A stretch of 64,000 nt of DNA from Ensifer sesbaniae (lineage in GTDB: Bacteria; Pseudomonadota; Alphaproteobacteria; Rhizobiales; Rhizobiaceae): positions 1,116,001 to 1,180,000 of the forward strand of contig NZ_JABEKU010000001.1 of the NCBI RefSeq assembly GCF_013283665.1. Direction: 5' to 3'. Numbering within the stretch: the first letter of the stretch is position 1; each line of letters starts with the position of its first letter. The notes under the pieces were generated by a model. It did not search any database. It was not told the DNA's origin and was given only the letters and a program-made list of their open reading frames with translations. Below are positions 1-64,000 of this stretch, one piece after another. Position numbers and translations under genes: made by a program.

Positions 1-1053
1 AACGATCTCTTCTGTCATTCGCTCGAGCACAAGCTCGGCATCCATGGCTCACCGACCTGCACGATGATCTATGGCGACGGCAAGTTCGGCGCCGAGAAGG
101 GCGCGGTCGGTTACCTGATCGGCGAGGAGAATCGCGGCCTTGCCTGCATGTTCACCATGATGAACAACGCCCGGCTTGCCGTCGGCATGCAGGGTGTCGC
201 CATTGCCGACGCCGCGACGCAGAAGGCGATCGCATTCGCCAAGGAGCGCACCCAGGGCAAGGCGCCGGGCTGGACCGGGCAGGGCATGAGTCCGATCATC
301 GAGCATCCCGATGTCGCCCGCACGCTTCTGACGATGAAGGCGCTGACGCAAGGCTCGCGCGCGATCTCCTATGCCTGCGCCCATGCCGTCGACATGGCGC
401 ATGCGGCCGAAGGCGAGAAGGCGAAATACTGGCAGGAACGCTCCAGCCTGCTGACGCCGATTGCCAAGTCCTTTTCGACCGATGCCGGTGTCGACGTCGC
501 CTCGATGGGCATCCAGGTCCATGGCGGCATGGGCTTCATCGAGGAAACGGGTGCGGCGCGCTACCTGCGCGATGCCCGCATCGCTCCGATCTACGAGGGC
601 ACGAACGGCATCCAGGCGATCGATCTCGTCACCCGCAAGCTGCCGCTTTCCGACGGCGCCCATGTCCGCGGCTTCATCGGCGAACTGCGCGAAATCGCGT
701 CTGCCGTGCGCGCTTCGAATCGGAACGGTTTCGGCGAGACGGCTGCGCGTCTCGATGCGGCGCTGGATGACCTGTCGGCTGCGACCGAGTGGTTGATAGC
801 GGCCGTCGCCGCCAGCAAGCTCGCCGAAGCATTGGCCGGCGCCACGGCCTATCAGCGCCTGTTCGGCCTGGCGCTGACCGGTGTCTATCTCGCAAAGGGT
901 GGTCTGGCTGAAGTGAGCGATGCCAAGGAAGACCAGCGCATCGCGCTCTGCCGCTTCACGGCGGAAAACCTTCTGGCGGAAACCGCCGCGCTGAAGGATC
1001 GTGTCGTCAACGGCGCCGACAGCCTGGCCGTCGCCCGCGCCGTTCTGGCTTGA
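1..1053 (+). CDS. Acyl-CoA dehydrogenase, C-terminal part (5' truncated by window)
   Basis: Flavin-dependent alpha,beta-dehydrogenation of an acyl-CoA, first step of a beta-oxidation-type pathway. The reading frame is open from base 1 (EHKLGIHGSPTCTMIYGDG) so the start lies outside the window; 350 residues are visible. The motif IYEGTNGIQ near base 595 carries the family's catalytic glutamate. About 130 residues follow it, as in the long (~590 aa) acyl-CoA dehydrogenases that have an extra C-terminal helical domain. The enoyl-CoA hydratase 10 bases downstream would catalyse the next step, so the two are probably one operon. The substrate cannot be read from the sequence. Confidence 0.93.
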   Translation, partial: NDLFCHSLEHKLGIHGSPTCTMIYGDGKFGAEKGAVGYLIGEENRGLACMFTMMNNARLAVGMQGVAIADAATQKAIAFAKERTQGKAPGWTGQGMSPIIEHPDVARTLLTMKALTQGSRAISYACAHAVDMAHAAEGEKAKYWQERSSLLTPIAKSFSTDAGVDVASMGIQVHGGMGFIEETGAARYLRDARIAPIYEGTNGIQAIDLVTRKLPLSDGAHVRGFIGELREIASAVRASNRNGFGETAARLDAALDDLSAATEWLIAAVAASKLAEALAGATAYQRLFGLALTGVYLAKGGLAEVSDAKEDQRIALCRFTAENLLAETAALKDRVVNGADSLAVARAVLA

Positions 1054-1063
1054 GGGGAATACC

Positions 1064-1816
1064 ATGACCGACCACGTCCTCATCGAACGGCCGGAAGCCT
1101 ATCCCGGCGTCCAGGTGATCCGCTTCAACCGGCCGGAGAAGAAGAACGCCATCACCCGCGACATGTACGCGAAGATGACCAATGCGCTGACGGTCGCCTC
1201 AAGCGACCAGGCTGTGCGGGCCACCGCCTTCCTCGGCACCGATGGCTGCTTTTCCGCCGGCAACGACATGGCAGACTTCCTCGCCTTCGCCATGGGCGGC
1301 TCCATGGGCATGGAGGTGATCGAGTTCCTGAAGGCGCTGGCGACCGCCACCAAGCCTATCGTCTCGGGGGTCGACGGCCTGGCGATCGGCATCGGCACGA
1401 CCATCCATCTCCATTGCGACCTGACGGTCTCGTCCGAGCGATCCGTGTTCAAGACGCCCTTCGTCGATCTGGCGCTGGTGCCGGAAGCGGCTTCCAGCCT
1501 GATCGCGCCGCGCATCATGGGCCACCAGCGGGCCTTCGCGCTACTTGCCGCCGGCGAAGCTCTGACGGCCCGCGAGGCGCTGGAAGCCGGCTTGATCTGG
1601 AAGGTCGTTGCGCAGGATGCCGTCGAAGGTGAGGCGCTGGCGCTTGCCGCCCGTCTTGCCAAGAAGCCGCCGGAGGCGCTTCGCATCGCCCGCGACCTCG
1701 TCCGTGGCGACCGCAGCGACGTTCTGGCGCGCATCGACGAGGAAGCCAAGCACTTTGCCGCACAGTTGAAGAGCGCCGAGGCACGTGCGGCCTTTGAGGC
1801 CTTCATGCGCCGCTAA
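1064..1816 (+). CDS. Enoyl-CoA hydratase/isomerase family protein
   Basis: Crotonase-fold enzyme of 250 residues, expected to hydrate or isomerise an enoyl-CoA. The ATG at 1064 is preferred over an upstream in-frame start at 1001 because it gives the normal N-terminus (MTDHVLIERP), is preceded by GAGGGG, and does not overlap the dehydrogenase. CoA-binding and oxyanion features are visible in SAGNDMADF (about residue 65) and the second glycine-rich region DGLAIGIGT; LVPEAASS contains a candidate catalytic glutamate. It lies 10 bases after the acyl-CoA dehydrogenase and probably acts on its product. The exact reaction (hydratase versus isomerase) is not resolved. Confidence 0.92.
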   Translation: MTDHVLIERPEAYPGVQVIRFNRPEKKNAITRDMYAKMTNALTVASSDQAVRATAFLGTDGCFSAGNDMADFLAFAMGGSMGMEVIEFLKALATATKPIVSGVDGLAIGIGTTIHLHCDLTVSSERSVFKTPFVDLALVPEAASSLIAPRIMGHQRAFALLAAGEALTAREALEAGLIWKVVAQDAVEGEALALAARLAKKPPEALRIARDLVRGDRSDVLARIDEEAKHFAAQLKSAEARAAFEAFMRR

Positions 1817-2171
1817 ACAATCCAGGCTTCGTGCATGGGCGAGGCGGGTGCCGCTGTGCGCCCGTTTTCGTGTTCGGGGGCAACGTCCTAGCCGCGACTG
1901 GGTAAAGATCCCGTTGCCGCCGGCATCGCGAACTTGCATAAATCAATTTTAATTGCTTCTTAAATAGCGATCGGTAGCGTGCGGCGCGATAGGCCCATCC
2001 TCATTTCGAGGGCCCCAGCCGCATGAAGCATGGCTGGCTCCGCCTTCTGGCATGTTCAACGTTTTCCCGTAGACGTCAGCGCTTCGCCCTCCGGCGGACG
2101 ATGGATGCTGCGCGAAAATCATCGAGAGCTCATGTCCGGCGGCAGTCGCCGGCATCCATTGGGAGCCCATC
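1817..2171. other. Intergenic region upstream of the chemoreceptor gene
   Basis: 355 bases without a convincing gene. It holds the CtrA-type box at 1949-1963 and an imperfect hairpin at 2015-2037 (CCAGCC and CATG arms with one bulged base) that would lie in the leader of the chemoreceptor mRNA. I see no terminator run for the enoyl-CoA hydratase. Confidence 0.5.
1949..1963 (+). promoter_or_regulatory. Candidate CtrA-binding site upstream of chemoreceptor gene
   Basis: The sequence is an exact TTAA-N7-TTAA, the full consensus for the alphaproteobacterial cell-cycle regulator CtrA, in an otherwise GC-rich region. It sits 208 bases before the chemoreceptor start. CtrA controls motility and chemotaxis genes in many alphaproteobacteria, so the position is plausible, although the distance is long for a site acting directly at the promoter. 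Confidence 0.5.
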
Positions 2172-4268
2172 TTGTCCAAGCGATCGAACCTCATGACGCG
2201 CATCCTCGTCGCCGCGTCCTGTGTCGTCGTCGGCGCCTTTGCCGGCTTTTCCGTTTACATCGACACGCTGCAGCGTAGTACCACCACCAAGGCCGTCGAG
2301 GAGAACATTGCCTCCTCCGGCACGCAGGCCGCGCAGAGCGTTGCCAAGTGGCTGAACGGCCGCGTCACGCTGACCGCGATGGTCGCCGATGCCACCGGCC
2401 GCGCGGCCGATGACGGCGCCATCCAGCCAATCCTGAAGAACGACGTGCTGACCAGCGAATTCATGTCGACCTATGTCGGCAACGAGAGCGGCAAGTTCAT
2501 CACCTGGCCGGACAATCCGATGCCGGCCGGCTACGACCCGCGCCAGCGTCCGTGGTACCAGCAGGCCGTCAAGGCCGACACTCGCGTTTTGACCGAGCCC
2601 TATGTCGACGCATCGACCGGTGCGCTCATCATCAGTGCGGCGGTGCCGGTCAAGCGTGACGGCAAGCTCTATGGCGTTGCCGCCAGCGACTTTTCGCTCG
2701 ATACGCTGGTAGCGATGATCAAGGGCGTCGACGTCGGCGGCGAAGGCTTTGCCTTCCTCGCCAGCAAGGACGGCCAGATCCTCGTGCATCCGGATGCCAA
2801 GCTCGTCACCAAATCGCTCGGCGAGGCCTTCCCGATCGACACACCGACGATCGGTGCGGGCATCATGAACACCGAACTCGGCGGCAAGCCGATGCTGGTG
2901 AGCTTCGTTCCGGTGCAGGGCCTTCCCTCGGTCGAATGGTATGTCGGCTTCGTCATCGACGCCGATGCCGCCTATTCGGCGATCGACAAGTTCCGCATCG
3001 CAGCCACCATTGCCACGATCCTTGCGGTCGGCGTGATGATCGTCTTCCTCGCGACCTTCCTCAGCCGTCTCGTCATCCGTCCGGTGACGGAGATGACCGG
3101 CGCGATGGAAAAGCTTGCTGCCGGCAATCACAACGTCGAAATCCCCGGCGAAGAGCGCCGCGACCAGATCGGTTCGATGGCCGCAGCCGTCGCCGTCTTC
3201 AAGGCGAACGCCGTCGAACGCGCCCGCCTCGAAAGCGAAGCGGATGCCAACCGGTCGTTGTCGGAACGCGAGCGGCTGGAGCGCGAAGCGCAGAAGGCAC
3301 GGGATGCGGCCGAAATCCAGCAGGCCGTCGATGGCCTGGCAACCGGCCTCGGCCGTCTTGCCGACGGCGATCTCGCCTACCGGATCGACACCCCCTTCGC
3401 CGATCGCCTTGATCGCCTGCGCGCCGACTTCAACAACTCCGTCGCCAAGCTGCATGACACGCTGCGCGCCGTCGGTGCGAACGCCCGCGGCATCGACGCC
3501 GGCGCCTCCGAGATCCGCTCGGCCGCCGACGATCTCGCGCGCCGCACCGAGCAGCAGGCAGCTTCCGTCGAAGAGACCGCAGCCGCACTCGAAGAGATCA
3601 CCACGACCGTCAAGGATTCCGCCCGCCGGGCCGAGGAAGTCGGTGCGCTCGTCGCCCGCACCCGGGCCGGTGCCGAGAAGTCCGGCGAAGTCGTTGCCAA
3701 CGCCGTCGAAGCGATGCACGCGATCGAGAAGTCCTCCGGCGAGATCTCCAACATCATCGGCGTCATCGACGACATCGCCTTCCAGACGAACCTGCTTGCG
3801 CTGAACGCCGGCGTCGAGGCGGCCCGTGCCGGTGAAGCCGGCAAGGGTTTTGCCGTCGTCGCCCAGGAAGTGCGCGAACTCGCACAGCGTTCGGCCAATG
3901 CGGCGAAGGAAATCAAGGCGCTGATCACCACCTCGGGCAACCAGGTCAGGAACGGCGTGATGCTGGTCGGCGACACCGGCAAGGCGCTGGAGATGATCGT
4001 TGCCGAAGTCCAGGAGATCAACAAGCATGTGAGCGCAATCGTCACGGCAACGCGCGAACAGTCGACGGGTCTCCAGGAGATCAACACGGCGGTCAACACC
4101 ATGGACCAGGGCACGCAGCAGAATGCGGCGATGGTGGAAGAGCAGACGGCGGCAAGCCACGGTCTTGCCTCCGAGGCCGCCTCGCTCAATGCATTGCTTG
4201 CCCAGTTCAACCTCGGCGAAACGCAGGGTGCTTATGCAGGGAGCGGTGCCCGTCGTCGCGCGGCCTGA
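2172..4268 (+). CDS. Methyl-accepting chemotaxis protein
   Basis: Transmembrane chemoreceptor of 698 residues that passes ligand binding to the CheA/CheW kinase complex. A TTG start at 2172 is chosen because GGGAG lies 6 bases upstream; an ATG 21 bases later is possible. A first membrane helix (about residues 8-30) precedes a periplasmic Cache-like sensor with the typical WYQQAV segment (about 35-270). A second helix (274-296), a HAMP domain and the cytoplasmic methyl-accepting domain follow. The signalling tip is recognisable by [20 protein letters not shown]. There is no C-terminal CheR-docking pentapeptide. The gene stands alone, away from a che operon. Ligand unknown. Confidence 0.95.
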
Positions 4269-4356
4269 TGCCCTCGCCCTGGAGGCAGAACGCAGCAATA
4301 ACAAAGGGATAAGGTCATTGCCGCGATTCAGTATGGCAATTGCTTCAAGCCTGACA

Positions 4357-4388
4357 TGAGAAAGGCCCGGGAAACCGGGCCTTTCTCA
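4357..4388. terminator. Bidirectional terminator between chemoreceptor and rlmD-like gene
   Basis: A perfect 14-bp stem (TGAGAAAGGCCCGG and its complement) closes a GAAA loop. T-rich bases lie at the foot on both strands. It is between two convergent genes and could serve both. Confidence 0.75.
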
Positions 4389-4501
4389 TTGATGTTCTTC
4401 GTTCGCCGCTTCTGTCATCCTCAGGCTCAACCCGTGACGGAGAAGATGAGCGATGTTCCCGGACAGCGATCAGACAGTAGGCCGGGCCTCCCGACCTTCT
4501 C

Positions 4502-5752
4502 TCATTTCTCCAGCGTCGCGACCGCCTCGACATGGGCCGACCAGAGGAACTGGTCGATCGGCGTCACCGAGGTGATCCGGTAGCCTGCGGCGGTAAGGAT
4601 GGAAAGATCGCGTGCCAACGTGACCGGATTGCAGGACACGGCAGCGATTTTCCTGACGCCCGAGCGGGCGATCTCATGACACTGCGCCTCGGCGCCGGCG
4701 CGTGGTGGATCGAAGACGATCGCGTCATAGACCTTCAGTTCCTGCGCCATGACCGGACGGCGGAACAGGTCACGCTTCTCGACCGTCACCGGTTTCAGCC
4801 CCTGCGTGTTGCGCGCGGCGAAATCGAGCGCCTTCAGCGCCTTGTCGTCGCCTTCGACCGCGTGCACGCGCGCCTTGCGGGCGATGCGCAGCGCGAAGGT
4901 GCCGCAGCCGGCAAAGAGATCGGCGACGCGCTTGGCCTTGCCGAGGTGATCGAGCACCAGCTTCGCCATCGCCTCCTCGGCTTCGACCGTTGCCTGCGTA
5001 AAGCTGCCAGGCGGCGGCGAAACGGAAACGCCGCCGAAATCGATCAACGGCTTCACCAGTTCGACGATGATCTCGCCATTGAGGCTGACGCGAGCGATGC
5101 CGCGGGTGCCGAGCACCGCTTCGACCGTGCGCCGACGTTCGCGGTCATCGAGCTTCTTGATGCCCTCGACGGCAAGGTCGAGGCCCGAAAGGGTCTCGAG
5201 CACCGTGATACGGAACGGCTCGGCGTTGACGGCCATGGCGGCGCCGATCCTGGCGATCGTTGCGAGCTTCGAGACGATGCCCGGGCTCGCGATCGGACAT
5301 TCGGAGATCGCGACGATGTGATGGCTTTCCGCCTGATTGAAGCCGAGAAGCAGTTCCTTCTCGGTCTTGCGGGCGGTGAAGACCGCGCGGCGGCGCTGGC
5401 CGGGATGGGCGACGATCAGCGGCGCCACCTCCGGCTTCAGCCCTTTCGACTTCAAGGCAGCGATGACGAGATCGCGCTTGAACCCGTGATAGAGCGTGTC
5501 CGAGGCGTGCTGCATGGTGCAGCCACCGCAGGTGCCGTTGACACCGTCGGGCCCGAAATGCCGGCAGGGCGGCTCGACGCGCTCGGCTGAAGGTGCCTTC
5601 AGCGAGATCAGCGTGCCGTGCGACTTGTTGACCGCCAGCGCCACGCTTTCGCCGGGCAGCGTGAAGGGCGCATAGATCGGCCCATCGGGGCCTTCCGCAA
5701 TACCGTCGCCCTGGGCGCCAAGGCGGCTGATGGTGACGGTCTCGGTGCTCAT
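4502..5752 (-). CDS. 23S rRNA (uracil-5-)-methyltransferase, RlmD/RumA family
   Basis: SAM-dependent RNA m5U methyltransferase of 416 residues. A short TRAM RNA-binding segment starts the protein (VTISRLGAQGDGIAEG). Four cysteines fit the family's [4Fe-4S] site: one in PPCRHFG, two in GTCGGC and one in ISECPIA. The SAM site is LFAGCGTFAL. The catalytic region reads VFDPPRAGAE followed by the nucleophile motif VSCNPVTLARD. The start ATG overlaps the stop of tlyA by 4 bases, so the two are translationally coupled. Whether the target is U1939 of 23S rRNA or another uridine cannot be decided here, so no symbol is given. Confidence 0.9.
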   Translation of the reverse strand: MSTETVTISRLGAQGDGIAEGPDGPIYAPFTLPGESVALAVNKSHGTLISLKAPSAERVEPPCRHFGPDGVNGTCGGCTMQHASDTLYHGFKRDLVIAALKSKGLKPEVAPLIVAHPGQRRRAVFTARKTEKELLLGFNQAESHHIVAISECPIASPGIVSKLATIARIGAAMAVNAEPFRITVLETLSGLDLAVEGIKKLDDRERRRTVEAVLGTRGIARVSLNGEIIVELVKPLIDFGGVSVSPPPGSFTQATVEAEEAMAKLVLDHLGKAKRVADLFAGCGTFALRIARKARVHAVEGDDKALKALDFAARNTQGLKPVTVEKRDLFRRPVMAQELKVYDAIVFDPPRAGAEAQCHEIARSGVRKIAAVSCNPVTLARDLSILTAAGYRITSVTPIDQFLWSAHVEAVATLEK

Positions 5753-6519
5753 GGCTTTTTCCCCGCCAGCAGAAACTCCACATTGCCGTCGCCGCCGGCA
5801 ATGGGCGAGGGGATGAGGCCGAGGCTCTGCCAGCCCATGTCCTCCACGAGCCAGCGCTCGAGTTCGGCAGCAACGGCCGGAGCGCTATCGGGATCCTTGA
5901 GCAGGCCGGCTTTGCTGATCGCGTCGCGACCCGCCTCGAATTGCGGCTTTACGAGCAGGATGCAGTGTGCGCCGGGAAGCGCCATGTCGAGCGCCGGAGG
6001 GAGAGCAAGCTTCAGCGAGATGAACGAGACATCCGAGACGACGAAGGTGACCTCGCGATCGTCAATGTCTTCGGGCGTCATCGCGCGCGCATTCAGACCC
6101 TCGATGCTGGTGACACGCTCGTCGTCGGCGATGCGTGGGTGGATTTGCCCATGGCCGACATCGACCGCCACGACATGCTCGGCGCCGCGCTTCAAGAGGA
6201 CTTCGGTGAAGCCGCCCGTCGAGGCGCCGATATCGAGACAGCTTTCGCCGGCGGGATCGAGCGCAAAGTGATCGAGCGCTGCGACGAGCTTCAGCGCCGC
6301 GCGGGAGACATAGTCCTGCGCCGGATCATCGATGGTGATCGTCACGCTCTCGGCAAACATCGACGATGGTTTGTTGACCGTGCGGCCATCGACCTTGACG
6401 GTGCCGCGCTGGATCGCGTCGCGGGCGCGGGCACGGCTGGCGACCAATCCTGTATTGAGCAGCAACTGGTCGAGACGGACCCGGTTTCTGTGTTCTTCAT
6501 TCTGACGTTCTTCTGACAT
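5749..6519 (-). CDS. tlyA: TlyA family rRNA 2'-O-methyltransferase (hemolysin-like)
   Basis: Protein of 256 residues with an N-terminal S4 RNA-binding domain (about 15-75, VRLDQLLLNTGLVASRARA) and an FtsJ-type SAM methyltransferase domain. The SAM motif is CLDIGASTGGFT, with later catalytic-core pieces VSDVSFISL and LLVKPQFE. TlyA proteins methylate 16S and 23S rRNA ribose and were first named as haemolysins. It overlaps the downstream RlmD-like gene by 4 bases. In many rhizobia it also lies near dxs; here dxs is on the same strand but three plus-strand stress genes intervene. Confidence 0.92.
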   Translation of the reverse strand: MSEERQNEEHRNRVRLDQLLLNTGLVASRARARDAIQRGTVKVDGRTVNKPSSMFAESVTITIDDPAQDYVSRAALKLVAALDHFALDPAGESCLDIGASTGGFTEVLLKRGAEHVVAVDVGHGQIHPRIADDERVTSIEGLNARAMTPEDIDDREVTFVVSDVSFISLKLALPPALDMALPGAHCILLVKPQFEAGRDAISKAGLLKDPDSAPAVAAELERWLVEDMGWQSLGLIPSPIAGGDGNVEFLLAGKKP

Positions 6520-6580
6520 GCGTTTCTCATGGCGACTTGCCGTCGCAATGGCAAGCCCCTCGCGCCCGGAGCGCCGGCTC

Positions 6581-6684
6581 TACTGCATGTTTCCCTTTAA
6601 TCGTAGCCAATTAAAGGGAAACATGCAGCACTTCAAAGTGCTACAGCGACCCTTTGCGCGTCTGATAAGACGCGCGGCGCTGTA
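6581..6684 (-). repeat. RIME1-like double-hairpin repeat, copy 1
   Basis: Two adjacent palindromes. The first pairs CTGCATGTTTCCCTTTAAT with its complement. The second pairs CTACAGCG and GCGCGTCT with their complements. The same two-hairpin unit occurs at five other places in the window, with the order reversed in copies on the other strand. Size and structure fit the Rhizobium intergenic mosaic element RIME1. It lies between tlyA and the DUF3175 gene. Confidence 0.8.
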
Positions 6685-6705
6685 GATCACGGATAAGTGC
6701 GGTTT

Positions 6706-6730
6706 GGAACATTACCGCTCATTTTGGGTT
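6706..6730 (+). promoter_or_regulatory. Candidate RpoE2 (EcfG-type) promoter upstream of the DUF3175 gene
   Basis: GGAAC at 6706-6710 is followed by 18 bases and TT at 6729-6730, matching the GGAAC-N18/19-TT pattern of the Sinorhizobium general-stress sigma factor RpoE2. It is 59 bases upstream of the DUF3175 start and just downstream of a RIME1-like repeat. Confidence 0.5.
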
Positions 6731-6789
6731 CGCTTCACATTGTCTCCAAGTTGCACGGCGAGTAGCCGAGCCAGCAAACGGAAGAAGCG

Positions 6790-7080
6790 ATGACCCGCAG
6801 CCAGAAACAGTGGTCCCGAGACGTCACGCGCCACAGCAACGCTCTCGAACTCGAACCTCATGTGTTCGAAAAGGATGATGCGAAGGAGATCGCGGCGTCG
6901 CTGAAGCGCTCCGCCGACAGAAGCAGCAGGCGAAAGGCTGGGCCCTTTCGTTCTGCCATGTCGATGCTGACTTTCTATGTCAATCGCGCGGGCAAGAACC
7001 TGTCGGACGACAGGAAGAAAATTCTGGAAGACGCGAAAGATGAACTGCGTCGCGCTTACGGTCGGCGCCCCACGGCGTGA
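6790..7080 (+). CDS. DUF3175 domain-containing protein
   Basis: Small, highly charged cytoplasmic protein of 96 residues. The opening SQKQWSRDVTRHSNALELE, the central SLKRSADRSSRRKAGPFRSA and SMLTFYVNRAGKNLS are the conserved blocks of the DUF3175 family, which covers nearly the whole protein. No signal peptide or membrane segment is present. Function is unknown. A putative RpoE2 promoter upstream, and Hsp20 and dodecin genes downstream on the same strand, suggest a role in stress tolerance; this is inference from position. Confidence 0.88.
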   Translation: MTRSQKQWSRDVTRHSNALELEPHVFEKDDAKEIAASLKRSADRSSRRKAGPFRSAMSMLTFYVNRAGKNLSDDRKKILEDAKDELRRAYGRRPTA

Positions 7081-7141
7081 GCGGTCTGCGCTTGCGTTGC
7101 TCTCTCCGGGCGGGTGGCGAGTTGGCGATCTTTGCGGTGAT

Positions 7142-7166
7142 GGAACCATTTGCGCTTCGCATGGTT
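7142..7166 (+). promoter_or_regulatory. Candidate RpoE2 (EcfG-type) promoter upstream of hsp20
   Basis: GGAAC at 7142-7146, an 18-base spacer, then TT at 7165-7166 reproduce the RpoE2 pattern a second time within 440 bases. It is 123 bases upstream of the Hsp20 start, leaving room for a leader. Confidence 0.45.
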
Positions 7167-7289
7167 TGGTGGGCGGCTGCGCCCAAAGCCGCCGCGCACG
7201 GGCGTGCGCGACGAGGCGCGTACCGACCGATGAACCGTCGCCATCCCGGGCGACCTGCTCGGCTTGGATGGCGCGAGAAGGAGGATTCA

Positions 7290-7790
7290 ATGGCAATTCG
7301 AGATCTTATCCCATGGAGCCGCGGGGACAACCTTCCCGCCTATCGCGACGACCCCTTCATGGCGTTCCGCCGGGAGATGGATCGGTTGTTCGATGATGCG
7401 TTTAGGGGCCTCGAAGGCGGACGGCTCTACAGCCGCCTGTACGGCACGACATGGCCGCGCGTCGAGGTCACGGATAGCGAGCGTGAAATCTGCATAACCG
7501 CGGAGATGCCCGGCATGGACGAGAAGGACATCGAAATCACCTTCGATGACGGGGCCATGGTTCTAAAGGGCGAGAAGCGCGAAGATATGGAATCCAAGGA
7601 CCGGCGGTTTTCGGAACGGTATTATGGCCGTTTCGAACGCCGGATACCGATCGGCACGGAGGTGCAGGACGACCAGATCCGCGCCAAATTCAAGAACGGC
7701 GTTCTCCAGGTGACGATGCCCAAGACCGAACGCGCTCAGTCCAAGGTTCGACGCATTCCCGTCGAGGCGGAAGCCGATGCGAACGCGTGA
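7290..7790 (+). CDS. Hsp20/alpha-crystallin family small heat shock protein
   Basis: ATP-independent holdase chaperone of 166 residues that binds unfolding proteins. The ATG at 7290 follows a strong ribosome binding site (AAGGAGG at 7278-7284); an open frame extends further upstream but has no such site. The N-terminus (MAIRDLIPWSRGDN, then DPFMAFRREMDRLFDD) is typical of this subfamily. The alpha-crystallin domain spans about 50-150 and ends with the AxxxNGVL-type motif (FKNGVLQVTMPK). The gene is in the short stress island between tlyA and dxs, 51 bases before the dodecin gene, and probably shares its transcript. Confidence 0.95.
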   Translation: MAIRDLIPWSRGDNLPAYRDDPFMAFRREMDRLFDDAFRGLEGGRLYSRLYGTTWPRVEVTDSEREICITAEMPGMDEKDIEITFDDGAMVLKGEKREDMESKDRRFSERYYGRFERRIPIGTEVQDDQIRAKFKNGVLQVTMPKTERAQSKVRRIPVEAEADANA

Positions 7791-7841
7791 GGCTGAGAGC
7801 GGATTGAGAAAGGGATGGCGTGGACGCCAGGGAGGATAGCA

Positions 7842-8045
7842 ATGTCGATTGCCCGCATTACCGAAATCTCATCAACATCGTCTGTCAGCTTCGAAGACGC
7901 GGTCAACTCCGGCATAACGCGCGCTTGCCAGACGCTGCGCGGCGTCAAGGCGGCCTGGGTGAAAGAGCAGGAGGTTGCGGTCGAAAACGGCGCTCCGGTT
8001 TCCTACAAGGTTATCCTGAAGGTGACCTTCGTGTTGGAAGATTAG
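7842..8045 (+). CDS. Dodecin family flavin-binding protein
   Basis: Protein of 67 residues, the normal length for dodecins, which form hollow dodecamers that store flavin or other small ligands. The motif [15 protein letters not shown] and the central tryptophan in [11 protein letters not shown], which stacks on the flavin ring, are visible. The ATG at 7842 is preferred to one 27 bases upstream because GGGAGG precedes it. Its stop codon (8043-8045) interlocks with the stop of the convergent dxs gene (8042-8044), leaving no room for a terminator. It is probably co-transcribed with hsp20. Confidence 0.94.
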
Positions 8046-9979
8046 CCGGCAGCGCCGATACCGATATCCTGCTTCTGGCCGAGCGCCTTGAAAACGGTCG
8101 AGACGATGCCGGCGCGGTCGAGGCCGGCGGCGGCGTACATCGCCTCTGGCTTGGCCTGTTCCATCCAGATGTCGGGCATGACCATGGGGCGCACCTTGAG
8201 GCCACCATCAAGCAGGCCGTCCTCGGCGAGAAACTGCAGCACATGGCTGGCGAAACCGCCGACGGCGCCTTCCTCGATGGTGATCAGCACCTCGTGGTGG
8301 CGGGCAAGCTGGCGGATGAGGTCGTGGTCGAGGGGCTTCGCGAAGCGCGCATCGGCGACCGTGGTCGAAAGACCGGCGGCGTCGAGATCTTCGGCCGCCA
8401 TCAGACAGTCGGCGAGACGGGTACCGAAGGAGAGAAGGGCGACCTTCGATCCCTGCTTGACGATGCGGCCCTTGCCGATCTCCAGGATCTGGCCGCGCTC
8501 CGGCATTTCGACGCCGACGCCTTCGCCGCGCGGATAGCGGAAAGAGATCGGGCCGGCGTCATAGGCGGCGGCGGTGCGCACCATGTGCTTCAATTCCGCC
8601 TCGTCGGCGGCTGCCATCACCACGAAACCGGGAAGCGTCGCGAGATAGGTCGTGTCGAACGAACCCGCATGGGTCGGTCCGTCGGCGCCGACGAAACCGG
8701 CGCGGTCGATCGGGAAGCGCACGGGTAGGCCCTGGATCGCCACGTCATGCACCACCTGGTCATAGCCGCGCTGCAGAAAGGTCGAGTAGATGGCCGCGAA
8801 TGGCTTGTAGCCCTCGGCGGCGAGGCCGGCGGCGAACGTCACCGCATGCTGTTCGGCAATGCCGACGTCGAAACAGCGGGACGGATGGACCTTGGCGAAC
8901 CTGTCGAGACCGGTGCCGGTAGGCATGGCGGCGGTGACCGCGACGATTTTGTCGTCGAGGCTTGCTTCCTGCGTCAGCGCATCGGCAAAGACGGCGGTAT
9001 AGGCGGGCGCATTCGGCTTGGCCTTCGCCTGGGCCCCGGTGATGACGTCGAATTTGTTGACGCCGTGATACTTGTCGGCGGCGGCTTCCGCCGGCGGATA
9101 GCCCTTGCCCTTCTGCGTCACCACATGGATCAGCACAGGACCCTTGGCGTTATCGCGCACGTTGCGCAGCACCGGCAGCAGATGGTCGAAGGAATGTCCG
9201 TCGATCGGGCCGATGTGGTAGAAGCCCATCTCCTCGAAGAGCGTGCCGCCGGTGACGTAGCCGCGGGCATGCTCGACCGCGCGGGTGATCGCCCGGTCGA
9301 CGGTCTTGCCGAGATAGGCGGTCAGCTTCTTGCCGACCTCGCGGATGCCCATATAGGTGCGGCCGGAGGCGAGGCGCGCCAGATAGGCGCTCATCGCGCC
9401 GGTCGGCGGCGCGATCGACATGTCGTTGTCGTTGAGGATGACGATCAGCCGCGCGTCGAGCGCGCCGGCATTGTTCAGCGCCTCATAGGCCATGCCGGCC
9501 GACAGCGCACCGTCGCCGATGACGGCGATGACGTTGCGGTTCTTGCCGTCGAGATCGGCGGCAACGGCCATGCCGAGGCCGGCGGAAATCGACGTCGAGG
9601 AATGGGCGGCGCCGAAGGGATCGTATTCGCTCTCGGCGCGACGGGTGAAGCCCGAAAGGCCGCCTTCCTGGCGAAGCGTGCGGATGCGGTCACGGCGGCC
9701 GGTCAGGATCTTGTGCGGGTAACACTGGTGGCCGACGTCGAAGATCAGTCGGTCATGCGGCGTGTTGAACACCTTGTGGATGGCGATCGTCAGTTCGACG
9801 ACGCCGAGGCCCGCGCCGAGGTGGCCGCCGGTACGCGACACCGCGTCGATCATCTCCGCCCGGACTTCTCCGGCAAGCTGCGGCAGGTCCTTGTCGTCGA
9901 TCTTCTTCAGATCGTCGGGGAAGGTCACCTTATCGAGCAAGGGAGTAGCCGGCATCGGATTGGTTGGCAGTTGTGTCAC
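8042..9979 (-). CDS. dxs: 1-deoxy-D-xylulose-5-phosphate synthase
   Basis: Thiamine-diphosphate enzyme of 645 residues. It condenses pyruvate and glyceraldehyde 3-phosphate in the first step of the non-mevalonate isoprenoid pathway; ispH of the same pathway is at 43.3 kb. The ThDP/Mg site is [19 protein letters not shown]. The N-terminal [14 protein letters not shown] and the pyrimidine-domain [17 protein letters not shown] are characteristic. The region just upstream (9980-10200) carries palindromic repeats, so promoter elements are hard to pick out. Its 3' end overlaps the convergent dodecin gene by 4 bases. Confidence 0.97.
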
Positions 9980-10120
9980 GCTGCATGCCTCATGCGCGCC
10001 GCGGGATCAGGCGCGCGATAGTTAGTGGTACCGTCGAAGCGGCTCTTTAGACGCAATCGTTGCTGAATGCAAAATTAGGCGTTCCTGCGTCGTCGACCAA
10101 GAGACTAGCGCATGATTCTG

Positions 10121-10183
10121 TGAATCGAAATCGATTCAAGCGGGATGAGGCAATGTTGCGCGGTTTTATGCACTCATCCCGCC
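10121..10183. repeat. Palindromic repeat family B, copy 1, with adjoining small palindrome
   Basis: A TGAATCG/CGATTCA palindrome (10121-10138) abuts a larger inverted repeat (10139-10183) with GCGGGATGA and TCATCCCGC arms around an ACCGCGCA-type core. The larger unit matches, in inverted orientation, repeats at 19914, 60211 and 62874. It separates dxs from the pirin gene. Confidence 0.55.
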
Positions 10184-10200
10184 TCTACTTTTGGTCGAAA

Positions 10201-11124
10201 TCAGCCTTCGGGCAGCGGAATGAATTCTTCCTCGTCGCCGGGCACGACGTCGAAGCGGCCGGTGCGCCATTCCTCCTTCGCCTTGTCGATGCGCTCCTTG
10301 GACGAGGAAACGAAGTTCCACCAGATGTGGCGGGCCGAACCGAGCGCGGCACCACCGAAGAGCATGACGTGACAGCCCTCAGGCCCGGCGGTAACGGTGA
10401 TCTCGTCGCCCGGGCGGAAGACGAGCAACTGGTTTTCGGCGAAATGGTCACCGGCGATGATCGCCTCGCCGGAGAGAATATAGAGCGCACGCTCTTCCCA
10501 CTGCGCGGCGAAGGGGGCGCTTTTGCCTGGCGCGATGTTGAGATCGACGTAGATGGTGTCGGTGAAGACCGAGACGGGCGACTTGGCGCCCTCAAAATTG
10601 CCGATCACCACCCGCGCCTTGATGCCGTCGTCGCTCATATGCGGCAGCGCCCGCTCCTCGGTGTGGCTGAAGATCGGGTCGATCTCTTCCTTGTGGTCGG
10701 GCAGCGCCAGCCAGGTTTGCAGACCCGAGATCGAGCGCGCATGGCCGCGCTGGTTTTCAGGAGAACGCTCGGAATGCACGATGCCGCGGCCGGCGGTCAT
10801 CAGGTTGACGTCGCCGGGGCGGATGACCATCTCGGTGCCGAGGCTGTCGCGGTGCTTGATCTCGCCGTCGAAGAGATAGGTGACCGTCGAAAGGCCGATA
10901 TGGGGGTGCGGGCGCACGTCGATCGCTTCGCCGGCCCGCAGCAGCGCCGGTCCCATCCGGTCGAAGAAGATGAAGGGTCCGACGAGGCGGCGCTTCGCCG
11001 TCGGCAAAGCGCGGCGAACCTGTAGGCCGCCGATATCGCTGGTGCGCGGAACGATCAGATGTTCGATGGCGTCGCAGGCGGGCTTGTCGCCGGCCAGTGG
11101 ATCGGGGCCTGGAAAGAAGGACAT
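10201..11124 (-). CDS. Pirin family protein
   Basis: Bicupin protein of 307 residues. The N-terminal cupin has the metal-binding pattern RPHPHIGLSTVTY with a further histidine at GIVHSERSP; some bacterial pirins with this set act as quercetin 2,3-dioxygenases. The second cupin includes ERALYILSGEAIIAGD and ends near residue 290. The start ATG at 11124 is preferred over one at 11250 because it is preceded by GGGAG and gives the usual N-terminus. Substrate is not predictable. It lies between xseB and dxs on the same strand, separated from each by more than 150 bases. Confidence 0.9.
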   Translation of the reverse strand: MSFFPGPDPLAGDKPACDAIEHLIVPRTSDIGGLQVRRALPTAKRRLVGPFIFFDRMGPALLRAGEAIDVRPHPHIGLSTVTYLFDGEIKHRDSLGTEMVIRPGDVNLMTAGRGIVHSERSPENQRGHARSISGLQTWLALPDHKEEIDPIFSHTEERALPHMSDDGIKARVVIGNFEGAKSPVSVFTDTIYVDLNIAPGKSAPFAAQWEERALYILSGEAIIAGDHFAENQLLVFRPGDEITVTAGPEGCHVMLFGGAALGSARHIWWNFVSSSKERIDKAKEEWRTGRFDVVPGDEEEFIPLPEG

Positions 11125-11239
11125 GCGCGTGCTCCCGTTTTTTGCTGTCGCATCAATAACTAACGCCTGCAGTCTAAGGCGGCTAGAGACCATGCCGATA
11201 CGCAGCGTTTCCACGGGGCGATCAATGTCCTTAGGGCGC

Positions 11240-11261
11240 CATGCGTTCAAATGAACGCATG
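11240..11261. promoter_or_regulatory. 22-bp perfect palindrome upstream of the pirin gene
   Basis: CATGCGTTCA, two A residues, then TGAACGCATG form an exact inverted repeat. It lies 115 bases upstream of the pirin start and 25 bases after the end of xseB. It has no T-run, so an operator is more likely than a terminator. The binding protein is unknown. Confidence 0.4.
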
Positions 11262-11286
11262 AAGAACGCTCCAGCGCATTGATGGC

Positions 11287-11538
11287 TTAGTCGGCGTCGA
11301 GCGGCTCCACGCCCTGCGGCTTGCCGGCGCGGTCGAGGCGGATTTTTTCGATGCGGTCTTCAGCGGCCTTCAAGAGCGCCTCGCAATGCTTCTTCAGCGC
11401 CTCGCCGCGCTCGTAGATCTCGATCGACTTGTCGAGCGCCACGTCGCCGCGTTCCAGCGCCGAGACGATCCGCTCCAGTTCCTCGACGGCCTGCTCGAAG
11501 GAGAGGGTGGAAACGTCCGGTTGCGTGGTGGTGTTCAT
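11287..11538 (-). CDS. xseB: Exodeoxyribonuclease VII small subunit
   Basis: Protein of 83 residues, normal length for XseB, the helical subunit that wraps around XseA in exonuclease VII (degradation of single-stranded DNA). The signature [20 protein letters not shown], followed by the [12 protein letters not shown] helix, identifies it. It starts 2 bases after the stop of the histone-deacetylase-like gene, indicating one operon. The large subunit gene xseA is not in the window. Confidence 0.95.
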
Positions 11539-11540
11539 GG

Positions 11541-12470
11541 TTACCCTCTCATCAGTCTCAGAATGTGCAGGCCGGCCGATTCGGCCAGGCCCTGAAGGTC
11601 ATAGCCGCCTTCGAGCAGGCTGACCATGCGGTTGCCGGCGCTGCGATCGGCGATCTCGTGCAGGCGTCCGGTGGCCCAGTCGAAATCCTCGGCGACGAGA
11701 TTGATCTGCGCCAGGGGATCGCGGTGATGCGCGTCGAAGCCGGCCGAGATCAGGATGAAGTCCGGCCGGAAATTGGTGAGTGCCGAAAGCACGCGGCTGC
11801 GGAATGCCTCGCGGAAGTGCTCGCTGCCGTTGTTCGGCGAGAGTGGCGCGTTGACGATGTTGCCTTTGACGCCTGTCTCGTCCTTGGCGCCGGTACCGGG
11901 ATAAAGCGGCATCTGGTGCGTCGAGCAGAAGAGCACCGACGGATCGTTCCAGAAGATGTCCTGGGTGCCGTTGCCGTGGTGCACGTCCCAGTCGACGATC
12001 GCGACGCGCTCGGCGCCGTGAACCTTTTGGGCATATCGGGCGGCAATCGCCACCGTGTTGAAAAAACAGAAGCCCATCGCCTTGTTCTTCTCGGCGTGGT
12101 GGCCCGGTGGCCGCGCCGCCACGAAGGCGTTGTCGGTCTCGCCGGTAAAGACCGCATCGACCGCCGCGACAGCTCCGCCGATGCCGGTCAGCGCCGCCTC
12201 CAGGCTCAACGGGCTCGCATAGGTATCCGCCTCGAAATGGTTGAGGCCTTCGTCCGGAATGGCGCGCCGGACGGCGGTCAGATGCTCTTCGGGATGGGCC
12301 AGCAGGACGAGGTCTTCGCTCGCCTTTTTCGCTTCGATCCGCTTGAGATCGGCGAAATTAGGATGTTCGAGCGCAATGTTCAGCGCCTTCAGCCGGTCCG
12401 GCCGCTCGGGATGTCCCTCCGGAACCTCGTGTTCCAGGAAGACCGGATTTTCGTAGAGGAACGTGGTCAT
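11541..12470 (-). CDS. Histone deacetylase-like amidohydrolase
   Basis: Zinc amidohydrolase of 309 residues in the class II HDAC / acetylpolyamine amidohydrolase superfamily. Active-site pieces visible are RPPGHHAE (tandem histidines), [13 protein letters not shown] (zinc ligands Asp and His), [12 protein letters not shown] (second zinc aspartate) and LLEGGYD. Bacterial relatives deacetylate polyamines or acetylated lysine; the substrate is not evident here. It is directly followed by xseB with a 2-base gap, a pairing common in rhizobia. Confidence 0.93.
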
Positions 12471-12532
12471 GCCGGGAAACTAGTGCTGTAACCTGCCAAG
12501 GTCCATGGCGAGGCGGCGGAAAGGCGGAATTT

Positions 12533-13504
12533 TCAACAGCGCGGATCGAGCAGCAGCTTGCCGTCGCGGCTGGAATCCGCCTGATGCGTCAGTGCCGCAT
12601 CGAGCCTGCTCAGGGGATGGATCTCCGCGATGCGGCTCCTGAAGAGGCCGCTCCGCAAGCCTTCGAAACTCTTCGCAAAAGCGGCCTCGATCGCTGCACG
12701 GCCCGCCGAATGCACCCAGGTGCGCAGCCACAGGAAGGAGAAGCGGATGTCCGGCCGTGCCTGGATCGCCCCCTGCGGGACCGGCACGTTGCTCAGCGCG
12801 CCATACTGGACGAAGGCGCCGCCGGGTTTGAGCGTTCGCAGGATGAGGTCGCCGGCGAAAGGACCGCCGACAGCATCGATGATCGCGTCGAAGCGGAGAT
12901 CCGGCAGGCGCTGTTCGTCTCCAAGCGCGATCTGGCCGGGAACTTCACGCGCGAGCCGCTCGGCGCTGCGCTCGCTGCGAACGATGCCGGTGGCCTCCGC
13001 CCCTTCGCCGGCAAGCAGCTTCATCAGCATGCCGCCAATTGCGGATCCGGCGGCCGTGACGCCGATGCGGCGCCCCTCGAGCGAACCGAAATGAGCGTGC
13101 AGTGCCTCGATCAACTGCAGCGCCGTCAGCGGGTTGACGTAGCAGGTCGCCGCGTCGGTCTCGCTGATGTCGTCGGGCAGGGCGAAGCACCATTCGGCCG
13201 GCCTGATCAGGTACTCCTGCCAAAGACCGCTGGCGCCGATCGGGACCACGCGGTCGCCGGGTTTCAGCGACGTGACGCCGGCGCCGACGCGCGTCACCAT
13301 GCCGAAGCCTTCGAAGCCAGGCACGAAGGGCAGGCTGGTGCGGGCGCTATAGGCGCCGGTCACCGGGATGAGATCGGATGGGTTGATGGCGGCCAGCGCC
13401 ACCGCCACCTCGACTTCCCCCGATCCCGGCGTGCCGCGCTCTGCATCGACCAGCGCAATCACTTGCCGGGGGTCGCCGAACTGTCTAACGAGGGTGGAGC
13501 GCAT
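12533..13504 (-). CDS. Zinc-independent MDR oxidoreductase (quinone reductase / enoyl reductase-like)
   Basis: NAD(P)H-dependent medium-chain dehydrogenase/reductase of 323 residues. The GroES-like N-terminal part contains NPSDLIPVTGAY and PFVPGFEGFGMVTRVG; the structural-zinc cysteine cluster is absent, as in quinone-oxidoreductase and MECR-like enoyl reductases. The Rossmann region is GVTAAGSAIGGML. The ATG at 13504 is used because the upstream open frame would run through the divergent thioesterase gene. The thioesterase starts only 16 bases away, so the promoters must lie within the neighbouring coding regions. Substrate unknown. Confidence 0.87.
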   Translation of the reverse strand: MRSTLVRQFGDPRQVIALVDAERGTPGSGEVEVAVALAAINPSDLIPVTGAYSARTSLPFVPGFEGFGMVTRVGAGVTSLKPGDRVVPIGASGLWQEYLIRPAEWCFALPDDISETDAATCYVNPLTALQLIEALHAHFGSLEGRRIGVTAAGSAIGGMLMKLLAGEGAEATGIVRSERSAERLAREVPGQIALGDEQRLPDLRFDAIIDAVGGPFAGDLILRTLKPGGAFVQYGALSNVPVPQGAIQARPDIRFSFLWLRTWVHSAGRAAIEAAFAKSFEGLRSGLFRSRIAEIHPLSRLDAALTHQADSSRDGKLLLDPRC

Positions 13505-13520
13505 CGTCAGGGAGCCTCGC

Positions 13521-13922
13521 ATGGACGGCAGGGAACTGGAGAACGTCACGGAAATTCGCATTCCGTTTCGCGATATAGACATGCACGGCCATATGCACAA
13601 TGCCGCCTACTACGCCCACGCCGAAGCCGCTCTCTCCAGTTTGTGGCGTCATCGCCCGCATGTGGTGAACGAACCGAGCTATCTCGTGCGCCGCTCCGCT
13701 TGCGTCTATCACCGCGGCCTGCGCTACGACGAGCCGGCCCGCTTCACCGTCAACGTGGCGAAGATCGGCGGCAGCTCGATCAGCTTTGCCGTCAAGGTCG
13801 AAGCCCGCGGTCAACTCGCGGCGGAAGTCGAGGTCGTCTGGGTGGCGGTCGATCCACAACGGCACACGCCGCTGCCGCTGCCGACCATGACGCGGGAATG
13901 GCTGGCGGCTTATTCTGTCTAG
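13521..13922 (+). CDS. Acyl-CoA thioesterase, 4-hydroxybenzoyl-CoA thioesterase (hot-dog) family
   Basis: Hot-dog fold protein of 133 residues expected to hydrolyse an acyl-CoA or acyl-ACP thioester. The motif FRDIDMHGHMHNAAYYAHAE (about residues 15-34) carries the conserved Asp-x-x-x-His-x-x-Asn region of the 4HBT/YbgC family. The start at 13521 has GGGAG 6 bases upstream; longer in-frame starts would fall inside the divergent oxidoreductase gene. It is divergent from that gene and convergent with the thiolase gene. Confidence 0.88.
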   Translation: MDGRELENVTEIRIPFRDIDMHGHMHNAAYYAHAEAALSSLWRHRPHVVNEPSYLVRRSACVYHRGLRYDEPARFTVNVAKIGGSSISFAVKVEARGQLAAEVEVVWVAVDPQRHTPLPLPTMTREWLAAYSV

Positions 13923-13976
13923 CCAACGACATTCCGCGAAAGGTGCGAGGCGATTGCCGCCCGCAATCGCGTGCAT

Positions 13977-15158
13977 TCAAACCGCGCGAAACAGCGCGAC
14001 GACACCCATCCCGCCGCCAACGCCCATCATCGCCAGCCCCTCCGTGCCCGATGGCGCCGTCAACATCTGCGAGAAGAGCCGGACGGTGAGGATCGCCCCC
14101 GAGGCGCCATAGGGATGGCCAAGCGCGATGGCGCCGCCATCGAGGTTGACCCTCTCCGCCGGAATGTCGAGCTGGTCGAGGCTGCCGAGCACCTGCGAAG
14201 CGAAGGCCTCGTTGAATTCGATGAGATCGACCTTTGCCGGATCGAGCGCAGGCTGTCGCGCTTTCAGCTTCTGCATTGCCGGAACCGGGCCGAGGCCGAG
14301 CAGGTTGGGATCGACGCCCGCCGTTGCCGCATCGACGAATTCGAGCGCGAAGGGCGCGCCAAGTCGCTGCGCTTCGGCAAGGCTCGTCACCAACGCGACG
14401 GCCGCGCCGTCGTTGATCGGGCAGGCATTGCCGGCCGTCACCGTGCCGCCCTCGACGAAGACCGGCTTCAGCCGCCGCAGCGTTTCCATCGACGCATTGG
14501 GTCGTGGGCATTCGTCCCGTGACACGACGCTAGCCGCCGTCTCGATCGGCACGATTTCGCGGAGGAAACCGCTGGCAAGCTCGGCTCTAATGGCGCGGCG
14601 ATGGCTTTGAAGCGCAAAGCTGTCCTGCCGTTCGCGAGAAATGCCGCAGGCCACCGCAACATTCTCGGCGGCGACGCCCATGTCCGGATCGCCGATCTCG
14701 TCCGGCGCCATGCGGGCGCGCTTGACCGGGGCAAGTTCGCCGCCACGCTCCAGTGGCGGCCTCAGGCGGATATGCGCGCGGCTGGCGCTCTCGGTGCCGC
14801 CGGCGAGATAAAATCGTCCCGCGCCGGCCTGGATCATGCGCGCCGCAAGCGTGATCGCTTCCAGCCCCGATCCGCATTGGCGATCGACGGTGACGCCCGG
14901 TGTCGAAACCGGCAGGCCTGCTTCGAGCGCTGCGAGCCGGGCGAGATTGCCGGCGCTGTTGGCGGCGTTGCCGAGAATGACGTCGTCGATATCGGTCGCT
15001 GCCAGCCCGACATCCGCAACAAGGCGGGTAATCAGCGCTGCCGCCAGCCGTGACGGCTCGACATCGCGAAGCGTGCCATTGACGCGGCCGATCGGCGTTC
15101 TGAGTGCCGCGATTATTACCGGCACGCGCGATGGATCAGTCGATGCGTTCGAGGCCAT
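13977..15158 (-). CDS. Thiolase family protein (acetyl-CoA acetyltransferase-like) with altered active site
   Basis: Thiolase fold of 393 residues. The nucleophilic cysteine is present in VDRQCGSGLEA (about residue 91), as are the asparagine motif EFNEAFASQ and the histidine motif ALGHPYGASGA. In the C-terminal loop, where family members have a second catalytic cysteine before the GGG turn (C-I-G-G-G), this protein has MMGVGGGMG with glycine in that place. The normal acid/base residue therefore appears to be missing. The gene overlaps the upstream acyl-CoA ligase by 23 bases and ends the bioMNY-ligase-thiolase run. It may act slowly, use another general base, or do related chemistry. Confidence 0.9.
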   Translation of the reverse strand: MASNASTDPSRVPVIIAALRTPIGRVNGTLRDVEPSRLAAALITRLVADVGLAATDIDDVILGNAANSAGNLARLAALEAGLPVSTPGVTVDRQCGSGLEAITLAARMIQAGAGRFYLAGGTESASRAHIRLRPPLERGGELAPVKRARMAPDEIGDPDMGVAAENVAVACGISRERQDSFALQSHRRAIRAELASGFLREIVPIETAASVVSRDECPRPNASMETLRRLKPVFVEGGTVTAGNACPINDGAAVALVTSLAEAQRLGAPFALEFVDAATAGVDPNLLGLGPVPAMQKLKARQPALDPAKVDLIEFNEAFASQVLGSLDQLDIPAERVNLDGGAIALGHPYGASGAILTVRLFSQMLTAPSGTEGLAMMGVGGGMGVVALFRAV

Positions 15159-16638
15159 CGTTTTCGTCCGAGATCCATTGTCTGAGTAGGCCGGCCGCCA
15201 CCTTGCCCGAGCGCGTCATCGGCATCTTCCGGCAGAGCCAGAGGCGACGCGGATGTTTATAGCGGGGCAGGTGGGCGGCAAGATGGCGACCGAGCGCTTC
15301 CCGGTCGAACGCGCTGCCTTCCGGCTCGATGACGGCAACGAGTTCACTGCCGAGATCCGGATGATCCAGTCCGAGGACGACGGCGGCATGTACGCCGGGA
15401 TGCGCGGTCAGCGTCGTTTCCACCTCTTGCGGATAGATATTGTTGCCGCCTGAAAGCACCATGCCGCCGGCGCGGCCGAGCAGGTGAAGCGTGCCGTCTT
15501 CATCGAGAAAGCCGAGATCGCCGACCGTCGCAAGCCGACCAAGGCGACGAAAGCCGGCGCCATCGGCGTCGCCGACATAGCCGTCGGAGACGAGTGTACT
15601 ATCGACGAAGATCGTTCCCGTTTCGCCTGCGGGCACTTCGTCCCCCGTATCATTGCGAATGCTGAGCGTGACGCCGGGAAAGGCGCGGCCGACGGCGGTG
15701 GCCGAAGCGGTGTCGTTCTGCGAGGCGACGCTGATAAAGCCCAGTTCCGAGGCGCCGTAATATTCGATGACGGCAGCCGCCGGAAAGGCAATGGCGGCGT
15801 CGGCTCGATCGCCGGTCGTCAGCTTTGAACCGGCGACGGTGATCTGTGTGACGGATGCGCATGGATTGCCGCCTGCGGCGGCGCAAAGCCGCCGCAGCAT
15901 CGTCGGCACGAGAACCAGGCGCTTCACTGCCCCCGCTTCGATGAGGCGCAGCGATCGCGCCGCGTCGAAGTGCGCGGTGCCGATGAATTCGGCGCCGGCG
16001 ACGAGCGTTTCGGCCAGCGCATAGAGCGTCAGCCCGTGTGCCAGCGGGCCGGGGGCGAATGTGCGGGTCTCACTGTCTATGCCGAAGAAGCGTTCGCTGG
16101 TCGCGAGGCTTCGCCGCCATGAACCGCGATCGCGGATGATCGCTTTTGGCGTGCCCGTCGTTCCGGATGTGAAGACGATCAGAAATGGCTCGGTACCGGC
16201 GCCGGCTGCAAGCGGCGCTCGCTCATTGCCATCGGTCTCGCGGAGGGATCGCATCTCGCCGCTTGCCGGGGCCTGCAGAGACAAGCCGGCGCCATTGGCG
16301 CTGATGACGAGATCGGGAGACAGGCGATCGCGCATGGCCTCTCGGGTTGAGGCCGGCAGATGCGGATCGATCAGCGCGACGCAGTGGCCGTTACTGGTGG
16401 CGGCGAGAAAGGCGGCAGCGAAAAGCGGATGATTGCCGGCTTCCAGCGCGATCAGCCGCGAGCGGTTGCCAAGTACGCTGCGGTGCAAGGTGCTCCCGGC
16501 CAGTTCGTCGAATGCTGCAACAAGCTGTCCGGCCAGGCGTTGCAATTCGCCATAAGTGAAGACCCGGCCCTCGATTTGGAAGGCCGGGCTGTGCGGATGT
16601 TCGTCCGCATGGCGATTGACCGCGGCGGCAAACGGCAT
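15136..16638 (-). CDS. AMP-forming acyl-CoA synthetase (acyl-CoA ligase family)
   Basis: Adenylate-forming enzyme of 500 residues that would activate a carboxylic acid to its CoA thioester. The ATP-binding loop FTSGTTGTPKAI, the YYGASELG motif, the GDLGFLDEDG hinge region and the C-terminal catalytic lysine region (TRSGKVAAGLL) are all present. The ATG at 16638 leaves 4 bases after the bioY stop; an earlier start at 16695 would overlap bioY by 53 bases. Tight linkage to the biotin transporter and to a thiolase makes a biotin-related acid (pimelate or biotin itself) a candidate substrate, but this is inference from position only. Confidence 0.9.
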   Translation of the reverse strand: MPFAAAVNRHADEHPHSPAFQIEGRVFTYGELQRLAGQLVAAFDELAGSTLHRSVLGNRSRLIALEAGNHPLFAAAFLAATSNGHCVALIDPHLPASTREAMRDRLSPDLVISANGAGLSLQAPASGEMRSLRETDGNERAPLAAGAGTEPFLIVFTSGTTGTPKAIIRDRGSWRRSLATSERFFGIDSETRTFAPGPLAHGLTLYALAETLVAGAEFIGTAHFDAARSLRLIEAGAVKRLVLVPTMLRRLCAAAGGNPCASVTQITVAGSKLTTGDRADAAIAFPAAAVIEYYGASELGFISVASQNDTASATAVGRAFPGVTLSIRNDTGDEVPAGETGTIFVDSTLVSDGYVGDADGAGFRRLGRLATVGDLGFLDEDGTLHLLGRAGGMVLSGGNNIYPQEVETTLTAHPGVHAAVVLGLDHPDLGSELVAVIEPEGSAFDREALGRHLAAHLPRYKHPRRLWLCRKMPMTRSGKVAAGLLRQWISDENDGLERID

Positions 16639-16642
16639 CGGC

Positions 16643-17206
16643 TCAGGTGCGAGCCGGCAGCAGCGGGTAGCCGGCATAGACCGCGCGCGCGGCAAGTGTC
16701 GCGATCGCAGCCTTCAAGAGGTCGCCTGGGATGAAGGCGAGCGAACCGGTGGCGACCGTCAGGAGCGGCGTGCCGGTAACCACTGACACCCAGGGCATGC
16801 CGATCGCATAGAGCACGACGATGCCGCCGAGAACGGAGGCAAGGAAGAAGCCGATGAACTGGCGCGTCTCCGCCTGGCCCTCGCGCACCATGCGCTCGGC
16901 AATGAGGCCGGTGACGAAAGCAGCGACGACCCAGCCGATGATGAAGCCGCCGGACGGCCCGGCGATCACGGCGAGGCCACCGCGCCCACCCGAAAGCACC
17001 GGCAGGCCGATGACGACCAGAAGCAGGAACAAGAGGAAGGCAAGCGCGCCGCGCTTGGCTCCGAGAATGCAGCCGGCGAGCATGACACCCATCGACTGTG
17101 CGGTGATCGGCACGGGAATGAAGCCGAGCGTAATCGGCGGGATGAGGCCGAGCACGACGACGATCGCGGCGAAGAGGGCGATGAGGACGAGGTCTCTGGT
17201 TTTCAT
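16643..17206 (-). CDS. bioY: Biotin transporter BioY (ECF S component)
   Basis: Integral membrane substrate-binding subunit of 187 residues with about six hydrophobic helices. The BioY signature is visible: VPITAQSMGVMLAG near residue 40 and GPSGGFIIGWVVAA near residue 90. The start ATG at 17206 lies 37 bases after the bioN stop; a longer frame would overlap bioN. Together with BioN and BioM it forms an energy-coupling-factor biotin importer as described for Rhizobium bioMNY. I found no exact BioR box (TTAT-NN-ATAA) before the operon. Confidence 0.95.
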   Translation of the reverse strand: MKTRDLVLIALFAAIVVVLGLIPPITLGFIPVPITAQSMGVMLAGCILGAKRGALAFLLFLLLVVIGLPVLSGGRGGLAVIAGPSGGFIIGWVVAAFVTGLIAERMVREGQAETRQFIGFFLASVLGGIVVLYAIGMPWVSVVTGTPLLTVATGSLAFIPGDLLKAAIATLAARAVYAGYPLLPART

Positions 17207-17243
17207 GCGGGTCCGGTTCCCTTGTGTATTAGTGGGCGCGAAT

Positions 17244-17849
17244 TTATTGACGGCGAAAGCCGCGCGCGTCAATTGCCGCGGCAATCGTATCGGCATCCTT
17301 AAGCGTCAGGATGATGAGCGGGCCGATGATCGTCAACGGTCTGACGGGCAGGCCGCGGGCGCGATGGGCCTCGCGGATCGCCTCGTAGCGCGCAAAGATA
17401 TCCGGGACGAAGCGCAGCACGAGCCCCAGCGCCAGGCTGACATCCGCCGCCCGCACCAAGCCCAGCCTTTCGAGCGGCGTCAGCAGGATGGTGACTTCGT
17501 CCATGAAGGCGCTGATCGTCGTCGTTGCCGTGACTGTGGCGGCGAACAGCACCAGCGCCATCAGGCGCAATGTCAAAGCCGCGACCTCGGCAACCGGCAG
17601 GAGAAAGAGGTTGACGGCAGCCAGGAAGAAGATCGTCAGGAAGACGAAGCCGACACGTTTGAACGCCTCCCTCGGCGAGAGCCCGACGGACAGATAGAGG
17701 CCGGTGGCAATGACGAAGGCGATTGCCTGAAGCGCGAGCGACGAGCTGAGGAAAAGCACGATGCTCAGCATCAGGAGCGCAATGAGCTTCAATCTCACCG
17801 GCAGGCGGTGCAGCAGGCTATCGCCCTCGATGTGCAGGCTCGTCAGCAT
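17244..17849 (-). CDS. bioN: Biotin ECF transporter transmembrane component BioN (EcfT)
   Basis: Membrane coupling subunit of 201 residues with four to five hydrophobic segments. The two coupling-helix motifs typical of EcfT proteins are present as AHRARGL and DARGFRR near the C-terminus; they contact the ATPase. The start overlaps the 3' end of bioM by 7 bases. It links BioY to the BioM ATPase. Confidence 0.94.
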   Translation of the reverse strand: MLTSLHIEGDSLLHRLPVRLKLIALLMLSIVLFLSSSLALQAIAFVIATGLYLSVGLSPREAFKRVGFVFLTIFFLAAVNLFLLPVAEVAALTLRLMALVLFAATVTATTTISAFMDEVTILLTPLERLGLVRAADVSLALGLVLRFVPDIFARYEAIREAHRARGLPVRPLTIIGPLIILTLKDADTIAAAIDARGFRRQ

Positions 17850-18523
17850 CCGGCGATCTCGTGGTAGTGGCGGATCGTCTCGTGTGGGTTGCCTTCGGCG
17901 GCAAGCCGACCCTCGTGGAAGAGCAGCAGCCGGTCAACGTTCTCGACGAGCGCGAGATCGTGGGTGATCACCACCGTATCCTCCGGCAATTCATCGATTG
18001 CGGCGGCCACCCGGCGCCGGTTCCTGAGGTCGAGCTGGTTCGTCGGCTCGTCGAGGATGAGGATCTTCGGGTCGGTGACGACGACGCTCGCCATGGCGAC
18101 GAGCTGGGTCTCGCCACCCGAAAGCTCATGCACCCGCCGGCGCGCCAGATGTTCGATGCCGAAGCGCGACAACGCACCTTGCATGCGGCGATCGATTTCC
18201 TCGCGCGAAAGGCCGCGGTTCTTCAAGCCGAAGGCAATGTCCTCGGCAACGATGGGCATGATGAGCTGGTGCTGCGGGTTCTGGAAGATGAAGCCGGCTT
18301 CGGAAAGCACGGCGCGATCGTCCTCGACCGTATTCAGCCCGTTGACTGTCACTCGGCCCGCGGAAGGCTTGACCAGGCCATTGATCAGCCGGGCGAACGT
18401 GGTCTTGCCGGAACCGTTGAGGCCGATGATGCCGACGCGTCTCTCGCCGAGCGTGAGGGTCAGGGGGTGCAACGCTACCCGCTCGCCGAAGCGGACCGCG
18501 CAATCGGTAAAGCGGATGTCCAT
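17843..18523 (-). CDS. bioM: Biotin ECF transporter ATP-binding protein BioM (EcfA)
   Basis: ABC ATPase of 226 residues that energises the biotin importer. Walker A is GLNGSGKTT (about residues 34-42), the Q-loop FIFQNPQHQL, the signature HELSGGETQ, Walker B ILILDEPT and the H-loop VVITHDL. It is first in the run bioM-bioN-bioY-ligase-thiolase, all overlapping or within 37 bases of each other. The 132-base gap to the divergent ycaQ-like gene must hold the operon promoter. Confidence 0.94.
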   Translation of the reverse strand: MDIRFTDCAVRFGERVALHPLTLTLGERRVGIIGLNGSGKTTFARLINGLVKPSAGRVTVNGLNTVEDDRAVLSEAGFIFQNPQHQLIMPIVAEDIAFGLKNRGLSREEIDRRMQGALSRFGIEHLARRRVHELSGGETQLVAMASVVVTDPKILILDEPTNQLDLRNRRRVAAAIDELPEDTVVITHDLALVENVDRLLLFHEGRLAAEGNPHETIRHYHEIAGC

Positions 18524-18655
18524 TCCGTCCTCGCTGTCTTCGGCTCGCGCCGTTTTCGGGTTGCTCTATAGGCCAAGTCCGACAACAAGGGCAATGCGCG
18601 TGATCTGCCTGGTACCGCGTTTGAATTATGGGAATAAAAGCCTATTCTTGTCGCC

Positions 18656-19852
18656 ATGACGATTCGCCTTTCCAACAGCGACGCCCGTCGCATCTTCCTC
18701 GCCAAGCAGGGCCTTTCCGGTGCGCCGAACCGTGCACTCGGCAAGGAAGGACTGCTCAAACTCATCCACGACATCGGTTTCGTGCAGGTGGACAGCATCG
18801 CCACGGTCGAGCGCGCCCATCATCAGATCCTGTTTGCCCGCAACCAGACCTATCGGCGCGAGCATCTGACCGCGCTTCTGGAAGACGACCGCGATCTGTT
18901 CGAACACTGGACCCACGACGCCTCGATCATTCCGAGCAGCTTCTTCCGCTATTGGAAGCATCGCTTCAAATGGGAGGGCGAGACGATTGTCGAGCGCTGG
19001 CGGAAATGGCGCGGCGAAGGCTTCGAAAAGGGCTGCGACGAGACCTATCAGCGCATCGCCGAGGGCGGACCGGTGCTCGCCCGCGACCTCAAGGAAGCCG
19101 AACACGAATCCGGTGGCTGGTGGAACTGGCATCCCTCGAAGACGGCGCTCGAAGTGCTCTGGCGCACGGGCAAGCTGGCGATCGCAAGGCGCGAGAACTT
19201 CCAGAAGGTCTATGATCTGACCGAGCGGGTGATCCCGCCGCATCATCAGGATGGCGACGTCAGCCACCAAGAATTCATCGACTGGGCTTGCCGCAGCGCG
19301 CTCGAGCGTCTGGGCTTTGCGACCCATGGCGAGATCGCTGCCTTCTGGGATCTGGTGTCTCCTGATGAAGCCAAGGCCTGGGTTGCCGAGCATCGCGACG
19401 AGCTCGATGAAGTTTCGATCGAGGCGATCGATGGTGGGCGCCCGCGCGCCGCTTTTGCCTTCGCCGGTTTTCCGGACACGCTGGGTGATATTCCCGAACC
19501 GCCAGGCCGTGTCCGGGTGCTCAGCCCCTTCGACCCGCTGCTGCGCGACCGCAACCGCACGGAGCGCCTGTTCGGCTTCTTCTATCGCATCGAGATCTTC
19601 GTGCCCGAAGCCAAGCGCGAATATGGCTACTACGTCTTTCCCTTGATCGAAGGCGATCGGATGATCGGCCGCATCGACATGAAGGCGGACCGCAAGCGCG
19701 GCAGCCTCGACGTCCGCAAGCTCTGGCTCGAGAAGGGCGTCCGGGCGTCGGCGGGCCGCCTGGAACGCATCGATGCGGAGCTCGACCGTGTAGCCCGTTT
19801 TGCAGGCGTCGATCGAGTCGAGCGCCTCGAAGGCTGGAACGCGTCACTTTAG
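18656..19852 (+). CDS. YcaQ-family DNA glycosylase-like winged-helix protein
   Basis: Protein of 398 residues of the HTH_42/DUF1006 family, which includes E. coli YcaQ and Streptomyces AlkZ, glycosylases that unhook interstrand DNA crosslinks. The N-terminal RLSNSDARRIFLAKQGL and the QVDSI motif (about residues 43-47), corresponding to the family's catalytic Gln-x-Asp/Glu, are present. So are FEHWTHDASIIP and the C-terminal LSPFDPLLRDRNRTERLF. It is divergent from bioM and stands alone. Activity on crosslinks is inferred from family membership. Confidence 0.9.
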   Translation: MTIRLSNSDARRIFLAKQGLSGAPNRALGKEGLLKLIHDIGFVQVDSIATVERAHHQILFARNQTYRREHLTALLEDDRDLFEHWTHDASIIPSSFFRYWKHRFKWEGETIVERWRKWRGEGFEKGCDETYQRIAEGGPVLARDLKEAEHESGGWWNWHPSKTALEVLWRTGKLAIARRENFQKVYDLTERVIPPHHQDGDVSHQEFIDWACRSALERLGFATHGEIAAFWDLVSPDEAKAWVAEHRDELDEVSIEAIDGGRPRAAFAFAGFPDTLGDIPEPPGRVRVLSPFDPLLRDRNRTERLFGFFYRIEIFVPEAKREYGYYVFPLIEGDRMIGRIDMKADRKRGSLDVRKLWLEKGVRASAGRLERIDAELDRVARFAGVDRVERLEGWNASL

Positions 19853-19913
19853 ATCATGATGATTTTTTGGTCGCACCGACCAGCAAGTCATCGAGATCGT
19901 CTCTCATCGGTCA

Positions 19914-19960
19914 GAGCGGGATGCGAGCGGACAACCGCACACACTTTTCCTCATCCCGTC
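19914..19960. repeat. Palindromic repeat family B, copy 2
   Basis: GCGGGATG and CATCCCG arms surround a smaller GCGG/CCGC hairpin and the sequence CACACTTTTCCT. The same layout occurs at 60211-60262 and in degenerate form at 62874-62919. It lies between the ycaQ-like gene and tldD. Confidence 0.6.
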
Positions 19961-20041
19961 CTAAGTGAGATTTTCCTTGGCTTGAACCCGCGGCCTTCCT
20001 AAATGGAGGCCATAGATATCTTGATGCGGGAGCGCGCCACC

Positions 20042-21457
20042 ATGAACACCGATCTGATGAGCCTCTTCGATGCCGACGAGGCAACGATCCGCAAGGTTCT
20101 CTCGGAGACGCTCGCCGCTGCCGACGACGGCGAACTGTTCCTCGAGCATGCCCAGGCCGAGGTGCTGTCCTTCGACAATGGTCGCCTCAAGGGCGGCAGC
20201 TTCAATACCGACCAGGGCTTCGGCCTGCGCGCCGTCGCCGGCGAGGCGGTCGGCTATGCCCATGCCGGCGAGCTTACCCTGTCTGCCCTCCGTCGAGCCT
20301 CCGACGCGGTGGCGCAGGTAACGCGCGGTTACGCCGGCTCCTATGCCGCAGCGCCGCAGCGTACCAACAAGAAGCTCTATGGCGACGAAAACCCGATCGG
20401 CGAGCCGAGCTTCGAGGCGAAGGTTGCGCTCCTGCAGGAGATCGACGCCTATCTGCGCGCCAAGGATCCGAAGGTTCGCCAGGTCACCGCCTCGATCGCG
20501 GCAAGCTGGCAGGTCGTCGATATCCTCCGGGCCGACGGCCACCGCGTCCACGACATCCGGCCGATGACGCGCATCAACATTTCCGTCGTCGCCGGCGACG
20601 GCGACCGGCAGGAGAGCGGCTCTTTCGGCACCGGCGGACGCCGCGGCTTCGGCGATTTCGTCACCGAGGAAAACTGGAAGACGGGCGCCGACGAGGCGCT
20701 GCGCCAGGCCCTGGTCAATCTCGAAGCGATCGATGCGCCGGCCGGCACCATGGACGTGGTGCTGGCATCCGGCTGGCCGGGCGTCATGCTGCACGAAGCG
20801 GTCGGCCATGGCCTCGAAGGTGATTTCAACCGCAAGAAGACCTCGGCCTTTGCCGGCCTTATGGGTGAACAGGTCGCGGCCAAGGGCGTGACCGTCGTCG
20901 ACGACGGGACCATAGAGGCGCGTCGTGGCTCCATTTCCATCGACGACGAAGGTACGCCGTCCGGCTACAACGTGCTGATCGAGGACGGCAGGCTCGTCGG
21001 CTATATGCAGGATCGCCAAAACGCCCGGCTGATGGGCATGCAGCCCACCGGCAACGGCCGCCGCCAGGGCTACGCCCATGTGCCGATGCCGCGCATGACC
21101 AACACCTACATGCTCTCCGGCGACCGGACGCCCGAGGAAATCATCGCCTCGGTCAAGAAGGGCATCTATGCTGTCTCCTTCGGCGGCGGCCAGGTGGACA
21201 TCACCTCCGGCAAGTTCGTCTTCGGCTGCACCGAGGCCTATCTGATCGAGAACGGCAAGATCGGCGCGCCGGTGAAAGGCGCCATGCTGATCGGCAATGG
21301 CCCGGACGCGATGAAGCGGGTGACGATGGTCGGCAACGATACCAAGCTCGACACCGGCATCGGCAATTGCGGCAAGGCCGGCCAATGGGTGCCCGTCGGT
21401 GTCGGCCAGCCGCATCTGCGCATGGACCAGATCACCGTCGGCGGCACGCAGGCGTAA
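20042..21457 (+). CDS. tldD: Metalloprotease TldD
   Basis: Protein of 471 residues of the TldD/PmbA family, whose TldD-TldE heterodimer is a zinc protease that degrades unfolded peptides and processes microcin and CcdA substrates in E. coli. The zinc motif is LHEAVGHGLEGD (HExxxH, about residue 250); further family blocks are RRGSISIDDEGTPS and GNCGKAGQWVPVGVGQP. The ATG at 20042 is preferred to one 39 bases upstream because GGGAG precedes it and the length matches. The partner tldE/pmbA is not in the window. A GNAT gene follows after 40 bases. Confidence 0.95.
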   Translation: MNTDLMSLFDADEATIRKVLSETLAAADDGELFLEHAQAEVLSFDNGRLKGGSFNTDQGFGLRAVAGEAVGYAHAGELTLSALRRASDAVAQVTRGYAGSYAAAPQRTNKKLYGDENPIGEPSFEAKVALLQEIDAYLRAKDPKVRQVTASIAASWQVVDILRADGHRVHDIRPMTRINISVVAGDGDRQESGSFGTGGRRGFGDFVTEENWKTGADEALRQALVNLEAIDAPAGTMDVVLASGWPGVMLHEAVGHGLEGDFNRKKTSAFAGLMGEQVAAKGVTVVDDGTIEARRGSISIDDEGTPSGYNVLIEDGRLVGYMQDRQNARLMGMQPTGNGRRQGYAHVPMPRMTNTYMLSGDRTPEEIIASVKKGIYAVSFGGGQVDITSGKFVFGCTEAYLIENGKIGAPVKGAMLIGNGPDAMKRVTMVGNDTKLDTGIGNCGKAGQWVPVGVGQPHLRMDQITVGGTQA

Positions 21458-21497
21458 TGATCTTCGTTGTCGCGGACCGAGGGGAAAGGACGGGCCC

Positions 21498-21992
21498 ATG
21501 CACAAGATCGCGGTTAGACCTTTTGAGCCATCGGACGTTGATGCGGTCATCGGCGTCATTCTGCCGATTCAGCGCGAAGAGTTCGGGATCGTGATCACGG
21601 CTGACGAACAGCCGGATTTGCACGTTATCCCGGACTTCTATCAGACCGGCCGTGGCGGCTTCTGGGTGGCGACTGCCGACGACAGGATTGTCGGCACGGT
21701 GGGTCTCAAGGATATTGGCGCCGGTAATGCGGCCTTGCGCAAGATGTTCGTCGCCGCAGAGTTTCGCGGCCGCGAGTTTGGCGTCGCGCCGCTGTTGCTC
21801 GAAACGCTCCTCCGGCATGCCGCAGACGCCGGCATCTCCGCCGTCTTCCTCGGAACGACCGACAAGTTCCTGGCCGCGCATCGTTTTTACGAGAAGAACG
21901 GCTTTACCGAGATCAACCGCAATGCGTTGCCAAGAACGTTTCCGCTGATGGCGGTCGACAGCAAGTTCTACGTCCGCCGCCTCGGCGCATAA
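21498..21992 (+). CDS. GNAT family N-acetyltransferase
   Basis: Acetyl-CoA-dependent acyltransferase fold of 164 residues. The acetyl-CoA-binding motif A region reads RKMFVAAEFRGREFGVAPLLLETLL, and the C-terminal FYEKNGFTEI is typical. The ATG at 21498 is preceded by GGGGAAAGGA. It follows tldD by 40 bases and may be co-transcribed. The acceptor is unknown. Confidence 0.85.
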   Translation: MHKIAVRPFEPSDVDAVIGVILPIQREEFGIVITADEQPDLHVIPDFYQTGRGGFWVATADDRIVGTVGLKDIGAGNAALRKMFVAAEFRGREFGVAPLLLETLLRHAADAGISAVFLGTTDKFLAAHRFYEKNGFTEINRNALPRTFPLMAVDSKFYVRRLGA

Positions 21993-22005
21993 CCTTTGTT
22001 GCCGC

Positions 22006-23280
22006 TCAGCCGCGTGACGGCAGCATCATGCAGTCGTAGGAGCGCTGCTTGAGCGCATCGCAGGCGGCCGCTGCCGCGTCCCGACTCGAAAAGCCGACGA
22101 AGCGGGCGCGGTAGACCGCATTGGCGCCCTTGCCGACAGCTTCGGTATAGGGCGTGGCTCCTGCGAGCGGAGCGCCCGCTTCGGAGCGCGCCTGGGCAAG
22201 CAGCATGCGCGCCGCCTCGGCCGACGGTGCAGCTGAAATCTGGATCTGCCAGCCGCCGGATACGGGCGTCGCCGCGGTATTTTCGATCTCGGCGACCTCG
22301 GTCGGCCGTTCCGCGGGGATCGCCGTCGCGGATGTCGCTGCGATGAGCGCCGCAACGGAATCCTGCTTGGCGCGCTGTGGCGCGGCGTAGGGCATCGGCG
22401 CTTCGGCTGTCGCTACGGATGCCACGTCCACCGCACTTTCGACCGGCTTGCCACCGCGCGCCGATGCCACGAGCTGCCGCCCGCCCTTTGCCGCCTTGCC
22501 GACATGGCGATCGAGAAGCGCGGCCATCTTGGCATCGCGGCTGCGCGCCGTTCTGCCGCCGAGCACGACGCCGACCACCCGGCGATTGCCGTCCTTGACG
22601 GCGCTGACGATGTTGAAGCCGGAAGCGTTGGTATAGCCGGTCTTGATGCCGTCCATGCCCTCGTAGCGATACATCAGGTTGTTGTGGCCGCGAAGCTTGC
22701 GGCCGTGGAAACGGAAGCTCTCGGTTGCAAAGAGCCGGTACTCTTTGGGAAAGTCGCGCATCAGCGCGACGGCCAGCGTCGACATTTCCCGTGCCGTCGT
22801 CACCTGCTTGCTCGCCGGCAAGCCCGAGGCGTTGACAAAGACCGTCTTGCTCATGCCGAGCTGCCGTGCCTTGGCGGTCATCATCCGAGCGAAATTGGCT
22901 TCAGAACCTCCGAGTTTTTCCGCCATGGTCGCTGCCGCATCGTTCGCCGAGCGCACGATCATGCCGAGCACCGCCTCGCGGACCGTGATCGTCATGCCGG
23001 GCTTGAGGCCGAGGCGCGTCGGCGGTTTGGCCGCCGCCGCCTTCGAGACCTTGATCTTGCTGTCCCAGGAGAGTTCTCCACGCTTGAGCGCCTCGAAGGC
23101 CAAGTAGACCGTCATCATCTTGGTCAGCGAAGCGGGGTGGTTGAGGACGTCAGGATTTTCTGCCGAGAGAACCTTGCCCGTGCGCGCGTCGAGCACCAGC
23201 GACGCACTCCCGGCGATCGCCGTTGCCGACCCAAGCGCGAATGCGAAGGTCGCCAACAGGAGGCAGCGCAAAGTTTTCAT
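22006..23280 (-). CDS. D-alanyl-D-alanine carboxypeptidase (peptidase S11) with SPOR domain
   Basis: Secreted penicillin-binding protein of 424 residues that trims the terminal D-Ala of peptidoglycan stem peptides. A signal peptide (about 1-24, ending near ATAIA) leads to the transpeptidase domain with SLTK (serine nucleophile), SAN and KTG motifs. A linker rich in Ala and Pro then leads to a C-terminal SPOR domain (about 345-424, starting near GGWQIQISA), which binds denuded glycan at septa. The ATG at 23280 is used because the upstream 11 codons do not fit a signal peptide. It is divergent from the polysaccharide deacetylase gene. Confidence 0.94.
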   Translation of the reverse strand: MKTLRCLLLATFAFALGSATAIAGSASLVLDARTGKVLSAENPDVLNHPASLTKMMTVYLAFEALKRGELSWDSKIKVSKAAAAKPPTRLGLKPGMTITVREAVLGMIVRSANDAAATMAEKLGGSEANFARMMTAKARQLGMSKTVFVNASGLPASKQVTTAREMSTLAVALMRDFPKEYRLFATESFRFHGRKLRGHNNLMYRYEGMDGIKTGYTNASGFNIVSAVKDGNRRVVGVVLGGRTARSRDAKMAALLDRHVGKAAKGGRQLVASARGGKPVESAVDVASVATAEAPMPYAAPQRAKQDSVAALIAATSATAIPAERPTEVAEIENTAATPVSGGWQIQISAAPSAEAARMLLAQARSEAGAPLAGATPYTEAVGKGANAVYRARFVGFSSRDAAAAACDALKQRSYDCMMLPSRG

Positions 23281-23438
23281 GTCGATCCCCGTCGAAAGAG
23301 CGCCGTTAGTCACGGGCGCGATGCTGTTTCGTTTTGTGACAAGATCCGTGTCTTTGCTGCAACTTTAGGGCGGACTGGGACAGTCCTAGCCCGTTTTCGA
23401 GTCTGTGGTAAATGGGCGATAAATGTCTTCTCATTCAA

Positions 23439-23468
23439 CAAGGTTTAACGCCCTCGTCGTTAACCTTG
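23439..23468. promoter_or_regulatory. Inverted repeat in the carboxypeptidase/deacetylase divergent promoter region
   Basis: CAAGGTTTAAC and GTTAACCTTG face each other across 9 bases, with one bulged T in the left arm. The site is 40 bases before the polysaccharide deacetylase start and is a candidate operator for it. The two TTAA cores are 11 bases apart, not 7, so it is not a standard CtrA site. Confidence 0.35.
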
Positions 23469-23508
23469 AGCCCGCAGAGCACGACGCTCTGGCGCCGCAC
23501 GAGGGAAC

Positions 23509-24570
23509 ATGGGGCCGACCACCAAGAACACGATCAGGACGATTGTTCGCCGTGCCGCGATTGCCGGCGGGCTGGAGGTCGCCGGCGGGCTGAGCCGCGC
23601 CGGGCTGATGGCTGGCGCGCGCGGGCAGGGCGCCATCTTCACGCTGCACCATGTCCGGCCAAAGCTCGCGCGTGCCTTCGATCCCAACGGTCATCTGGAA
23701 GTCACCCCGGAATTCCTCGACGCGACACTGACGACGCTGAAGCGCGACGGCAATCGTTTCGTCACGCTCGAACAGTTGCCCGATGCGCTGGCCGCGGGGA
23801 GCGGGCCGATCGCCTGTTTCACGCTCGATGACGGCTACCGCAACAATCTCGAGCATGCACTGCCCGTGTTCGAGCGCCATCAGGCGCCCTTCACAGTCTT
23901 CGTCACCGGCGGCTTCATCGACCGTACCCATACGCTCTGGTGGGAAACGCTTGCCGACGTGCTCGCGGTGAGCGAGACGCTGCGCTTCGACTTCGGCTCA
24001 GGAATGGAGGCGCTTGAGGCCCGTACGACGGCGGAGAAACAGGCGGTCTTCGGCCGCATCGCAGCCTACATCCATAGCCATGACGAGGCGAAGGCGATTG
24101 CGTCGCTGGATGCCGCCGCGCTCGAGCGCGGCATCGATCCGAAGGCAATAACCGACCGGCTGACCTTGGATGAGACGGGGCTGCGGCGGCTGATCGAAAG
24201 CCCGCTGGCAAGCCTCGGTGCCCACACGATCAGCCACCGGTCGGTCGCCCGTCTCTCCGACGCCGAGGCAAGGCGGGAAATTGGCGAGTCCGCACAACGC
24301 ATCGAGGCCATTACCGGCCGCCGGCCCCTAACCTTTGCTTATCCCTATGGCGACGCACCGGCGGTCTCGCCGCGCGATCATCGGATCGTCGCCGATCTCG
24401 GTTTCACTCTCGCGGTCACGACCCAACCCGGTACGCTGGTCGCACGAGCCCACCCCCGGCCTCATGCGCTGCCACGTATTTCGCTGAATGGTCATTTCCA
24501 GCGGGCCCGTTACGTCTCGGCACTGGCCTCAGGCATTCCCTTTCGCCTACAGCGCCGCACGTCTTATTAG
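23509..24570 (+). CDS. Polysaccharide deacetylase family protein
   Basis: NodB-homology carbohydrate esterase of 353 residues, expected to remove acetyl groups from a polysaccharide or peptidoglycan. The catalytic FTLDDGYRNN (about residue 106) and the metal-binding SLGAHTISHRSV (His-x3-His) are present, with FAYPYGDA as the later motif. No clear signal peptide is seen. The last seven codons (LQRRTSY) and the TAG stop lie within a RIME1-like repeat beginning at 24547, so the C-terminus appears to have been set by insertion of the repeat. Confidence 0.9.
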   Translation: MGPTTKNTIRTIVRRAAIAGGLEVAGGLSRAGLMAGARGQGAIFTLHHVRPKLARAFDPNGHLEVTPEFLDATLTTLKRDGNRFVTLEQLPDALAAGSGPIACFTLDDGYRNNLEHALPVFERHQAPFTVFVTGGFIDRTHTLWWETLADVLAVSETLRFDFGSGMEALEARTTAEKQAVFGRIAAYIHSHDEAKAIASLDAAALERGIDPKAITDRLTLDETGLRRLIESPLASLGAHTISHRSVARLSDAEARREIGESAQRIEAITGRRPLTFAYPYGDAPAVSPRDHRIVADLGFTLAVTTQPGTLVARAHPRPHALPRISLNGHFQRARYVSALASGIPFRLQRRTSY

Positions 24571-24652
24571 ACGTGCAAAGAGCGCTGTAGCGCTTTGAAT
24601 TGCTGCATGTTTTTGTCCTTCAATCGGCTACGATCAGAGGAAACATGCAGTA
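24547..24652 (+). repeat. RIME1-like double-hairpin repeat, copy 2
   Basis: CTACAGCGC and GCGCTGTAG arms form the first hairpin (with an ACGTCT/AGACGT inner stem). CTGCATGTTT and AAACATGCAG form the second, whose inner part has diverged. It starts inside the 3' end of the polysaccharide deacetylase frame and provides its stop codon. Confidence 0.8.
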
Positions 24653-24675
24653 ACGGGCGCCTGAACGGCGGCCAA

Positions 24676-25296
24676 TCACGGATACATCCGTACCTTTTCC
24701 CAGCCGCCCTCGGGTGCTGCCCGGCGGAACTCCAGCCGGTCATGCAGCCGGAACGGACGATCGTGCCAGAATTCGATCGAAGTCGGGCGGATACGGAAAC
24801 CGGACCAGTAGCTCGGGCGCGGAATTTCGCCGAGCGCGTAGCGGGCGGTGTATTCGGCTACGGCCTTTTCCAGCGCGAAGCGGCTTTCAAGCGGGCGTGA
24901 CTGTTTCGATGCCCAGGCGCCGATGCGGCTGCCGCGCGGCCGGCTCTTGAAATATTCATCCGCCTCTTCGTCGGTCACGATCTCGACCGGACCGCGCACG
25001 CGCACCTGCCGCCTCAGGGACTTCCAGTGAAAGCACATGGCCGCCTTGCGGGCGCCAAGGATTTCCTGGCCCTTCTGGCTCTCGAAATTCGTGTAGAAAA
25101 CGAAGCCGCGCTCGTCGAAGCCCTTCAGCAGGACCATGCGGACATTCGGCAATCCGTCGCTGTCGACGGTGGCGAGAGCGACCGCATTCGGGTCGTTGAT
25201 TTCGCTGCCTTCCGCGTCCTTCAGCCATGTGCCAAACAGGGAAAAGGGTTCATTTGATTCGGTGAAGTCACCGCTTGTTAACTCATTCGCCGCCAT
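24676..25296 (-). CDS. pdxH: Pyridoxamine 5'-phosphate oxidase
   Basis: FMN-dependent enzyme of 206 residues that oxidises pyridoxamine or pyridoxine 5'-phosphate to pyridoxal 5'-phosphate. Family motifs are [22 protein letters not shown] (in part), [21 protein letters not shown] and the C-terminal [10 protein letters not shown] with the conserved histidine. The ATG at 25296 gives the normal length; the frame stays open a further 70 codons upstream, but that stretch overlaps the divergent lipoprotein gene and has no family similarity. Confidence 0.95.
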
Positions 25297-25436
25297 ATTG
25301 CGTTCCAATGCCGTGATGTCTGGCGCGGAAATGCTTCGGGATGAGCCCGACCTGTATTTCCGCATCGAAAATGTCGGAGCCTGTATGTTGACCTTGTCGA
25401 GAAACGTGCGGCTCCAGCGAGTCTGACAGGATTGCC

Positions 25437-25889
25437 GTGCAAGACATAGCAAAGTGGATCGACGCCAAGAAGGGGTATTCCTTCGCCTTGCTGCGTAGCG
25501 CGGCAATTTGCCTGCCGGTCCTGGCGCTGTCCGGCTGCATGGGCGCGGGGCTCGATCTCTTCGGCAGCAGCGTCGACCGCACGGTCTCCACCGGTACCGT
25601 TCCCGTTGCCAAGACCTCCGATGGCCTCTCCGATGCCGTGATGGTTCGCAATGCCGTGACCTCGGCGGAACTGGGCGGCGGCATGATCAACCCGATCCCC
25701 TGGGCCAATGCGACTTCGGGCAGTGCCGGTGTCATCAGCAGCATTCAGGAAGACCGCGCGAGCGGCATGCTCTGCCGCCGCTTCACCACGACGCGCCATT
25801 CCTATGAGGGTATCGCAAAGTTCGACGGCAGCACGTGCCAGGGCGGCGATGGCGCCTGGTATCTGACGAGCTTCGGCCCGCGCGACTGA
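25437..25889 (+). CDS. RT0821/Lpp0805-type surface lipoprotein
   Basis: Envelope protein of 150 residues. A GTG start at 25437 follows AGGA. The N-terminal hydrophobic stretch ends in the lipobox LSGC (cysteine about residue 35), so the mature protein should be lipid-anchored. The remainder (for example [21 protein letters not shown] and [12 protein letters not shown]) resembles the small rickettsial/rhizobial 17-kDa-antigen-like surface family. Two further cysteines (CRRF, STCQGG) may form a disulfide. It is divergent from pdxH. Function unknown. Confidence 0.82.
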
Positions 25890-26109
25890 GACAAAGCTCG
25901 GAAATCGGCGATTAACCACAATTCTCTAAAGGTGCGAACGATCGTCCTTGGCGCTCATTCCAGTGCCGGCGGCGCCGCTGCGGCTAACCACTATTTAGCA
26001 AGTTCTCCGGATCATCGATGCCCAGTGGACGGGCGACAACGACGCCTTCAATCGGGGCATGAGGCGGGCGTCAGGGAGAGGCCGCCGATCAGAGAAGATG
26101 GTAGAAGCC

Positions 26110-27204
26110 ATGCGTGATCCCTATGTGATCCTCGGTGTCCGGCGCAATGCCGGCCAGGACGAAATCAAGGCGGCCTGGCGTTCGCTGGCAAAGGCCGTGC
26201 ATCCGGACCATAATCAGGACGATCCCACCGCGGCCGAGCGCTTTGCCGAGGCAGGCAAGGCCTACGAACTTCTGCGCGACCCGAAGCTCAGGAGCCGCTA
26301 CGACTATGCACGCCGTGAGGCCGAGCTTCGTCGCATGGAGGCGATGAAGGCAAAGATGCGCGGTAACGTGCAGGAGGAGCCGCCTGTCGACGCGGAGACG
26401 GCCGAGGACGCCATCTCGCAGATTTTTGGTGCGGAGGCGCGGGCCAAGTCGGCCCGGCCGTCACCGAAGCCCGCGTCGAACCCGTCGCCCAAGCCTACAC
26501 CGAAACCGGCCGCGGCGAAGGAACCGGAGCGGCCTGCTCAGACCACCGAGGCAAAGTCTCAACCCGCGGCCGAGGTGCAGCAAGAAACCGCAGCCAAGGT
26601 GGATTCGCCGTTCATGCAGCGCGCCGCAGCGCCCGCAGCCGAACTCGTCGCAGCCATCGTCCGGCGCATCCGCGGCCGTGCCGCGAAGACCGCGGAGAAG
26701 GTGCCCGACCTGACCGTCGATCTGGCTGTCAGCATCGAGGATCTGATCAATCGCCAGCGTCTGACGGTCGAACTTCCGGATGGCGAGAGCCTGAAGGTTC
26801 AAATACCTCCGGGTGCCGTCGACGGCCAGGCCATTCGCCTTGCCGAACAGGGCTATCGCGTCACCGGCATGAGTCGTGGCGACGTGGTTGTTACGCTTCG
26901 GGTCGATCAGGGTGGCGCTTTCCGCACCCGCGGTCTCGACCTGCTGACGACCTTGTCGATCGATCTCCAGGGCGCCGTTCTCGGTTGCGAGGAGCGCATC
27001 GAGACGCCGGTCGGCCCGGTGACCGTCGTCGTGCCTGCCTGGTCCGGGTCGGACAAGACCATCCGCCTCACCGGCCAAGGCCTGCCTGGAAGCTACGGCA
27101 CCCGCGGCGACCTCCTGGTCGAGCTGCGGCTGGTTCTGAATGACACGCCGGATGAGAAGGTGACCGATCTGATGAAGTCGCAGCGCGACGGACTCTATTT
27201 GTGA
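26110..27204 (+). CDS. DnaJ-like co-chaperone (J domain plus C-terminal substrate-binding domains)
   Basis: Protein of 364 residues. An N-terminal J domain (about 3-68) has the HPD tripeptide in AVHPDHNQDD, which stimulates DnaK. A long Pro/Ala/Lys-rich linker (about 100-185) follows, then two beta-rich C-terminal domains (about 205-355, with LTVELPDGESLKVQIPPG and the GDLLVELRL end). There is no zinc-finger CxxCxGxG region, so this is a CbpA/DnaJB-type J protein rather than DnaJ itself. The ATG at 26110 is chosen as the usual J-domain start; 26098 is also possible. Confidence 0.9.
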   Translation: MRDPYVILGVRRNAGQDEIKAAWRSLAKAVHPDHNQDDPTAAERFAEAGKAYELLRDPKLRSRYDYARREAELRRMEAMKAKMRGNVQEEPPVDAETAEDAISQIFGAEARAKSARPSPKPASNPSPKPTPKPAAAKEPERPAQTTEAKSQPAAEVQQETAAKVDSPFMQRAAAPAAELVAAIVRRIRGRAAKTAEKVPDLTVDLAVSIEDLINRQRLTVELPDGESLKVQIPPGAVDGQAIRLAEQGYRVTGMSRGDVVVTLRVDQGGAFRTRGLDLLTTLSIDLQGAVLGCEERIETPVGPVTVVVPAWSGSDKTIRLTGQGLPGSYGTRGDLLVELRLVLNDTPDEKVTDLMKSQRDGLYL

Positions 27205-27414
27205 TGGCCCATTTGTGACAGTTCTCTGACACTTTGAACCAATATTACGGGGACTAACAGTTCCTGATGTCGGCCGCGCTTGAACCACTCCGGCGGCTAT
27301 GCCATAGGCAATTCTCGACATTTTGCCGCACCCGTTCCGGCGGTGCGTCTGCGACATTTGTGAACTTCGGCAACGGCGCCGGCCGTTGCTGGAAATAGTA
27401 TTGGGGACTTTACC

Positions 27415-28233
27415 ATGGCTCAGGCATCCGGTCTGATGAAGGGCAAACGCGGCGTCATCATGGGCGTTGCAAACAACCGTTCCATCGCATGGGGCATTGC
27501 CAAGGCCATCCACGCGCAGGGTGGTGAAGTTGCGCTGACCTATCAGGGCGACGCACTCAAGAAGCGTGTCGAGCCGCTGCTCGCCGAGATCGACGGCTTC
27601 ATGGCCGGCCATTGCGACGTCAGCGACGAAGCCAGCATCGACGCCGTCTTCGACACGCTCGAAAAGCACTGGGGCAAGATCGATTTCGTCGTTCACGCGA
27701 TCGGTTTCTCCGACAAGGACGAACTGACCGGCCGCTACGTCGATACCTCGCCCGAGAACTTCGCCAAGACGATGCAGATCTCGGTCTACTCGTTCACCTC
27801 GGTCGCCCGTCGCGCTGAAAAGCTGATGACCGATGGCGGCTCGATGCTGACCCTGACCTACTACGGCGCCGAAAAGGTCATGCCGAACTACAACGTCATG
27901 GGCGTCGCGAAGGCTGCGCTCGAAGCGAGCGTGAAGTATCTCGCGGTGGACCTCGGTCCGAAGAACATCCGCGTCAACGCGATTTCGGCCGGCCCGATCA
28001 AGACGCTGGCTGCCTCCGGCATCGGCGACTTCCGCTATATCCTCAAGTGGAACGAATACAACGCGCCGCTGCGCCGGACCGTAACGATCGAAGAAGTCGG
28101 TGATGTTGGCCTCTACATGCTCTCCGACCTGTCGCGTTCGGTTACCGGTGAAGTCCACCATGCCGACAGCGGCTACCATGTCGTCGGCATGAAGGCCGTG
28201 GACGCGCCCGATATCTCCGTGATCAAGGACTGA
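27415..28233 (+). CDS. fabI: Enoyl-[acyl-carrier-protein] reductase (NADH), FabI
   Basis: Short-chain dehydrogenase of 272 residues that reduces trans-2-enoyl-ACP in fatty acid elongation, the triclosan target. The FabI-type NAD site is GVANNRSIAWGIA. The active-site Tyr-x6-Lys pair is in TYYGAEKVMPNYNVMGVAKA. ISAGPIKTLAASGI is the substrate-binding helix region. GGGGA lies 7 bases before the ATG. The 210-base upstream gap presumably holds the promoter; I see no clear operator there. Confidence 0.95.
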   Translation: MAQASGLMKGKRGVIMGVANNRSIAWGIAKAIHAQGGEVALTYQGDALKKRVEPLLAEIDGFMAGHCDVSDEASIDAVFDTLEKHWGKIDFVVHAIGFSDKDELTGRYVDTSPENFAKTMQISVYSFTSVARRAEKLMTDGGSMLTLTYYGAEKVMPNYNVMGVAKAALEASVKYLAVDLGPKNIRVNAISAGPIKTLAASGIGDFRYILKWNEYNAPLRRTVTIEEVGDVGLYMLSDLSRSVTGEVHHADSGYHVVGMKAVDAPDISVIKD

Positions 28234-28258
28234 CCGAACCTCCACGACGGGTTCGGTC
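28232..28258 (+). other. Intergenic hairpin after fabI
   Basis: GACCGAACC and GGTTCGGTC can pair across a 9-base loop. The left arm includes part of the fabI stop codon. There is no T-run, so it may stabilise the fabI message or weaken read-through into the phosphatase gene, which begins 27 bases later. Confidence 0.45.
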
Positions 28259-28284
28259 GACGGCCTTCTGCCCGGAGACATGTT

Positions 28285-28869
28285 GTGCTGATCTATATGA
28301 TCCGTCACGGACAGACTGACTGGAATGCCGAAAGCCGGCTCCAGGGGCAGAAGGACATCCCGCTCAATGATTTCGGTCGCCAGCAGGCGACCGGCAATGG
28401 CGCAGCACTTGCCGCTATCCTCGGCGCCGACGCCGTGCATTTCGACTTCGTCGCGAGCCCGCTTGGCCGCACGCGCGAGACCATGGAGCGCGTGAGGCTG
28501 GCGATGGGGCTCGATCCCACCGCCTACCGGACAGACGAACGGCTGAAGGAAGTTTCCTTCGGCGACTGGGAAGGGCACACTCTTCCAGAACTCAAGCGTT
28601 CGGCGCCGCAAAGAATCGCTGAACGGCGCGCGGTGAAATGGGACTTCATTCCGCCGGGACCCGATGCCGAGAGTTATGAGATTCTGTCCTGGCGCGTTGC
28701 CGCCTGGCTCAAGGATGTGACGAAGCCGACCGTGTGCGTCAGCCACGGCGGCGTCATCCGATCGCTTTTCAAGCTCTTTGGGGAAATGGAGGCCGAGGAG
28801 GCTGCGTCTGCGGCGATCCCGCAGGATCGCCTCCTGCGCATTTCCGGCGGGACCATTGGCTGGATCTGA
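28285..28869 (+). CDS. Histidine phosphatase family protein (phosphoglycerate mutase-like)
   Basis: Protein of 194 residues with the RHG motif MIRHGQTDWN at the N-terminus, the second arginine region SPLGRTRETM, the EVSFGDWEG acid motif and the distal histidine in CVSHGGVIRS. This is the full catalytic set of the dPGM-like phosphatases. The GTG at 28285 starts the protein directly at the first beta strand. It lies 51 bases after fabI. Substrate cannot be inferred. Confidence 0.92.
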   Translation: MLIYMIRHGQTDWNAESRLQGQKDIPLNDFGRQQATGNGAALAAILGADAVHFDFVASPLGRTRETMERVRLAMGLDPTAYRTDERLKEVSFGDWEGHTLPELKRSAPQRIAERRAVKWDFIPPGPDAESYEILSWRVAAWLKDVTKPTVCVSHGGVIRSLFKLFGEMEAEEAASAAIPQDRLLRISGGTIGWI

Positions 28870-28919
28870 CCGCTGAAATGAAGGAGCCGCCCCGGAGGAC
28901 GGGCGGATCTTGGTCTTTT

Positions 28920-29180
28920 TTACTGCACGATTTCGAGGTCGTTGATGACCCGTTTGCCATCGACTTCCGTGTAGAAGACCAGAACCTTCACGCCTGCCTT
29001 CAGGCCCTCGAAATTGAACTCTTCAGGTGCCTGGTAGCTCTTGCCGTCATCGAGCTGGAGGCTGAGGCGCTCGGTATCGACACCCGTAATGGTAGCTTCC
29101 ACGTCGGCGCTTTCCGCAAGAGCGGATAAAGGCGAAAGCAAGCCGGCGGTGGCCATGAGCGCGGCAATGACAAAACGCAT
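28920..29180 (-). CDS. DUF1344 domain-containing small secreted protein
   Basis: Protein of 86 residues with an N-terminal signal peptide (about 1-22, ending LSALAES). The rest is a single small beta domain (VEATITGVDTERLSLQLDDG, later FEGLKAGVKVLVFY) that matches the DUF1344 family common in rhizobia. The ATG at 29180 is chosen over one at 29225 because the signal peptide then starts normally (MRFVIAALM) and AAGAAAG precedes it. Likely periplasmic. Function unknown. Confidence 0.82.
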   Translation of the reverse strand: MRFVIAALMATAGLLSPLSALAESADVEATITGVDTERLSLQLDDGKSYQAPEEFNFEGLKAGVKVLVFYTEVDGKRVINDLEIVQ

Positions 29181-29475
29181 CTTTCTTGCCCTCTTCAACG
29201 ATTCTGCGAACATCCCTCTCATCACCCTTGGCCCCCGATTGTGGCAAAAATTGCCTTGTAGCTTGGCTTTTGGCCGTCAGGCCCCGGTTTTTTGACGGGC
29301 CTTTCGACGCCGGAACACTGAACGGCGACACCGCTTTTTTCAAGCGGGTGGGCGCCGAAGTCCGGGAGGCGGAATGCCGATTTCCCCATGAATCATAGGG
29401 TTTTCCAAGGAATTGTGACGAAAGCCAATCTTAAGAATCGCTCGCTACCTTTGGTTGGGGATCGAGGGGAAGAGA

Positions 29476-32400
29476 TTGAAGATCATCGACGTTCTGCGCC
29501 AGCGCGTTCGGGCGGCCGCCAGATTTGCGAAACCATCGCTGATACCAGCGGCGATCGCCGGCCTCGTCGTCTTTGCCGGCGGCTACGTCTACGAGCGGCA
29601 AAATCGCGAAAATTTCCAGAATGATCTCCGGATCGACGTCGAGAATGAACTGAACCTCATCGCCAATCGGTTGCAATCGGCGATAAACACCAACATTGCG
29701 GCGCTGAACGGGTTCGCCAACAGCATCGGCGTGCACCCGGCGATGACGCCTGACGATTTCACCGTCATGGCGACGAAGCTCCTGCTGCAGAACCCGCAGA
29801 TGGTGCGCGCTTCGGCTGCGCCCGGCGGCGTGGTGGGGATCGCTTTTCCGCGTGAGAGCCAGCAATGGTTCGTTGGCACGGATTTCAACAGGTTCGGCGC
29901 GACGAGGCACGCCATCGAGCGGGCGTCGTCGACGGTGAGGCCCGTGATGATCGGCCCCATTCGCCTGCCGAGCGGACGCAACGGTTTCGAGCTTTTCCTG
30001 CCGGTCTTTTCCAAGATCCAGGGACGCATGGAGCGCTGGGGCTATGTCGAGGCCATTATCGACGAGAAGGCGCTCTATCGCGCGGCGCGCCTCCTGGAGA
30101 CCGGCAGCGAAGCACCGGAGCTGACGAAGGATCATCGGCACATCGACGTTCACCTCGCGATCAGGGATATCTCCGAGCAGGAGCGGATCCAGGATGCGTT
30201 CTTCGGCGACGACGCACTTTTTCGCAAGGCGCCGGTGACGCGCCGGCTCGATCTGGCAGGTGGCGCCTGGGAACTCGCCGCCATGCCGGTTGGAGGCTGG
30301 GACCAGCTTCCTGAAAACATAGAGAGCATTCGCCTGGCGATCGCCGCCGCCGTCGCCATCGTGGTGATCCCGATCCTTTTGACCGGCGGGCTCGTCAACG
30401 AGCGGCAGCGCAATATTGCCAAATTGAAGGCGCGGGAAGGGGAGCTGATGACGCTGTCTCACCGGCTGAACCTTGCGCTTGACGCTTCCAAGATCGGTAT
30501 CTGGGAGATCGACGTCGAAACGCAGCAGCGCTCCTGGGACGATCGCATGTTCCATCTGCATGGGCTCGAGGTCCACCTGGAGGAACCGACCTATGAAGAA
30601 TGGCGCGCGACGGTGCACCCGGAGGATATCTGCATCGCCGCCAACGCGCTGTTCCGCAGCTTGGACGACGGATTGGAATACCGCTCGCAATACCGGGTCG
30701 TCCTGCCTGACGGTGCGGTGCGCCATATCCGCAACGTCGGCTCCAGCCATCGCGGTGCCGACGGCCGTGCAAAGGTCACCGGCATTAGCTGGGATGTCAC
30801 AGACGACGTCATGAAGACCGAGCGGCTGACTGCGGCCAAGGCCCAGGTCGATCAGCAGAATCTCGAACTCGAGCAGGCGCTGAAGGGTCTTTACGAGCGC
30901 GAGCAGGACCTTGAACTGCTCTCGCGCCGCCTCGACCTGGCGCTCGATTCCTATCGATGCGGCATGTGGGAGGCGGATCTCGACAGCGGACTGACCTATT
31001 GGGACGAACGCATGCACCAGCTCTACGGTCTCGTCTATATCGATGGGACCACCAATGAGGAGACGTGGCTCACCGCGCTTCATCCTGAAGATCGGGCGCC
31101 GGCGCTGGTCGCGGTCAACCGCGCCATTGCGGCGGACGAGACCTATGTGCACCAGGCGCGCGCGATTCTGCCGGCCGGCGGCGTTCGCCACATCCGGTCG
31201 GTCGGCAAGCTTCACGTGGCGCCGAATGGCGCACGCAAATTTGTCGGCATGGCGCTCGATGTCACTGAAGACGTGCTGATGACCGAACAGTTGCGCGCAG
31301 CCAAGGCGATGGCGGATGCGAAGAACGCCGAGCTGGAACAGGCCCGGGTGCGGATCGAGCACAACGCTCTCCACGATCCGCTGACCGGCCTCGGAAACCG
31401 CCGCATGCTCGACAAGGCGCTGGAGCGCCTGGCGAGCGCCGGTGATCGCGAGGATATCGCCATCCTCCATATCGATCTCGACCGTTTCAAGCAGATCAAT
31501 GACACGCTCGGCCACGCCGCCGGCGACGCCATGCTGATCCACGCTTCCGAAATCCTCCGGGCAAACACATCGCCCGGTGACATCATCGCCCGCATCGGCG
31601 GCGACGAGTTCGTGGTCGCCGCCATCGGCGCGCCCGGCGAGGCGGCATTGGCGGCGCGTTGCGACCGGATCATTGCCGCGATGCGCCAGCCGGTCGATTA
31701 CAACGGTTTTCCCTGCCGTTTCGGCGTCAGCATCGGTGTTGCGGTCGGCCGTGGCGCGGAGATCGATGCGCGCAAGCTGCTCATCAATGCCGACATCGCG
31801 CTTTACCGCGCCAAGGAGGCGGGCCGTAACCGCTATCAGTTCTTCACCGAAGTGCTGCAGGCCGAGGTCGTGACCGCCAAGCGGATCGCTGACGAAATCC
31901 TCGAAGGCATCGAGCGTGACGAGTTCGAGCCCTGGTATCAGCCGCAGTTCGATGCAACCACGCTCGCGCTTTGCGGGGTGGAAGCGCTGGTGCGCTGGAA
32001 CCACCCGCGTGAGGGCATCCTGACGCCGGATCGTTTTCTCGGCATCGCCGAGGAGTTGAACGTCACGGCGGCGCTGGACCGTCTCGTGCTCGAAAAGTCG
32101 CTGGCCGACCAGATGCGGTGGGCCGCTGCCGGCGTGCGGGTGCCGAAGATCTCGGTCAACGTCTCGGCCAAGCGGCTTCAGGACGACGACCTCCTGTCCT
32201 CTCTCGAAGGCCTGAGCATCGCGCCCGGCCAGATCTGCTTCGAACTGGTGGAATCGATCTTCCTCGACGAGAGCGACGACATCGTTGCCACCAATATCGA
32301 AGGCATCAAGAAGCTTGGCATCGACATCGAACTCGACGACTTCGGCACCGGCCACACCTCGATCGTCAGCCTGCTGAAGATCAAGCCGAAGCGGCTGAAG

Positions 32401-32649
32401 ATCGATCGGCAGCTCGTCGTTCCGGTCTTGAGCGCGCGCAGGGAGCAGGCGCTGGTCCGTTCGATCATCGACATTGCCCGCTCGCTCAACATCGAGACCG
32501 TGGCCGAGGGCGTGGAGACCATGGCGCACGCCGAAATGCTCGGCATCCTCGGCTGCGACGTTCTGCAGGGCTATGCCTTCGCCAGGCCGTTGAGCTCGGA
32601 GACGTTCCTCGCCTTTGCCGCCGAGCGTGGCCTGCGCCTGGCTTCGTGA
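29476..32649 (+). CDS. Membrane-bound diguanylate cyclase/phosphodiesterase (CHASE-like, PAS, PAS, GGDEF, EAL)
   Basis: Cyclic-di-GMP protein of 1057 residues. A TTG at 29476 is taken as start because GAGGGGA lies 5 bases before it; an in-frame TTG at 29455 has none. Two membrane helices (about 22-38 and 290-310) flank a periplasmic CHASE-like sensor. Two PAS/PAC modules follow (about 325-445 and 470-590). The GGDEF domain retains IGGDEF and the EAL domain retains GVEALVRW, ELVES and DDFGTGHTS, so both halves look catalytically competent. Which activity dominates cannot be told. Ligand unknown. Confidence 0.93.
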   Translation: MKIIDVLRQRVRAAARFAKPSLIPAAIAGLVVFAGGYVYERQNRENFQNDLRIDVENELNLIANRLQSAINTNIAALNGFANSIGVHPAMTPDDFTVMATKLLLQNPQMVRASAAPGGVVGIAFPRESQQWFVGTDFNRFGATRHAIERASSTVRPVMIGPIRLPSGRNGFELFLPVFSKIQGRMERWGYVEAIIDEKALYRAARLLETGSEAPELTKDHRHIDVHLAIRDISEQERIQDAFFGDDALFRKAPVTRRLDLAGGAWELAAMPVGGWDQLPENIESIRLAIAAAVAIVVIPILLTGGLVNERQRNIAKLKAREGELMTLSHRLNLALDASKIGIWEIDVETQQRSWDDRMFHLHGLEVHLEEPTYEEWRATVHPEDICIAANALFRSLDDGLEYRSQYRVVLPDGAVRHIRNVGSSHRGADGRAKVTGISWDVTDDVMKTERLTAAKAQVDQQNLELEQALKGLYEREQDLELLSRRLDLALDSYRCGMWEADLDSGLTYWDERMHQLYGLVYIDGTTNEETWLTALHPEDRAPALVAVNRAIAADETYVHQARAILPAGGVRHIRSVGKLHVAPNGARKFVGMALDVTEDVLMTEQLRAAKAMADAKNAELEQARVRIEHNALHDPLTGLGNRRMLDKALERLASAGDREDIAILHIDLDRFKQINDTLGHAAGDAMLIHASEILRANTSPGDIIARIGGDEFVVAAIGAPGEAALAARCDRIIAAMRQPVDYNGFPCRFGVSIGVAVGRGAEIDARKLLINADIALYRAKEAGRNRYQFFTEVLQAEVVTAKRIADEILEGIERDEFEPWYQPQFDATTLALCGVEALVRWNHPREGILTPDRFLGIAEELNVTAALDRLVLEKSLADQMRWAAAGVRVPKISVNVSAKRLQDDDLLSSLEGLSIAPGQICFELVESIFLDESDDIVATNIEGIKKLGIDIELDDFGTGHTSIVSLLKIKPKRLKIDRQLVVPVLSARREQALVRSIIDIARSLNIETVAEGVETMAHAEMLGILGCDVLQGYAFARPLSSETFLAFAAERGLRLAS

Positions 32650-32763
32650 CGAAGGCGACGGCAGCAGGCGCAAAAGTCTTTCCCCGTCCCCGGCTTTCCA
32701 CTAAGAGAGGGCATCCGCCTACGAAACGTACGGCCGTTGCTTGCTTAAGGTCCGGTAGCCTTC

Positions 32764-33870
32764 ATGTCGCATAATACTTTCGGTCATCTCTTCCGTGTCA
32801 CCACCTGGGGCGAAAGCCACGGGCCGGCGCTTGGCTGCGTGGTTGACGGCTGCCCGCCCGGCATCCGCTTCACGCTCGCCGAACTCCAGGCCTGGCTCGA
32901 CAAGCGCAAGCCCGGCCAGTCGCGCTTCGTGACGCAGCGCCGCGAGGACGATCTCGTCAAGGTGCTTTCAGGCGTGATGTTCGACGAGGACGGCGAGACG
33001 ATGATCTCGACCGGCACGCCGATCTCCATGCTGATCGAAAACACCGACCAGCGTTCGAAGGACTATTCCGAGATCGCCAAGCGTTATCGCCCGGGCCATG
33101 CCGACTATACCTACGACCTGAAATACGGCATTCGCGACTATCGCGGCGGCGGTCGTTCGTCGGCGCGCGAGACCGCGGCACGCGTTGCCGCCGGCGGCAT
33201 CGCCCGCAAGGTCGTCCCGGGCCTTATCGTGCGCGGTGCGCTCGTGCAGATCGGCAAGCACAAGATCAACCGGGCCAACTGGGACTGGGCCGAGGTCAAC
33301 AACAATCCATTCTTTGCCCCGGACCCGGAGATCGTGCCGGTGTGGGAAGAGTATCTCGACGGTATCCGCAAGGCCGGCTCCTCGATCGGCGCCGTGGTCG
33401 AAGTGGTCGCCGAGGGCGTGCCCGCCGGCATCGGCGCGCCGATCTATGCCAAGCTCGATCAGGACATTGCCTCCAACCTGATGTCGATCAACGCCGTCAA
33501 GGGCGTCGAGATCGGCAACGGCTTCGGTGCCGCCGAGATCACCGGCGAGGAGAACGCCGACGAGATGCGCATCGGCGCGGACGGCAAGCCGGTCTTCCTC
33601 TCCAACCATGCCGGGGGTATTCTCGGTGGCATCGCAACCGGCGAACCGGTGATCGCGCGTTTTGCCATCAAGCCGACCTCGTCGATCCTCACCGAGCGCC
33701 GCTCGGTCGACAGCGATGGCAACGAAGTCGATGTCCGCACCAAGGGCCGCCACGATCCTTGCGTCGGCATCCGCGCCGTGCCGATCGGTGAGGCGATGCT
33801 TGCCTGCACGATCGCCGATCACTATCTGCGTGACCGCGGCCAGACCGGCCGTCACTGCACAACTCCTTAA
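32764..33870 (+). CDS. aroC: Chorismate synthase
   Basis: FMN-dependent enzyme of 368 residues that converts EPSP to chorismate, the last common step to aromatic amino acids. Signatures are [14 protein letters not shown] at the N-terminus, [16 protein letters not shown] and [19 protein letters not shown], and the C-terminal [13 protein letters not shown]. The final residues (about CTTP) and the TAA stop lie within one arm of a RIME1-like repeat, so the C-terminal end appears to have been rewritten by it. Confidence 0.97.
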
Positions 33871-33957
33871 ATCGGAGACGATTTAAGGACAAAATTATGC
33901 GGCAACTTAAAGTGTTACAGCGACCCTTGCGCGTCTAGTAGACGCGCGGCGCTGTAA
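33855..33957 (-). repeat. RIME1-like double-hairpin repeat, copy 3
   Basis: The first palindrome pairs TCCTTAAATCG with CGATTTAAGGA; the outer CTGCATG arms have decayed. The second pairs TTACAGCG and GCGCGTCT with their complements. It begins within the last codons of aroC and ends 47 bases before ribB. Confidence 0.75.
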
Positions 33958-34004
33958 GTAATTCGGCCTTAAGCAAATCGGCCAAGCAAGTCGGGAAGAG
34001 CACC

Positions 34005-35105
34005 ATGTCCTATGATCAGAAGCGTGTCGTCGATGCCATCCGCGCCTTCGAGGCCGGCGAAATCGTCGTCGTGACCGATGACGATGGCCGCGAGAACGAG
34101 GGCGACCTGATCGTCGCCGCGGTGCATTGCACGCCGGAAAAGATGGCCTTCATCGTGCGCCATACCTCCGGCATCGTCTGTACCCCGATGCCGCGCGAGG
34201 AGGCGAAACGCCTCAATCTCAATGCCATGGTCGCTGAAAACGATTCCGCCCACACGACGGCCTTCACCGTTTCGGTCGATTTCAAGCACGGCACGACAAC
34301 AGGCATTTCCGCCGACGACCGCACGCTGACGGTGCGCAATCTTGCCAATCCCAATGTCGGGCCGACGGACTTCGTTCGCCCCGGCCACATCTTCCCGCTG
34401 GTCGCGCGCGAAGGCGGCGTCCTCATGCGTTCCGGTCACACGGAAGCTGCCGTCGACCTCTGCAAGCTCGCAAGCCTGCCGCCGATCGGCGTCATCTGCG
34501 AACTCGTCAATGACGACGGCACCGTGATGCGCGGGCCGCAGGTCGCGAGCTTTGCCGAAACCCACGGCTTGAAGCAGGTTTCGGTCGCAGACCTCATCGC
34601 CTATCGCCAGCGCAAGGAAACGCTGATCGAGCAGGGCGGCTCCTTCGACATCGAAACGCCGTACGGTCCGGCCAAGGGGCATTCCTATTCGCTCCCTTGG
34701 GATCCGATGCAGCATCTCGCCGTCGTCTTCGGCGACATCCGCGACGGCGTCGACATCCCGGTCCGGCTGCATCTTGAAAATGTCGGCGCCGATGTCTTCG
34801 GCAAGGACTGCCAGATCGATCGCATCATGAAGCGCATCGCCGAAGAGGGCAGGGGGGTCATCGTCTACCTGCGCGAAGGATCGGTCGGCGTCGGCGTGTC
34901 GCAGACGGCTCGCAAGGGCAAGCACGATCGCGAAGCGCATGACGAGGCGCAGGCGCGCGAGAACGAATGGCTGGAAATCGGCCTCGGCGCGCAGATCCTC
35001 AAGGATCTCGGCATCAGCTCGATCCGCCTTCTTGCCTCGCGCGAGCGCCACTATGTTGGCCTCGAAGGCTTCGGCATCAAGATTGCCGGAACCGACATCA
35101 TCTGA
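34005..35105 (+). CDS. ribB: 3,4-dihydroxy-2-butanone-4-phosphate synthase with degenerate GTP cyclohydrolase II domain
   Basis: Riboflavin-biosynthesis protein of 366 residues. The N-terminal half (about 1-205) is a complete RibB: DDDGRENEGDL binds metal and substrate, and RSGHTEAAVDLC carries the conserved His. The C-terminal half has the RibA fold outline (VRLHLENVGADVFG, later LKDLGISSIRLL) but lacks the zinc-binding cysteines that follow the equivalent of RVHSEC and CDCG in true GTP cyclohydrolase II. This half is therefore probably inactive, a RibBX-type arrangement. Another ribA should exist elsewhere. Confidence 0.93.
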   Translation: MSYDQKRVVDAIRAFEAGEIVVVTDDDGRENEGDLIVAAVHCTPEKMAFIVRHTSGIVCTPMPREEAKRLNLNAMVAENDSAHTTAFTVSVDFKHGTTTGISADDRTLTVRNLANPNVGPTDFVRPGHIFPLVAREGGVLMRSGHTEAAVDLCKLASLPPIGVICELVNDDGTVMRGPQVASFAETHGLKQVSVADLIAYRQRKETLIEQGGSFDIETPYGPAKGHSYSLPWDPMQHLAVVFGDIRDGVDIPVRLHLENVGADVFGKDCQIDRIMKRIAEEGRGVIVYLREGSVGVGVSQTARKGKHDREAHDEAQARENEWLEIGLGAQILKDLGISSIRLLASRERHYVGLEGFGIKIAGTDII

Positions 35106-35123
35106 AGCACGACGCTTCTGATT

Positions 35124-35160
35124 ACGACAAAGCCCGGATCGGCGATCCGGGCTTTGTCGT
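35124..35160 (+). terminator. Terminator after ribB
   Basis: A perfect 17-bp stem (ACGACAAAGCCCGGATC and complement) with a 3-base loop lies 19 bases after the ribB stop. The A-rich and T-rich ends of the stem resemble other strong hairpins in this genome. Confidence 0.7.
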
Positions 35161-35176
35161 TTGCGCCGGCGCCAAC

Positions 35177-35199
35177 AAAAAACCGCGCTCGAAGCGCGG
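35177..35199 (-). terminator. Rho-independent terminator for the ialB-like gene
   Basis: Read on the minus strand, a CCGCGCT/AGCGCGG stem with a 3-base loop is followed directly by six T residues. It is 38 bases after the stop of the ialB-like gene. Confidence 0.75.
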
Positions 35200-35236
35200 C
35201 GTTCTGTCTTCTTGGCGTGGGGTCCCGGGGCGCCGC

Positions 35237-35767
35237 TCAGGGCAGGGCGTCGTAGCCTTCGCCGAAGCCCTTGAGATCAACCGGGATGCCGATGCCTTCC
35301 TCGGGCGACTGGAAGACGATGAAGGTGGCCGTGGCGCCGGAGCGGAAGGTCTTCAGCAATTCGTCTTCGAGCACGACTTCTGCATAGCAGCCATCGGAGA
35401 AGCAGCGCACGAAGTAGGCGCGGCCGATATCCTTGCCGTCGACATTGAGGCCGAGGCCGTTCGGCAGCAGGACGCCGAGCGGGGCGAGCACGCGCAGGAT
35501 CTTCGCCTTGCGATCCGCCGTCTTCAAGACGACGACCGACAGGCCGACTTCCGGCCGGTCTTCGGCAATGACGTTCTGCATCAGCGCACACTGGTCGGTG
35601 GATGCGCCGGCCGGCTGATCGCAAACGATCGACCACGCGCCGTGATTGGACTTGACTGTGCCGGGGGTTCCGGCGGGCTGCTGGGCCAGGCTCTGAGCGG
35701 GGAGGGCGAGAACGGCAAGGCCGAAGGCGGCGAAGGCCGACAGTCGCGAAAAGAGGGGCAGGCCCAT
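35237..35767 (-). CDS. Invasion-associated locus B (IalB) family protein
   Basis: Periplasmic protein of 176 residues. The ATG at 35767 follows GAGG by 6 bases and opens a signal peptide (about 1-28, ending QSLAQQ). The mature part matches the IalB family: NHGAWSIVCD near the start, CALMQNVI, then the GKDIGRAYFVRCFSDGCYAEV block with a conserved cysteine pair and FQSPEEGIGIPVDLKGF at the end. IalB of Bartonella promotes erythrocyte invasion, but homologues are general in rhizobia and their role there is unknown. Confidence 0.92.
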   Translation of the reverse strand: MGLPLFSRLSAFAAFGLAVLALPAQSLAQQPAGTPGTVKSNHGAWSIVCDQPAGASTDQCALMQNVIAEDRPEVGLSVVVLKTADRKAKILRVLAPLGVLLPNGLGLNVDGKDIGRAYFVRCFSDGCYAEVVLEDELLKTFRSGATATFIVFQSPEEGIGIPVDLKGFGEGYDALP

Positions 35768-36131
35768 GTAAACCTCAAAACGTCGAATCATCAGGGCTAT
35801 TCTTGAAGCGCGCGGGAATAAATGAAAAGCCCCGCGGAGCACATTCCAGCGTCATATGGCGGAAATTGGACGGGTAAACGCCCCCATCCTGTGTGTTGCC
35901 GCGCCGGCCGCGTGCAATCGCCGCTATAGGCGCGGAAGAGGTCATATAAGTCGATTCGTGACGGCTTCTAAGGGGTGCCTGTGTGAAAAGATGCGTTTGT
36001 GCAAAAATGCCGCACGGGGTTGATTGGTCAGATGTTGCGGCATCGGACAAACTGTGGTTTGAAGCGCAGCAGTATCGCAGGGATTCTGCGTTCCGGTTTG
36101 ATCCTGATCAAGCGCATTGGGGAGACACATT
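35768..36131. other. Divergent intergenic region between ialB-like gene and ctaC
   Basis: 364 bases. It must hold the promoters of the ialB-like gene and of the cytochrome oxidase cluster. The only clear element is the FixK/FNR-type palindrome at 36098-36111. A related TTGAT sequence near 36020 lacks a proper second half. No small gene is supported. Confidence 0.5.
36098..36111. promoter_or_regulatory. FixK/FNR-type binding site before ctaC
   Basis: TTGATCCTGATCAA is an exact TTGAT-N4-ATCAA palindrome, the consensus for FixK, FnrN and Fnr oxygen-responsive regulators. It ends 20 bases before the ctaC start and 7 bases before its ribosome binding site (GGGGAG). So close to the gene, it would lie at or downstream of the transcription start and is expected to repress. 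Confidence 0.65.
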
Positions 36132-38722
<2,591 letters not shown>

Positions 38723-38735
38723 CGGGCAACGAACA

Positions 38736-38779
38736 GAAGCCGCCGGTTCCGGCGGCTTCACCCCGCCGGGAAACCGGCG
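38736..38779 (+). other. Tandem hairpins between ctaD and ctaB
   Basis: A perfect 11-bp hairpin with a 2-base loop (GAAGCCGCCGG arm, 38736-38759) is followed by CGCCGG-GAAA-CCGGCG (38764-38779) and a weaker GGCC hairpin. There is no T-run. Such structures often protect the 3' end of an abundant upstream message or partly end transcription. Confidence 0.6.
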
Positions 38780-38820
38780 ATACGCGGCCCTTGCGGCCGG
38801 GACTAAATCAGGGACAGGAC

Positions 38821-39777
38821 ATGACGGTCATCGACAATCACGAAGCAGTCGGCATGGAAGGCGTACCGCGTCTGTCCGAAGCCTCTGCGCGCGATTATTT
38901 CGAGCTTCTGAAGCCGCGTGTCATGTCCCTCGTCGTCTTCACGGCGCTCGCAGGCTTGGTACTCGCGCCCGGCCATATCAATCCCTTCATCGGTTTCATC
39001 GCCATTCTTTGCATCGCCGTCGGCGCAGGCGCGTCCGGTGCGCTGAACATGTGGTATGACGCCGATATCGATGCGGTCATGAGCCGTACCGCCAAGCGCC
39101 CGATCCCGGCAGGCAAGATCCTGCCGCAGGAAGCGCTGGCTTTCGGTCTGACGCTCTCTGCCTTTTCCGTGATCATCCTCGGGCTCGCCGTCAATTGGCT
39201 CGCAGCCGGGTTGCTCGCCTTCACGATCTTCTTCTACGCGGTCATCTACACGATGTGGCTGAAGCGCTCGACGCCGCAGAACATCGTCATCGGCGGTGCG
39301 GCCGGTGCTTTCCCGCCGATGATCGGCTGGGCTTGCGTCACCGGCGCCGTGTCGATCGAGAGCATCGTTCTCTTCCTTATCACCTTCCTTTGGACGCCGG
39401 CGCATTTCTGGGCGCTCGCGCTCTTCAAGATGGGCGACTACGGCGCCGTCGGCGTGCCGATGATGCCGAATGTCTGCGGTCAGGCGACCACCAAGAAGCA
39501 GATCGTCATCTATGCCGTGCTGACTGCGCTCATCGGTATCTGTCCCACCTTGCTCGGCTTCGCGAGCATCGGTTACGGCCTCGTGGCAACGGCACTCGGC
39601 CTCGGCTTCATCTGGTATTCGATCGGCGTGCTGCGCATGCCGGAAGCGGATGAGCGCATGCTGCCGGCCAAGAAGCTGTTCGCCTTCTCGATCATATATC
39701 TGTTCGTGATCTTTTCCGCCCTGATGGCGGATCACCTGATCGTCAATATCTGGCTGAATGCCGGGAGTATTGTCTGA
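38821..39777 (+). CDS. ctaB: Protoheme IX farnesyltransferase (heme O synthase)
   Basis: UbiA-family membrane prenyltransferase of 318 residues that adds a farnesyl group to heme b, giving heme o, the precursor of heme a. The prenyl-diphosphate/Mg motif is [19 protein letters not shown], and the second conserved block is [12 protein letters not shown]. The ATG at 38821 gives the normal length; the frame is open further upstream but overlaps ctaD. Its stop shares one base with the start of the small downstream gene. Confidence 0.96.
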
Positions 39778-39917
39778 TGGAAACCGTCAAGCTCACTGAA
39801 GCCCAGAAGAAGTCGCGTCGCGGCCGCAACATTGCGCTCGGCTTCGTCCTCTTCGGGCTCGTCGTCCTCTTCTACATCGTCACGCTGATCAAGTTCGGCA
39901 ACGGCATGGTCAACTGA
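39777..39917 (+). CDS. Small single-pass membrane protein of the cta cluster (CoxF-like)
   Basis: A 46-residue protein encoded between ctaB and ctaG, overlapping the ctaB stop by one base (TGATG). It has a charged N-terminus ([11 protein letters not shown]) and one membrane helix (about 19-38, [20 protein letters not shown]), ending GNGMVN. Small proteins of this kind, sometimes called CoxF, sit at the same place in other alphaproteobacterial oxidase operons. A role in oxidase assembly or as a minor subunit is inferred from position. Confidence 0.8.
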
Positions 39918-39928
39918 GGCGGGATGGC

Positions 39929-40522
39929 ATGACGAATTCACTGGAAACCACGCCGAAGCAGCGCTCGAACCGAGTCGTCGTCGGCACCTGCCTCGCCTTC
40001 GTCGCCGGCATGGTCGGCATGGCCTATGCAGCCGTGCCGCTCTACGACATGTTCTGCCGCGTCACCGGCTATAACGGGACGACGCAGCGTGTCGAGCAGG
40101 CTTCCGATGTGATCCTGGACGAGAAGGTGAAGGTCACCTTCGACGCGAACACCTCGGGCGGTCTGCCCTGGGAGTTCAAGCCGGTCCAGCGCGACATCGA
40201 TATCCGCATCGGCGAAACGGTGCAGGTGATGTACCGGGCGAAGAACCTGTCGTCGAAGCCGACGACGGGCCAGGCGACCTTCAACGTCACGCCGATGCAG
40301 GCTGGTGCCTATTTCAACAAGGTACAGTGCTTCTGCTTCACCGAGACGACGCTGCAGCCGGGAGAGGAGATGGAGATGCCGGTGGTATTCTTCGTCGACC
40401 CGGACATCGTCAAGGCGGTGGAGACCAAGGACATCAAGACGTTGACGCTTTCCTACACCTTCTACCCGCGCGAACCGTCGAAACCGGTGGCGCAGGTGAA
40501 GACGGAAGAGAACAAACTTTGA
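39929..40522 (+). CDS. ctaG: Cytochrome c oxidase assembly protein CtaG/Cox11
   Basis: Copper chaperone of 197 residues that delivers copper to the CuB site of subunit I. One membrane helix (about 14-36) anchors a periplasmic immunoglobulin-like domain. The copper-binding motif is CFCF in [13 protein letters not shown] (about residue 131), with the third cysteine in [12 protein letters not shown] near the membrane. It starts 12 bases after the small CoxF-like gene. Confidence 0.95.
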
Positions 40523-40586
40523 CTGGAGGTCCTTTTCGGCTATGCCGGAAAGGCGACAAGAGAGAGACTTATCGGGGATTACTGAC

Positions 40587-41465
40587 ATGGCCGGTGCGCA
40601 TCAGAAGAATCACGACTACCACATCATCGACCCGAGCCCCTGGCCGTTGCTTGCCTCGATCGGCGCCTTCGTCATGGCGTTCGGCGGCATTTGCTACATG
40701 CGCTACCTCGCGGGCAGCTCGCTGAAGATCTTCGGCTTCGAGCTCGCCAACGTCTGGATCCTGCTCGCCGGTCTGATCATCGTTCTCTACACCATGTTCG
40801 GCTGGTGGTCGGACACGGTAAAGGAAGCGCACGAAGGTCACCACACCCGCGTCGTGTCGCTGCACCTGCGCTACGGCATGATCATGTTCATCGCTTCGGA
40901 AGTGATGTTCTTCGTCGCTTGGTTCTGGGCCTTCTTCGATGCGAGCCTTTTCGCCGGCGAAGCCATCCAGACCGCGCGTACAACCTTCACTGGAGGCGTC
41001 TGGCCGCCGAAGGGCATCGAAGTGCTCGACCCGTGGCATCTGCCGCTTTACAACACCGTCATCCTGCTGCTTTCGGGCACGACGGTCACCTGGGCGCACC
41101 ACGCGCTGCTGCACAACGACCGCAAGGGTCTCGTCTCCGGCCTGACGCTGACGGTCGCCCTCGGCGTGCTGTTCTCCTTCGTCCAGGGCTACGAATATGC
41201 CCACGCTCCGTTTGCCTTCAAGGACTCGATCTACGGCGCGACCTTCTTCATGGCGACCGGCTTCCACGGCTTCCACGTTCTGGTCGGCACGATCTTCCTG
41301 CTCGTCTGCCTGTTCCGTGCGCTCCGCGGCGACTTCACCCCGAAGCAGCACTTCGGCTTCGAAGCGGCGGCCTGGTACTGGCATTTCGTTGACGTCGTCT
41401 GGCTGTTCCTCTTCTTCTCCATCTACATCTGGGGTAGCTGGGGTGCACCGATCGCTCACGGCTAA
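40587..41465 (+). CDS. ctaE: Cytochrome c oxidase subunit III
   Basis: Membrane subunit of 292 residues with seven helices. The N-terminal HDYHIIDPSPWPLLAS, the central SEVMFFVAWFWAFFDASL with the conserved glutamate, and the C-terminal FEAAAWYWHFVDVVWLFLF are typical of subunit III. The ATG at 40587 is preferred to one at 40542 because it gives the conserved start MAGAHQKNHDYH. A strong terminator follows 24 bases after the stop. Confidence 0.97.
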   Translation: MAGAHQKNHDYHIIDPSPWPLLASIGAFVMAFGGICYMRYLAGSSLKIFGFELANVWILLAGLIIVLYTMFGWWSDTVKEAHEGHHTRVVSLHLRYGMIMFIASEVMFFVAWFWAFFDASLFAGEAIQTARTTFTGGVWPPKGIEVLDPWHLPLYNTVILLLSGTTVTWAHHALLHNDRKGLVSGLTLTVALGVLFSFVQGYEYAHAPFAFKDSIYGATFFMATGFHGFHVLVGTIFLLVCLFRALRGDFTPKQHFGFEAAAWYWHFVDVVWLFLFFSIYIWGSWGAPIAHG

Positions 41466-41488
41466 TTCCGCGAGCATCTGACTGTAGC

Positions 41489-41528
41489 GAACAAGGCGGT
41501 TGCAGCCATGCAGCCGCCTTGTTCTTTT
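41489..41528 (+). terminator. Rho-independent terminator after ctaE
   Basis: GAACAAGGCGG (41489-41499) pairs with CCGCCTTGTTC (41514-41524), with inner TGCA pairing, and is followed by TTTT. It should separate the oxidase transcript from the DUF983-surf1-ispH group. Confidence 0.8.
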
Positions 41529-41530
41529 GA

Positions 41531-41730
41531 TTGCCTGCTGCCAGTGAAGCGAGATAGGTCGACCCGGGCGGCATGATCATGATCCACGGCAGCCCAATTA
41601 TTTCGGCTGGTTGGCGTTTTTGACGCAGCGGTTCGATTGGACGGACGGCCGCATTGCGGTTACCAATGCCGAAATGGATGAAATCTGGGCGATGGTGCCC
41701 AACAACACACCGATCGAGATCAAGCCGTGA
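41531..41730 (+). pseudogene. Decayed 3' end of an L,D-transpeptidase (YkuD domain) gene
   Basis: Translation in two frames recovers the end of a YkuD-type L,D-transpeptidase: VDPGGMIMIHGSP from 41558, then after a one-base deletion near 41595, NYFGWLAFLTQRF and WTDGRIAVTNAEMDE, ending IEIKP at the TGA at 41728-41730. Active enzymes have HG...N and then DG-C-I; here the catalytic cysteine is arginine. A TAG at 41555-41557 also interrupts the frame. Only about 65 codons remain, beginning just after the ctaE terminator. The last codons overlap the GTG start of the DUF983 gene. Confidence 0.82.
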
Positions 41731-42110
41731 GCGAAGACAAAGCACATTTCCCGCCGGTGGATCCGGTAATGACCGGCATCAAGGGGCTTTGCCCGCGTTG
41801 CGGCCAGGGCAAGCTGTTCGACGGGTTCCTCAAGGTCAAGCCGGCCTGCACGAATTGTGACCTGGACTACCGCTTCGCCGATTCCGGCGACGGCCCGGTG
41901 GTCTTCGTCATCCTGATCGTCGGCTTTGTCGTCGTCGGTGCGGCGCTTTGGGCGGAGATCAACTTCAACCCGCCGCTCTGGCTGCATTTCCTGTTGTGGA
42001 TCCCGCTTGCGACCATCCTCAGCCTTGGGCTGACACGCATGCTCAAGGGCGTCTTGATCAACCTGCAGTACCGCAACAATGCGCGCTCGGGCGAAATCGA
42101 CCGTGGTTGA
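41727..42110 (+). CDS. DUF983 family membrane protein
   Basis: Protein of 127 residues. An N-terminal zinc-ribbon-like part has two CxxC pairs (GLCPRCGQGKLF and PACTNCDLDY), followed by two membrane helices (about 55-75 and 80-104). DUF983 genes are regularly found beside cytochrome oxidase genes in alphaproteobacteria, which suggests a role in oxidase assembly or membrane metal handling; no mechanism is established here. It starts with GTG overlapping the stop of the L,D-transpeptidase remnant, and its 3' end overlaps surf1. Confidence 0.85.
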   Translation: MSEDKAHFPPVDPVMTGIKGLCPRCGQGKLFDGFLKVKPACTNCDLDYRFADSGDGPVVFVILIVGFVVVGAALWAEINFNPPLWLHFLLWIPLATILSLGLTRMLKGVLINLQYRNNARSGEIDRG

Positions 42111-42846
42111 GCTCGAGAGCAGGAGGAAGCGGGGCCTTTTCGGACGTCTCGCTGCCTTTGTTTTGCTGGCCGTCGCCTTCGCCATCCTTGTCTCCCTCGG
42201 CACCTGGCAGATGCAGCGGCTGCACTGGAAGGAAGGCCTGCTCACGGCGATCCAGGAGCGCCGGTCGGCGCCTCCGGTGTCGATCGGCGAAATCGAGAAG
42301 ATGCTCGCAGACGGGATCGACATCGACTACCGCACCGTCACGGTTACGGGCACCTTCGATCACAGCAAGGAGCGGCACTTCTTCGCGACCTATGACAGCC
42401 GCACTGGCTACTACGTCTTCACGCCGTTGACTTTGGACGATGGCCGCTTCCTCTTCGTCAATCGTGGTTTTGTTCCCTTCGAACAGAAGGATTCGTCGAC
42501 CCGTCTTGCTGGCGAGCTTCCGGCCTTCGTCGGCATTCATGGCCTTGCACGATCGAAGCTTGACCAGAAGCCGTCGTCGCTCGTTCCGGAAAACGACCTC
42601 GCCAAGAACATCTTCTACTGGAAGGATCTCGACACGATGGCGTCGTCCGTCGGGCTTCCCGCCGACAAGGTGGTGCCGCTGTTTGTCGATGCCGATGCGA
42701 CGCCCAATCCCGGTGGCCTGCCGATCGGCGGCGTTACCCAGTTCGATCTGCCCAACAACCATCTCCAATACGCGCTGACCTGGTATGGATTGGCGGCAGC
42801 ATTGGTGCTGGTCAGCGGTCTCTACCTGGTGCGCCGCGGGCGATAG
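42079..42846 (+). CDS. SURF1 family cytochrome oxidase assembly protein
   Basis: Protein of 255 residues with two membrane helices at the ends (about 24-42 and 230-248) and a periplasmic domain between, the layout of SURF1/Shy1, which helps insert heme a into subunit I. Conserved pieces are SLGTWQMQRLHWKEGL after the first helix, GYYVFTPL, FLFVNRGFVP and NNHLQYALTWYGLA before the second. The ATG at 42079 overlaps the DUF983 gene by 32 bases; a GTG at 42103 would also work. Confidence 0.93.
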   Translation: MRARAKSTVVELESRRKRGLFGRLAAFVLLAVAFAILVSLGTWQMQRLHWKEGLLTAIQERRSAPPVSIGEIEKMLADGIDIDYRTVTVTGTFDHSKERHFFATYDSRTGYYVFTPLTLDDGRFLFVNRGFVPFEQKDSSTRLAGELPAFVGIHGLARSKLDQKPSSLVPENDLAKNIFYWKDLDTMASSVGLPADKVVPLFVDADATPNPGGLPIGGVTQFDLPNNHLQYALTWYGLAAALVLVSGLYLVRRGR

Positions 42847-42899
42847 CCGCGCAGCCGGCGCCGTGCTAACCCTGTTGAAGGGATCGACGGCAGGGAACA

Positions 42900-43268
42900 A
42901 TGATGGCGATCATCGCAAACTCTCTGATTGCCTTGACGGCACTGCTGCATGTCGGCTTTCTCGTGCTCGAGATGTTTCTGTGGACCGGGCCGCGGGGGAG
43001 GGCGGTCTTCCGCATGACGCCAGAGCAGGCGGAGACGACGCGGGTGCTCGCCGCAAACCAGGGGCTCTACAACGGTTTTCTTGCGGCCGGCCTGTTCTGG
43101 TCATTGATCCAGTCGGAACCGGCCTTTGCCTTCGAACTGAAGGTGTTCTTCCTTGTGTGCGTGATCGTTGCCGCTATATATGGCGCGTGGTCGGTCAAGC
43201 CGCGCATCCTCCTGATCCAGGGCGGCCCGGCGATCGCAGCGCTTGTTTTCGTTTTAATGGCATCCTGA
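42900..43268 (+). CDS. DUF1304 family membrane protein
   Basis: Protein of 122 residues that is almost entirely membrane helices (four segments). The motif LHVGFLVLEMFLW near the start and NQGLYNGFLAAGLFW in the middle are the conserved blocks of DUF1304. AGGGA precedes the tandem ATGATG start. It lies 53 bases after surf1 and 3 bases before ispH, so it is probably co-transcribed with both. Function unknown. Confidence 0.87.
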   Translation: MMAIIANSLIALTALLHVGFLVLEMFLWTGPRGRAVFRMTPEQAETTRVLAANQGLYNGFLAAGLFWSLIQSEPAFAFELKVFFLVCVIVAAIYGAWSVKPRILLIQGGPAIAALVFVLMAS

Positions 43269-43271
43269 TCC

Positions 43272-44282
43272 ATGGCATCATCAGCGGCAGCAAAATCCCC
43301 GATCACCATTCGCCTCTGCGGGCCGCGCGGCTTCTGTGCCGGCGTCGACCGGGCGATCCAGATCGTCGTCCTGGCGCTGAAGGAGTTCGGCGCACCCGTC
43401 TATGTCCGCCACGAGATCGTTCACAACCGCTATGTCGTCGAAGGTCTCGAGGCCAAGGGAGCGATCTTCGTCGAAGAACTCGACGAGATCCCGCCGGAGC
43501 ACCGCAAGCAGCCGGTCGTCTTTTCTGCGCACGGCGTGCCGAAATCGGTGCCCGCAGATGCGGATGCCCGCAATCTCTTCTATCTCGACGCCACCTGCCC
43601 GCTGGTCTCCAAGGTCCACAAGCAGGCGATGCGCCATCACCGTCTCGGCCGCCACGTCGTGCTGATCGGCCATGCCGGCCACCCGGAGGTGATCGGCACC
43701 ATGGGGCAATTGCCTGAAGGCGCCGTGTCGCTGGTCGAGACGGTCGAGGATGCCGACGTCTACCAGCCGCCGGATCCGGACAATCTCGGCTTCGTCACCC
43801 AGACGACCTTGTCGGTCGACGACACGGCCGGCGTCATCAAGCGGCTGCACGAACGCTTTCCGAACCTGACGGCGCCAGCGGCCGATTCGATCTGCTACGC
43901 CACCACCAACCGCCAGGAGGCGGTGAAACAGGCAGCCCCCGGCTGCGATCTGTTCCTGATCGTCGGCGCGCCCAATTCGTCCAACTCCAAGCGCCTCGTC
44001 GAAGTGGCGCTGAAGGCTGGCGCGAAGAAATCCGTGCTGGTCCAGCGCGCGTCGGAGATCGACTGGGCCGAGATGGGCGATATCTCGACGGTGGGTCTCT
44101 CGGCCGGCGCCTCGGCGCCCGAAGTGATCGTCAACGAAATCATCGAGGCATTCCGCGAGCGCTACGACGCGAGGGTGGAACTCGCCGACACGGTCGAGGA
44201 GAACGAGAACTTCCTCGTCAACCGCGAGATCCGCCACGTGCCGCTGACCGCCGCCGACATGGCCTTCGTCAACGGCGAATAA
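43272..44282 (+). CDS. ispH: 4-hydroxy-3-methylbut-2-enyl diphosphate reductase
   Basis: Iron-sulfur enzyme of 336 residues, last step of the non-mevalonate isoprenoid pathway (HMBPP to IPP and DMAPP). The three cluster cysteines are in [24 protein letters not shown] and [11 protein letters not shown]. Substrate-binding motifs [19 protein letters not shown] and [11 protein letters not shown] are present. Heme a synthesis in the neighbouring cluster depends on this pathway for its farnesyl group. It starts 3 bases after the DUF1304 gene. Confidence 0.97.
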
Positions 44283-44321
44283 CCCGCACTTCTTGCCGCA
44301 TTTTCTTGAAAGTGGAAGACC

Positions 44322-45302
44322 TTGGCAGTTTACACCGATATCACGGAAGACGATCTCTCCCGCTTTCTCACCGCCTATGACGTCGGCCAACTGACCTCCT
44401 ACAAGGGGATTGCCGAAGGCGTCGAGAATTCCAATTTCCTGCTGCACACGACCAAGGGCTCCTACATTCTCACGCTTTACGAAAAGCGGGTGAACGCCGA
44501 TGACCTGCCGTTCTTCCTGGGGCTGATGCATCATCTGGCGGAGCGGGGGCTGTCCTGCCCGCTGCCGCTGCCGCGGGCCGATGGCAAGCTGCTCGGTGAG
44601 CTCTCCGGCCGTCCGGCTGCCGTCATCTCCTTCCTCGAGGGCATGTGGTTGAGAAAGCCCGAGGCAAAGCACTGCCACGAAGTCGGCAGGGCGCTTGCCG
44701 CCATGCATCTTGCCGGCGAAGGCTTCGCGCTGAAGCGCGCCAACGCGCTTTCGGTCGCCGGCTGGCGGCCGCTCTGGGTCAATTCCGAGGCGCGTGCGGA
44801 CGAGGTGCAGGCGGGTCTCAAGAACGAGATATCGGCGGAGCTCGAACACCTCGAAAGCCACTGGCCGAAATCCCTGCCGGAAGGCGTCATCCACGCCGAT
44901 CTCTTCCCGGACAACGTCTTCTTCCTCGGAGACCGGCTGTCCGGCCTGATCGATTTCTATTTCGCCTGCAACGACTACCTCGCCTATGACGTCGCCGTGT
45001 GCCTCAATTCCTGGTGCTTCGAAAAGAACGGCTCCTACAACATCACCAAGGGCATGGCGATGCTTTCGGGCTATGAGAGCGTACGCAAGCTGACGCCGGC
45101 CGAGGTCGACGCGCTGCCGCTGCTCTGCCGCGGCTCGGCGCTGCGCTTCTTCCTGACGCGGCTCTACGATTGGCTGATGACGCCTGCCGGCGCGCTCGTG
45201 GTCAAGAAAGACCCGCTCGAATACCTGACGAAGATCCGCTTTCACCGCGCCATCGCTTCGAGCGCGGAATACGGCCTGAAACGCGAAGAGGGCCGGGTAT
45301 GA
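44322..45302 (+). CDS. thrB: Homoserine kinase (ThrB, aminoglycoside-phosphotransferase fold)
   Basis: Kinase of 326 residues that phosphorylates L-homoserine; threonine synthase (thrC, 53.3 kb) uses the product. It is of the APH/choline-kinase fold type found in alphaproteobacteria, not the GHMP type of E. coli. The catalytic loop is [13 protein letters not shown] and the metal-binding DFG-like region is [15 protein letters not shown] start at 44322 fits the family N-terminus ([15 protein letters not shown]). The stop overlaps the rnhA start by 4 bases. Confidence 0.95.
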
Positions 45303-45766
45303 AACACGTCGACATCTTCACGGACGGGGCCTGCTCCGGCAATCCGGGGCCGGGCGGTTGGGGCGCGGTGCTGCGCTACGGCGAGGTGGAAAAGGAACTC
45401 TCCGGCGGCGAGGCCGAGACCACCAACAACCGCATGGAACTGCTGGCGGCGATCTCGGCGCTCGATGCGCTGAAGAGCGCCTGCGAGGTCGATCTCCATA
45501 CCGACAGCAAATATGTGATGGACGGCATTTCCAAGTGGATCCACGGCTGGAAGAAGAACGGCTGGAAGACCGCGGACAAGAAACCGGTGAAAAACGGCGA
45601 GCTCTGGCAGCGGCTGGATGAAGCCAATCGCCGTCACAAGGTGACCTGGCACTGGGTCAAGGGCCATGCCGGCCACCCGGAGAATGAGCGCGCCGACGAG
45701 CTCGCCCGCAAGGGCATGGAACCCTACAAGAAGGGGCGCCGTTCGGACTCTCTCCTCGTGAAATGA
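45299..45766 (+). CDS. rnhA: Ribonuclease HI
   Basis: RNase H of 155 residues that cleaves the RNA strand of RNA-DNA hybrids. The four acidic residues are visible in [35 protein letters not shown] and [11 protein letters not shown], with the basic protrusion [12 protein letters not shown] and the His-containing HWVKGHAGH loop. The ATGA overlap with thrB indicates coupling. The upstream in-frame extension overlaps thrB and is not used. Confidence 0.97.
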
Positions 45767-45767
45767 A

Positions 45768-45790
45768 AAACGGGCCGTAGGGGCCCGTTT
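45768..45790. terminator. Bidirectional terminator between rnhA and peroxiredoxin genes
   Basis: AAACGGGCC and GGCCCGTTT pair across a 5-base loop immediately after the rnhA stop, with an A-tract on one side and T-rich sequence on the other. It can serve both convergent genes. Confidence 0.75.
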
Positions 45791-45812
45791 CCATTTGCAT
45801 CTACTTCTGCGC

Positions 45813-46298
45813 TCAGAGCTGTTCGAGCATCGCGGCGGCGCCCGAGACGGTTGCCTGGCCCGGGCTTTCTTCGAGATTGAGCGACTTCACTACGCCATCT
45901 TCCACCAGCATCGAATAGCGCTTCGAGCGCACGCCGAGCGTGCCGGCGGAGAGGTCGATGTCCATGCCGAGCGCCTTGGTGAAGGCGGCGTTCCAGTCGG
46001 AGAGGAAATGGATCTTGCCCATGCCGCCAGACGCAGTTGCCCAGGCGCCCATCACATGCAGGTCGTTGACGGAGACCACGGCGATATCGTCGATGCCGCG
46101 GGCAAGGATCGCGTCGCGGTTCTCGAGGTAGCCCGGCAGGTGGTTGAGAGAGCAGGTGGGCGTGAAGGCACCGGGAACGGCGAAGAGCACGACGCGCTTG
46201 CCCGCGAAGAGCTGATCGGTGGTGACCTCCACCGGACCATCGGCGGTTTTTTCCTTGAAGGTTGCGGCTGGCAGTTTGTCTCCGACGGCGATGGTCAC
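45813..46298 (-). CDS. Peroxiredoxin (Prx5-type)
   Basis: Thiol peroxidase of 161 residues that reduces hydrogen peroxide and organic peroxides. The peroxidatic cysteine is in VPGAFTPTCSLNHLPGY (about residue 49), the usual PxxxTxxC pattern. KIHFLSDWNAAFTKALG and the C-terminal region match the Prx5/AhpE-like group. No clear C-terminal resolving cysteine is present, so it probably works as a 1-Cys enzyme with glutathione or another thiol. Confidence 0.93.
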   Translation of the reverse strand: MTIAVGDKLPAATFKEKTADGPVEVTTDQLFAGKRVVLFAVPGAFTPTCSLNHLPGYLENRDAILARGIDDIAVVSVNDLHVMGAWATASGGMGKIHFLSDWNAAFTKALGMDIDLSAGTLGVRSKRYSMLVEDGVVKSLNLEESPGQATVSGAAAMLEQL

Positions 46299-46372
46299 GG
46301 CACTCTCCTTGCGTTGCTTGCGTCTTCGCTTCTCCGCTCGTGGCGGAGAACCTGCGGGACTATAGATGCGGC

Positions 46373-47215
46373 CTAATCAAAGGCAAGGGTCGTCTCCATG
46401 CTGCGGCCCTTCGCGCGTATGGTGACAACGATCGGCTTGCCCTTGAGTTCCTTGTCCTTGCCGCGGAGCCGGACCGGGACGGTCGCGCCGAGACCGGTCT
46501 CGCCCTCCGTCGTGATTTCGGGCTTGCCGAAGGAAACACCGGATGGGCCGGCCAGGAACAGTTCTGGATGGTCATTGCCATCGGGCAAATGAAAGGAAAG
46601 GTTCAGCACGGCCTTGTCCGCATCGTAGTGGCTTGCCGTGACGGCAAAGTCGCCGGAAGGTGCCTCCGGCAATGCGGCGATCGCGTCATCGATGCGCGCG
46701 CCGTCGAGCGGATTGTCCAGATCACCCTGCTTCAGCGCCAGCGTCAACTCGCCCTGAACCGGGATGCAGATATCCTCGCAGATCCCGAGAAACACCGAGG
46801 CGCGAATATTGACGTCGCCCGCGCCTTGGACGCGCCTCAGCGTCAGCGGAAAAGCGACCGGCCTGTCGTAACCGACATAGCGCACCACGCCGTCGTCGAA
46901 CGTCTTCGGCACCGGGAAGCCGATCTTCTCGAGCACGACGCCGCTCGTCGGGTCGATCGTCACCTGCGGGGGAATGCCGTTTGCGCCCGGTTCGCGCCAA
47001 TAGGTCTTCCAGCCGGCATTGAGCTTGACCTCCAGCGTTGCCGGGATCGTACCGTCCTGCTTGGGCTGGGCCGCGACCAGGCGGACCATGCCGCCCGGGG
47101 AGGTGACCCACTCGCTGGTGGCCGCCTGTGTCGCCACCGGAAGAAAAAAAGCGGCGATGAGGCTTGCCGCGCCAATGAACTGGGCCATGTTCTGATATGT
47201 GGAGTGCTGGATCAT
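46373..47215 (-). CDS. DsbD N-terminal-like periplasmic protein
   Basis: Exported protein of 280 residues. A signal peptide (about 10-31, ending ATQAA) leads to a domain like the N-terminal part of thiol:disulfide interchange protein DsbD: LNAGWKTYWREPGANG, FPVPKTF, YVGYDRPVAFPL and the paired cysteines in GICEDICIPVQGEL. The membrane and thioredoxin parts of DsbD are missing, so it may receive or deliver electrons together with another transmembrane carrier. The ATG at 47215 is the most likely start; one 27 bases later is also possible. Divergent from yqgE. Confidence 0.82.
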   Translation of the reverse strand: MIQHSTYQNMAQFIGAASLIAAFFLPVATQAATSEWVTSPGGMVRLVAAQPKQDGTIPATLEVKLNAGWKTYWREPGANGIPPQVTIDPTSGVVLEKIGFPVPKTFDDGVVRYVGYDRPVAFPLTLRRVQGAGDVNIRASVFLGICEDICIPVQGELTLALKQGDLDNPLDGARIDDAIAALPEAPSGDFAVTASHYDADKAVLNLSFHLPDGNDHPELFLAGPSGVSFGKPEITTEGETGLGATVPVRLRGKDKELKGKPIVVTIRAKGRSMETTLAFD

Positions 47216-47381
47216 GCCAGAAGCAATACCGCCTTTGCCGGCGAGGCTCCAGACGCTCCAAAGAGAGCGATGATCATAATCGCTTGATCGGACACGGCGA
47301 AGTGAACGTCGTGCGTGCAATATTTCCGGACCGCGACGCTGAGGCGCTTTTCATTTCGCGGCGAATTGATAGGCTGTTCCC

Positions 47382-47990
47382 ATGATGTCGACTCCGATGG
47401 CGCAGAAGAGACGGGAGCGAGGTTTTCTTGACGGTCAGTTCCTGATCGCCATGCCGGGAATGTTTGATGCCAATTTCGCCCGCACGGTCATCTTCATCTG
47501 CGCCCATTCGGACGATGGCGCGATGGGCTTCGTGCTCAATCGACCTCAGCAACTGACCTTTCCGGACGTGCTGCTCCATCTCGATATCCTCGACGAGGAA
47601 GAGGCGATCCGCCTTCCGCAGATGACACGGGATTTCCAGATTCAGGCCGGCGGGCCGGTCGAGACCGGGCGCGGCTTCGTGCTGCATTCCGACGACTATC
47701 TGAGCGATTCCAGCATCCCCGTCAGCGACGATATCTGCCTCACCGCGACGCTCGATATCGTCCGCGCCATTTCGCGCGGGGAGGGGCCGGTCAAGGCGAC
47801 GATGATGCTCGGCTATGCCGGGTGGGGACCGGGGCAACTCGAAGCGGAAATCACCCAGAACGGCTGGCTCACATGTCCGGCGCGTGAGGAACTGATCTTC
47901 GACAGGGCGCTGGACGACAAATACGACCGGGCGCTGGCCCTGATGGGCGTGTCGGCCGCGATGCTCTCCGCGGATGCTGGCCACGCCTGA
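47382..47990 (+). CDS. YqgE/AlgH (UPF0301) family protein
   Basis: Protein of 202 residues. The N-terminal [28 protein letters not shown] region, [25 protein letters not shown] and the C-terminal [16 protein letters not shown] are the conserved blocks of UPF0301. Pseudomonas AlgH belongs to this family and was linked to alginate regulation, but the biochemical role is not settled. Single gene, divergent from the DsbD-N-like gene. Confidence 0.92.
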
Positions 47991-48035
47991 TTGTCGGATC
48001 AGCCCGCCTTCTTCAGAACATTCATGCTGAAAAGC

Positions 48036-48067
48036 AAAGCCCGCCGGGTGGTTGCCTGACGGGCTTT
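48036..48067. terminator. Hairpin between convergent yqgE and EAL-protein genes
   Basis: AAAGCCCG (48036-48043) and CGGGCTTT (48060-48067) form a stem around a 16-base loop. T residues lie at the end of the plus-strand stem and of the minus-strand stem. A weak two-way terminator. Confidence 0.55.
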
Positions 48068-48111
48068 GGACGATGGTGTGCTGCTCGCTGAGCGGCGTCG
48101 CCTTGCGGAAC

Positions 48112-51021
48112 TCACGCCCGCTTCATCAGCGGAAAGCGTTCCTTCAGCAGCCGCTGGATCGATTCCGAGCCGATGGGCGGTCCGAAGAGGAAGCTCTGGC
48201 CGTAGTCGCAGCCCATCTGCGAAAGCTGGATTGCGTCGTCCTCGGATTCGATACCCTCGGCTACCACCTGCATATCGAGCTCACGCGCCATGGTGATCAC
48301 CGAGCGCAGGAGAATGCCGCGCTTGTCGCTCGGGTCGCGCACCAGTGCCTTGTCGATCTTGATCGTGTCGAAGGGGAAACGCGTGAGGTAGGACAGCGAC
48401 GAATGGCCGGTACCGAAGTCGTCGAGCGCCAGTTTCAGGCCGGCCTCTTTCAGTTTTTCGAGGACGAGACGGGCCTGCTCGGGGTTTTCCATCACGAGCG
48501 ATTCCGTCAATTCCATCTTCACCTTGTCCGGATCGCAGCGGTTCTTGGTGAGGATGGCGCGGACGTCGTCATAGAGCTCGTTGTTGAGAAGCTGCGCGCT
48601 CGAAAGGTTGATCGACACGAAGATCGGCAGGTCGCCGGTCTGGAGCTGCCATTCCGTCAGATCGCTCGTCGCCTTGTCGAAAGCGAACATTCCGAGCTGG
48701 CTGATGAGGTCCGAATTTTCGGCAATCGGAATGAACTCGGTCGGGGAGATATTGCCGCGCTTCGGATGATCCCAGCGCATCAGCGCCTCGAAGCCGGCGA
48801 TCTCCGCGTCGCTCAATCGAACGATCGGCTGGTAGACCAGCGAGAGCTCCTTGCGTTCGATCGCCCGCTTGAGGTCGGCTTCGAGCTGGAGCCGGTCCGA
48901 GCCGGACGTGCGGAAGGCAGGGCGGAAGGGTTCGACGCGATTGCCACCTTCCTTCTTCGCCCGGAACATGGCGAGCTCGGCGTCGTCGAGCAGGCCTGCA
49001 GCGCTTTGCTCCTGGTCGAGCCAGGAAACGAGGCCGATCGATGCCGTCAGGTTGATTTCGCGGTTGCCGTAGTTGAGCGGCACCATGATCGCCTTGCTCA
49101 CCGCGTCGGCGAAATCCGCGACCTTGGCGGGGTCGCGCTCGGACATCAGGATCAGACCGAACTGGTCGCCGCCGAGGCGGGCAAGCGTGTCCTGCGGGCG
49201 CAGGAGCCGGCGCAGGCGCCGGGTCAAGGCGATCAAGATGTTGTCGCCGGCGGCGATGCCCAGGAGGTCGTTGACCTGCTTGTAGCGGTCGATGTCGATT
49301 GCCAGCACCGTCGGACGGACCGAATTGCTGCCGTCGGCCATCAGCAGCATCGCCTGCAGCCGGTCGAGGAAGACCTGACGGTTCGGAAGGCCGGTCAGAT
49401 TGTCGAGCAGCGCATTGTGCAGCAGCCGCTCGACGGAATTGCGCTGCTCGGTGATGTCGATGATCGTGCCGACGCAGCGGATGATCTCGCCGTTGGCGCC
49501 GAGTACCGGCCGGGCGCGGATGGCGAGCCAGTGGTAATGGCCGTCTTCGGCGCGCACGCGAAATTCGTGGTTGAGCTTGCCGCGGCGGCGCTCCAGAAGC
49601 ACGTCCAGGGTCGCCCGGAAACGGTCGCGGTCGTCGGGATGCAGGCGCGGCAACCAGTTGCGCAAGGGGCCGTGCATGCTGCCGAGCGACAGTCCGAGCT
49701 GGGTCGAAATATCGGGCATGGTCACCACCCGATCGCGGGCGACATCCCAGTCCCAGACGGTGTCGCCGGAGCCGGTGAGCGCCAGCGACTGGCGCTCGAG
49801 ATCGGAGAACAGGCCCTGCTGGTAGCCGCTGCCGGCAACCGCATGTTGCATGACGGTGAAGCCGATCAGCAGCACGATGAGGACGAGACCGCCGCCGAGC
49901 GCCGGCTGCACGATGTCGTTGGCGAGCTGGCCGGTGACGGTCAGCCACGCGCCGAAGAGCCAGACGAGGATGAGCAGCCAGGCAGGTACCAGAAGGATAG
50001 CACGGTCGTAGCGGTTGAAGCCGAGATAGGCGATCAGCACGATCCCGACCGTTCCGGTCAAAGCGAAGGAGAGGCGGGCGATGCCGGACGCGATCGCCGG
50101 ATCATAGACGGCGACGCCGAAGAGCAGGCCGAGGCCGAGGATCCAGGCGAGCGTGGCGTAACCCAGATGCTGATGCCAGCGGTTGAGATTGAGATAGGTG
50201 AACAGGAAGATCACGAGGCCCGCCGCCAGGAAGACCTCGGTGCCCGCTCGCCATATTCGCTCGTCGCCGGCCGTAACGCTGATGAGCTTCGACAGGAAGC
50301 CGAAATCGACACAGATATAGGCGAGAACCGCCCAGGCGAGTGCCGCCGTTGCCGGCAGCATCGACGTTCCCTTGACGACGAAGAGGATGGTCAGGAACAC
50401 CGCGAGCAGGCCGGCAATGCCGAGCACGATGCCGCGATAGAGCGTGAAGGCGTTGACCGTATCCTTGTAGGAATCCGGCTCCCACAGGTAGATCTGCGGC
50501 AGTTCCGGCGTCGCCAGTTCTGCGACGAAGGTGATGATGACGCCCGGCGCCAGCGTGATGCGGAAGACGTCCGCCTCGTCGCTCGGTTCCCGGCTGAGCG
50601 CGAAACCTTCGCTGGGGGTGATCGACAGGATGCGCTTGGAGCCGAGGTCCGGCCAGAAGAGCTTGGAATTCACCAGCCGGAAATGCGGCGCGACGATCAC
50701 GCGGTCGAGCGGTTCGGCCGAAACGTTGGCGAGCGCGAACACGGCCCAGTCGCCCTGATGGTCCTCGCTGCTGGAGCGCACCTCGATGCGGCGCACGATG
50801 CCGTCGGTTCCGGGCGCCGTCGAGACCTGGAAGGCTTCGTTGCGGCCGCTGTAGATTTCGGTCGTCGCCGTCAGGTCGAGTGCGGTGTCCTCGCGCGAGA
50901 TCTTCACCGGCTCCAGAGCCTGGGCCGCACCGCCGAGCGCGCAGAAAAACGTCGTGAGCGTAATCAGAAACGCTGCCAGCTTCGAGGCTGACCAGGCGAA
51001 GGGCGAGCGGGTTAGAGGCAT
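48112..51021 (-). CDS. Membrane c-di-GMP phosphodiesterase with PAS, degenerate GGDEF and EAL domains
   Basis: Protein of 969 residues. A signal or anchor helix (about 10-36) and a periplasmic beta domain precede seven membrane helices (about 215-430), an arrangement like 7TMR-DISM receptors. A PAS module follows (about 445-545). The GGDEF domain reads LGGDQF, with glutamine in place of the catalytic glutamate, so cyclase activity is doubtful. The EAL domain retains FEALMRW, ELTES and DDFGTGHSS, so c-di-GMP hydrolysis is likely. The ATG at 51021 shares one base with the stop of the upstream GNAT gene. Confidence 0.92.
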   Translation of the reverse strand: MPLTRSPFAWSASKLAAFLITLTTFFCALGGAAQALEPVKISREDTALDLTATTEIYSGRNEAFQVSTAPGTDGIVRRIEVRSSSEDHQGDWAVFALANVSAEPLDRVIVAPHFRLVNSKLFWPDLGSKRILSITPSEGFALSREPSDEADVFRITLAPGVIITFVAELATPELPQIYLWEPDSYKDTVNAFTLYRGIVLGIAGLLAVFLTILFVVKGTSMLPATAALAWAVLAYICVDFGFLSKLISVTAGDERIWRAGTEVFLAAGLVIFLFTYLNLNRWHQHLGYATLAWILGLGLLFGVAVYDPAIASGIARLSFALTGTVGIVLIAYLGFNRYDRAILLVPAWLLILVWLFGAWLTVTGQLANDIVQPALGGGLVLIVLLIGFTVMQHAVAGSGYQQGLFSDLERQSLALTGSGDTVWDWDVARDRVVTMPDISTQLGLSLGSMHGPLRNWLPRLHPDDRDRFRATLDVLLERRRGKLNHEFRVRAEDGHYHWLAIRARPVLGANGEIIRCVGTIIDITEQRNSVERLLHNALLDNLTGLPNRQVFLDRLQAMLLMADGSNSVRPTVLAIDIDRYKQVNDLLGIAAGDNILIALTRRLRRLLRPQDTLARLGGDQFGLILMSERDPAKVADFADAVSKAIMVPLNYGNREINLTASIGLVSWLDQEQSAAGLLDDAELAMFRAKKEGGNRVEPFRPAFRTSGSDRLQLEADLKRAIERKELSLVYQPIVRLSDAEIAGFEALMRWDHPKRGNISPTEFIPIAENSDLISQLGMFAFDKATSDLTEWQLQTGDLPIFVSINLSSAQLLNNELYDDVRAILTKNRCDPDKVKMELTESLVMENPEQARLVLEKLKEAGLKLALDDFGTGHSSLSYLTRFPFDTIKIDKALVRDPSDKRGILLRSVITMARELDMQVVAEGIESEDDAIQLSQMGCDYGQSFLFGPPIGSESIQRLLKERFPLMKRA

Positions 51022-51632
51022 CAAAGGGGCATATTCCTGTTCGGTAGGGCATCGTCGGACAGGAGAGAAAAGAGCACGTGGTCCCGCCACTGGCCATTGA
51101 TTCTCAAGTACTGTCTTAAGTAGCCTTCACGCTCAAAACCGGCCTTTTCAAGGAGCCGGATGCTTCTTGAGTTGTCCGGAATACAGGCTGCTTCGATACG
51201 GTGCAACTCAAGGGTCGAAAAGATGTAGGGAATGGCGAGCCTGAGGGCCGCGTACATATGGCCCTTGCCGGCGTGGCGTTCGCCCATCCAATAGCCGATC
51301 ATGCAGTTTTGCCCGGCGCCGCGGCGGATATGGCCGATCGTCAGTCCCCCGAGCAGCATCTCGTCTGGCTTGTGGAAAAGAAAGAGCGGCACCGCCTGGC
51401 CGGAGGAATATTCCTGCTCGTTGCGGATGACCCGGCTGCGAAAGGCGCTCTCGGTCATCTCGTCGGGACGCCAGGTTGGCTCCCAAGGTTCGAGGAAGGC
51501 GCGGCTCTCGCTTCTCAGCTGATACCACTGGCGATAATCGGCGTAGCGCGGGAGCCGCAGCAGGTAGTTCTGATCGGCGATTTCGATCGTCTCCGGCTGC
51601 CGCGACAGGAACCGAAAAACCGATCGTGTCAT
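51021..51632 (-). CDS. RimJ/RimL-type GNAT N-acetyltransferase
   Basis: Acetyltransferase of 203 residues related to the enzymes that acetylate the N-termini of ribosomal proteins S5 and L12. Family pieces are ESRAFLEPWEP, NCMIGYWMGERHAGKGHMYAAL (acetyl-CoA loop) and IPDNSRSIRLLEKAGFEREG. The ATG at 51632 has GGAGG 6 bases upstream. Its stop overlaps the start of the EAL protein gene by one base, so the two are translationally coupled. The acceptor protein is not known. Confidence 0.9.
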   Translation of the reverse strand: MTRSVFRFLSRQPETIEIADQNYLLRLPRYADYRQWYQLRSESRAFLEPWEPTWRPDEMTESAFRSRVIRNEQEYSSGQAVPLFLFHKPDEMLLGGLTIGHIRRGAGQNCMIGYWMGERHAGKGHMYAALRLAIPYIFSTLELHRIEAACIPDNSRSIRLLEKAGFEREGYLRQYLRINGQWRDHVLFSLLSDDALPNRNMPL

Positions 51633-52022
51633 TGCTGCCTCCGAGGCCGTCCAGTTTGCGTGCGGGGATCCTCTATCGTCCGCCCGGCAGCGCGCCTTTG
51701 CGCTGTCACGAACCGAAACGTTGCACAACTTTGCGCGCAAATCGAATCCGATTTTGCGAAAAGACGCAAAGACTTCACCATTTCGAGTACGGTGCTGGCG
51801 TCCCTCGGCGGCCGAGAGCGATTCCAGGAAAAGTGGCGATCGCTTTTCCGCCAGGAATTGCCCGGCCTCGAAAAGGCAAGATCATTTCACGGTTTCGATG
51901 AAAGCATGAAATGACCTACAGCGCCGCGTGTCTGATGAGACGCGCAAAGGTCGCTGTGGCACTTTGATTTGTTGCATGTCTTCGTCCTCAAATCGAGGTC
52001 GGAGACATGCAGTCGGGCCCGT
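51633..52022. other. Intergenic region upstream of the GNAT-EAL operon
   Basis: 390 bases with no convincing gene. It contains a 12-bp perfect palindrome TTTGCGCGCAAA (51730-51741), overlapped by an AAATCG/CGATTT inverted repeat. A RIME1-like repeat occupies 51916-52013 next to the M16 peptidase gene. The GNAT promoter should be near 51640-51760. Confidence 0.5.
51916..52013 (+). repeat. RIME1-like double-hairpin repeat, copy 4
   Basis: CTACAGCG/CGCTGTGG-type arms form the first hairpin. TGCATGTCTTCGTCC and its near complement (GGAGACATGCA) form the second, partly diverged. It ends 9 bases before the stop codon of the M16 peptidase gene. Confidence 0.75.
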
Positions 52023-53324
52023 TTAGCTGGCGACGGCGTGCGGAACGGTGGCCTTGCCGGTCAAGGACGACAGGATATCGCCCATCGGGGCAAGCTGCTC
52101 CAGCGGGCCGATGGCCGAAAGCGTCGGCGTCGTGTCGAAGAACAACCGGCCGGCGAGGTCGGTCAGACGCTCGATGGTGATGCCGGAGAGGCGCTCCATC
52201 AGCTCTTCGTTCGGGATCGGGCGGCCGTAGAGCATCATCTGGCGGGCAATCTGGCCGGCCCGGGCCGCCGGGCTTTCCTGGCCCATCAGCAACTGCGCGC
52301 GGATCTGGGCGCGGGCCCGCTCGATTTCCTGCTGCTCGATGTTCATCGAGGATTTGCGCAGTTCGTCGACGATAACGGGCATCAGCTCCGGCAGGTTCTC
52401 GCCGCCGGTGGCCGCGTGCACCCCGAAGATACCGGTATCGGAAAAGCCCCAATGGAAGGCGTAGACCGAATAACAGAGGCCGCGATGCTCGCGCACTTCC
52501 TGGAAGAGGCGTGAGGACATGCCGCCGCCGAGGATGTTGGCGAGGATCTGCGAACAGTAGAAGTCGCGGGCGTGATAGGCCTTGCCCTCGAAGCCGAGCA
52601 GGACCTGTGCATCCATCAGGTCGCGCGTCTCGCGGCTGTCGCCGCCCGTGTAGCGGGCGACTTCGAGCACCGGCGCCGCGATCGGTGTGCGCGGAAGGGT
52701 CGAGAAGCGCTCCTCCACCTGGCGCACGAAAGCCTCGTGCTCGACGGCACCGGCCGCGACCACGAACATGCGGTCGGTCGTGTAGTTGCGGCCGAGATAT
52801 TGGCGGATCTGATCGGCAGAAAACGACATGACCGTGTCGGGGGTACCGAGGATCGGCCGTCCGACGGTCTGGTTGCGATAGGCGGTCTCGGCGAAACGGT
52901 CGAAGACGACGTCGTCGGGCGTGTCGTCGGCGGCGCCGATCTCCTGCAGGATCACCTGTTTCTCGCGCCGCAGTTCCTCGTCGTCGAAGGTGGATTCGGT
53001 GAGGATGTCGGCGAGAATGTCGACCGCGAGCGGCACGTGATCCTTGAGCACGCGTGCATAGTAGGATGTCGTCTCGGTCGACGTGGCGGCGTTGACTTCG
53101 CCGCCGACATTTTCGATTTCTTCGGCAATCTGGCGGGCGGTGCGTCGCGCCGTGCCCTTGAAAGCCATGTGCTCCAGCAGGTGGGCAATGCCATGTTCGC
53201 CCAAGGTTTCATTGCGCGAACCGGATTTGATCCACACCCCGAGCGCCACGCTTTCGAGATGCGGCATCTGCTCGGTTACCACCGTCAACCCGGAAGGGAG
53301 CCGGGTGCACTCAACTTTCATCAT
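52023..53324 (-). CDS. M16 family zinc peptidase (processing-peptidase-like)
   Basis: Metallopeptidase of 433 residues resembling the beta subunit of mitochondrial processing peptidase. The inverted zinc motif is HLLEHMAFKG (HxxEH, about residue 49), with the distal glutamate in EEIENVGGEVNAATSTE. The second, non-catalytic lobe contains GGGMSSRLFQEVREHRGLCYSV, the family's substrate-binding Arg-Tyr region. It starts 16 bases after thrC, and this thrC-M16 pairing is common in rhizobia. No signal peptide is present. Confidence 0.95.
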   Translation of the reverse strand: MMKVECTRLPSGLTVVTEQMPHLESVALGVWIKSGSRNETLGEHGIAHLLEHMAFKGTARRTARQIAEEIENVGGEVNAATSTETTSYYARVLKDHVPLAVDILADILTESTFDDEELRREKQVILQEIGAADDTPDDVVFDRFAETAYRNQTVGRPILGTPDTVMSFSADQIRQYLGRNYTTDRMFVVAAGAVEHEAFVRQVEERFSTLPRTPIAAPVLEVARYTGGDSRETRDLMDAQVLLGFEGKAYHARDFYCSQILANILGGGMSSRLFQEVREHRGLCYSVYAFHWGFSDTGIFGVHAATGGENLPELMPVIVDELRKSSMNIEQQEIERARAQIRAQLLMGQESPAARAGQIARQMMLYGRPIPNEELMERLSGITIERLTDLAGRLFFDTTPTLSAIGPLEQLAPMGDILSSLTGKATVPHAVAS

Positions 53325-53340
53325 ACGTTTCTTCTCGTTC

Positions 53341-54741
53341 TTACCCCCGGAGACGGGTACGCTCGCCGATAAAGGTCTCGACGCTCTTCAGGTCCGGATC
53401 CAGGATATCGAAACGCTCCTCCCTGTTCATCAGGTCAGCAAGCCACGTCGGAAGCGCCGGGTCAATACCACTGGCCGATTTTACCGCGTCCGGGAATTTC
53501 GCCGGATGGGCGGTGGCGAGCGTCACCATGGGGGCGGACGGCTTCTCGTGCTTGGCAGCGACGAAGACGCCGACGGCGCTGTGCGGATCAAGCAGATAGC
53601 CGGTTTTTTCCAGCGTCTTGGCGATCGTCTTGGCCACCTCCTTCTCCGAGGCGCGGCCGGCGCGGAACTCCTTGCGGATGGCCTTCAGCGCCTTTTCGCG
53701 AATGGTGAAGGAACCGGACTGCTTGAGGTCGTCCATGGCCGAGCGCACTTCGCCCGGGTCGCGGTCGTTCGCCTCGAACAGCAACCGCTCGAAGTTCGAC
53801 GAGATCTGGATGTCCATCGACGGCGCGGTCGTCGCCTTGACGTCGCGCATCTCGTAACGCCCGGTCTTCATAGTGCGGGCAAGGATGTCGTTCTCGTTGG
53901 TGGCGATCACCAGCTTGTCGATCGGCAGTCCCATGCGCTTGGCGACGTATCCTGCGAAGATATCGCCGAAGTTGCCGGTCGGGACCGTGAAGGAGATCTT
54001 GCGGTCCGGACCGCCGAGTGCCACCGCCGTGGTGAAGTAGTAGACGATCTGGGCCATGATGCGCGCCCAGTTGATCGAGTTGACGCCCGAAAGCTTGACG
54101 CGATCACGGAAGGCGGCGTCGTTGAACATGCCTTTGACGAGGTTCTGGCAGTCGTCGAAGTTGCCTCTGACGGCGATGGCGTGAACGTTCGATGCCTTTG
54201 ACGTCGTCATCTGCCGCTGCTGCACTGGCGAAACCTTGCCGTGCGGGAAGAGGATGAAGATGTCGGTGCGTTCGCGGCCGGCGAAGGCGTCGATCGCGGC
54301 GCCCCCGGTGTCGCCAGAGGTCGCACCGACGATCGTGGCGCGCTCGCCGCGCTCGGCCAGCACATAGTCCATCAGCCGCGCAAGCAGTTGCATCGCCACG
54401 TCCTTGAAGGCGAGCGTCGAGCCGTGGAAGAGTTCCATGACGAAGGCGTTGGGCCCGGTCTGCACCAGCGGCGCTACCGCCGGATGGCGGAAGGTGGCGT
54501 AGGCTTCGTCGATCATTTCGCGGAACTTGGCCGCGGGGATCTCGCCATTGGTGAAGGGTTCGAGCACGGTGAACGCGATTTCCTGATAGGACTTGCCGCG
54601 TAAGCCCCGGATTTCCTTTTTGGAAAACTTCGGCCATTCCTTGGGGAGATAGAGACCGCCGTCGCGCGCCAGACCGGCAAGCAGCGCGTCGCAGAAGCCG
54701 AGAGGAGCGGCTTCGCCGCGCGTCGAGATATACTTCACCAT
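53341..54741 (-). CDS. thrC: Threonine synthase
   Basis: PLP-dependent enzyme of 466 residues that converts O-phosphohomoserine, made by ThrB (44.3 kb), to threonine. The N-terminus MVKYISTRGEA and DGGLYLPKEWP are family blocks. The PLP lysine is in GSTLAFKDVAMQLL, and VGATSGDTGGAAI binds the phosphate. The ATG at 54741 is preferred to one six codons upstream on family grounds. The upstream gap carries a RIME1-like repeat. Confidence 0.97.
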   Translation of the reverse strand: MVKYISTRGEAAPLGFCDALLAGLARDGGLYLPKEWPKFSKKEIRGLRGKSYQEIAFTVLEPFTNGEIPAAKFREMIDEAYATFRHPAVAPLVQTGPNAFVMELFHGSTLAFKDVAMQLLARLMDYVLAERGERATIVGATSGDTGGAAIDAFAGRERTDIFILFPHGKVSPVQQRQMTTSKASNVHAIAVRGNFDDCQNLVKGMFNDAAFRDRVKLSGVNSINWARIMAQIVYYFTTAVALGGPDRKISFTVPTGNFGDIFAGYVAKRMGLPIDKLVIATNENDILARTMKTGRYEMRDVKATTAPSMDIQISSNFERLLFEANDRDPGEVRSAMDDLKQSGSFTIREKALKAIRKEFRAGRASEKEVAKTIAKTLEKTGYLLDPHSAVGVFVAAKHEKPSAPMVTLATAHPAKFPDAVKSASGIDPALPTWLADLMNREERFDILDPDLKSVETFIGERTRLRG

Positions 54742-55120
54742 GATTGTCCTTCGTCCCACCTCTAGGATTGCCGCGGCTTACAGCGCCGCGCGTCTTATCA
54801 GACGCGCAAAGGTCGCTGTAGCACTTTCAGTTGCTGCATGTTTCCTTAAATCGGCTACGATTTAAGGAAACATGCAGTAGAAAACGGCGCCGCGGCATGC
54901 CCGTCTTATTGCGTCAGTCCTTGACAAAGTCTGCATCTATTCTTGTCACCGACGCAATTTCCGACCGTAGATCAGGCTTCGGAAAATTCGGAAGGGACGC
55001 GCTGACCCGATCGATTTTTCAGTTTGTCGCTGCTATAGACGATGCCCGAAGGCCATGAAAGGTCTTCCGGCCGAGATTTCGGTCAAGGAGTTTCAACCGG
55101 TCCAGCAGAGGTTGTTCAAC
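54742..55120. other. Divergent intergenic region between thrC and a lipoprotein gene
   Basis: 379 bases. A RIME1-like repeat fills 54778-54879, only 36 bases upstream of the thrC start, so thrC must be transcribed from within or beyond it. The remaining part includes a TTGACA-like hexamer near 54922 that could be a -35 element for the lipoprotein gene. No gene is supported. Confidence 0.45.
54778..54879 (+). repeat. RIME1-like double-hairpin repeat, copy 5 (best preserved)
   Basis: The second hairpin is a perfect 20-bp stem (CTGCATGTTTCCTTAAATCG and its complement) around GCTA, at 54834-54877. The first pairs TACAGCG and GCGCGTCT with their complements. It is the cleanest copy in the window and lies just upstream of thrC. 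Confidence 0.85.
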
Positions 55121-55672
55121 GTGTTTGGCAAAGTATCCCGGCCTGTTCTCGCAATATCTTTTCTCGCGATCCTCGCCGGCTGTAACAAGACGCAATCCGG
55201 CGGAGCGATCGATGCGGGCGGCAGTGCCACCGCTCCGACGCCAGCCGTCGTCCAGGCCGCGTGCCCGCAGGTCGTCCTGCGCGATGGCACGTCGGTGTTC
55301 ACCAGCTACGCCAAGGGTGCCAAGAACGACCCGACGAAGGTCGTCTACCAGGCCTCGCTCGCCGACACCACGCGCCAGTGCGTGCAGAGCGAGGGCTCAT
55401 TGACGATGACCGTCGTGGTGCAGGGACGCGTGGTCAGCGGCCCGGCGGGCGGCCCCGGCAAGATCACCATGCCGATCCGTGTCGCCGCGACCGACGAAGA
55501 CAAGACGCTTTACTCAGAACTGACGCAGCATGCGGTCGAAGTTCCCTCGACCGGCTCGGCACAATTCGTCTTCACCAAGGCGAACGTGACGCTGCCGGCC
55601 GGCGCCGGGTCCAACGTCACCGTCTATGTCGGCTTCGACGAGGGTCCGCCGGCCAAGGGCAAGAAGAAGTAA
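55121..55672 (+). CDS. Hypothetical lipoprotein
   Basis: Protein of 183 residues if started at the GTG at 55121, which has AGAGG 9 bases upstream; an ATG at 55055 gives 22 more residues. A hydrophobic segment ends in the lipobox LAGC (cysteine about residue 21), so membrane anchoring is likely. The mature part has cysteines in AACPQVVLRDGTS and TRQCVQSEGS and a beta-rich middle, and ends in a Lys-rich tail (PPAKGKKK). I do not recognise a named family. Single gene with a terminator shared with the convergent binding-protein gene. Confidence 0.8.
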   Translation: MFGKVSRPVLAISFLAILAGCNKTQSGGAIDAGGSATAPTPAVVQAACPQVVLRDGTSVFTSYAKGAKNDPTKVVYQASLADTTRQCVQSEGSLTMTVVVQGRVVSGPAGGPGKITMPIRVAATDEDKTLYSELTQHAVEVPSTGSAQFVFTKANVTLPAGAGSNVTVYVGFDEGPPAKGKKK

Positions 55673-55694
55673 GCTGCGGCGCACGCCGCATAAA

Positions 55695-55720
55695 AAACGC
55701 CGGGGCTTGCCCCGGCGTTT
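55695..55720. terminator. Bidirectional terminator between lipoprotein and binding-protein genes
   Basis: AAACGCCGGGG and CCCCGGCGTTT form an 11-bp stem around CTTG, with A-tract and T-rich flanks. It lies between two convergent genes. Confidence 0.85.
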
Positions 55721-55740
55721 CATTTCCATCCCGCTCTGGC

Positions 55741-56847
55741 TTACTCAGCCGGAACGCTCTTGCCGCCTTCCCATTTGTAGAGCGAGAAAGCCTGCGAGGT
55801 CAGGTCGCCGGCTTCGCCATAGGTCAGCTTGCCGAGCACCGTGTCGATCGCTTCGCCGGACTTGATCGCGGTGGCAACAGCAGTCGCGTCTTCGGCGGAG
55901 CCGGCCTTTTCGATGCCAGCCTTCAGCACCTGCACGGCGGCATAGGCGTTGAGGGTGAAGGCTTCGGCCGGAATGTTCTTCGCCTTCAGCGCTTCGACGG
56001 CCGGAGCCGATGCCGGATTGCGGGTCGCGTCACTGGCGTTGGTGTAGATCGTGCCGGAGGCAGCTTCGCCGCCGATCGCCCAGAACTCGGTGTTCGACAG
56101 GCCGTCGCCGCCGAAGATCTGCGCCTTCACGCCCTGGTCGTGCATTTGGCGTGCGAGCAAGCCGCCTTCCGGATGGTAACCGCCGAAGTAGATGACATCG
56201 ACGTTCTCGGACTTCAGGCGGGTGACGATGGCGCTGAAGTCCTTGTCGCCCGGGTTCAGGCCTTCGTAGACGACTTCGGTGATGCCGCCTGCGTTGATCG
56301 CCTTCTTGAAGCCGTCAGCAAGGCCCTTGCCGTAAGGAGCCTTGTCGTGCAGGACGGCGATCTTCTTGTCCTTGAGGTTCTCGACCACATAGGCAGCGGC
56401 GACTTCGGCCTGCTGGTCGTCGCGGCCGCAGGTGCGCAGCACGTTCCAGAGACCACGGGTGGTGAGGTCAGGCGTCGTTGCCGTCGGCGTCACCATCAGG
56501 ATGCCGTTTTCAGCGAGAACGTCGGAAGCTGCCATCGAGGTGCCCGAGAGCACCGGCCCTACGACGTAGCGGATGCCTTCGCCGGCCGCCTGGTTGGCAA
56601 CCGACACCGCCTGCTTCGGGTCGCCGGCGTCGTCGAGCAGCTTCAGGACGATCTTTTCGCCGTTGATGCCGCCAGCCTCGTTGATCTCTTCAGCGGCCGT
56701 TTCTGCCCCGTTCTTCACCTGCTCGCCATAGGCCGCGACCGGGCCGGTGAGCGGCGTGATGACGCCAACGGTGATATCGGCGAAGGCGAGCGGGCCGAAG
56801 GCGACGCTGGCCGCCAGGGTCAGGCCGGTCAACATTGAAAGACGCAT
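55741..56847 (-). CDS. Branched-chain amino acid ABC transporter substrate-binding protein (LivK-type)
   Basis: Periplasmic binding protein of 368 residues. A signal peptide (1-22, ending PLAFA) precedes a type I periplasmic-binding fold starting [24 protein letters not shown] (seen in part), with [19 protein letters not shown] and [11 protein letters not shown] as later family blocks. The ATG at 56847 has AGGAGG 7 bases upstream. No permease or ATPase genes are adjacent, so it must use a transporter encoded elsewhere. Leucine, isoleucine and valine are the usual ligands; the actual one is not known. Confidence 0.95.
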
Positions 56848-57170
56848 AGTGTTTCCTCCTAGAAATACCCCTGATGGGGCTTTGCTTGATATGGCCTTCG
56901 TGCGCGGCTTCGAAAACCTACTGCATGTGTTCTTGAACCGTAACCGGTCAAAGGACGAAAACATGCAGCATTTCAGGGTGCTGCAGCGACCTCTCGTCTC
57001 TGATAGAGCGCGTCGCTGCAGAGATTTTCGGAGGGACGCGGCGCCACTTCAATGTGTCATCGTGTCCCTCGGCGCCTAATCGGACGCCTGCCGTGGTGGC
57101 CGAAGGCTTTTTCCCGCTCCGGCCGAAAGCCGGGGCGAAAGTGGTGCGGCCGGACGTGGCCTTCGCGGCG
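56848..57170. other. Intergenic region between HAD phosphatase and binding-protein genes
   Basis: 323 bases. It contains the promoter of the binding-protein gene, a RIME1-like repeat (56919-57021) and about 150 GC-rich bases in which I find no coherent gene or named element. Confidence 0.45.
56919..57021 (-). repeat. RIME1-like double-hairpin repeat, copy 6
   Basis: CTGCATG and CATGCAG arms frame a diverged first hairpin; CTGCAGCGAC and GTCGCTGCAG frame the second. Orientation is as in copies 1 and 3. Confidence 0.75.
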
Positions 57171-57866
57171 TCAGGCCGTCATGGACTCCGACCATTCGGA
57201 AAGCGCTGCGATCACGCCGGGAAGGGCCGTCATGCGCGAGATCACGGTTTCGGCGCCTGCCTCCGTCAGCTTGTCGGCGTGCGACGGGAAGGTGTGGGAA
57301 CCGCCAGTGAAGCCGACGACGCGCATGCCAGCGGCGCGCGCGCCGTGGATGCCATGCACGGAGTCCTCGATGACCAGCACCCGCGACGGGTGGACCCCCA
57401 TCTGCTTGGCACCGTGCAGGAAAATGTCCGGCTTCGGCTTGACGCGATCGGGCCCGAGGTCGCGCGCCGAGTAGATGCGCGAGCCGAAGTGATCCTTGAT
57501 GCCGACCTTGCCGAGCATCATTGCCAGCCGCGCCGAGGTGGAGTTCGAGCAGATGCAATGGGGCAGCGTCAGTTGCAGCAGCATCGGCTTGACGCCATCG
57601 ATGATCTTGACGTCGCGTTCCAGTCGCTTGTCGAGAATGGTGTCTACCTTGTCGATCAGCGACGCGGAAAGCGGAATGCTCGCTTCCTTCTCGATCTGCA
57701 GCAGCGTGTTGTGCCAGGTCATGCCGGCAAAACGCTCGGCCATCTCTTCGAGGCTGATCGGGTAGCCCGCTTCGGTAAGCAGCGCGGCTTCGACTTCCGA
57801 GGCGATGATTTCGGAATCGACGAGAACGCCGTCGCAATCAAAAATGATGAGATCGATACCGGTCAT
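57171..57866 (-). CDS. HAD-IA family phosphatase
   Basis: Hydrolase of 231 residues. The nucleophile motif is IIFDCDGVLVDSE, motif II is CICSNSTSAR, motif III lysine is in DRVKPKPDIFL, and motif IV is VLVIEDSVHGIHGA, the full set for beta-phosphoglucomutase-like phosphatases with an alpha-helical cap. The substrate is probably a small sugar or nucleotide phosphate. It is divergent from the GntR-type regulator gene, which may control it. Confidence 0.92.
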   Translation of the reverse strand: MTGIDLIIFDCDGVLVDSEIIASEVEAALLTEAGYPISLEEMAERFAGMTWHNTLLQIEKEASIPLSASLIDKVDTILDKRLERDVKIIDGVKPMLLQLTLPHCICSNSTSARLAMMLGKVGIKDHFGSRIYSARDLGPDRVKPKPDIFLHGAKQMGVHPSRVLVIEDSVHGIHGARAAGMRVVGFTGGSHTFPSHADKLTEAGAETVISRMTALPGVIAALSEWSESMTA

Positions 57867-58046
57867 TTGGAACAGTTCCCTGGGAGGAGAAGGCGCCGCA
57901 GGCAGGGGGAGGATAGCTTGCGCGGCGCGGGGCTTTCGTACGCCAGAGCTTTATACGAAGGTGGCCGAAAGCTCAACCTTTGGAAATCATCGAAACCGCT
58001 GCTCCGCTTGCTCGACAGCATTGTTTCGCGGCTCTATCTGTAGGCG

Positions 58047-58715
58047 ATGGAAAAGCAACAGGACGATACGCTTGCAAGTCGCATCAGCAGGGCTCTCGCC
58101 GAGAGGATCATCTCCGGCATCCTGATGCCTGGCGAGCGCTTGCGGCAGGATCATATCGCCGAGGAATTCGGCGCGAGCCATGTTCCCGTTCGCGAAGCCT
58201 TTCGGCGGCTGGAGGCCCAGGGGCTTGCCGTCAGCGAGCCGCGCCGCGGCGTTCGCGTCGCCTCCTTCGATCTCAAGGAGGTGAGGGAGGTTGCCGAAAT
58301 GCGCGCGGTTCTCGAGGTTCTGGCCCTTCGCCACGCCATCCCGCATTTGACGCCGGCGATCCTCGACCGGGCGGAAGCGGCGACGGTTGCCGCCGATACC
58401 TCACGGGACGTCCGCTCCTGGGAAGCGGCGAACCGCGCCTTTCACCGATTGATCCTGCAGCCCTGCGGCATGCCGCGGCTGCTCGCGGCCATCGACGATC
58501 TGCATGCGGCGAGCGCCCGTTTTCTCTTCTCCGCATGGCGCACGAGCTGGGAAGCGCGAACGGACCACGACCATCGCGCCATCCTTGCAGCCCTGCGCGA
58601 AGGCCGTGGCGACGAAGCTGCGAAGATCCTCGAGCGGCACGTGGGATGGATCGGCAAGACGCCGGTCAGGACTGCTGCAGGTGAAACCCGCGAAGCCTTC
58701 TCGATTGTTGGCTAA
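58047..58715 (+). CDS. GntR family transcriptional regulator (FadR subfamily, FCD domain)
   Basis: DNA-binding regulator of 222 residues. The winged helix (about 10-75) contains ILMPGERLRQDHIAEEFGASHVPVREAFRRL, seen in part as the typical GntR recognition helix. The C-terminal FCD domain (about 80-205) has the metal-binding Asp/His positions around RAFHRLILQPCGMP and TDHDHRAILAAL. These regulators respond to small organic acids. Targets are unknown; the divergent HAD gene is the nearest candidate. Confidence 0.92.
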   Translation: MEKQQDDTLASRISRALAERIISGILMPGERLRQDHIAEEFGASHVPVREAFRRLEAQGLAVSEPRRGVRVASFDLKEVREVAEMRAVLEVLALRHAIPHLTPAILDRAEAATVAADTSRDVRSWEAANRAFHRLILQPCGMPRLLAAIDDLHAASARFLFSAWRTSWEARTDHDHRAILAALREGRGDEAAKILERHVGWIGKTPVRTAAGETREAFSIVG

Positions 58716-58738
58716 GATCGCGTCCGCGCTACGGCCGC

Positions 58739-59419
58739 CTATTGCGGAAACAGCTCCGAAAACGCCTTCTCGCCGCTTGCGGTAAAGCGGATGGCGCGGC
58801 TGTTTGCTTCGCGCTTCGCCCAACCCCTGTCGATGAAGAGCGTCAGCAGCGCCTCGCCAAGCGAGCCGGCAAGATGCGAGCGGCGCTCGCTCCAGTCGAG
58901 GCAGGTGCGGCAGATCGGGCGGCGCAATTTCTTCAGTGCCGAATAGTCGATGCCCAGTGCCTCGATCCGGGTCTGGCCAGCCGGCGTCAACGCGAGGTCG
59001 TCGCCGTTGATCTCGATCTGCTTCTCGGCGATCAGGCTGTCATACATGCGCACGCCATAGTCGCCGGCGAGATGGTTGTAGCAGACGCGCGCTTTTCGCA
59101 GCGCCGGATCCTTCGGGCCGGGGCGGTGACGGTTCATGCCGCGGCTGGCGGCGAAGCCCATCAGGTTCTCGAGCATCAGGCCGACTTCATCCTCGGCGAG
59201 CTGGAAATAGCGGTGCCGCCCCTGCTTGCGCTGGCTGAGCAGGCCACCCGCTTCGAGCTTGGAAAGATGGGAGCTTGCGGTCTGAAGCGTGATCCCGGCA
59301 TGGGTGGCGAGTTCGGTCGCCGTAAGGGCCCGACCACCCATCAGCGCCGTCAGCATGTTGGCGCGGGCGGGATCTCCGATCAGGGAGCCGATGAGAGCGA
59401 TGTCAGGACCTTCCTTCAT
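58739..59419 (-). CDS. ArsR family winged-helix regulator
   Basis: Regulator of 226 residues. The ArsR-type winged helix is at about 5-85, with ALTATELATHAGITLQTASS as recognition region. The C-terminal half contains VCYNHLAGDYG and PICRTCLDWSERRSHLAG, a cysteine-bearing motif shared by a subgroup of such proteins; the CxxC may sense an electrophile or metal. An imperfect palindrome (59418-59441) covers its start codon and lies between it and the divergent NIPSNAP gene, suggesting autoregulation and control of the two small enzymes. Confidence 0.88.
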   Translation of the reverse strand: MKEGPDIALIGSLIGDPARANMLTALMGGRALTATELATHAGITLQTASSHLSKLEAGGLLSQRKQGRHRYFQLAEDEVGLMLENLMGFAASRGMNRHRPGPKDPALRKARVCYNHLAGDYGVRMYDSLIAEKQIEINGDDLALTPAGQTRIEALGIDYSALKKLRRPICRTCLDWSERRSHLAGSLGEALLTLFIDRGWAKREANSRAIRFTASGEKAFSELFPQ

Positions 59420-59441
59420 ACTTCGATCGTAGTCGAAGCAT
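59418..59441. promoter_or_regulatory. Candidate ArsR operator
   Basis: CTTCGA (59421-59426) and TCGAAG (59433-59438) form an inverted repeat around 6 bases, with outer AT pairs. It touches the arsR start codon and is 71 bases before the NIPSNAP start, as expected for an operator of a divergent regulator. Confidence 0.55.
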
Positions 59442-59511
59442 CCCCGTCGGACAAGCGTGCATAGTCGTCCCATCGAAGACCGGCGACAGGCCGGGCCACA
59501 AGGAGACGACG

Positions 59512-59832
59512 ATGATCACCTGCTTCATCCGCTACGAAATCGATCCCTTCAAGAAGGAAGAGTTCGCCACCTATTCGCGCAACTGGGGCGAGGCGATCCC
59601 ACGCTGCGGCGCCGATCTCATTGGTTACTTCGGGCCGCATGAGGGCTCGGCGACGACGGCCTACGGTGTCTACAACATCGAGAGCCTCGCGGCCTACGAG
59701 GCCTATCGCGCCCGGCTTGCAGCTGATCCGCTCGGCAGGGAAAACTATGCCTTTGCCCGCCGCGAACGGTTTATTCTGAAGGAAGACCGCATTTTCCTGA
59801 AGAACGTATCCGCTGGCATCGGAGGAAAGTGA
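59512..59832 (+). CDS. NIPSNAP family protein
   Basis: Small ferredoxin-like-fold protein of 106 residues. The start MITCFIRYEIDPFKKEEFATYS and the central GYFGPHEGSATTAYGVYNIESLAAYEAYR (seen in part) are typical of bacterial NIPSNAP proteins, dimeric alpha-beta barrels related to monooxygenases such as ABM. It is 3 bases before the ABM-domain gene and divergent from arsR. The substrate is unknown; a pair of related alpha-beta barrel proteins suggests handling of a reactive organic compound. Confidence 0.88.
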   Translation: MITCFIRYEIDPFKKEEFATYSRNWGEAIPRCGADLIGYFGPHEGSATTAYGVYNIESLAAYEAYRARLAADPLGRENYAFARRERFILKEDRIFLKNVSAGIGGK

Positions 59833-59835
59833 ATC

Positions 59836-60186
59836 ATGATTGCCGTCATCTTCGAAGTCCTGCCGGCCGAGGGCCGTCGCGACACCTATCTCGGTATCGC
59901 CGCCGACCTGCGCCCTCTGCTTGACGACATCGATGGTTTCATCTCGATCGAGCGGTTCCAGAGCCTGGCGAATCCCGACAAGGTATTGTCCCTGTCCTTC
60001 TGGCGCGACGAGGAGGCGGTGAAGGCCTGGCGCAACGGTGCCGAACACCGCGCCGCCCAGGATGCGGGACGTCACGGCGTCTTCGCCGACTATCGCCTGC
60101 GCATCGCCTCCGTCATCCGCGATTACGGGTTGAACGAGCGCCGTGAAGCGCCGGCCGACAGCCGCGCCTTTCACGACTCCAAATGA
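59836..60186 (+). CDS. Antibiotic biosynthesis monooxygenase (ABM) domain protein
   Basis: Dimeric alpha-beta barrel protein of 116 residues. MIAVIFEVLPAEGRRDTYL, IDGFISIERFQSLANP and LSFWRDEEAVKAWRN are the ABM-domain blocks. Cofactor-independent monooxygenases and heme-degrading enzymes share this fold, but no heme ligand can be assigned here. It is co-transcribed with the NIPSNAP gene and probably under the divergent ArsR regulator. Confidence 0.9.
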   Translation: MIAVIFEVLPAEGRRDTYLGIAADLRPLLDDIDGFISIERFQSLANPDKVLSLSFWRDEEAVKAWRNGAEHRAAQDAGRHGVFADYRLRIASVIRDYGLNERREAPADSRAFHDSK

Positions 60187-60210
60187 ATCGGCGTGTTCGT
60201 ATCTTGCCGT

Positions 60211-60262
60211 TGGCGTGGGATGCGGGCGGAAAACCGCGCACACTTTTCCTCATCCCACGCCA
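60211..60262. repeat. Palindromic repeat family B, copy 3
   Basis: TGGCGTGGGATG and CATCCCACGCCA form perfect 12-bp outer arms around a GCGG-AAAA-CCGC hairpin and CACACTTTTCCT. It lies between the ABM gene and ccrM and could act as a transcription end point for the former. Confidence 0.65.
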
Positions 60263-60317
60263 GGGGATCTCACTAACATGGCGTGACTACGCACTTTTTC
60301 GGAACGGCCTTCAGGCT

Positions 60318-60342
60318 TTGGTAACCATCTTCGGTAACCATA
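60318..60342 (+). promoter_or_regulatory. Tandem GGTAACCAT elements upstream of ccrM
   Basis: The 9-mer GGTAACCAT occurs twice with starts 14 bases apart, about 45-70 bases before the ccrM start. TAACCAT resembles the CtrA half-site (TTAACCAT) used at some alphaproteobacterial promoters, and CtrA controls ccrM in Caulobacter. Confidence 0.35.
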
Positions 60343-60352
60343 AGCTCCATAG

Positions 60353-61516
<1,164 letters not shown>

Positions 61517-61591
61517 TCAACCAGTTCGGCCAGATCCTTCGAAAGGCGCTCCGACCGGTTTTTGTACCTTCAGTCCCGGAAGGAGAGCTTT

Positions 61592-61628
61592 AAATGCCCG
61601 GAATCCTCAAAGCGGATTCCGGGCATTT
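61592..61628 (+). terminator. Terminator after ccrM
   Basis: AAATGCCCGGAATCC pairs perfectly with GGATTCCGGGCATTT around a 7-base loop, 75 bases after the ccrM stop. A TTT at the end of the stem and a following TGTATGTTTG make it a plausible intrinsic terminator. Confidence 0.7.
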
Positions 61629-61758
61629 GTATGTTTGCGGGATGATTGCAGGAACGTTGACGCGATAGGCAAGGAGGCTTCGCCTGATTGCCAATCCTTG
61701 CGTCCGGAAATAGGATTCCGAGAACCCAGTCTTCACCCGAATAAGGGTTGCCGTCCGC

Positions 61759-62160
61759 ATGGCCTCGCCCGATCGACTCCAGCGCACGAAGCAGTGGGCG
61801 CGTCAGATCCAACGCGACGTCGTCGCGCTCTGGTTCGCCGCGCGCGACCCTCGAACGCCGCTTTCAGCGAAGTTCGTTGCCGGCGCAGTCGCCGCCTACG
61901 CGCTGTCGCCGGTCGATCTGATCCCCGATTTCATTCCGGTGCTCGGCTACATCGATGATTTGGTCATCGTTCCGCTCGGCATCCTGCTGGCGGTGCGTCT
62001 CGTGCCGCCGACGCTCATGCACGAATTTCGGGACCGGGCGACGGCATTGGAGGAGCGCCCATCCAGCCGCGGCGGTCTGGTCGCGATCCTGTGCATCTGG
62101 CTGGCGGCCGCAGCGCTTGCCGGTTGGGCGGTGTGGCGCGTCGTTTCGCCCGAAAGCTGA
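61759..62160 (+). CDS. DUF1232 (YkvA family) membrane protein
   Basis: Protein of 133 residues. The DUF1232 core is AAYALSPVDLIPDFIPVLGYIDDLVIVPLG (seen in part), a short amphipathic-plus-membrane motif at about 48-78. A second membrane helix lies near the C-terminus (about 108-126). Function unknown. It stands alone after the ccrM terminator and converges on a HAD gene with no clear terminator between. Confidence 0.88.
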   Translation: MASPDRLQRTKQWARQIQRDVVALWFAARDPRTPLSAKFVAGAVAAYALSPVDLIPDFIPVLGYIDDLVIVPLGILLAVRLVPPTLMHEFRDRATALEERPSSRGGLVAILCIWLAAAALAGWAVWRVVSPES

Positions 62161-62213
62161 AGGCGCGCCGTACCTTAGCCGTCGTTCCATCGACCGGGCG
62201 AAACGGGCTTGCG

Positions 62214-62831
62214 TCAGGAATGGATGCCGTATGAAGTGAGGTCGGCCTTCAATTTCTCGGGGTCGACGAAGTGCACCGCGTGCCAACCGGCGAGCCGCGC
62301 GGCTTCGACATTTGCGACGCTGTCATCGATGAAGAGGGTCGCCGACGGGGTCAGGCCGAAGGTCCGCGCATGCGTTTCGTAGATGGCGATATCGGGCTTG
62401 ATGAGCTTGACGTCGCCCGAAACGGTGACGCCGCGCGGCAGGGTCAGGAAGGGATAGAGGGCCTGGGCCTCGCGGAACGTGTCGGAGGCGAAGTTGGTCA
62501 GCATCGTCACGTCGCGTCCCTCGGCAATCAGCCGTTCCAGCAGCGAAACCGTCTCGACATAGGCATGCGGCACCATCTCCTGCCAATATTTGCGGAAGGC
62601 GCGGATCTGCACTTCGCGATCGGGAAAATCCTTGATCAAAAGCGCCTCGGCCTCCTCCCAGGAGCGGCCGCGATCCTGCTCGATGTTCCAGTCATGGGTG
62701 CAGACATTGGCGAAGAACCATTCCCGCTCCGCCTCGTCGGGGATGATGCGGCTGAACGGCAGGTTGGGATCGTAATGAATCAGCACCTTGCCGATGTCGA
62801 AGACGATGTGGCGGATTTCGATGCTGCTCAT
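62214..62831 (-). CDS. HAD family hydrolase (YihX-like)
   Basis: Phosphatase-fold protein of 205 residues. Motif I is VFDIGKVLIHYDP (nucleophilic Asp; the second acidic residue is Gly, as in several YihX-type enzymes), motif II is TMLTNFASDTF, motif III is KLIKPDIAIYE and motif IV is TLFIDDSVANVEAA. The ATG at 62831 is used because the preceding 82 codons have no family similarity and run across repeat sequence. Likely a small sugar-phosphate phosphatase. Confidence 0.9.
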   Translation of the reverse strand: MSSIEIRHIVFDIGKVLIHYDPNLPFSRIIPDEAEREWFFANVCTHDWNIEQDRGRSWEEAEALLIKDFPDREVQIRAFRKYWQEMVPHAYVETVSLLERLIAEGRDVTMLTNFASDTFREAQALYPFLTLPRGVTVSGDVKLIKPDIAIYETHARTFGLTPSATLFIDDSVANVEAARLAGWHAVHFVDPEKLKADLTSYGIHS

Positions 62832-62873
62832 GGACGTATTCCTTGCTTGGTCTTTTAGATCAGAAGTTAGGCC

Positions 62874-62919
62874 GGCACGTGGACTGAGAACCGCACATTT
62901 TTCCTCATCCTGCTCCAGC
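62874..62919. repeat. Palindromic repeat family B, copy 4 (degenerate)
   Basis: The segment keeps AGAACCGCACA and TTTTTCCTCATCC of family B but its outer arms no longer pair. It sits between the HAD gene and mutY, next to another palindrome. Confidence 0.45.
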
Positions 62920-62928
62920 ACTTGGTTT

Positions 62929-62981
62929 CTAGAGCGTCTTTCCGTTTCCAGTCTTTCCACTTTGAAAGCGGAACACTCTAG
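62929..62981. repeat. CTAGAG-ended palindrome overlapping the mutY stop codon
   Basis: CTAGAG (62929-62934) and CTCTAG (62976-62981) close an imperfect inverted repeat with inner TTCCG/CGGAA arms. The right end contains the TAG stop of mutY. It may be another rhizobial mobile palindromic unit. Confidence 0.5.
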
Positions 62982-64000
62982 CGCTCCGCCTTGAAGGCAT
63001 GCGGAATCGCCTGGGCGATCGCCTTTTTCATGACCGTCGGCAGCGCCTGGGCCTTGAGGGAGTGAAATGGTTCCCACCAGCCGTCGCCGTCCGTTCCGGC
63101 GCGCGCGACATTGGCGCGGTAGACGGAGAGACGCAACTCGAAATGTGTGAAGACGTGGCTGATGGTGCCACAGTCTTCCCAGTGCGCGGCGAAGGGTTGG
63201 GAGGCGAGCGAGGTGTCGCCGTCCTGTCGCGCCGTCCAGTCGGTGCCGGGCACCTCGGTCATGCCGCCAAGCAGGCCGCTCTCGACCCGCTTGCGCAGAT
63301 AGACGGCATTGTCGGCATCGATCGCGACGAAGGCGGCGCCGCGCCGAAGCGGCTTGTCCTTCTTCTGCGCCTTGCGCGGAAAGGTCTCGGGATCGGCAAC
63401 GACCAGCGCGCGACAGTGCGCACGGAAGGGACAGAGCGAGCAGGCAGGCCGCTTCGGGGTGCAGATCGTCGCGCCGAGGTCCATCATCGCCTGGGCGAAA
63501 TCGCCCGGGCGATCATCGGGCGTGAGGCCGGCGACGCGGGCGCGCATCGCGGGCTTGGCTCCCGGCAGGGGCGTTTCGATCGCATAGAGCCGTGAGATCA
63601 CCCGTTCGACATTGCCGTCGAGCACCGCGCTCTTGCGGTTGAAGGCGATCGCGGCGATTGCGGCGGCGGTGTAATCGCCGATGCCGGGAAGGGATTTCAG
63701 CCCTTCCTCGGTGTCGGGGAAGCGGCCGCCGTGGTCGTTCGCGACGGCTTCGGCACATTTCTTCAGGTTACGGGCGCGGGCATAGTATCCGAGCCCAGCC
63801 CAGGCCTTCATCACGTCCTCGTTGTCGGCGCGCGCCAGGTCCTCGACGGTTGGCCACAGCGACAGGAATTTCTCGAAATAGGCTTTTACCGCCTGGACGG
63901 TCGTCTGCTGCAGCATGACCTCGGACAGCCAGACATGATAGGGATCGGCGACGACCCCTCGCTTGGCCATAGGCGGCGAGACCCGCCAGGGCAGGTCGCG
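62978..64000 (-). CDS. mutY: A/G-specific adenine DNA glycosylase MutY (N-terminus outside window)
   Basis: Base-excision repair enzyme that removes adenine opposite 8-oxoguanine. The frame is open to base 64000 (RDLPWRVSPP precedes the visible ATG at 63970), so the true start is beyond the window; 340 residues are visible. VWLSEVMLQQT carries the catalytic glutamate and LPGIGDYTAAAIAAIAF is the helix-hairpin-helix. The [4Fe-4S] cysteines are in ICTPKRPACSLCPFRAHC. A C-terminal NUDIX-like 8-oxoG recognition domain follows. The stop codon lies in a palindromic repeat. Confidence 0.96.
   Translation of the reverse strand, partial: RDLPWRVSPPMAKRGVVADPYHVWLSEVMLQQTTVQAVKAYFEKFLSLWPTVEDLARADNEDVMKAWAGLGYYARARNLKKCAEAVANDHGGRFPDTEEGLKSLPGIGDYTAAAIAAIAFNRKSAVLDGNVERVISRLYAIETPLPGAKPAMRARVAGLTPDDRPGDFAQAMMDLGATICTPKRPACSLCPFRAHCRALVVADPETFPRKAQKKDKPLRRGAAFVAIDADNAVYLRKRVESGLLGGMTEVPGTDWTARQDGDTSLASQPFAAHWEDCGTISHVFTHFELRLSVYRANVARAGTDGDGWWEPFHSLKAQALPTVMKKAIAQAIPHAFKAER

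Follow-up and report, generated by a model that had tools for sequence, protein, structure and literature searches.

A conserved FNR/FixK-type palindrome upstream of ctaC in Ensifer sesbaniae and its predicted role in lowering the aa3 oxidase at low oxygen

What does an FNR/FixK-type palindrome do when it lies almost at the start codon of a gene for a low-affinity, aerobic cytochrome oxidase? The question is raised by a stretch of 64,000 nucleotides of the Ensifer sesbaniae genome (contig NZ_JABEKU010000001.1; hereafter the window), which harbours an aa3 oxidase cluster on its plus strand in the order ctaC-ctaD-ctaB-ctaG-ctaE-surf1. Here ctaC (36132..37013, GTG start) encodes subunit II of the aa3 cytochrome c oxidase (CoxB/CtaC; TIGR02866, 203 bits, above cut-off), ctaD (37034..38722) subunit I (TIGR02891, 729 bits, above cut-off), ctaB (38866..39777) heme o synthase (TIGR01473 and NF003349, both above cut-off) and ctaG (39929..40522) an oxidase assembly protein (NF003465, above cut-off). 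The subunit III gene ctaE (40590..41465) was assigned from matches to subunit III families that fall below the NCBIfam cut-off and from its place in the cluster, and the surf1-like oxidase biogenesis gene (42079..42846) from a match to NF050123 below cut-off. A divergent minus-strand gene (35237 to 35842 or 35767) was considered as the main target of the palindrome and rejected, since 255 or 330 nt, depending on which start it uses, separate it from the box.

Direct reading of the window places the palindrome, TTGATCCTGATCAA, at 36098..36111 (no strand assigned) as an exact TTGAT-N4-ATCAA. It is separated by 20 nt from the GTG of ctaC and by 7 nt from the Shine-Dalgarno sequence GGGGAG (36119..36124, plus strand), itself conserved in the alignment described below; the initial annotation of this DNA had given the same palindrome and the same two distances, and the coordinates agree. 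No other exact match to the motif occurs in the window, and in 100 dinucleotide-preserving shuffles the mean was 0.05 exact matches per window, with at least one match in 5 of the 100. When one mismatch was tolerated the window yielded three matches against 1.04 expected, such that among its matches only the exact site stands out. Across the genome (6.9 Mb in five contigs) we counted 18 exact boxes and none of the reversed motif. The site has the properties of an FNR/FixK anaerobox, namely a palindromic form, conserved half-sites around a free centre, and cognate regulator genes in the same genome.

The proposal in the initial annotation could be challenged by the absence of the palindrome from close relatives, and a check of other Ensifer genomes had been suggested there. 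We sought the box within 60 nt of the start codon in the best 80 of 583 ctaC loci (hereafter the named loci), and found it exact in 54, with one mismatch in three and in neither form in 23; two control motifs, at up to one mismatch, were found in none of the 80. All 19 Ensifer/Sinorhizobium loci among these best 80 of 583 carry the exact box, and conservation is strong in the named loci of Ensifer, Sinorhizobium, Pararhizobium and Shinella. Within the 54 exact boxes the half-sites are fixed while ten different four-base centres are seen (CCTG in 35 of them), as expected for a palindrome that binds a protein. At the level of sequence, the exact motif match and its conservation confirm the box upstream of ctaC as a real, conserved site of the FNR/FixK type.

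The box is nevertheless not a general rule upstream of ctaC, as 23 of the 80 named loci are without it. These are L039, L041 (Ferranicluibacter) and L049, L060 (Xaviernesmea), the Phyllobacterium-type rows, a Hoeflea metagenome-assembled genome (L077) and what we label the R. tropici group (L075, L079, L080, L082, L085-L087, L091 and L092). Within the R. tropici group two loci (L085 and L092) have a single base inserted in the centre of the box and the others (L075 and so on) have lost a half-site, while L089, of the same clade, has an intact box. No FnrN ortholog was found in the group, and cbb3 subunit I was missing, at the cut-off used, from nine of the ten genomes searched.

Three side observations belong to this survey. 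At locus L146 (genome G061) the ctaC box is altered symmetrically on both arms to TTGAC-N4-GTCAA, with the dyad retained. Pararhizobium antarcticum contig NZ_LSRP01000074.1 holds two ctaC loci (L044 and L045) about 105-110 kb apart in opposite orientation, the 2000 bases upstream of ctaC being identical between them; either the locus was duplicated recently or the assembly is at fault. A search of a plasmid collection with the promoter returned six records; four of the matches (H1-H4, CP090106.1 among them) are 3.5-3.7 Mb in size and carry ctaC, and look like chromosomes filed as plasmids.

We then turn to the promoter side of the box. The upstream region was aligned over 71 rows including the window, 61 of them distinct, with L062 (a partial match) and nine Phyllobacterium-type rows, L076 among them, left out. 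The resulting column table reveals conserved blocks at 36035-36040 (TTGCGG), 36049-36067 (AAACTGTGGTTTGAAGCGC) and 36072-36090 (GTATNGCAGGGATTCTGCG), followed by the box. The hexamer GATTCT (36082..36087, plus strand) is a candidate -10 element, on account of the conserved column block and its spacing to the box, and the conserved TTGAAG (36059..36064, plus strand), 17 nt from GATTCT, is a candidate -35 element; the spacing between the two is one base shorter in 25 of the 61 distinct rows. An alternative promoter block, TTGCGG ... AAACTGTGGTTTGAAGCGC (36035..36067, plus strand), is deeply conserved in two alignments and is partly kept also in the boxless Phyllobacterium-type rows. A consensus scan of 35850-36160 found no sigma-70 promoter; a standard sigma-70 promoter was set aside for want of a consensus match, and GATTCT is retained as a candidate from conservation and spacing. 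Further upstream of ctaC, two conserved blocks at 36004-36014 (AAAAATGCCGCA) and 36031-36041 (TGTTGCGGC) are in part inverted copies of each other and are retained even in some boxless relatives; our guess is that they are possibly a site for ActR/RegA or another activator.

The spacing on the two sides of the box differs in its constancy. From the end of the GATTCT-like hexamer to the box there are 10-11 nt in all 54 exact named loci, in agreement with the window (L055 has in addition a second GATTCT-like hexamer, 3 nt from the box), whereas between box and start codon the named loci have anything from 19 to 35 nt. At L071 and L090, for example, about 15 extra bases lie between box and start codon, with the hexamer spacing unchanged. 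The box is therefore in register with the promoter side, and not with the ribosome site. We also scored an even sample of the family, in which ctaC was present in 118 of 131 genomes and from which, after leaving out G000 and G065 (partial), 116 upstream regions were obtained. The hexamer-box spacing in this sample is 10 or 11 nt in 13 of 14 scorable exact rows and 8 nt in the remaining one, a GATTCT-like hexamer being missing in two of 16 exact-box rows. Among 33 family rows with a GGATTCTGC-like element, the best box has at least two mismatches in 15; the hexamer is thus kept in some boxless members of the family and is independent of the box.

With GATTCT as the -10 element, transcription would start near 36094 and the box would span about +5 to +18, a position from which the expected effect is repression. 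Other -10 readings are possible, with TATCGC at 36073 or CAAACT at 36048, which would place the start further upstream and the box in the leader; these fit repression too. E. coli FNR activates from near -41.5. For the present box to occupy that position the start would have to lie near 36146, inside ctaC, and no promoter reading that we found combines a box near -41 with a start retaining the ribosome site. This arithmetic upholds the argument of the initial annotation that the site can hardly activate. With a start inside ctaC as the price of activation, the box is best read as a site for repressing aa3 when oxygen is low. In this reading FnrN and/or FixK, both of the FNR class, would take the palindrome as their operator. 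Their active dimer would bind the box at low oxygen and block RNA polymerase at the ctaC promoter, such that the aa3 oxidase would be lowered at the same time as these regulators activate its cbb3 counterpart. We consider it probable that FnrN/FixK, bound to the box at low oxygen, occludes the ctaC promoter and thereby lowers aa3.

The remainder of the genome supplies the partners for such a switch. Protein P0002 is FnrN-like and carries the cysteine run CVACEARHGGVC, and P0003 is FixK-like; the closest NCBIfam models for P0002 and P0003 are FnrL and FixK, both matches falling below the curated cut-offs. In all, the genome encodes two FixK-like proteins without the cysteine run (L098 and L101) and one NnrR/Dnr-like protein (L096, assigned by eye). 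Eight of the 17 other exact boxes can be assigned to gene starts at distances of 34-102 nt, the starts being those chosen by us, and none of them lies as near to its start codon as the ctaC box does at 20 nt. One of the eight is 102 nt upstream of ccoN (fixN), the match of which is above cut-off, in the cbb3 operon; another lies between hemN and fnrN, 34 or 52 nt from the former and 161 nt from the latter; three precede usp genes (L004, L008 and L126) by 56, 64 and 94 nt; and the remaining assigned boxes are 62, 81 and 90 nt before gene starts. Among the FnrL targets named for Dinoroseobacter shibae there are likewise usp genes (PMC5398030). NifH is encoded on contig C5 of the E. sesbaniae genome, which makes a symbiotic setting possible. 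The initial annotation had envisaged FixK activation of cbb3 as the counterpart of the ctaC box; a cbb3 operon with its own box, FnrN and FixK-like proteins are all found here, as is nifH.

Does the box follow its presumed regulator across genomes? A strict pattern of box, GGGAG and GTGAA was found in 23 of 297 family genomes and in eight of 109 genera. In the even family sample, with the box sought within 200 nt and G102 (best match 48% identity) not counted as having FnrN, an exact box is present in 14 of 73 genomes with FnrN vs two of 43 without (p 0.048), and a box that is exact or has a single mismatch in 20 of 73 vs seven of 43 (p 0.26); the reversed motif, at up to one mismatch, is absent from all 116 upstream regions. 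Some of the one-mismatch boxes in this sample lie 73-176 nt upstream, and the exact box of G052 lies at 83 nt, and these may be chance matches. As 53 of the 73 FnrN-bearing family genomes have no box (up to one mismatch, 200 nt), the box belongs to one section of the family.

A sharper contrast is seen in a set hand-chosen from the 80 named loci, consisting of 26 boxless or one-mismatch loci and 24 of the 54 exact ones and reduced, by leaving out L088, to 49 genomes. An FnrN ortholog (at least 57% identity) is present in 20 of 27 boxed genomes (exact or one mismatch) and in one of 22 boxless genomes (L077; Fisher 5e-7), and cbb3 subunit I in 24 of 27 vs five of 22 (Fisher 5e-6). On the tree of the 49 genomes, however, the box changes independently only three times, too few for a sign test to reach significance; random pairings on the tree gave 1.8 changes in the same direction and 0.0 in the opposite direction for FnrN, and 1.5 and 0.2, respectively, for cbb3. 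After phylogenetic correction the association between box and FnrN is not significant. P0003-type FixK (at least 52% identity) is found in three of 27 boxed vs five of 22 boxless genomes, all five belonging to the R. tropici group, so losing every FixK does not account for the broken boxes there. The tree test and this distribution led us to reject co-occurrence as proof of regulation. In three boxed genomes (L019, L031 and L036) the searches for FnrN (E up to 1e-20) and for a P0003-like protein (E up to 1e-30) both gave no match; these genomes may use another member of the family or be incomplete drafts. Sinorhizobium meliloti (L051) has no FnrN ortholog by our threshold; it has a 36% match ending 0.4 kb before the fixN match, which we take to be its known FixK.

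Other explanations of the ctaC box have to be weighed against repression by FnrN/FixK. One of them overlaps with it and differs in effect size, namely that the regulators bind with little effect and the box is a minor trimmer, aa3 being mainly under other systems such as ActR/RegA. Such a role would suit a box that is missing in much of the family and that is preceded by more conserved blocks, and it sits less well with the strong conservation of the box in the four genera listed above; we regard it as rather doubtful. We think it unlikely that the box is mainly bound by an NO-responsive relative of the NnrR/Dnr type, in which case aa3 would be repressed by nitric oxide or denitrification and not by low oxygen itself. 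The genome does encode the NnrR/Dnr-like L096, and the NnrR consensus TTG-N8-CAAA may overlap that of FixK (PMC5596199), but in the same source the full TTGAT-N4-ATCAA is the FixK consensus. The boxes beside ccoN, hemN and fnrN in the E. sesbaniae genome share this latter form as well, which again argues against NnrR.

As FNR proteins are mostly activators, activation or fine-tuning of ctaC from an unrecognised start site also had to be considered. In another alphaproteobacterium a different regulator, RegA, is reported to have exerted an unexpectedly positive control on aa3 at low oxygen (PMC5435760). Activation from the present box would nonetheless call for the start at about 36146, past both the conserved ribosome site and the GTG, and would leave the locking of the box to the upstream hexamer unaccounted for; we hold it to be very improbable. 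Least credible to us is a post-transcriptional role, with the palindrome either folding as a hairpin in the ctaC transcript leader or being an unrelated conserved motif. While the box can pair into a stem of 7 bp when the leader fold is predicted, the segment 36060-36160 folds no better than its shuffles (z = +1.43; 188 of 200 folded at least as well), no Rfam match was obtained for 35750-36300 up to E = 1, and the letters of the half-sites are conserved beyond the needs of mere pairing. The fold statistics and the Rfam null make action at the RNA level unlikely, and on these two grounds a hairpin or riboswitch in the ctaC leader was rejected as a candidate.

Published work from other lineages includes observations that count against repression. 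In Bradyrhizobium diazoefficiens the levels of CoxA and CoxB are reported as constant under microoxia (PMC6515984), and in bean bacteroids of Rhizobium leguminosarum two genes called CtaC1 and CtaC2 are reported to be about sixfold up (PMC6421345). A cta mutant of Rhizobium etli is slightly impaired in growth when cultures are fully aerobic and shows wild-type growth at low oxygen (PMC4274787), a phenotype that fits an aerobic role of aa3. A literature search, confined largely to the main text of open papers, found no experiment on the ctaC box in Rhizobiaceae.

Returning to repression by FnrN/FixK, we tentatively postulate a broader scheme, for which the odds appear to us somewhat unfavourable: a clade of Rhizobiaceae may have wired its aa3 promoter into the FnrN/FixK switch via a promoter-locked operator, 10-11 nt after the -10 element, giving a reciprocal exchange of aa3 and cbb3 under a single set of regulators, and this operator may be undergoing stepwise loss in the R. 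tropici group, from the intact box of L089 through the single insertions of L085 and L092 to half-site decay in the others. If the repression reading is true, Ensifer, Sinorhizobium, Pararhizobium and Shinella would use one class of regulator both to switch on the high-affinity oxidase and to switch off the low-affinity one. Such a double switch would explain the respiratory hand-over as oxygen falls, in nodules or in soil. The prediction is a simple one tied to a single named site, for which relatives whose boxes are naturally broken offer the controls.

How does the ctaC box compare with known systems? The cta operon is among the new predicted FnrN/FixK targets in Rhizobiales listed by Tsoy et al. 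(2016), as is ctaCDBXGE in Caulobacterales (PMC4999443). The site prediction in that study is akin to ours; the word 'repress' is absent from its main text, and the sections covered here state neither in which direction the sites act nor anything on their geometry or the promoter. The interpretation offered in the initial annotation therefore stands as regards a conserved FNR/FixK-type box with no room for activation, but not in the novelty with which it was presented, as cta sites had been predicted in 2016. For Rhodobacter sphaeroides FnrL, direct repression of low-affinity oxidase operons was proposed from ChIP-chip and oxygen-dependent expression (Dufour et al. 2010, PMC2908626); repression opposite to cbb3 activation is the common element, while the organism belongs to Rhodobacterales and the promoter is a different one. 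In D. shibae FnrL is reported to activate the cbb3 and repress the aa3 oxidase (PMC5398030), the same outcome as predicted here, on the basis of mutant transcriptomes. In R. leguminosarum, anaeroboxes at -32 to -34 activate whereas one at -2 represses fnrN (PMC7888657); repression from a site near the start is alike in the two cases, although the fnrN example is one of autoregulation and does not concern an oxidase gene. Predicted cta sites in Rhizobiales and FnrL repression of a low-affinity oxidase in R. sphaeroides and D. shibae had thus been reported before; the present analysis contributes the exact Ensifer site, together with the spacing that locks it to the promoter, the range of relatives that share it and the series of decaying boxes.
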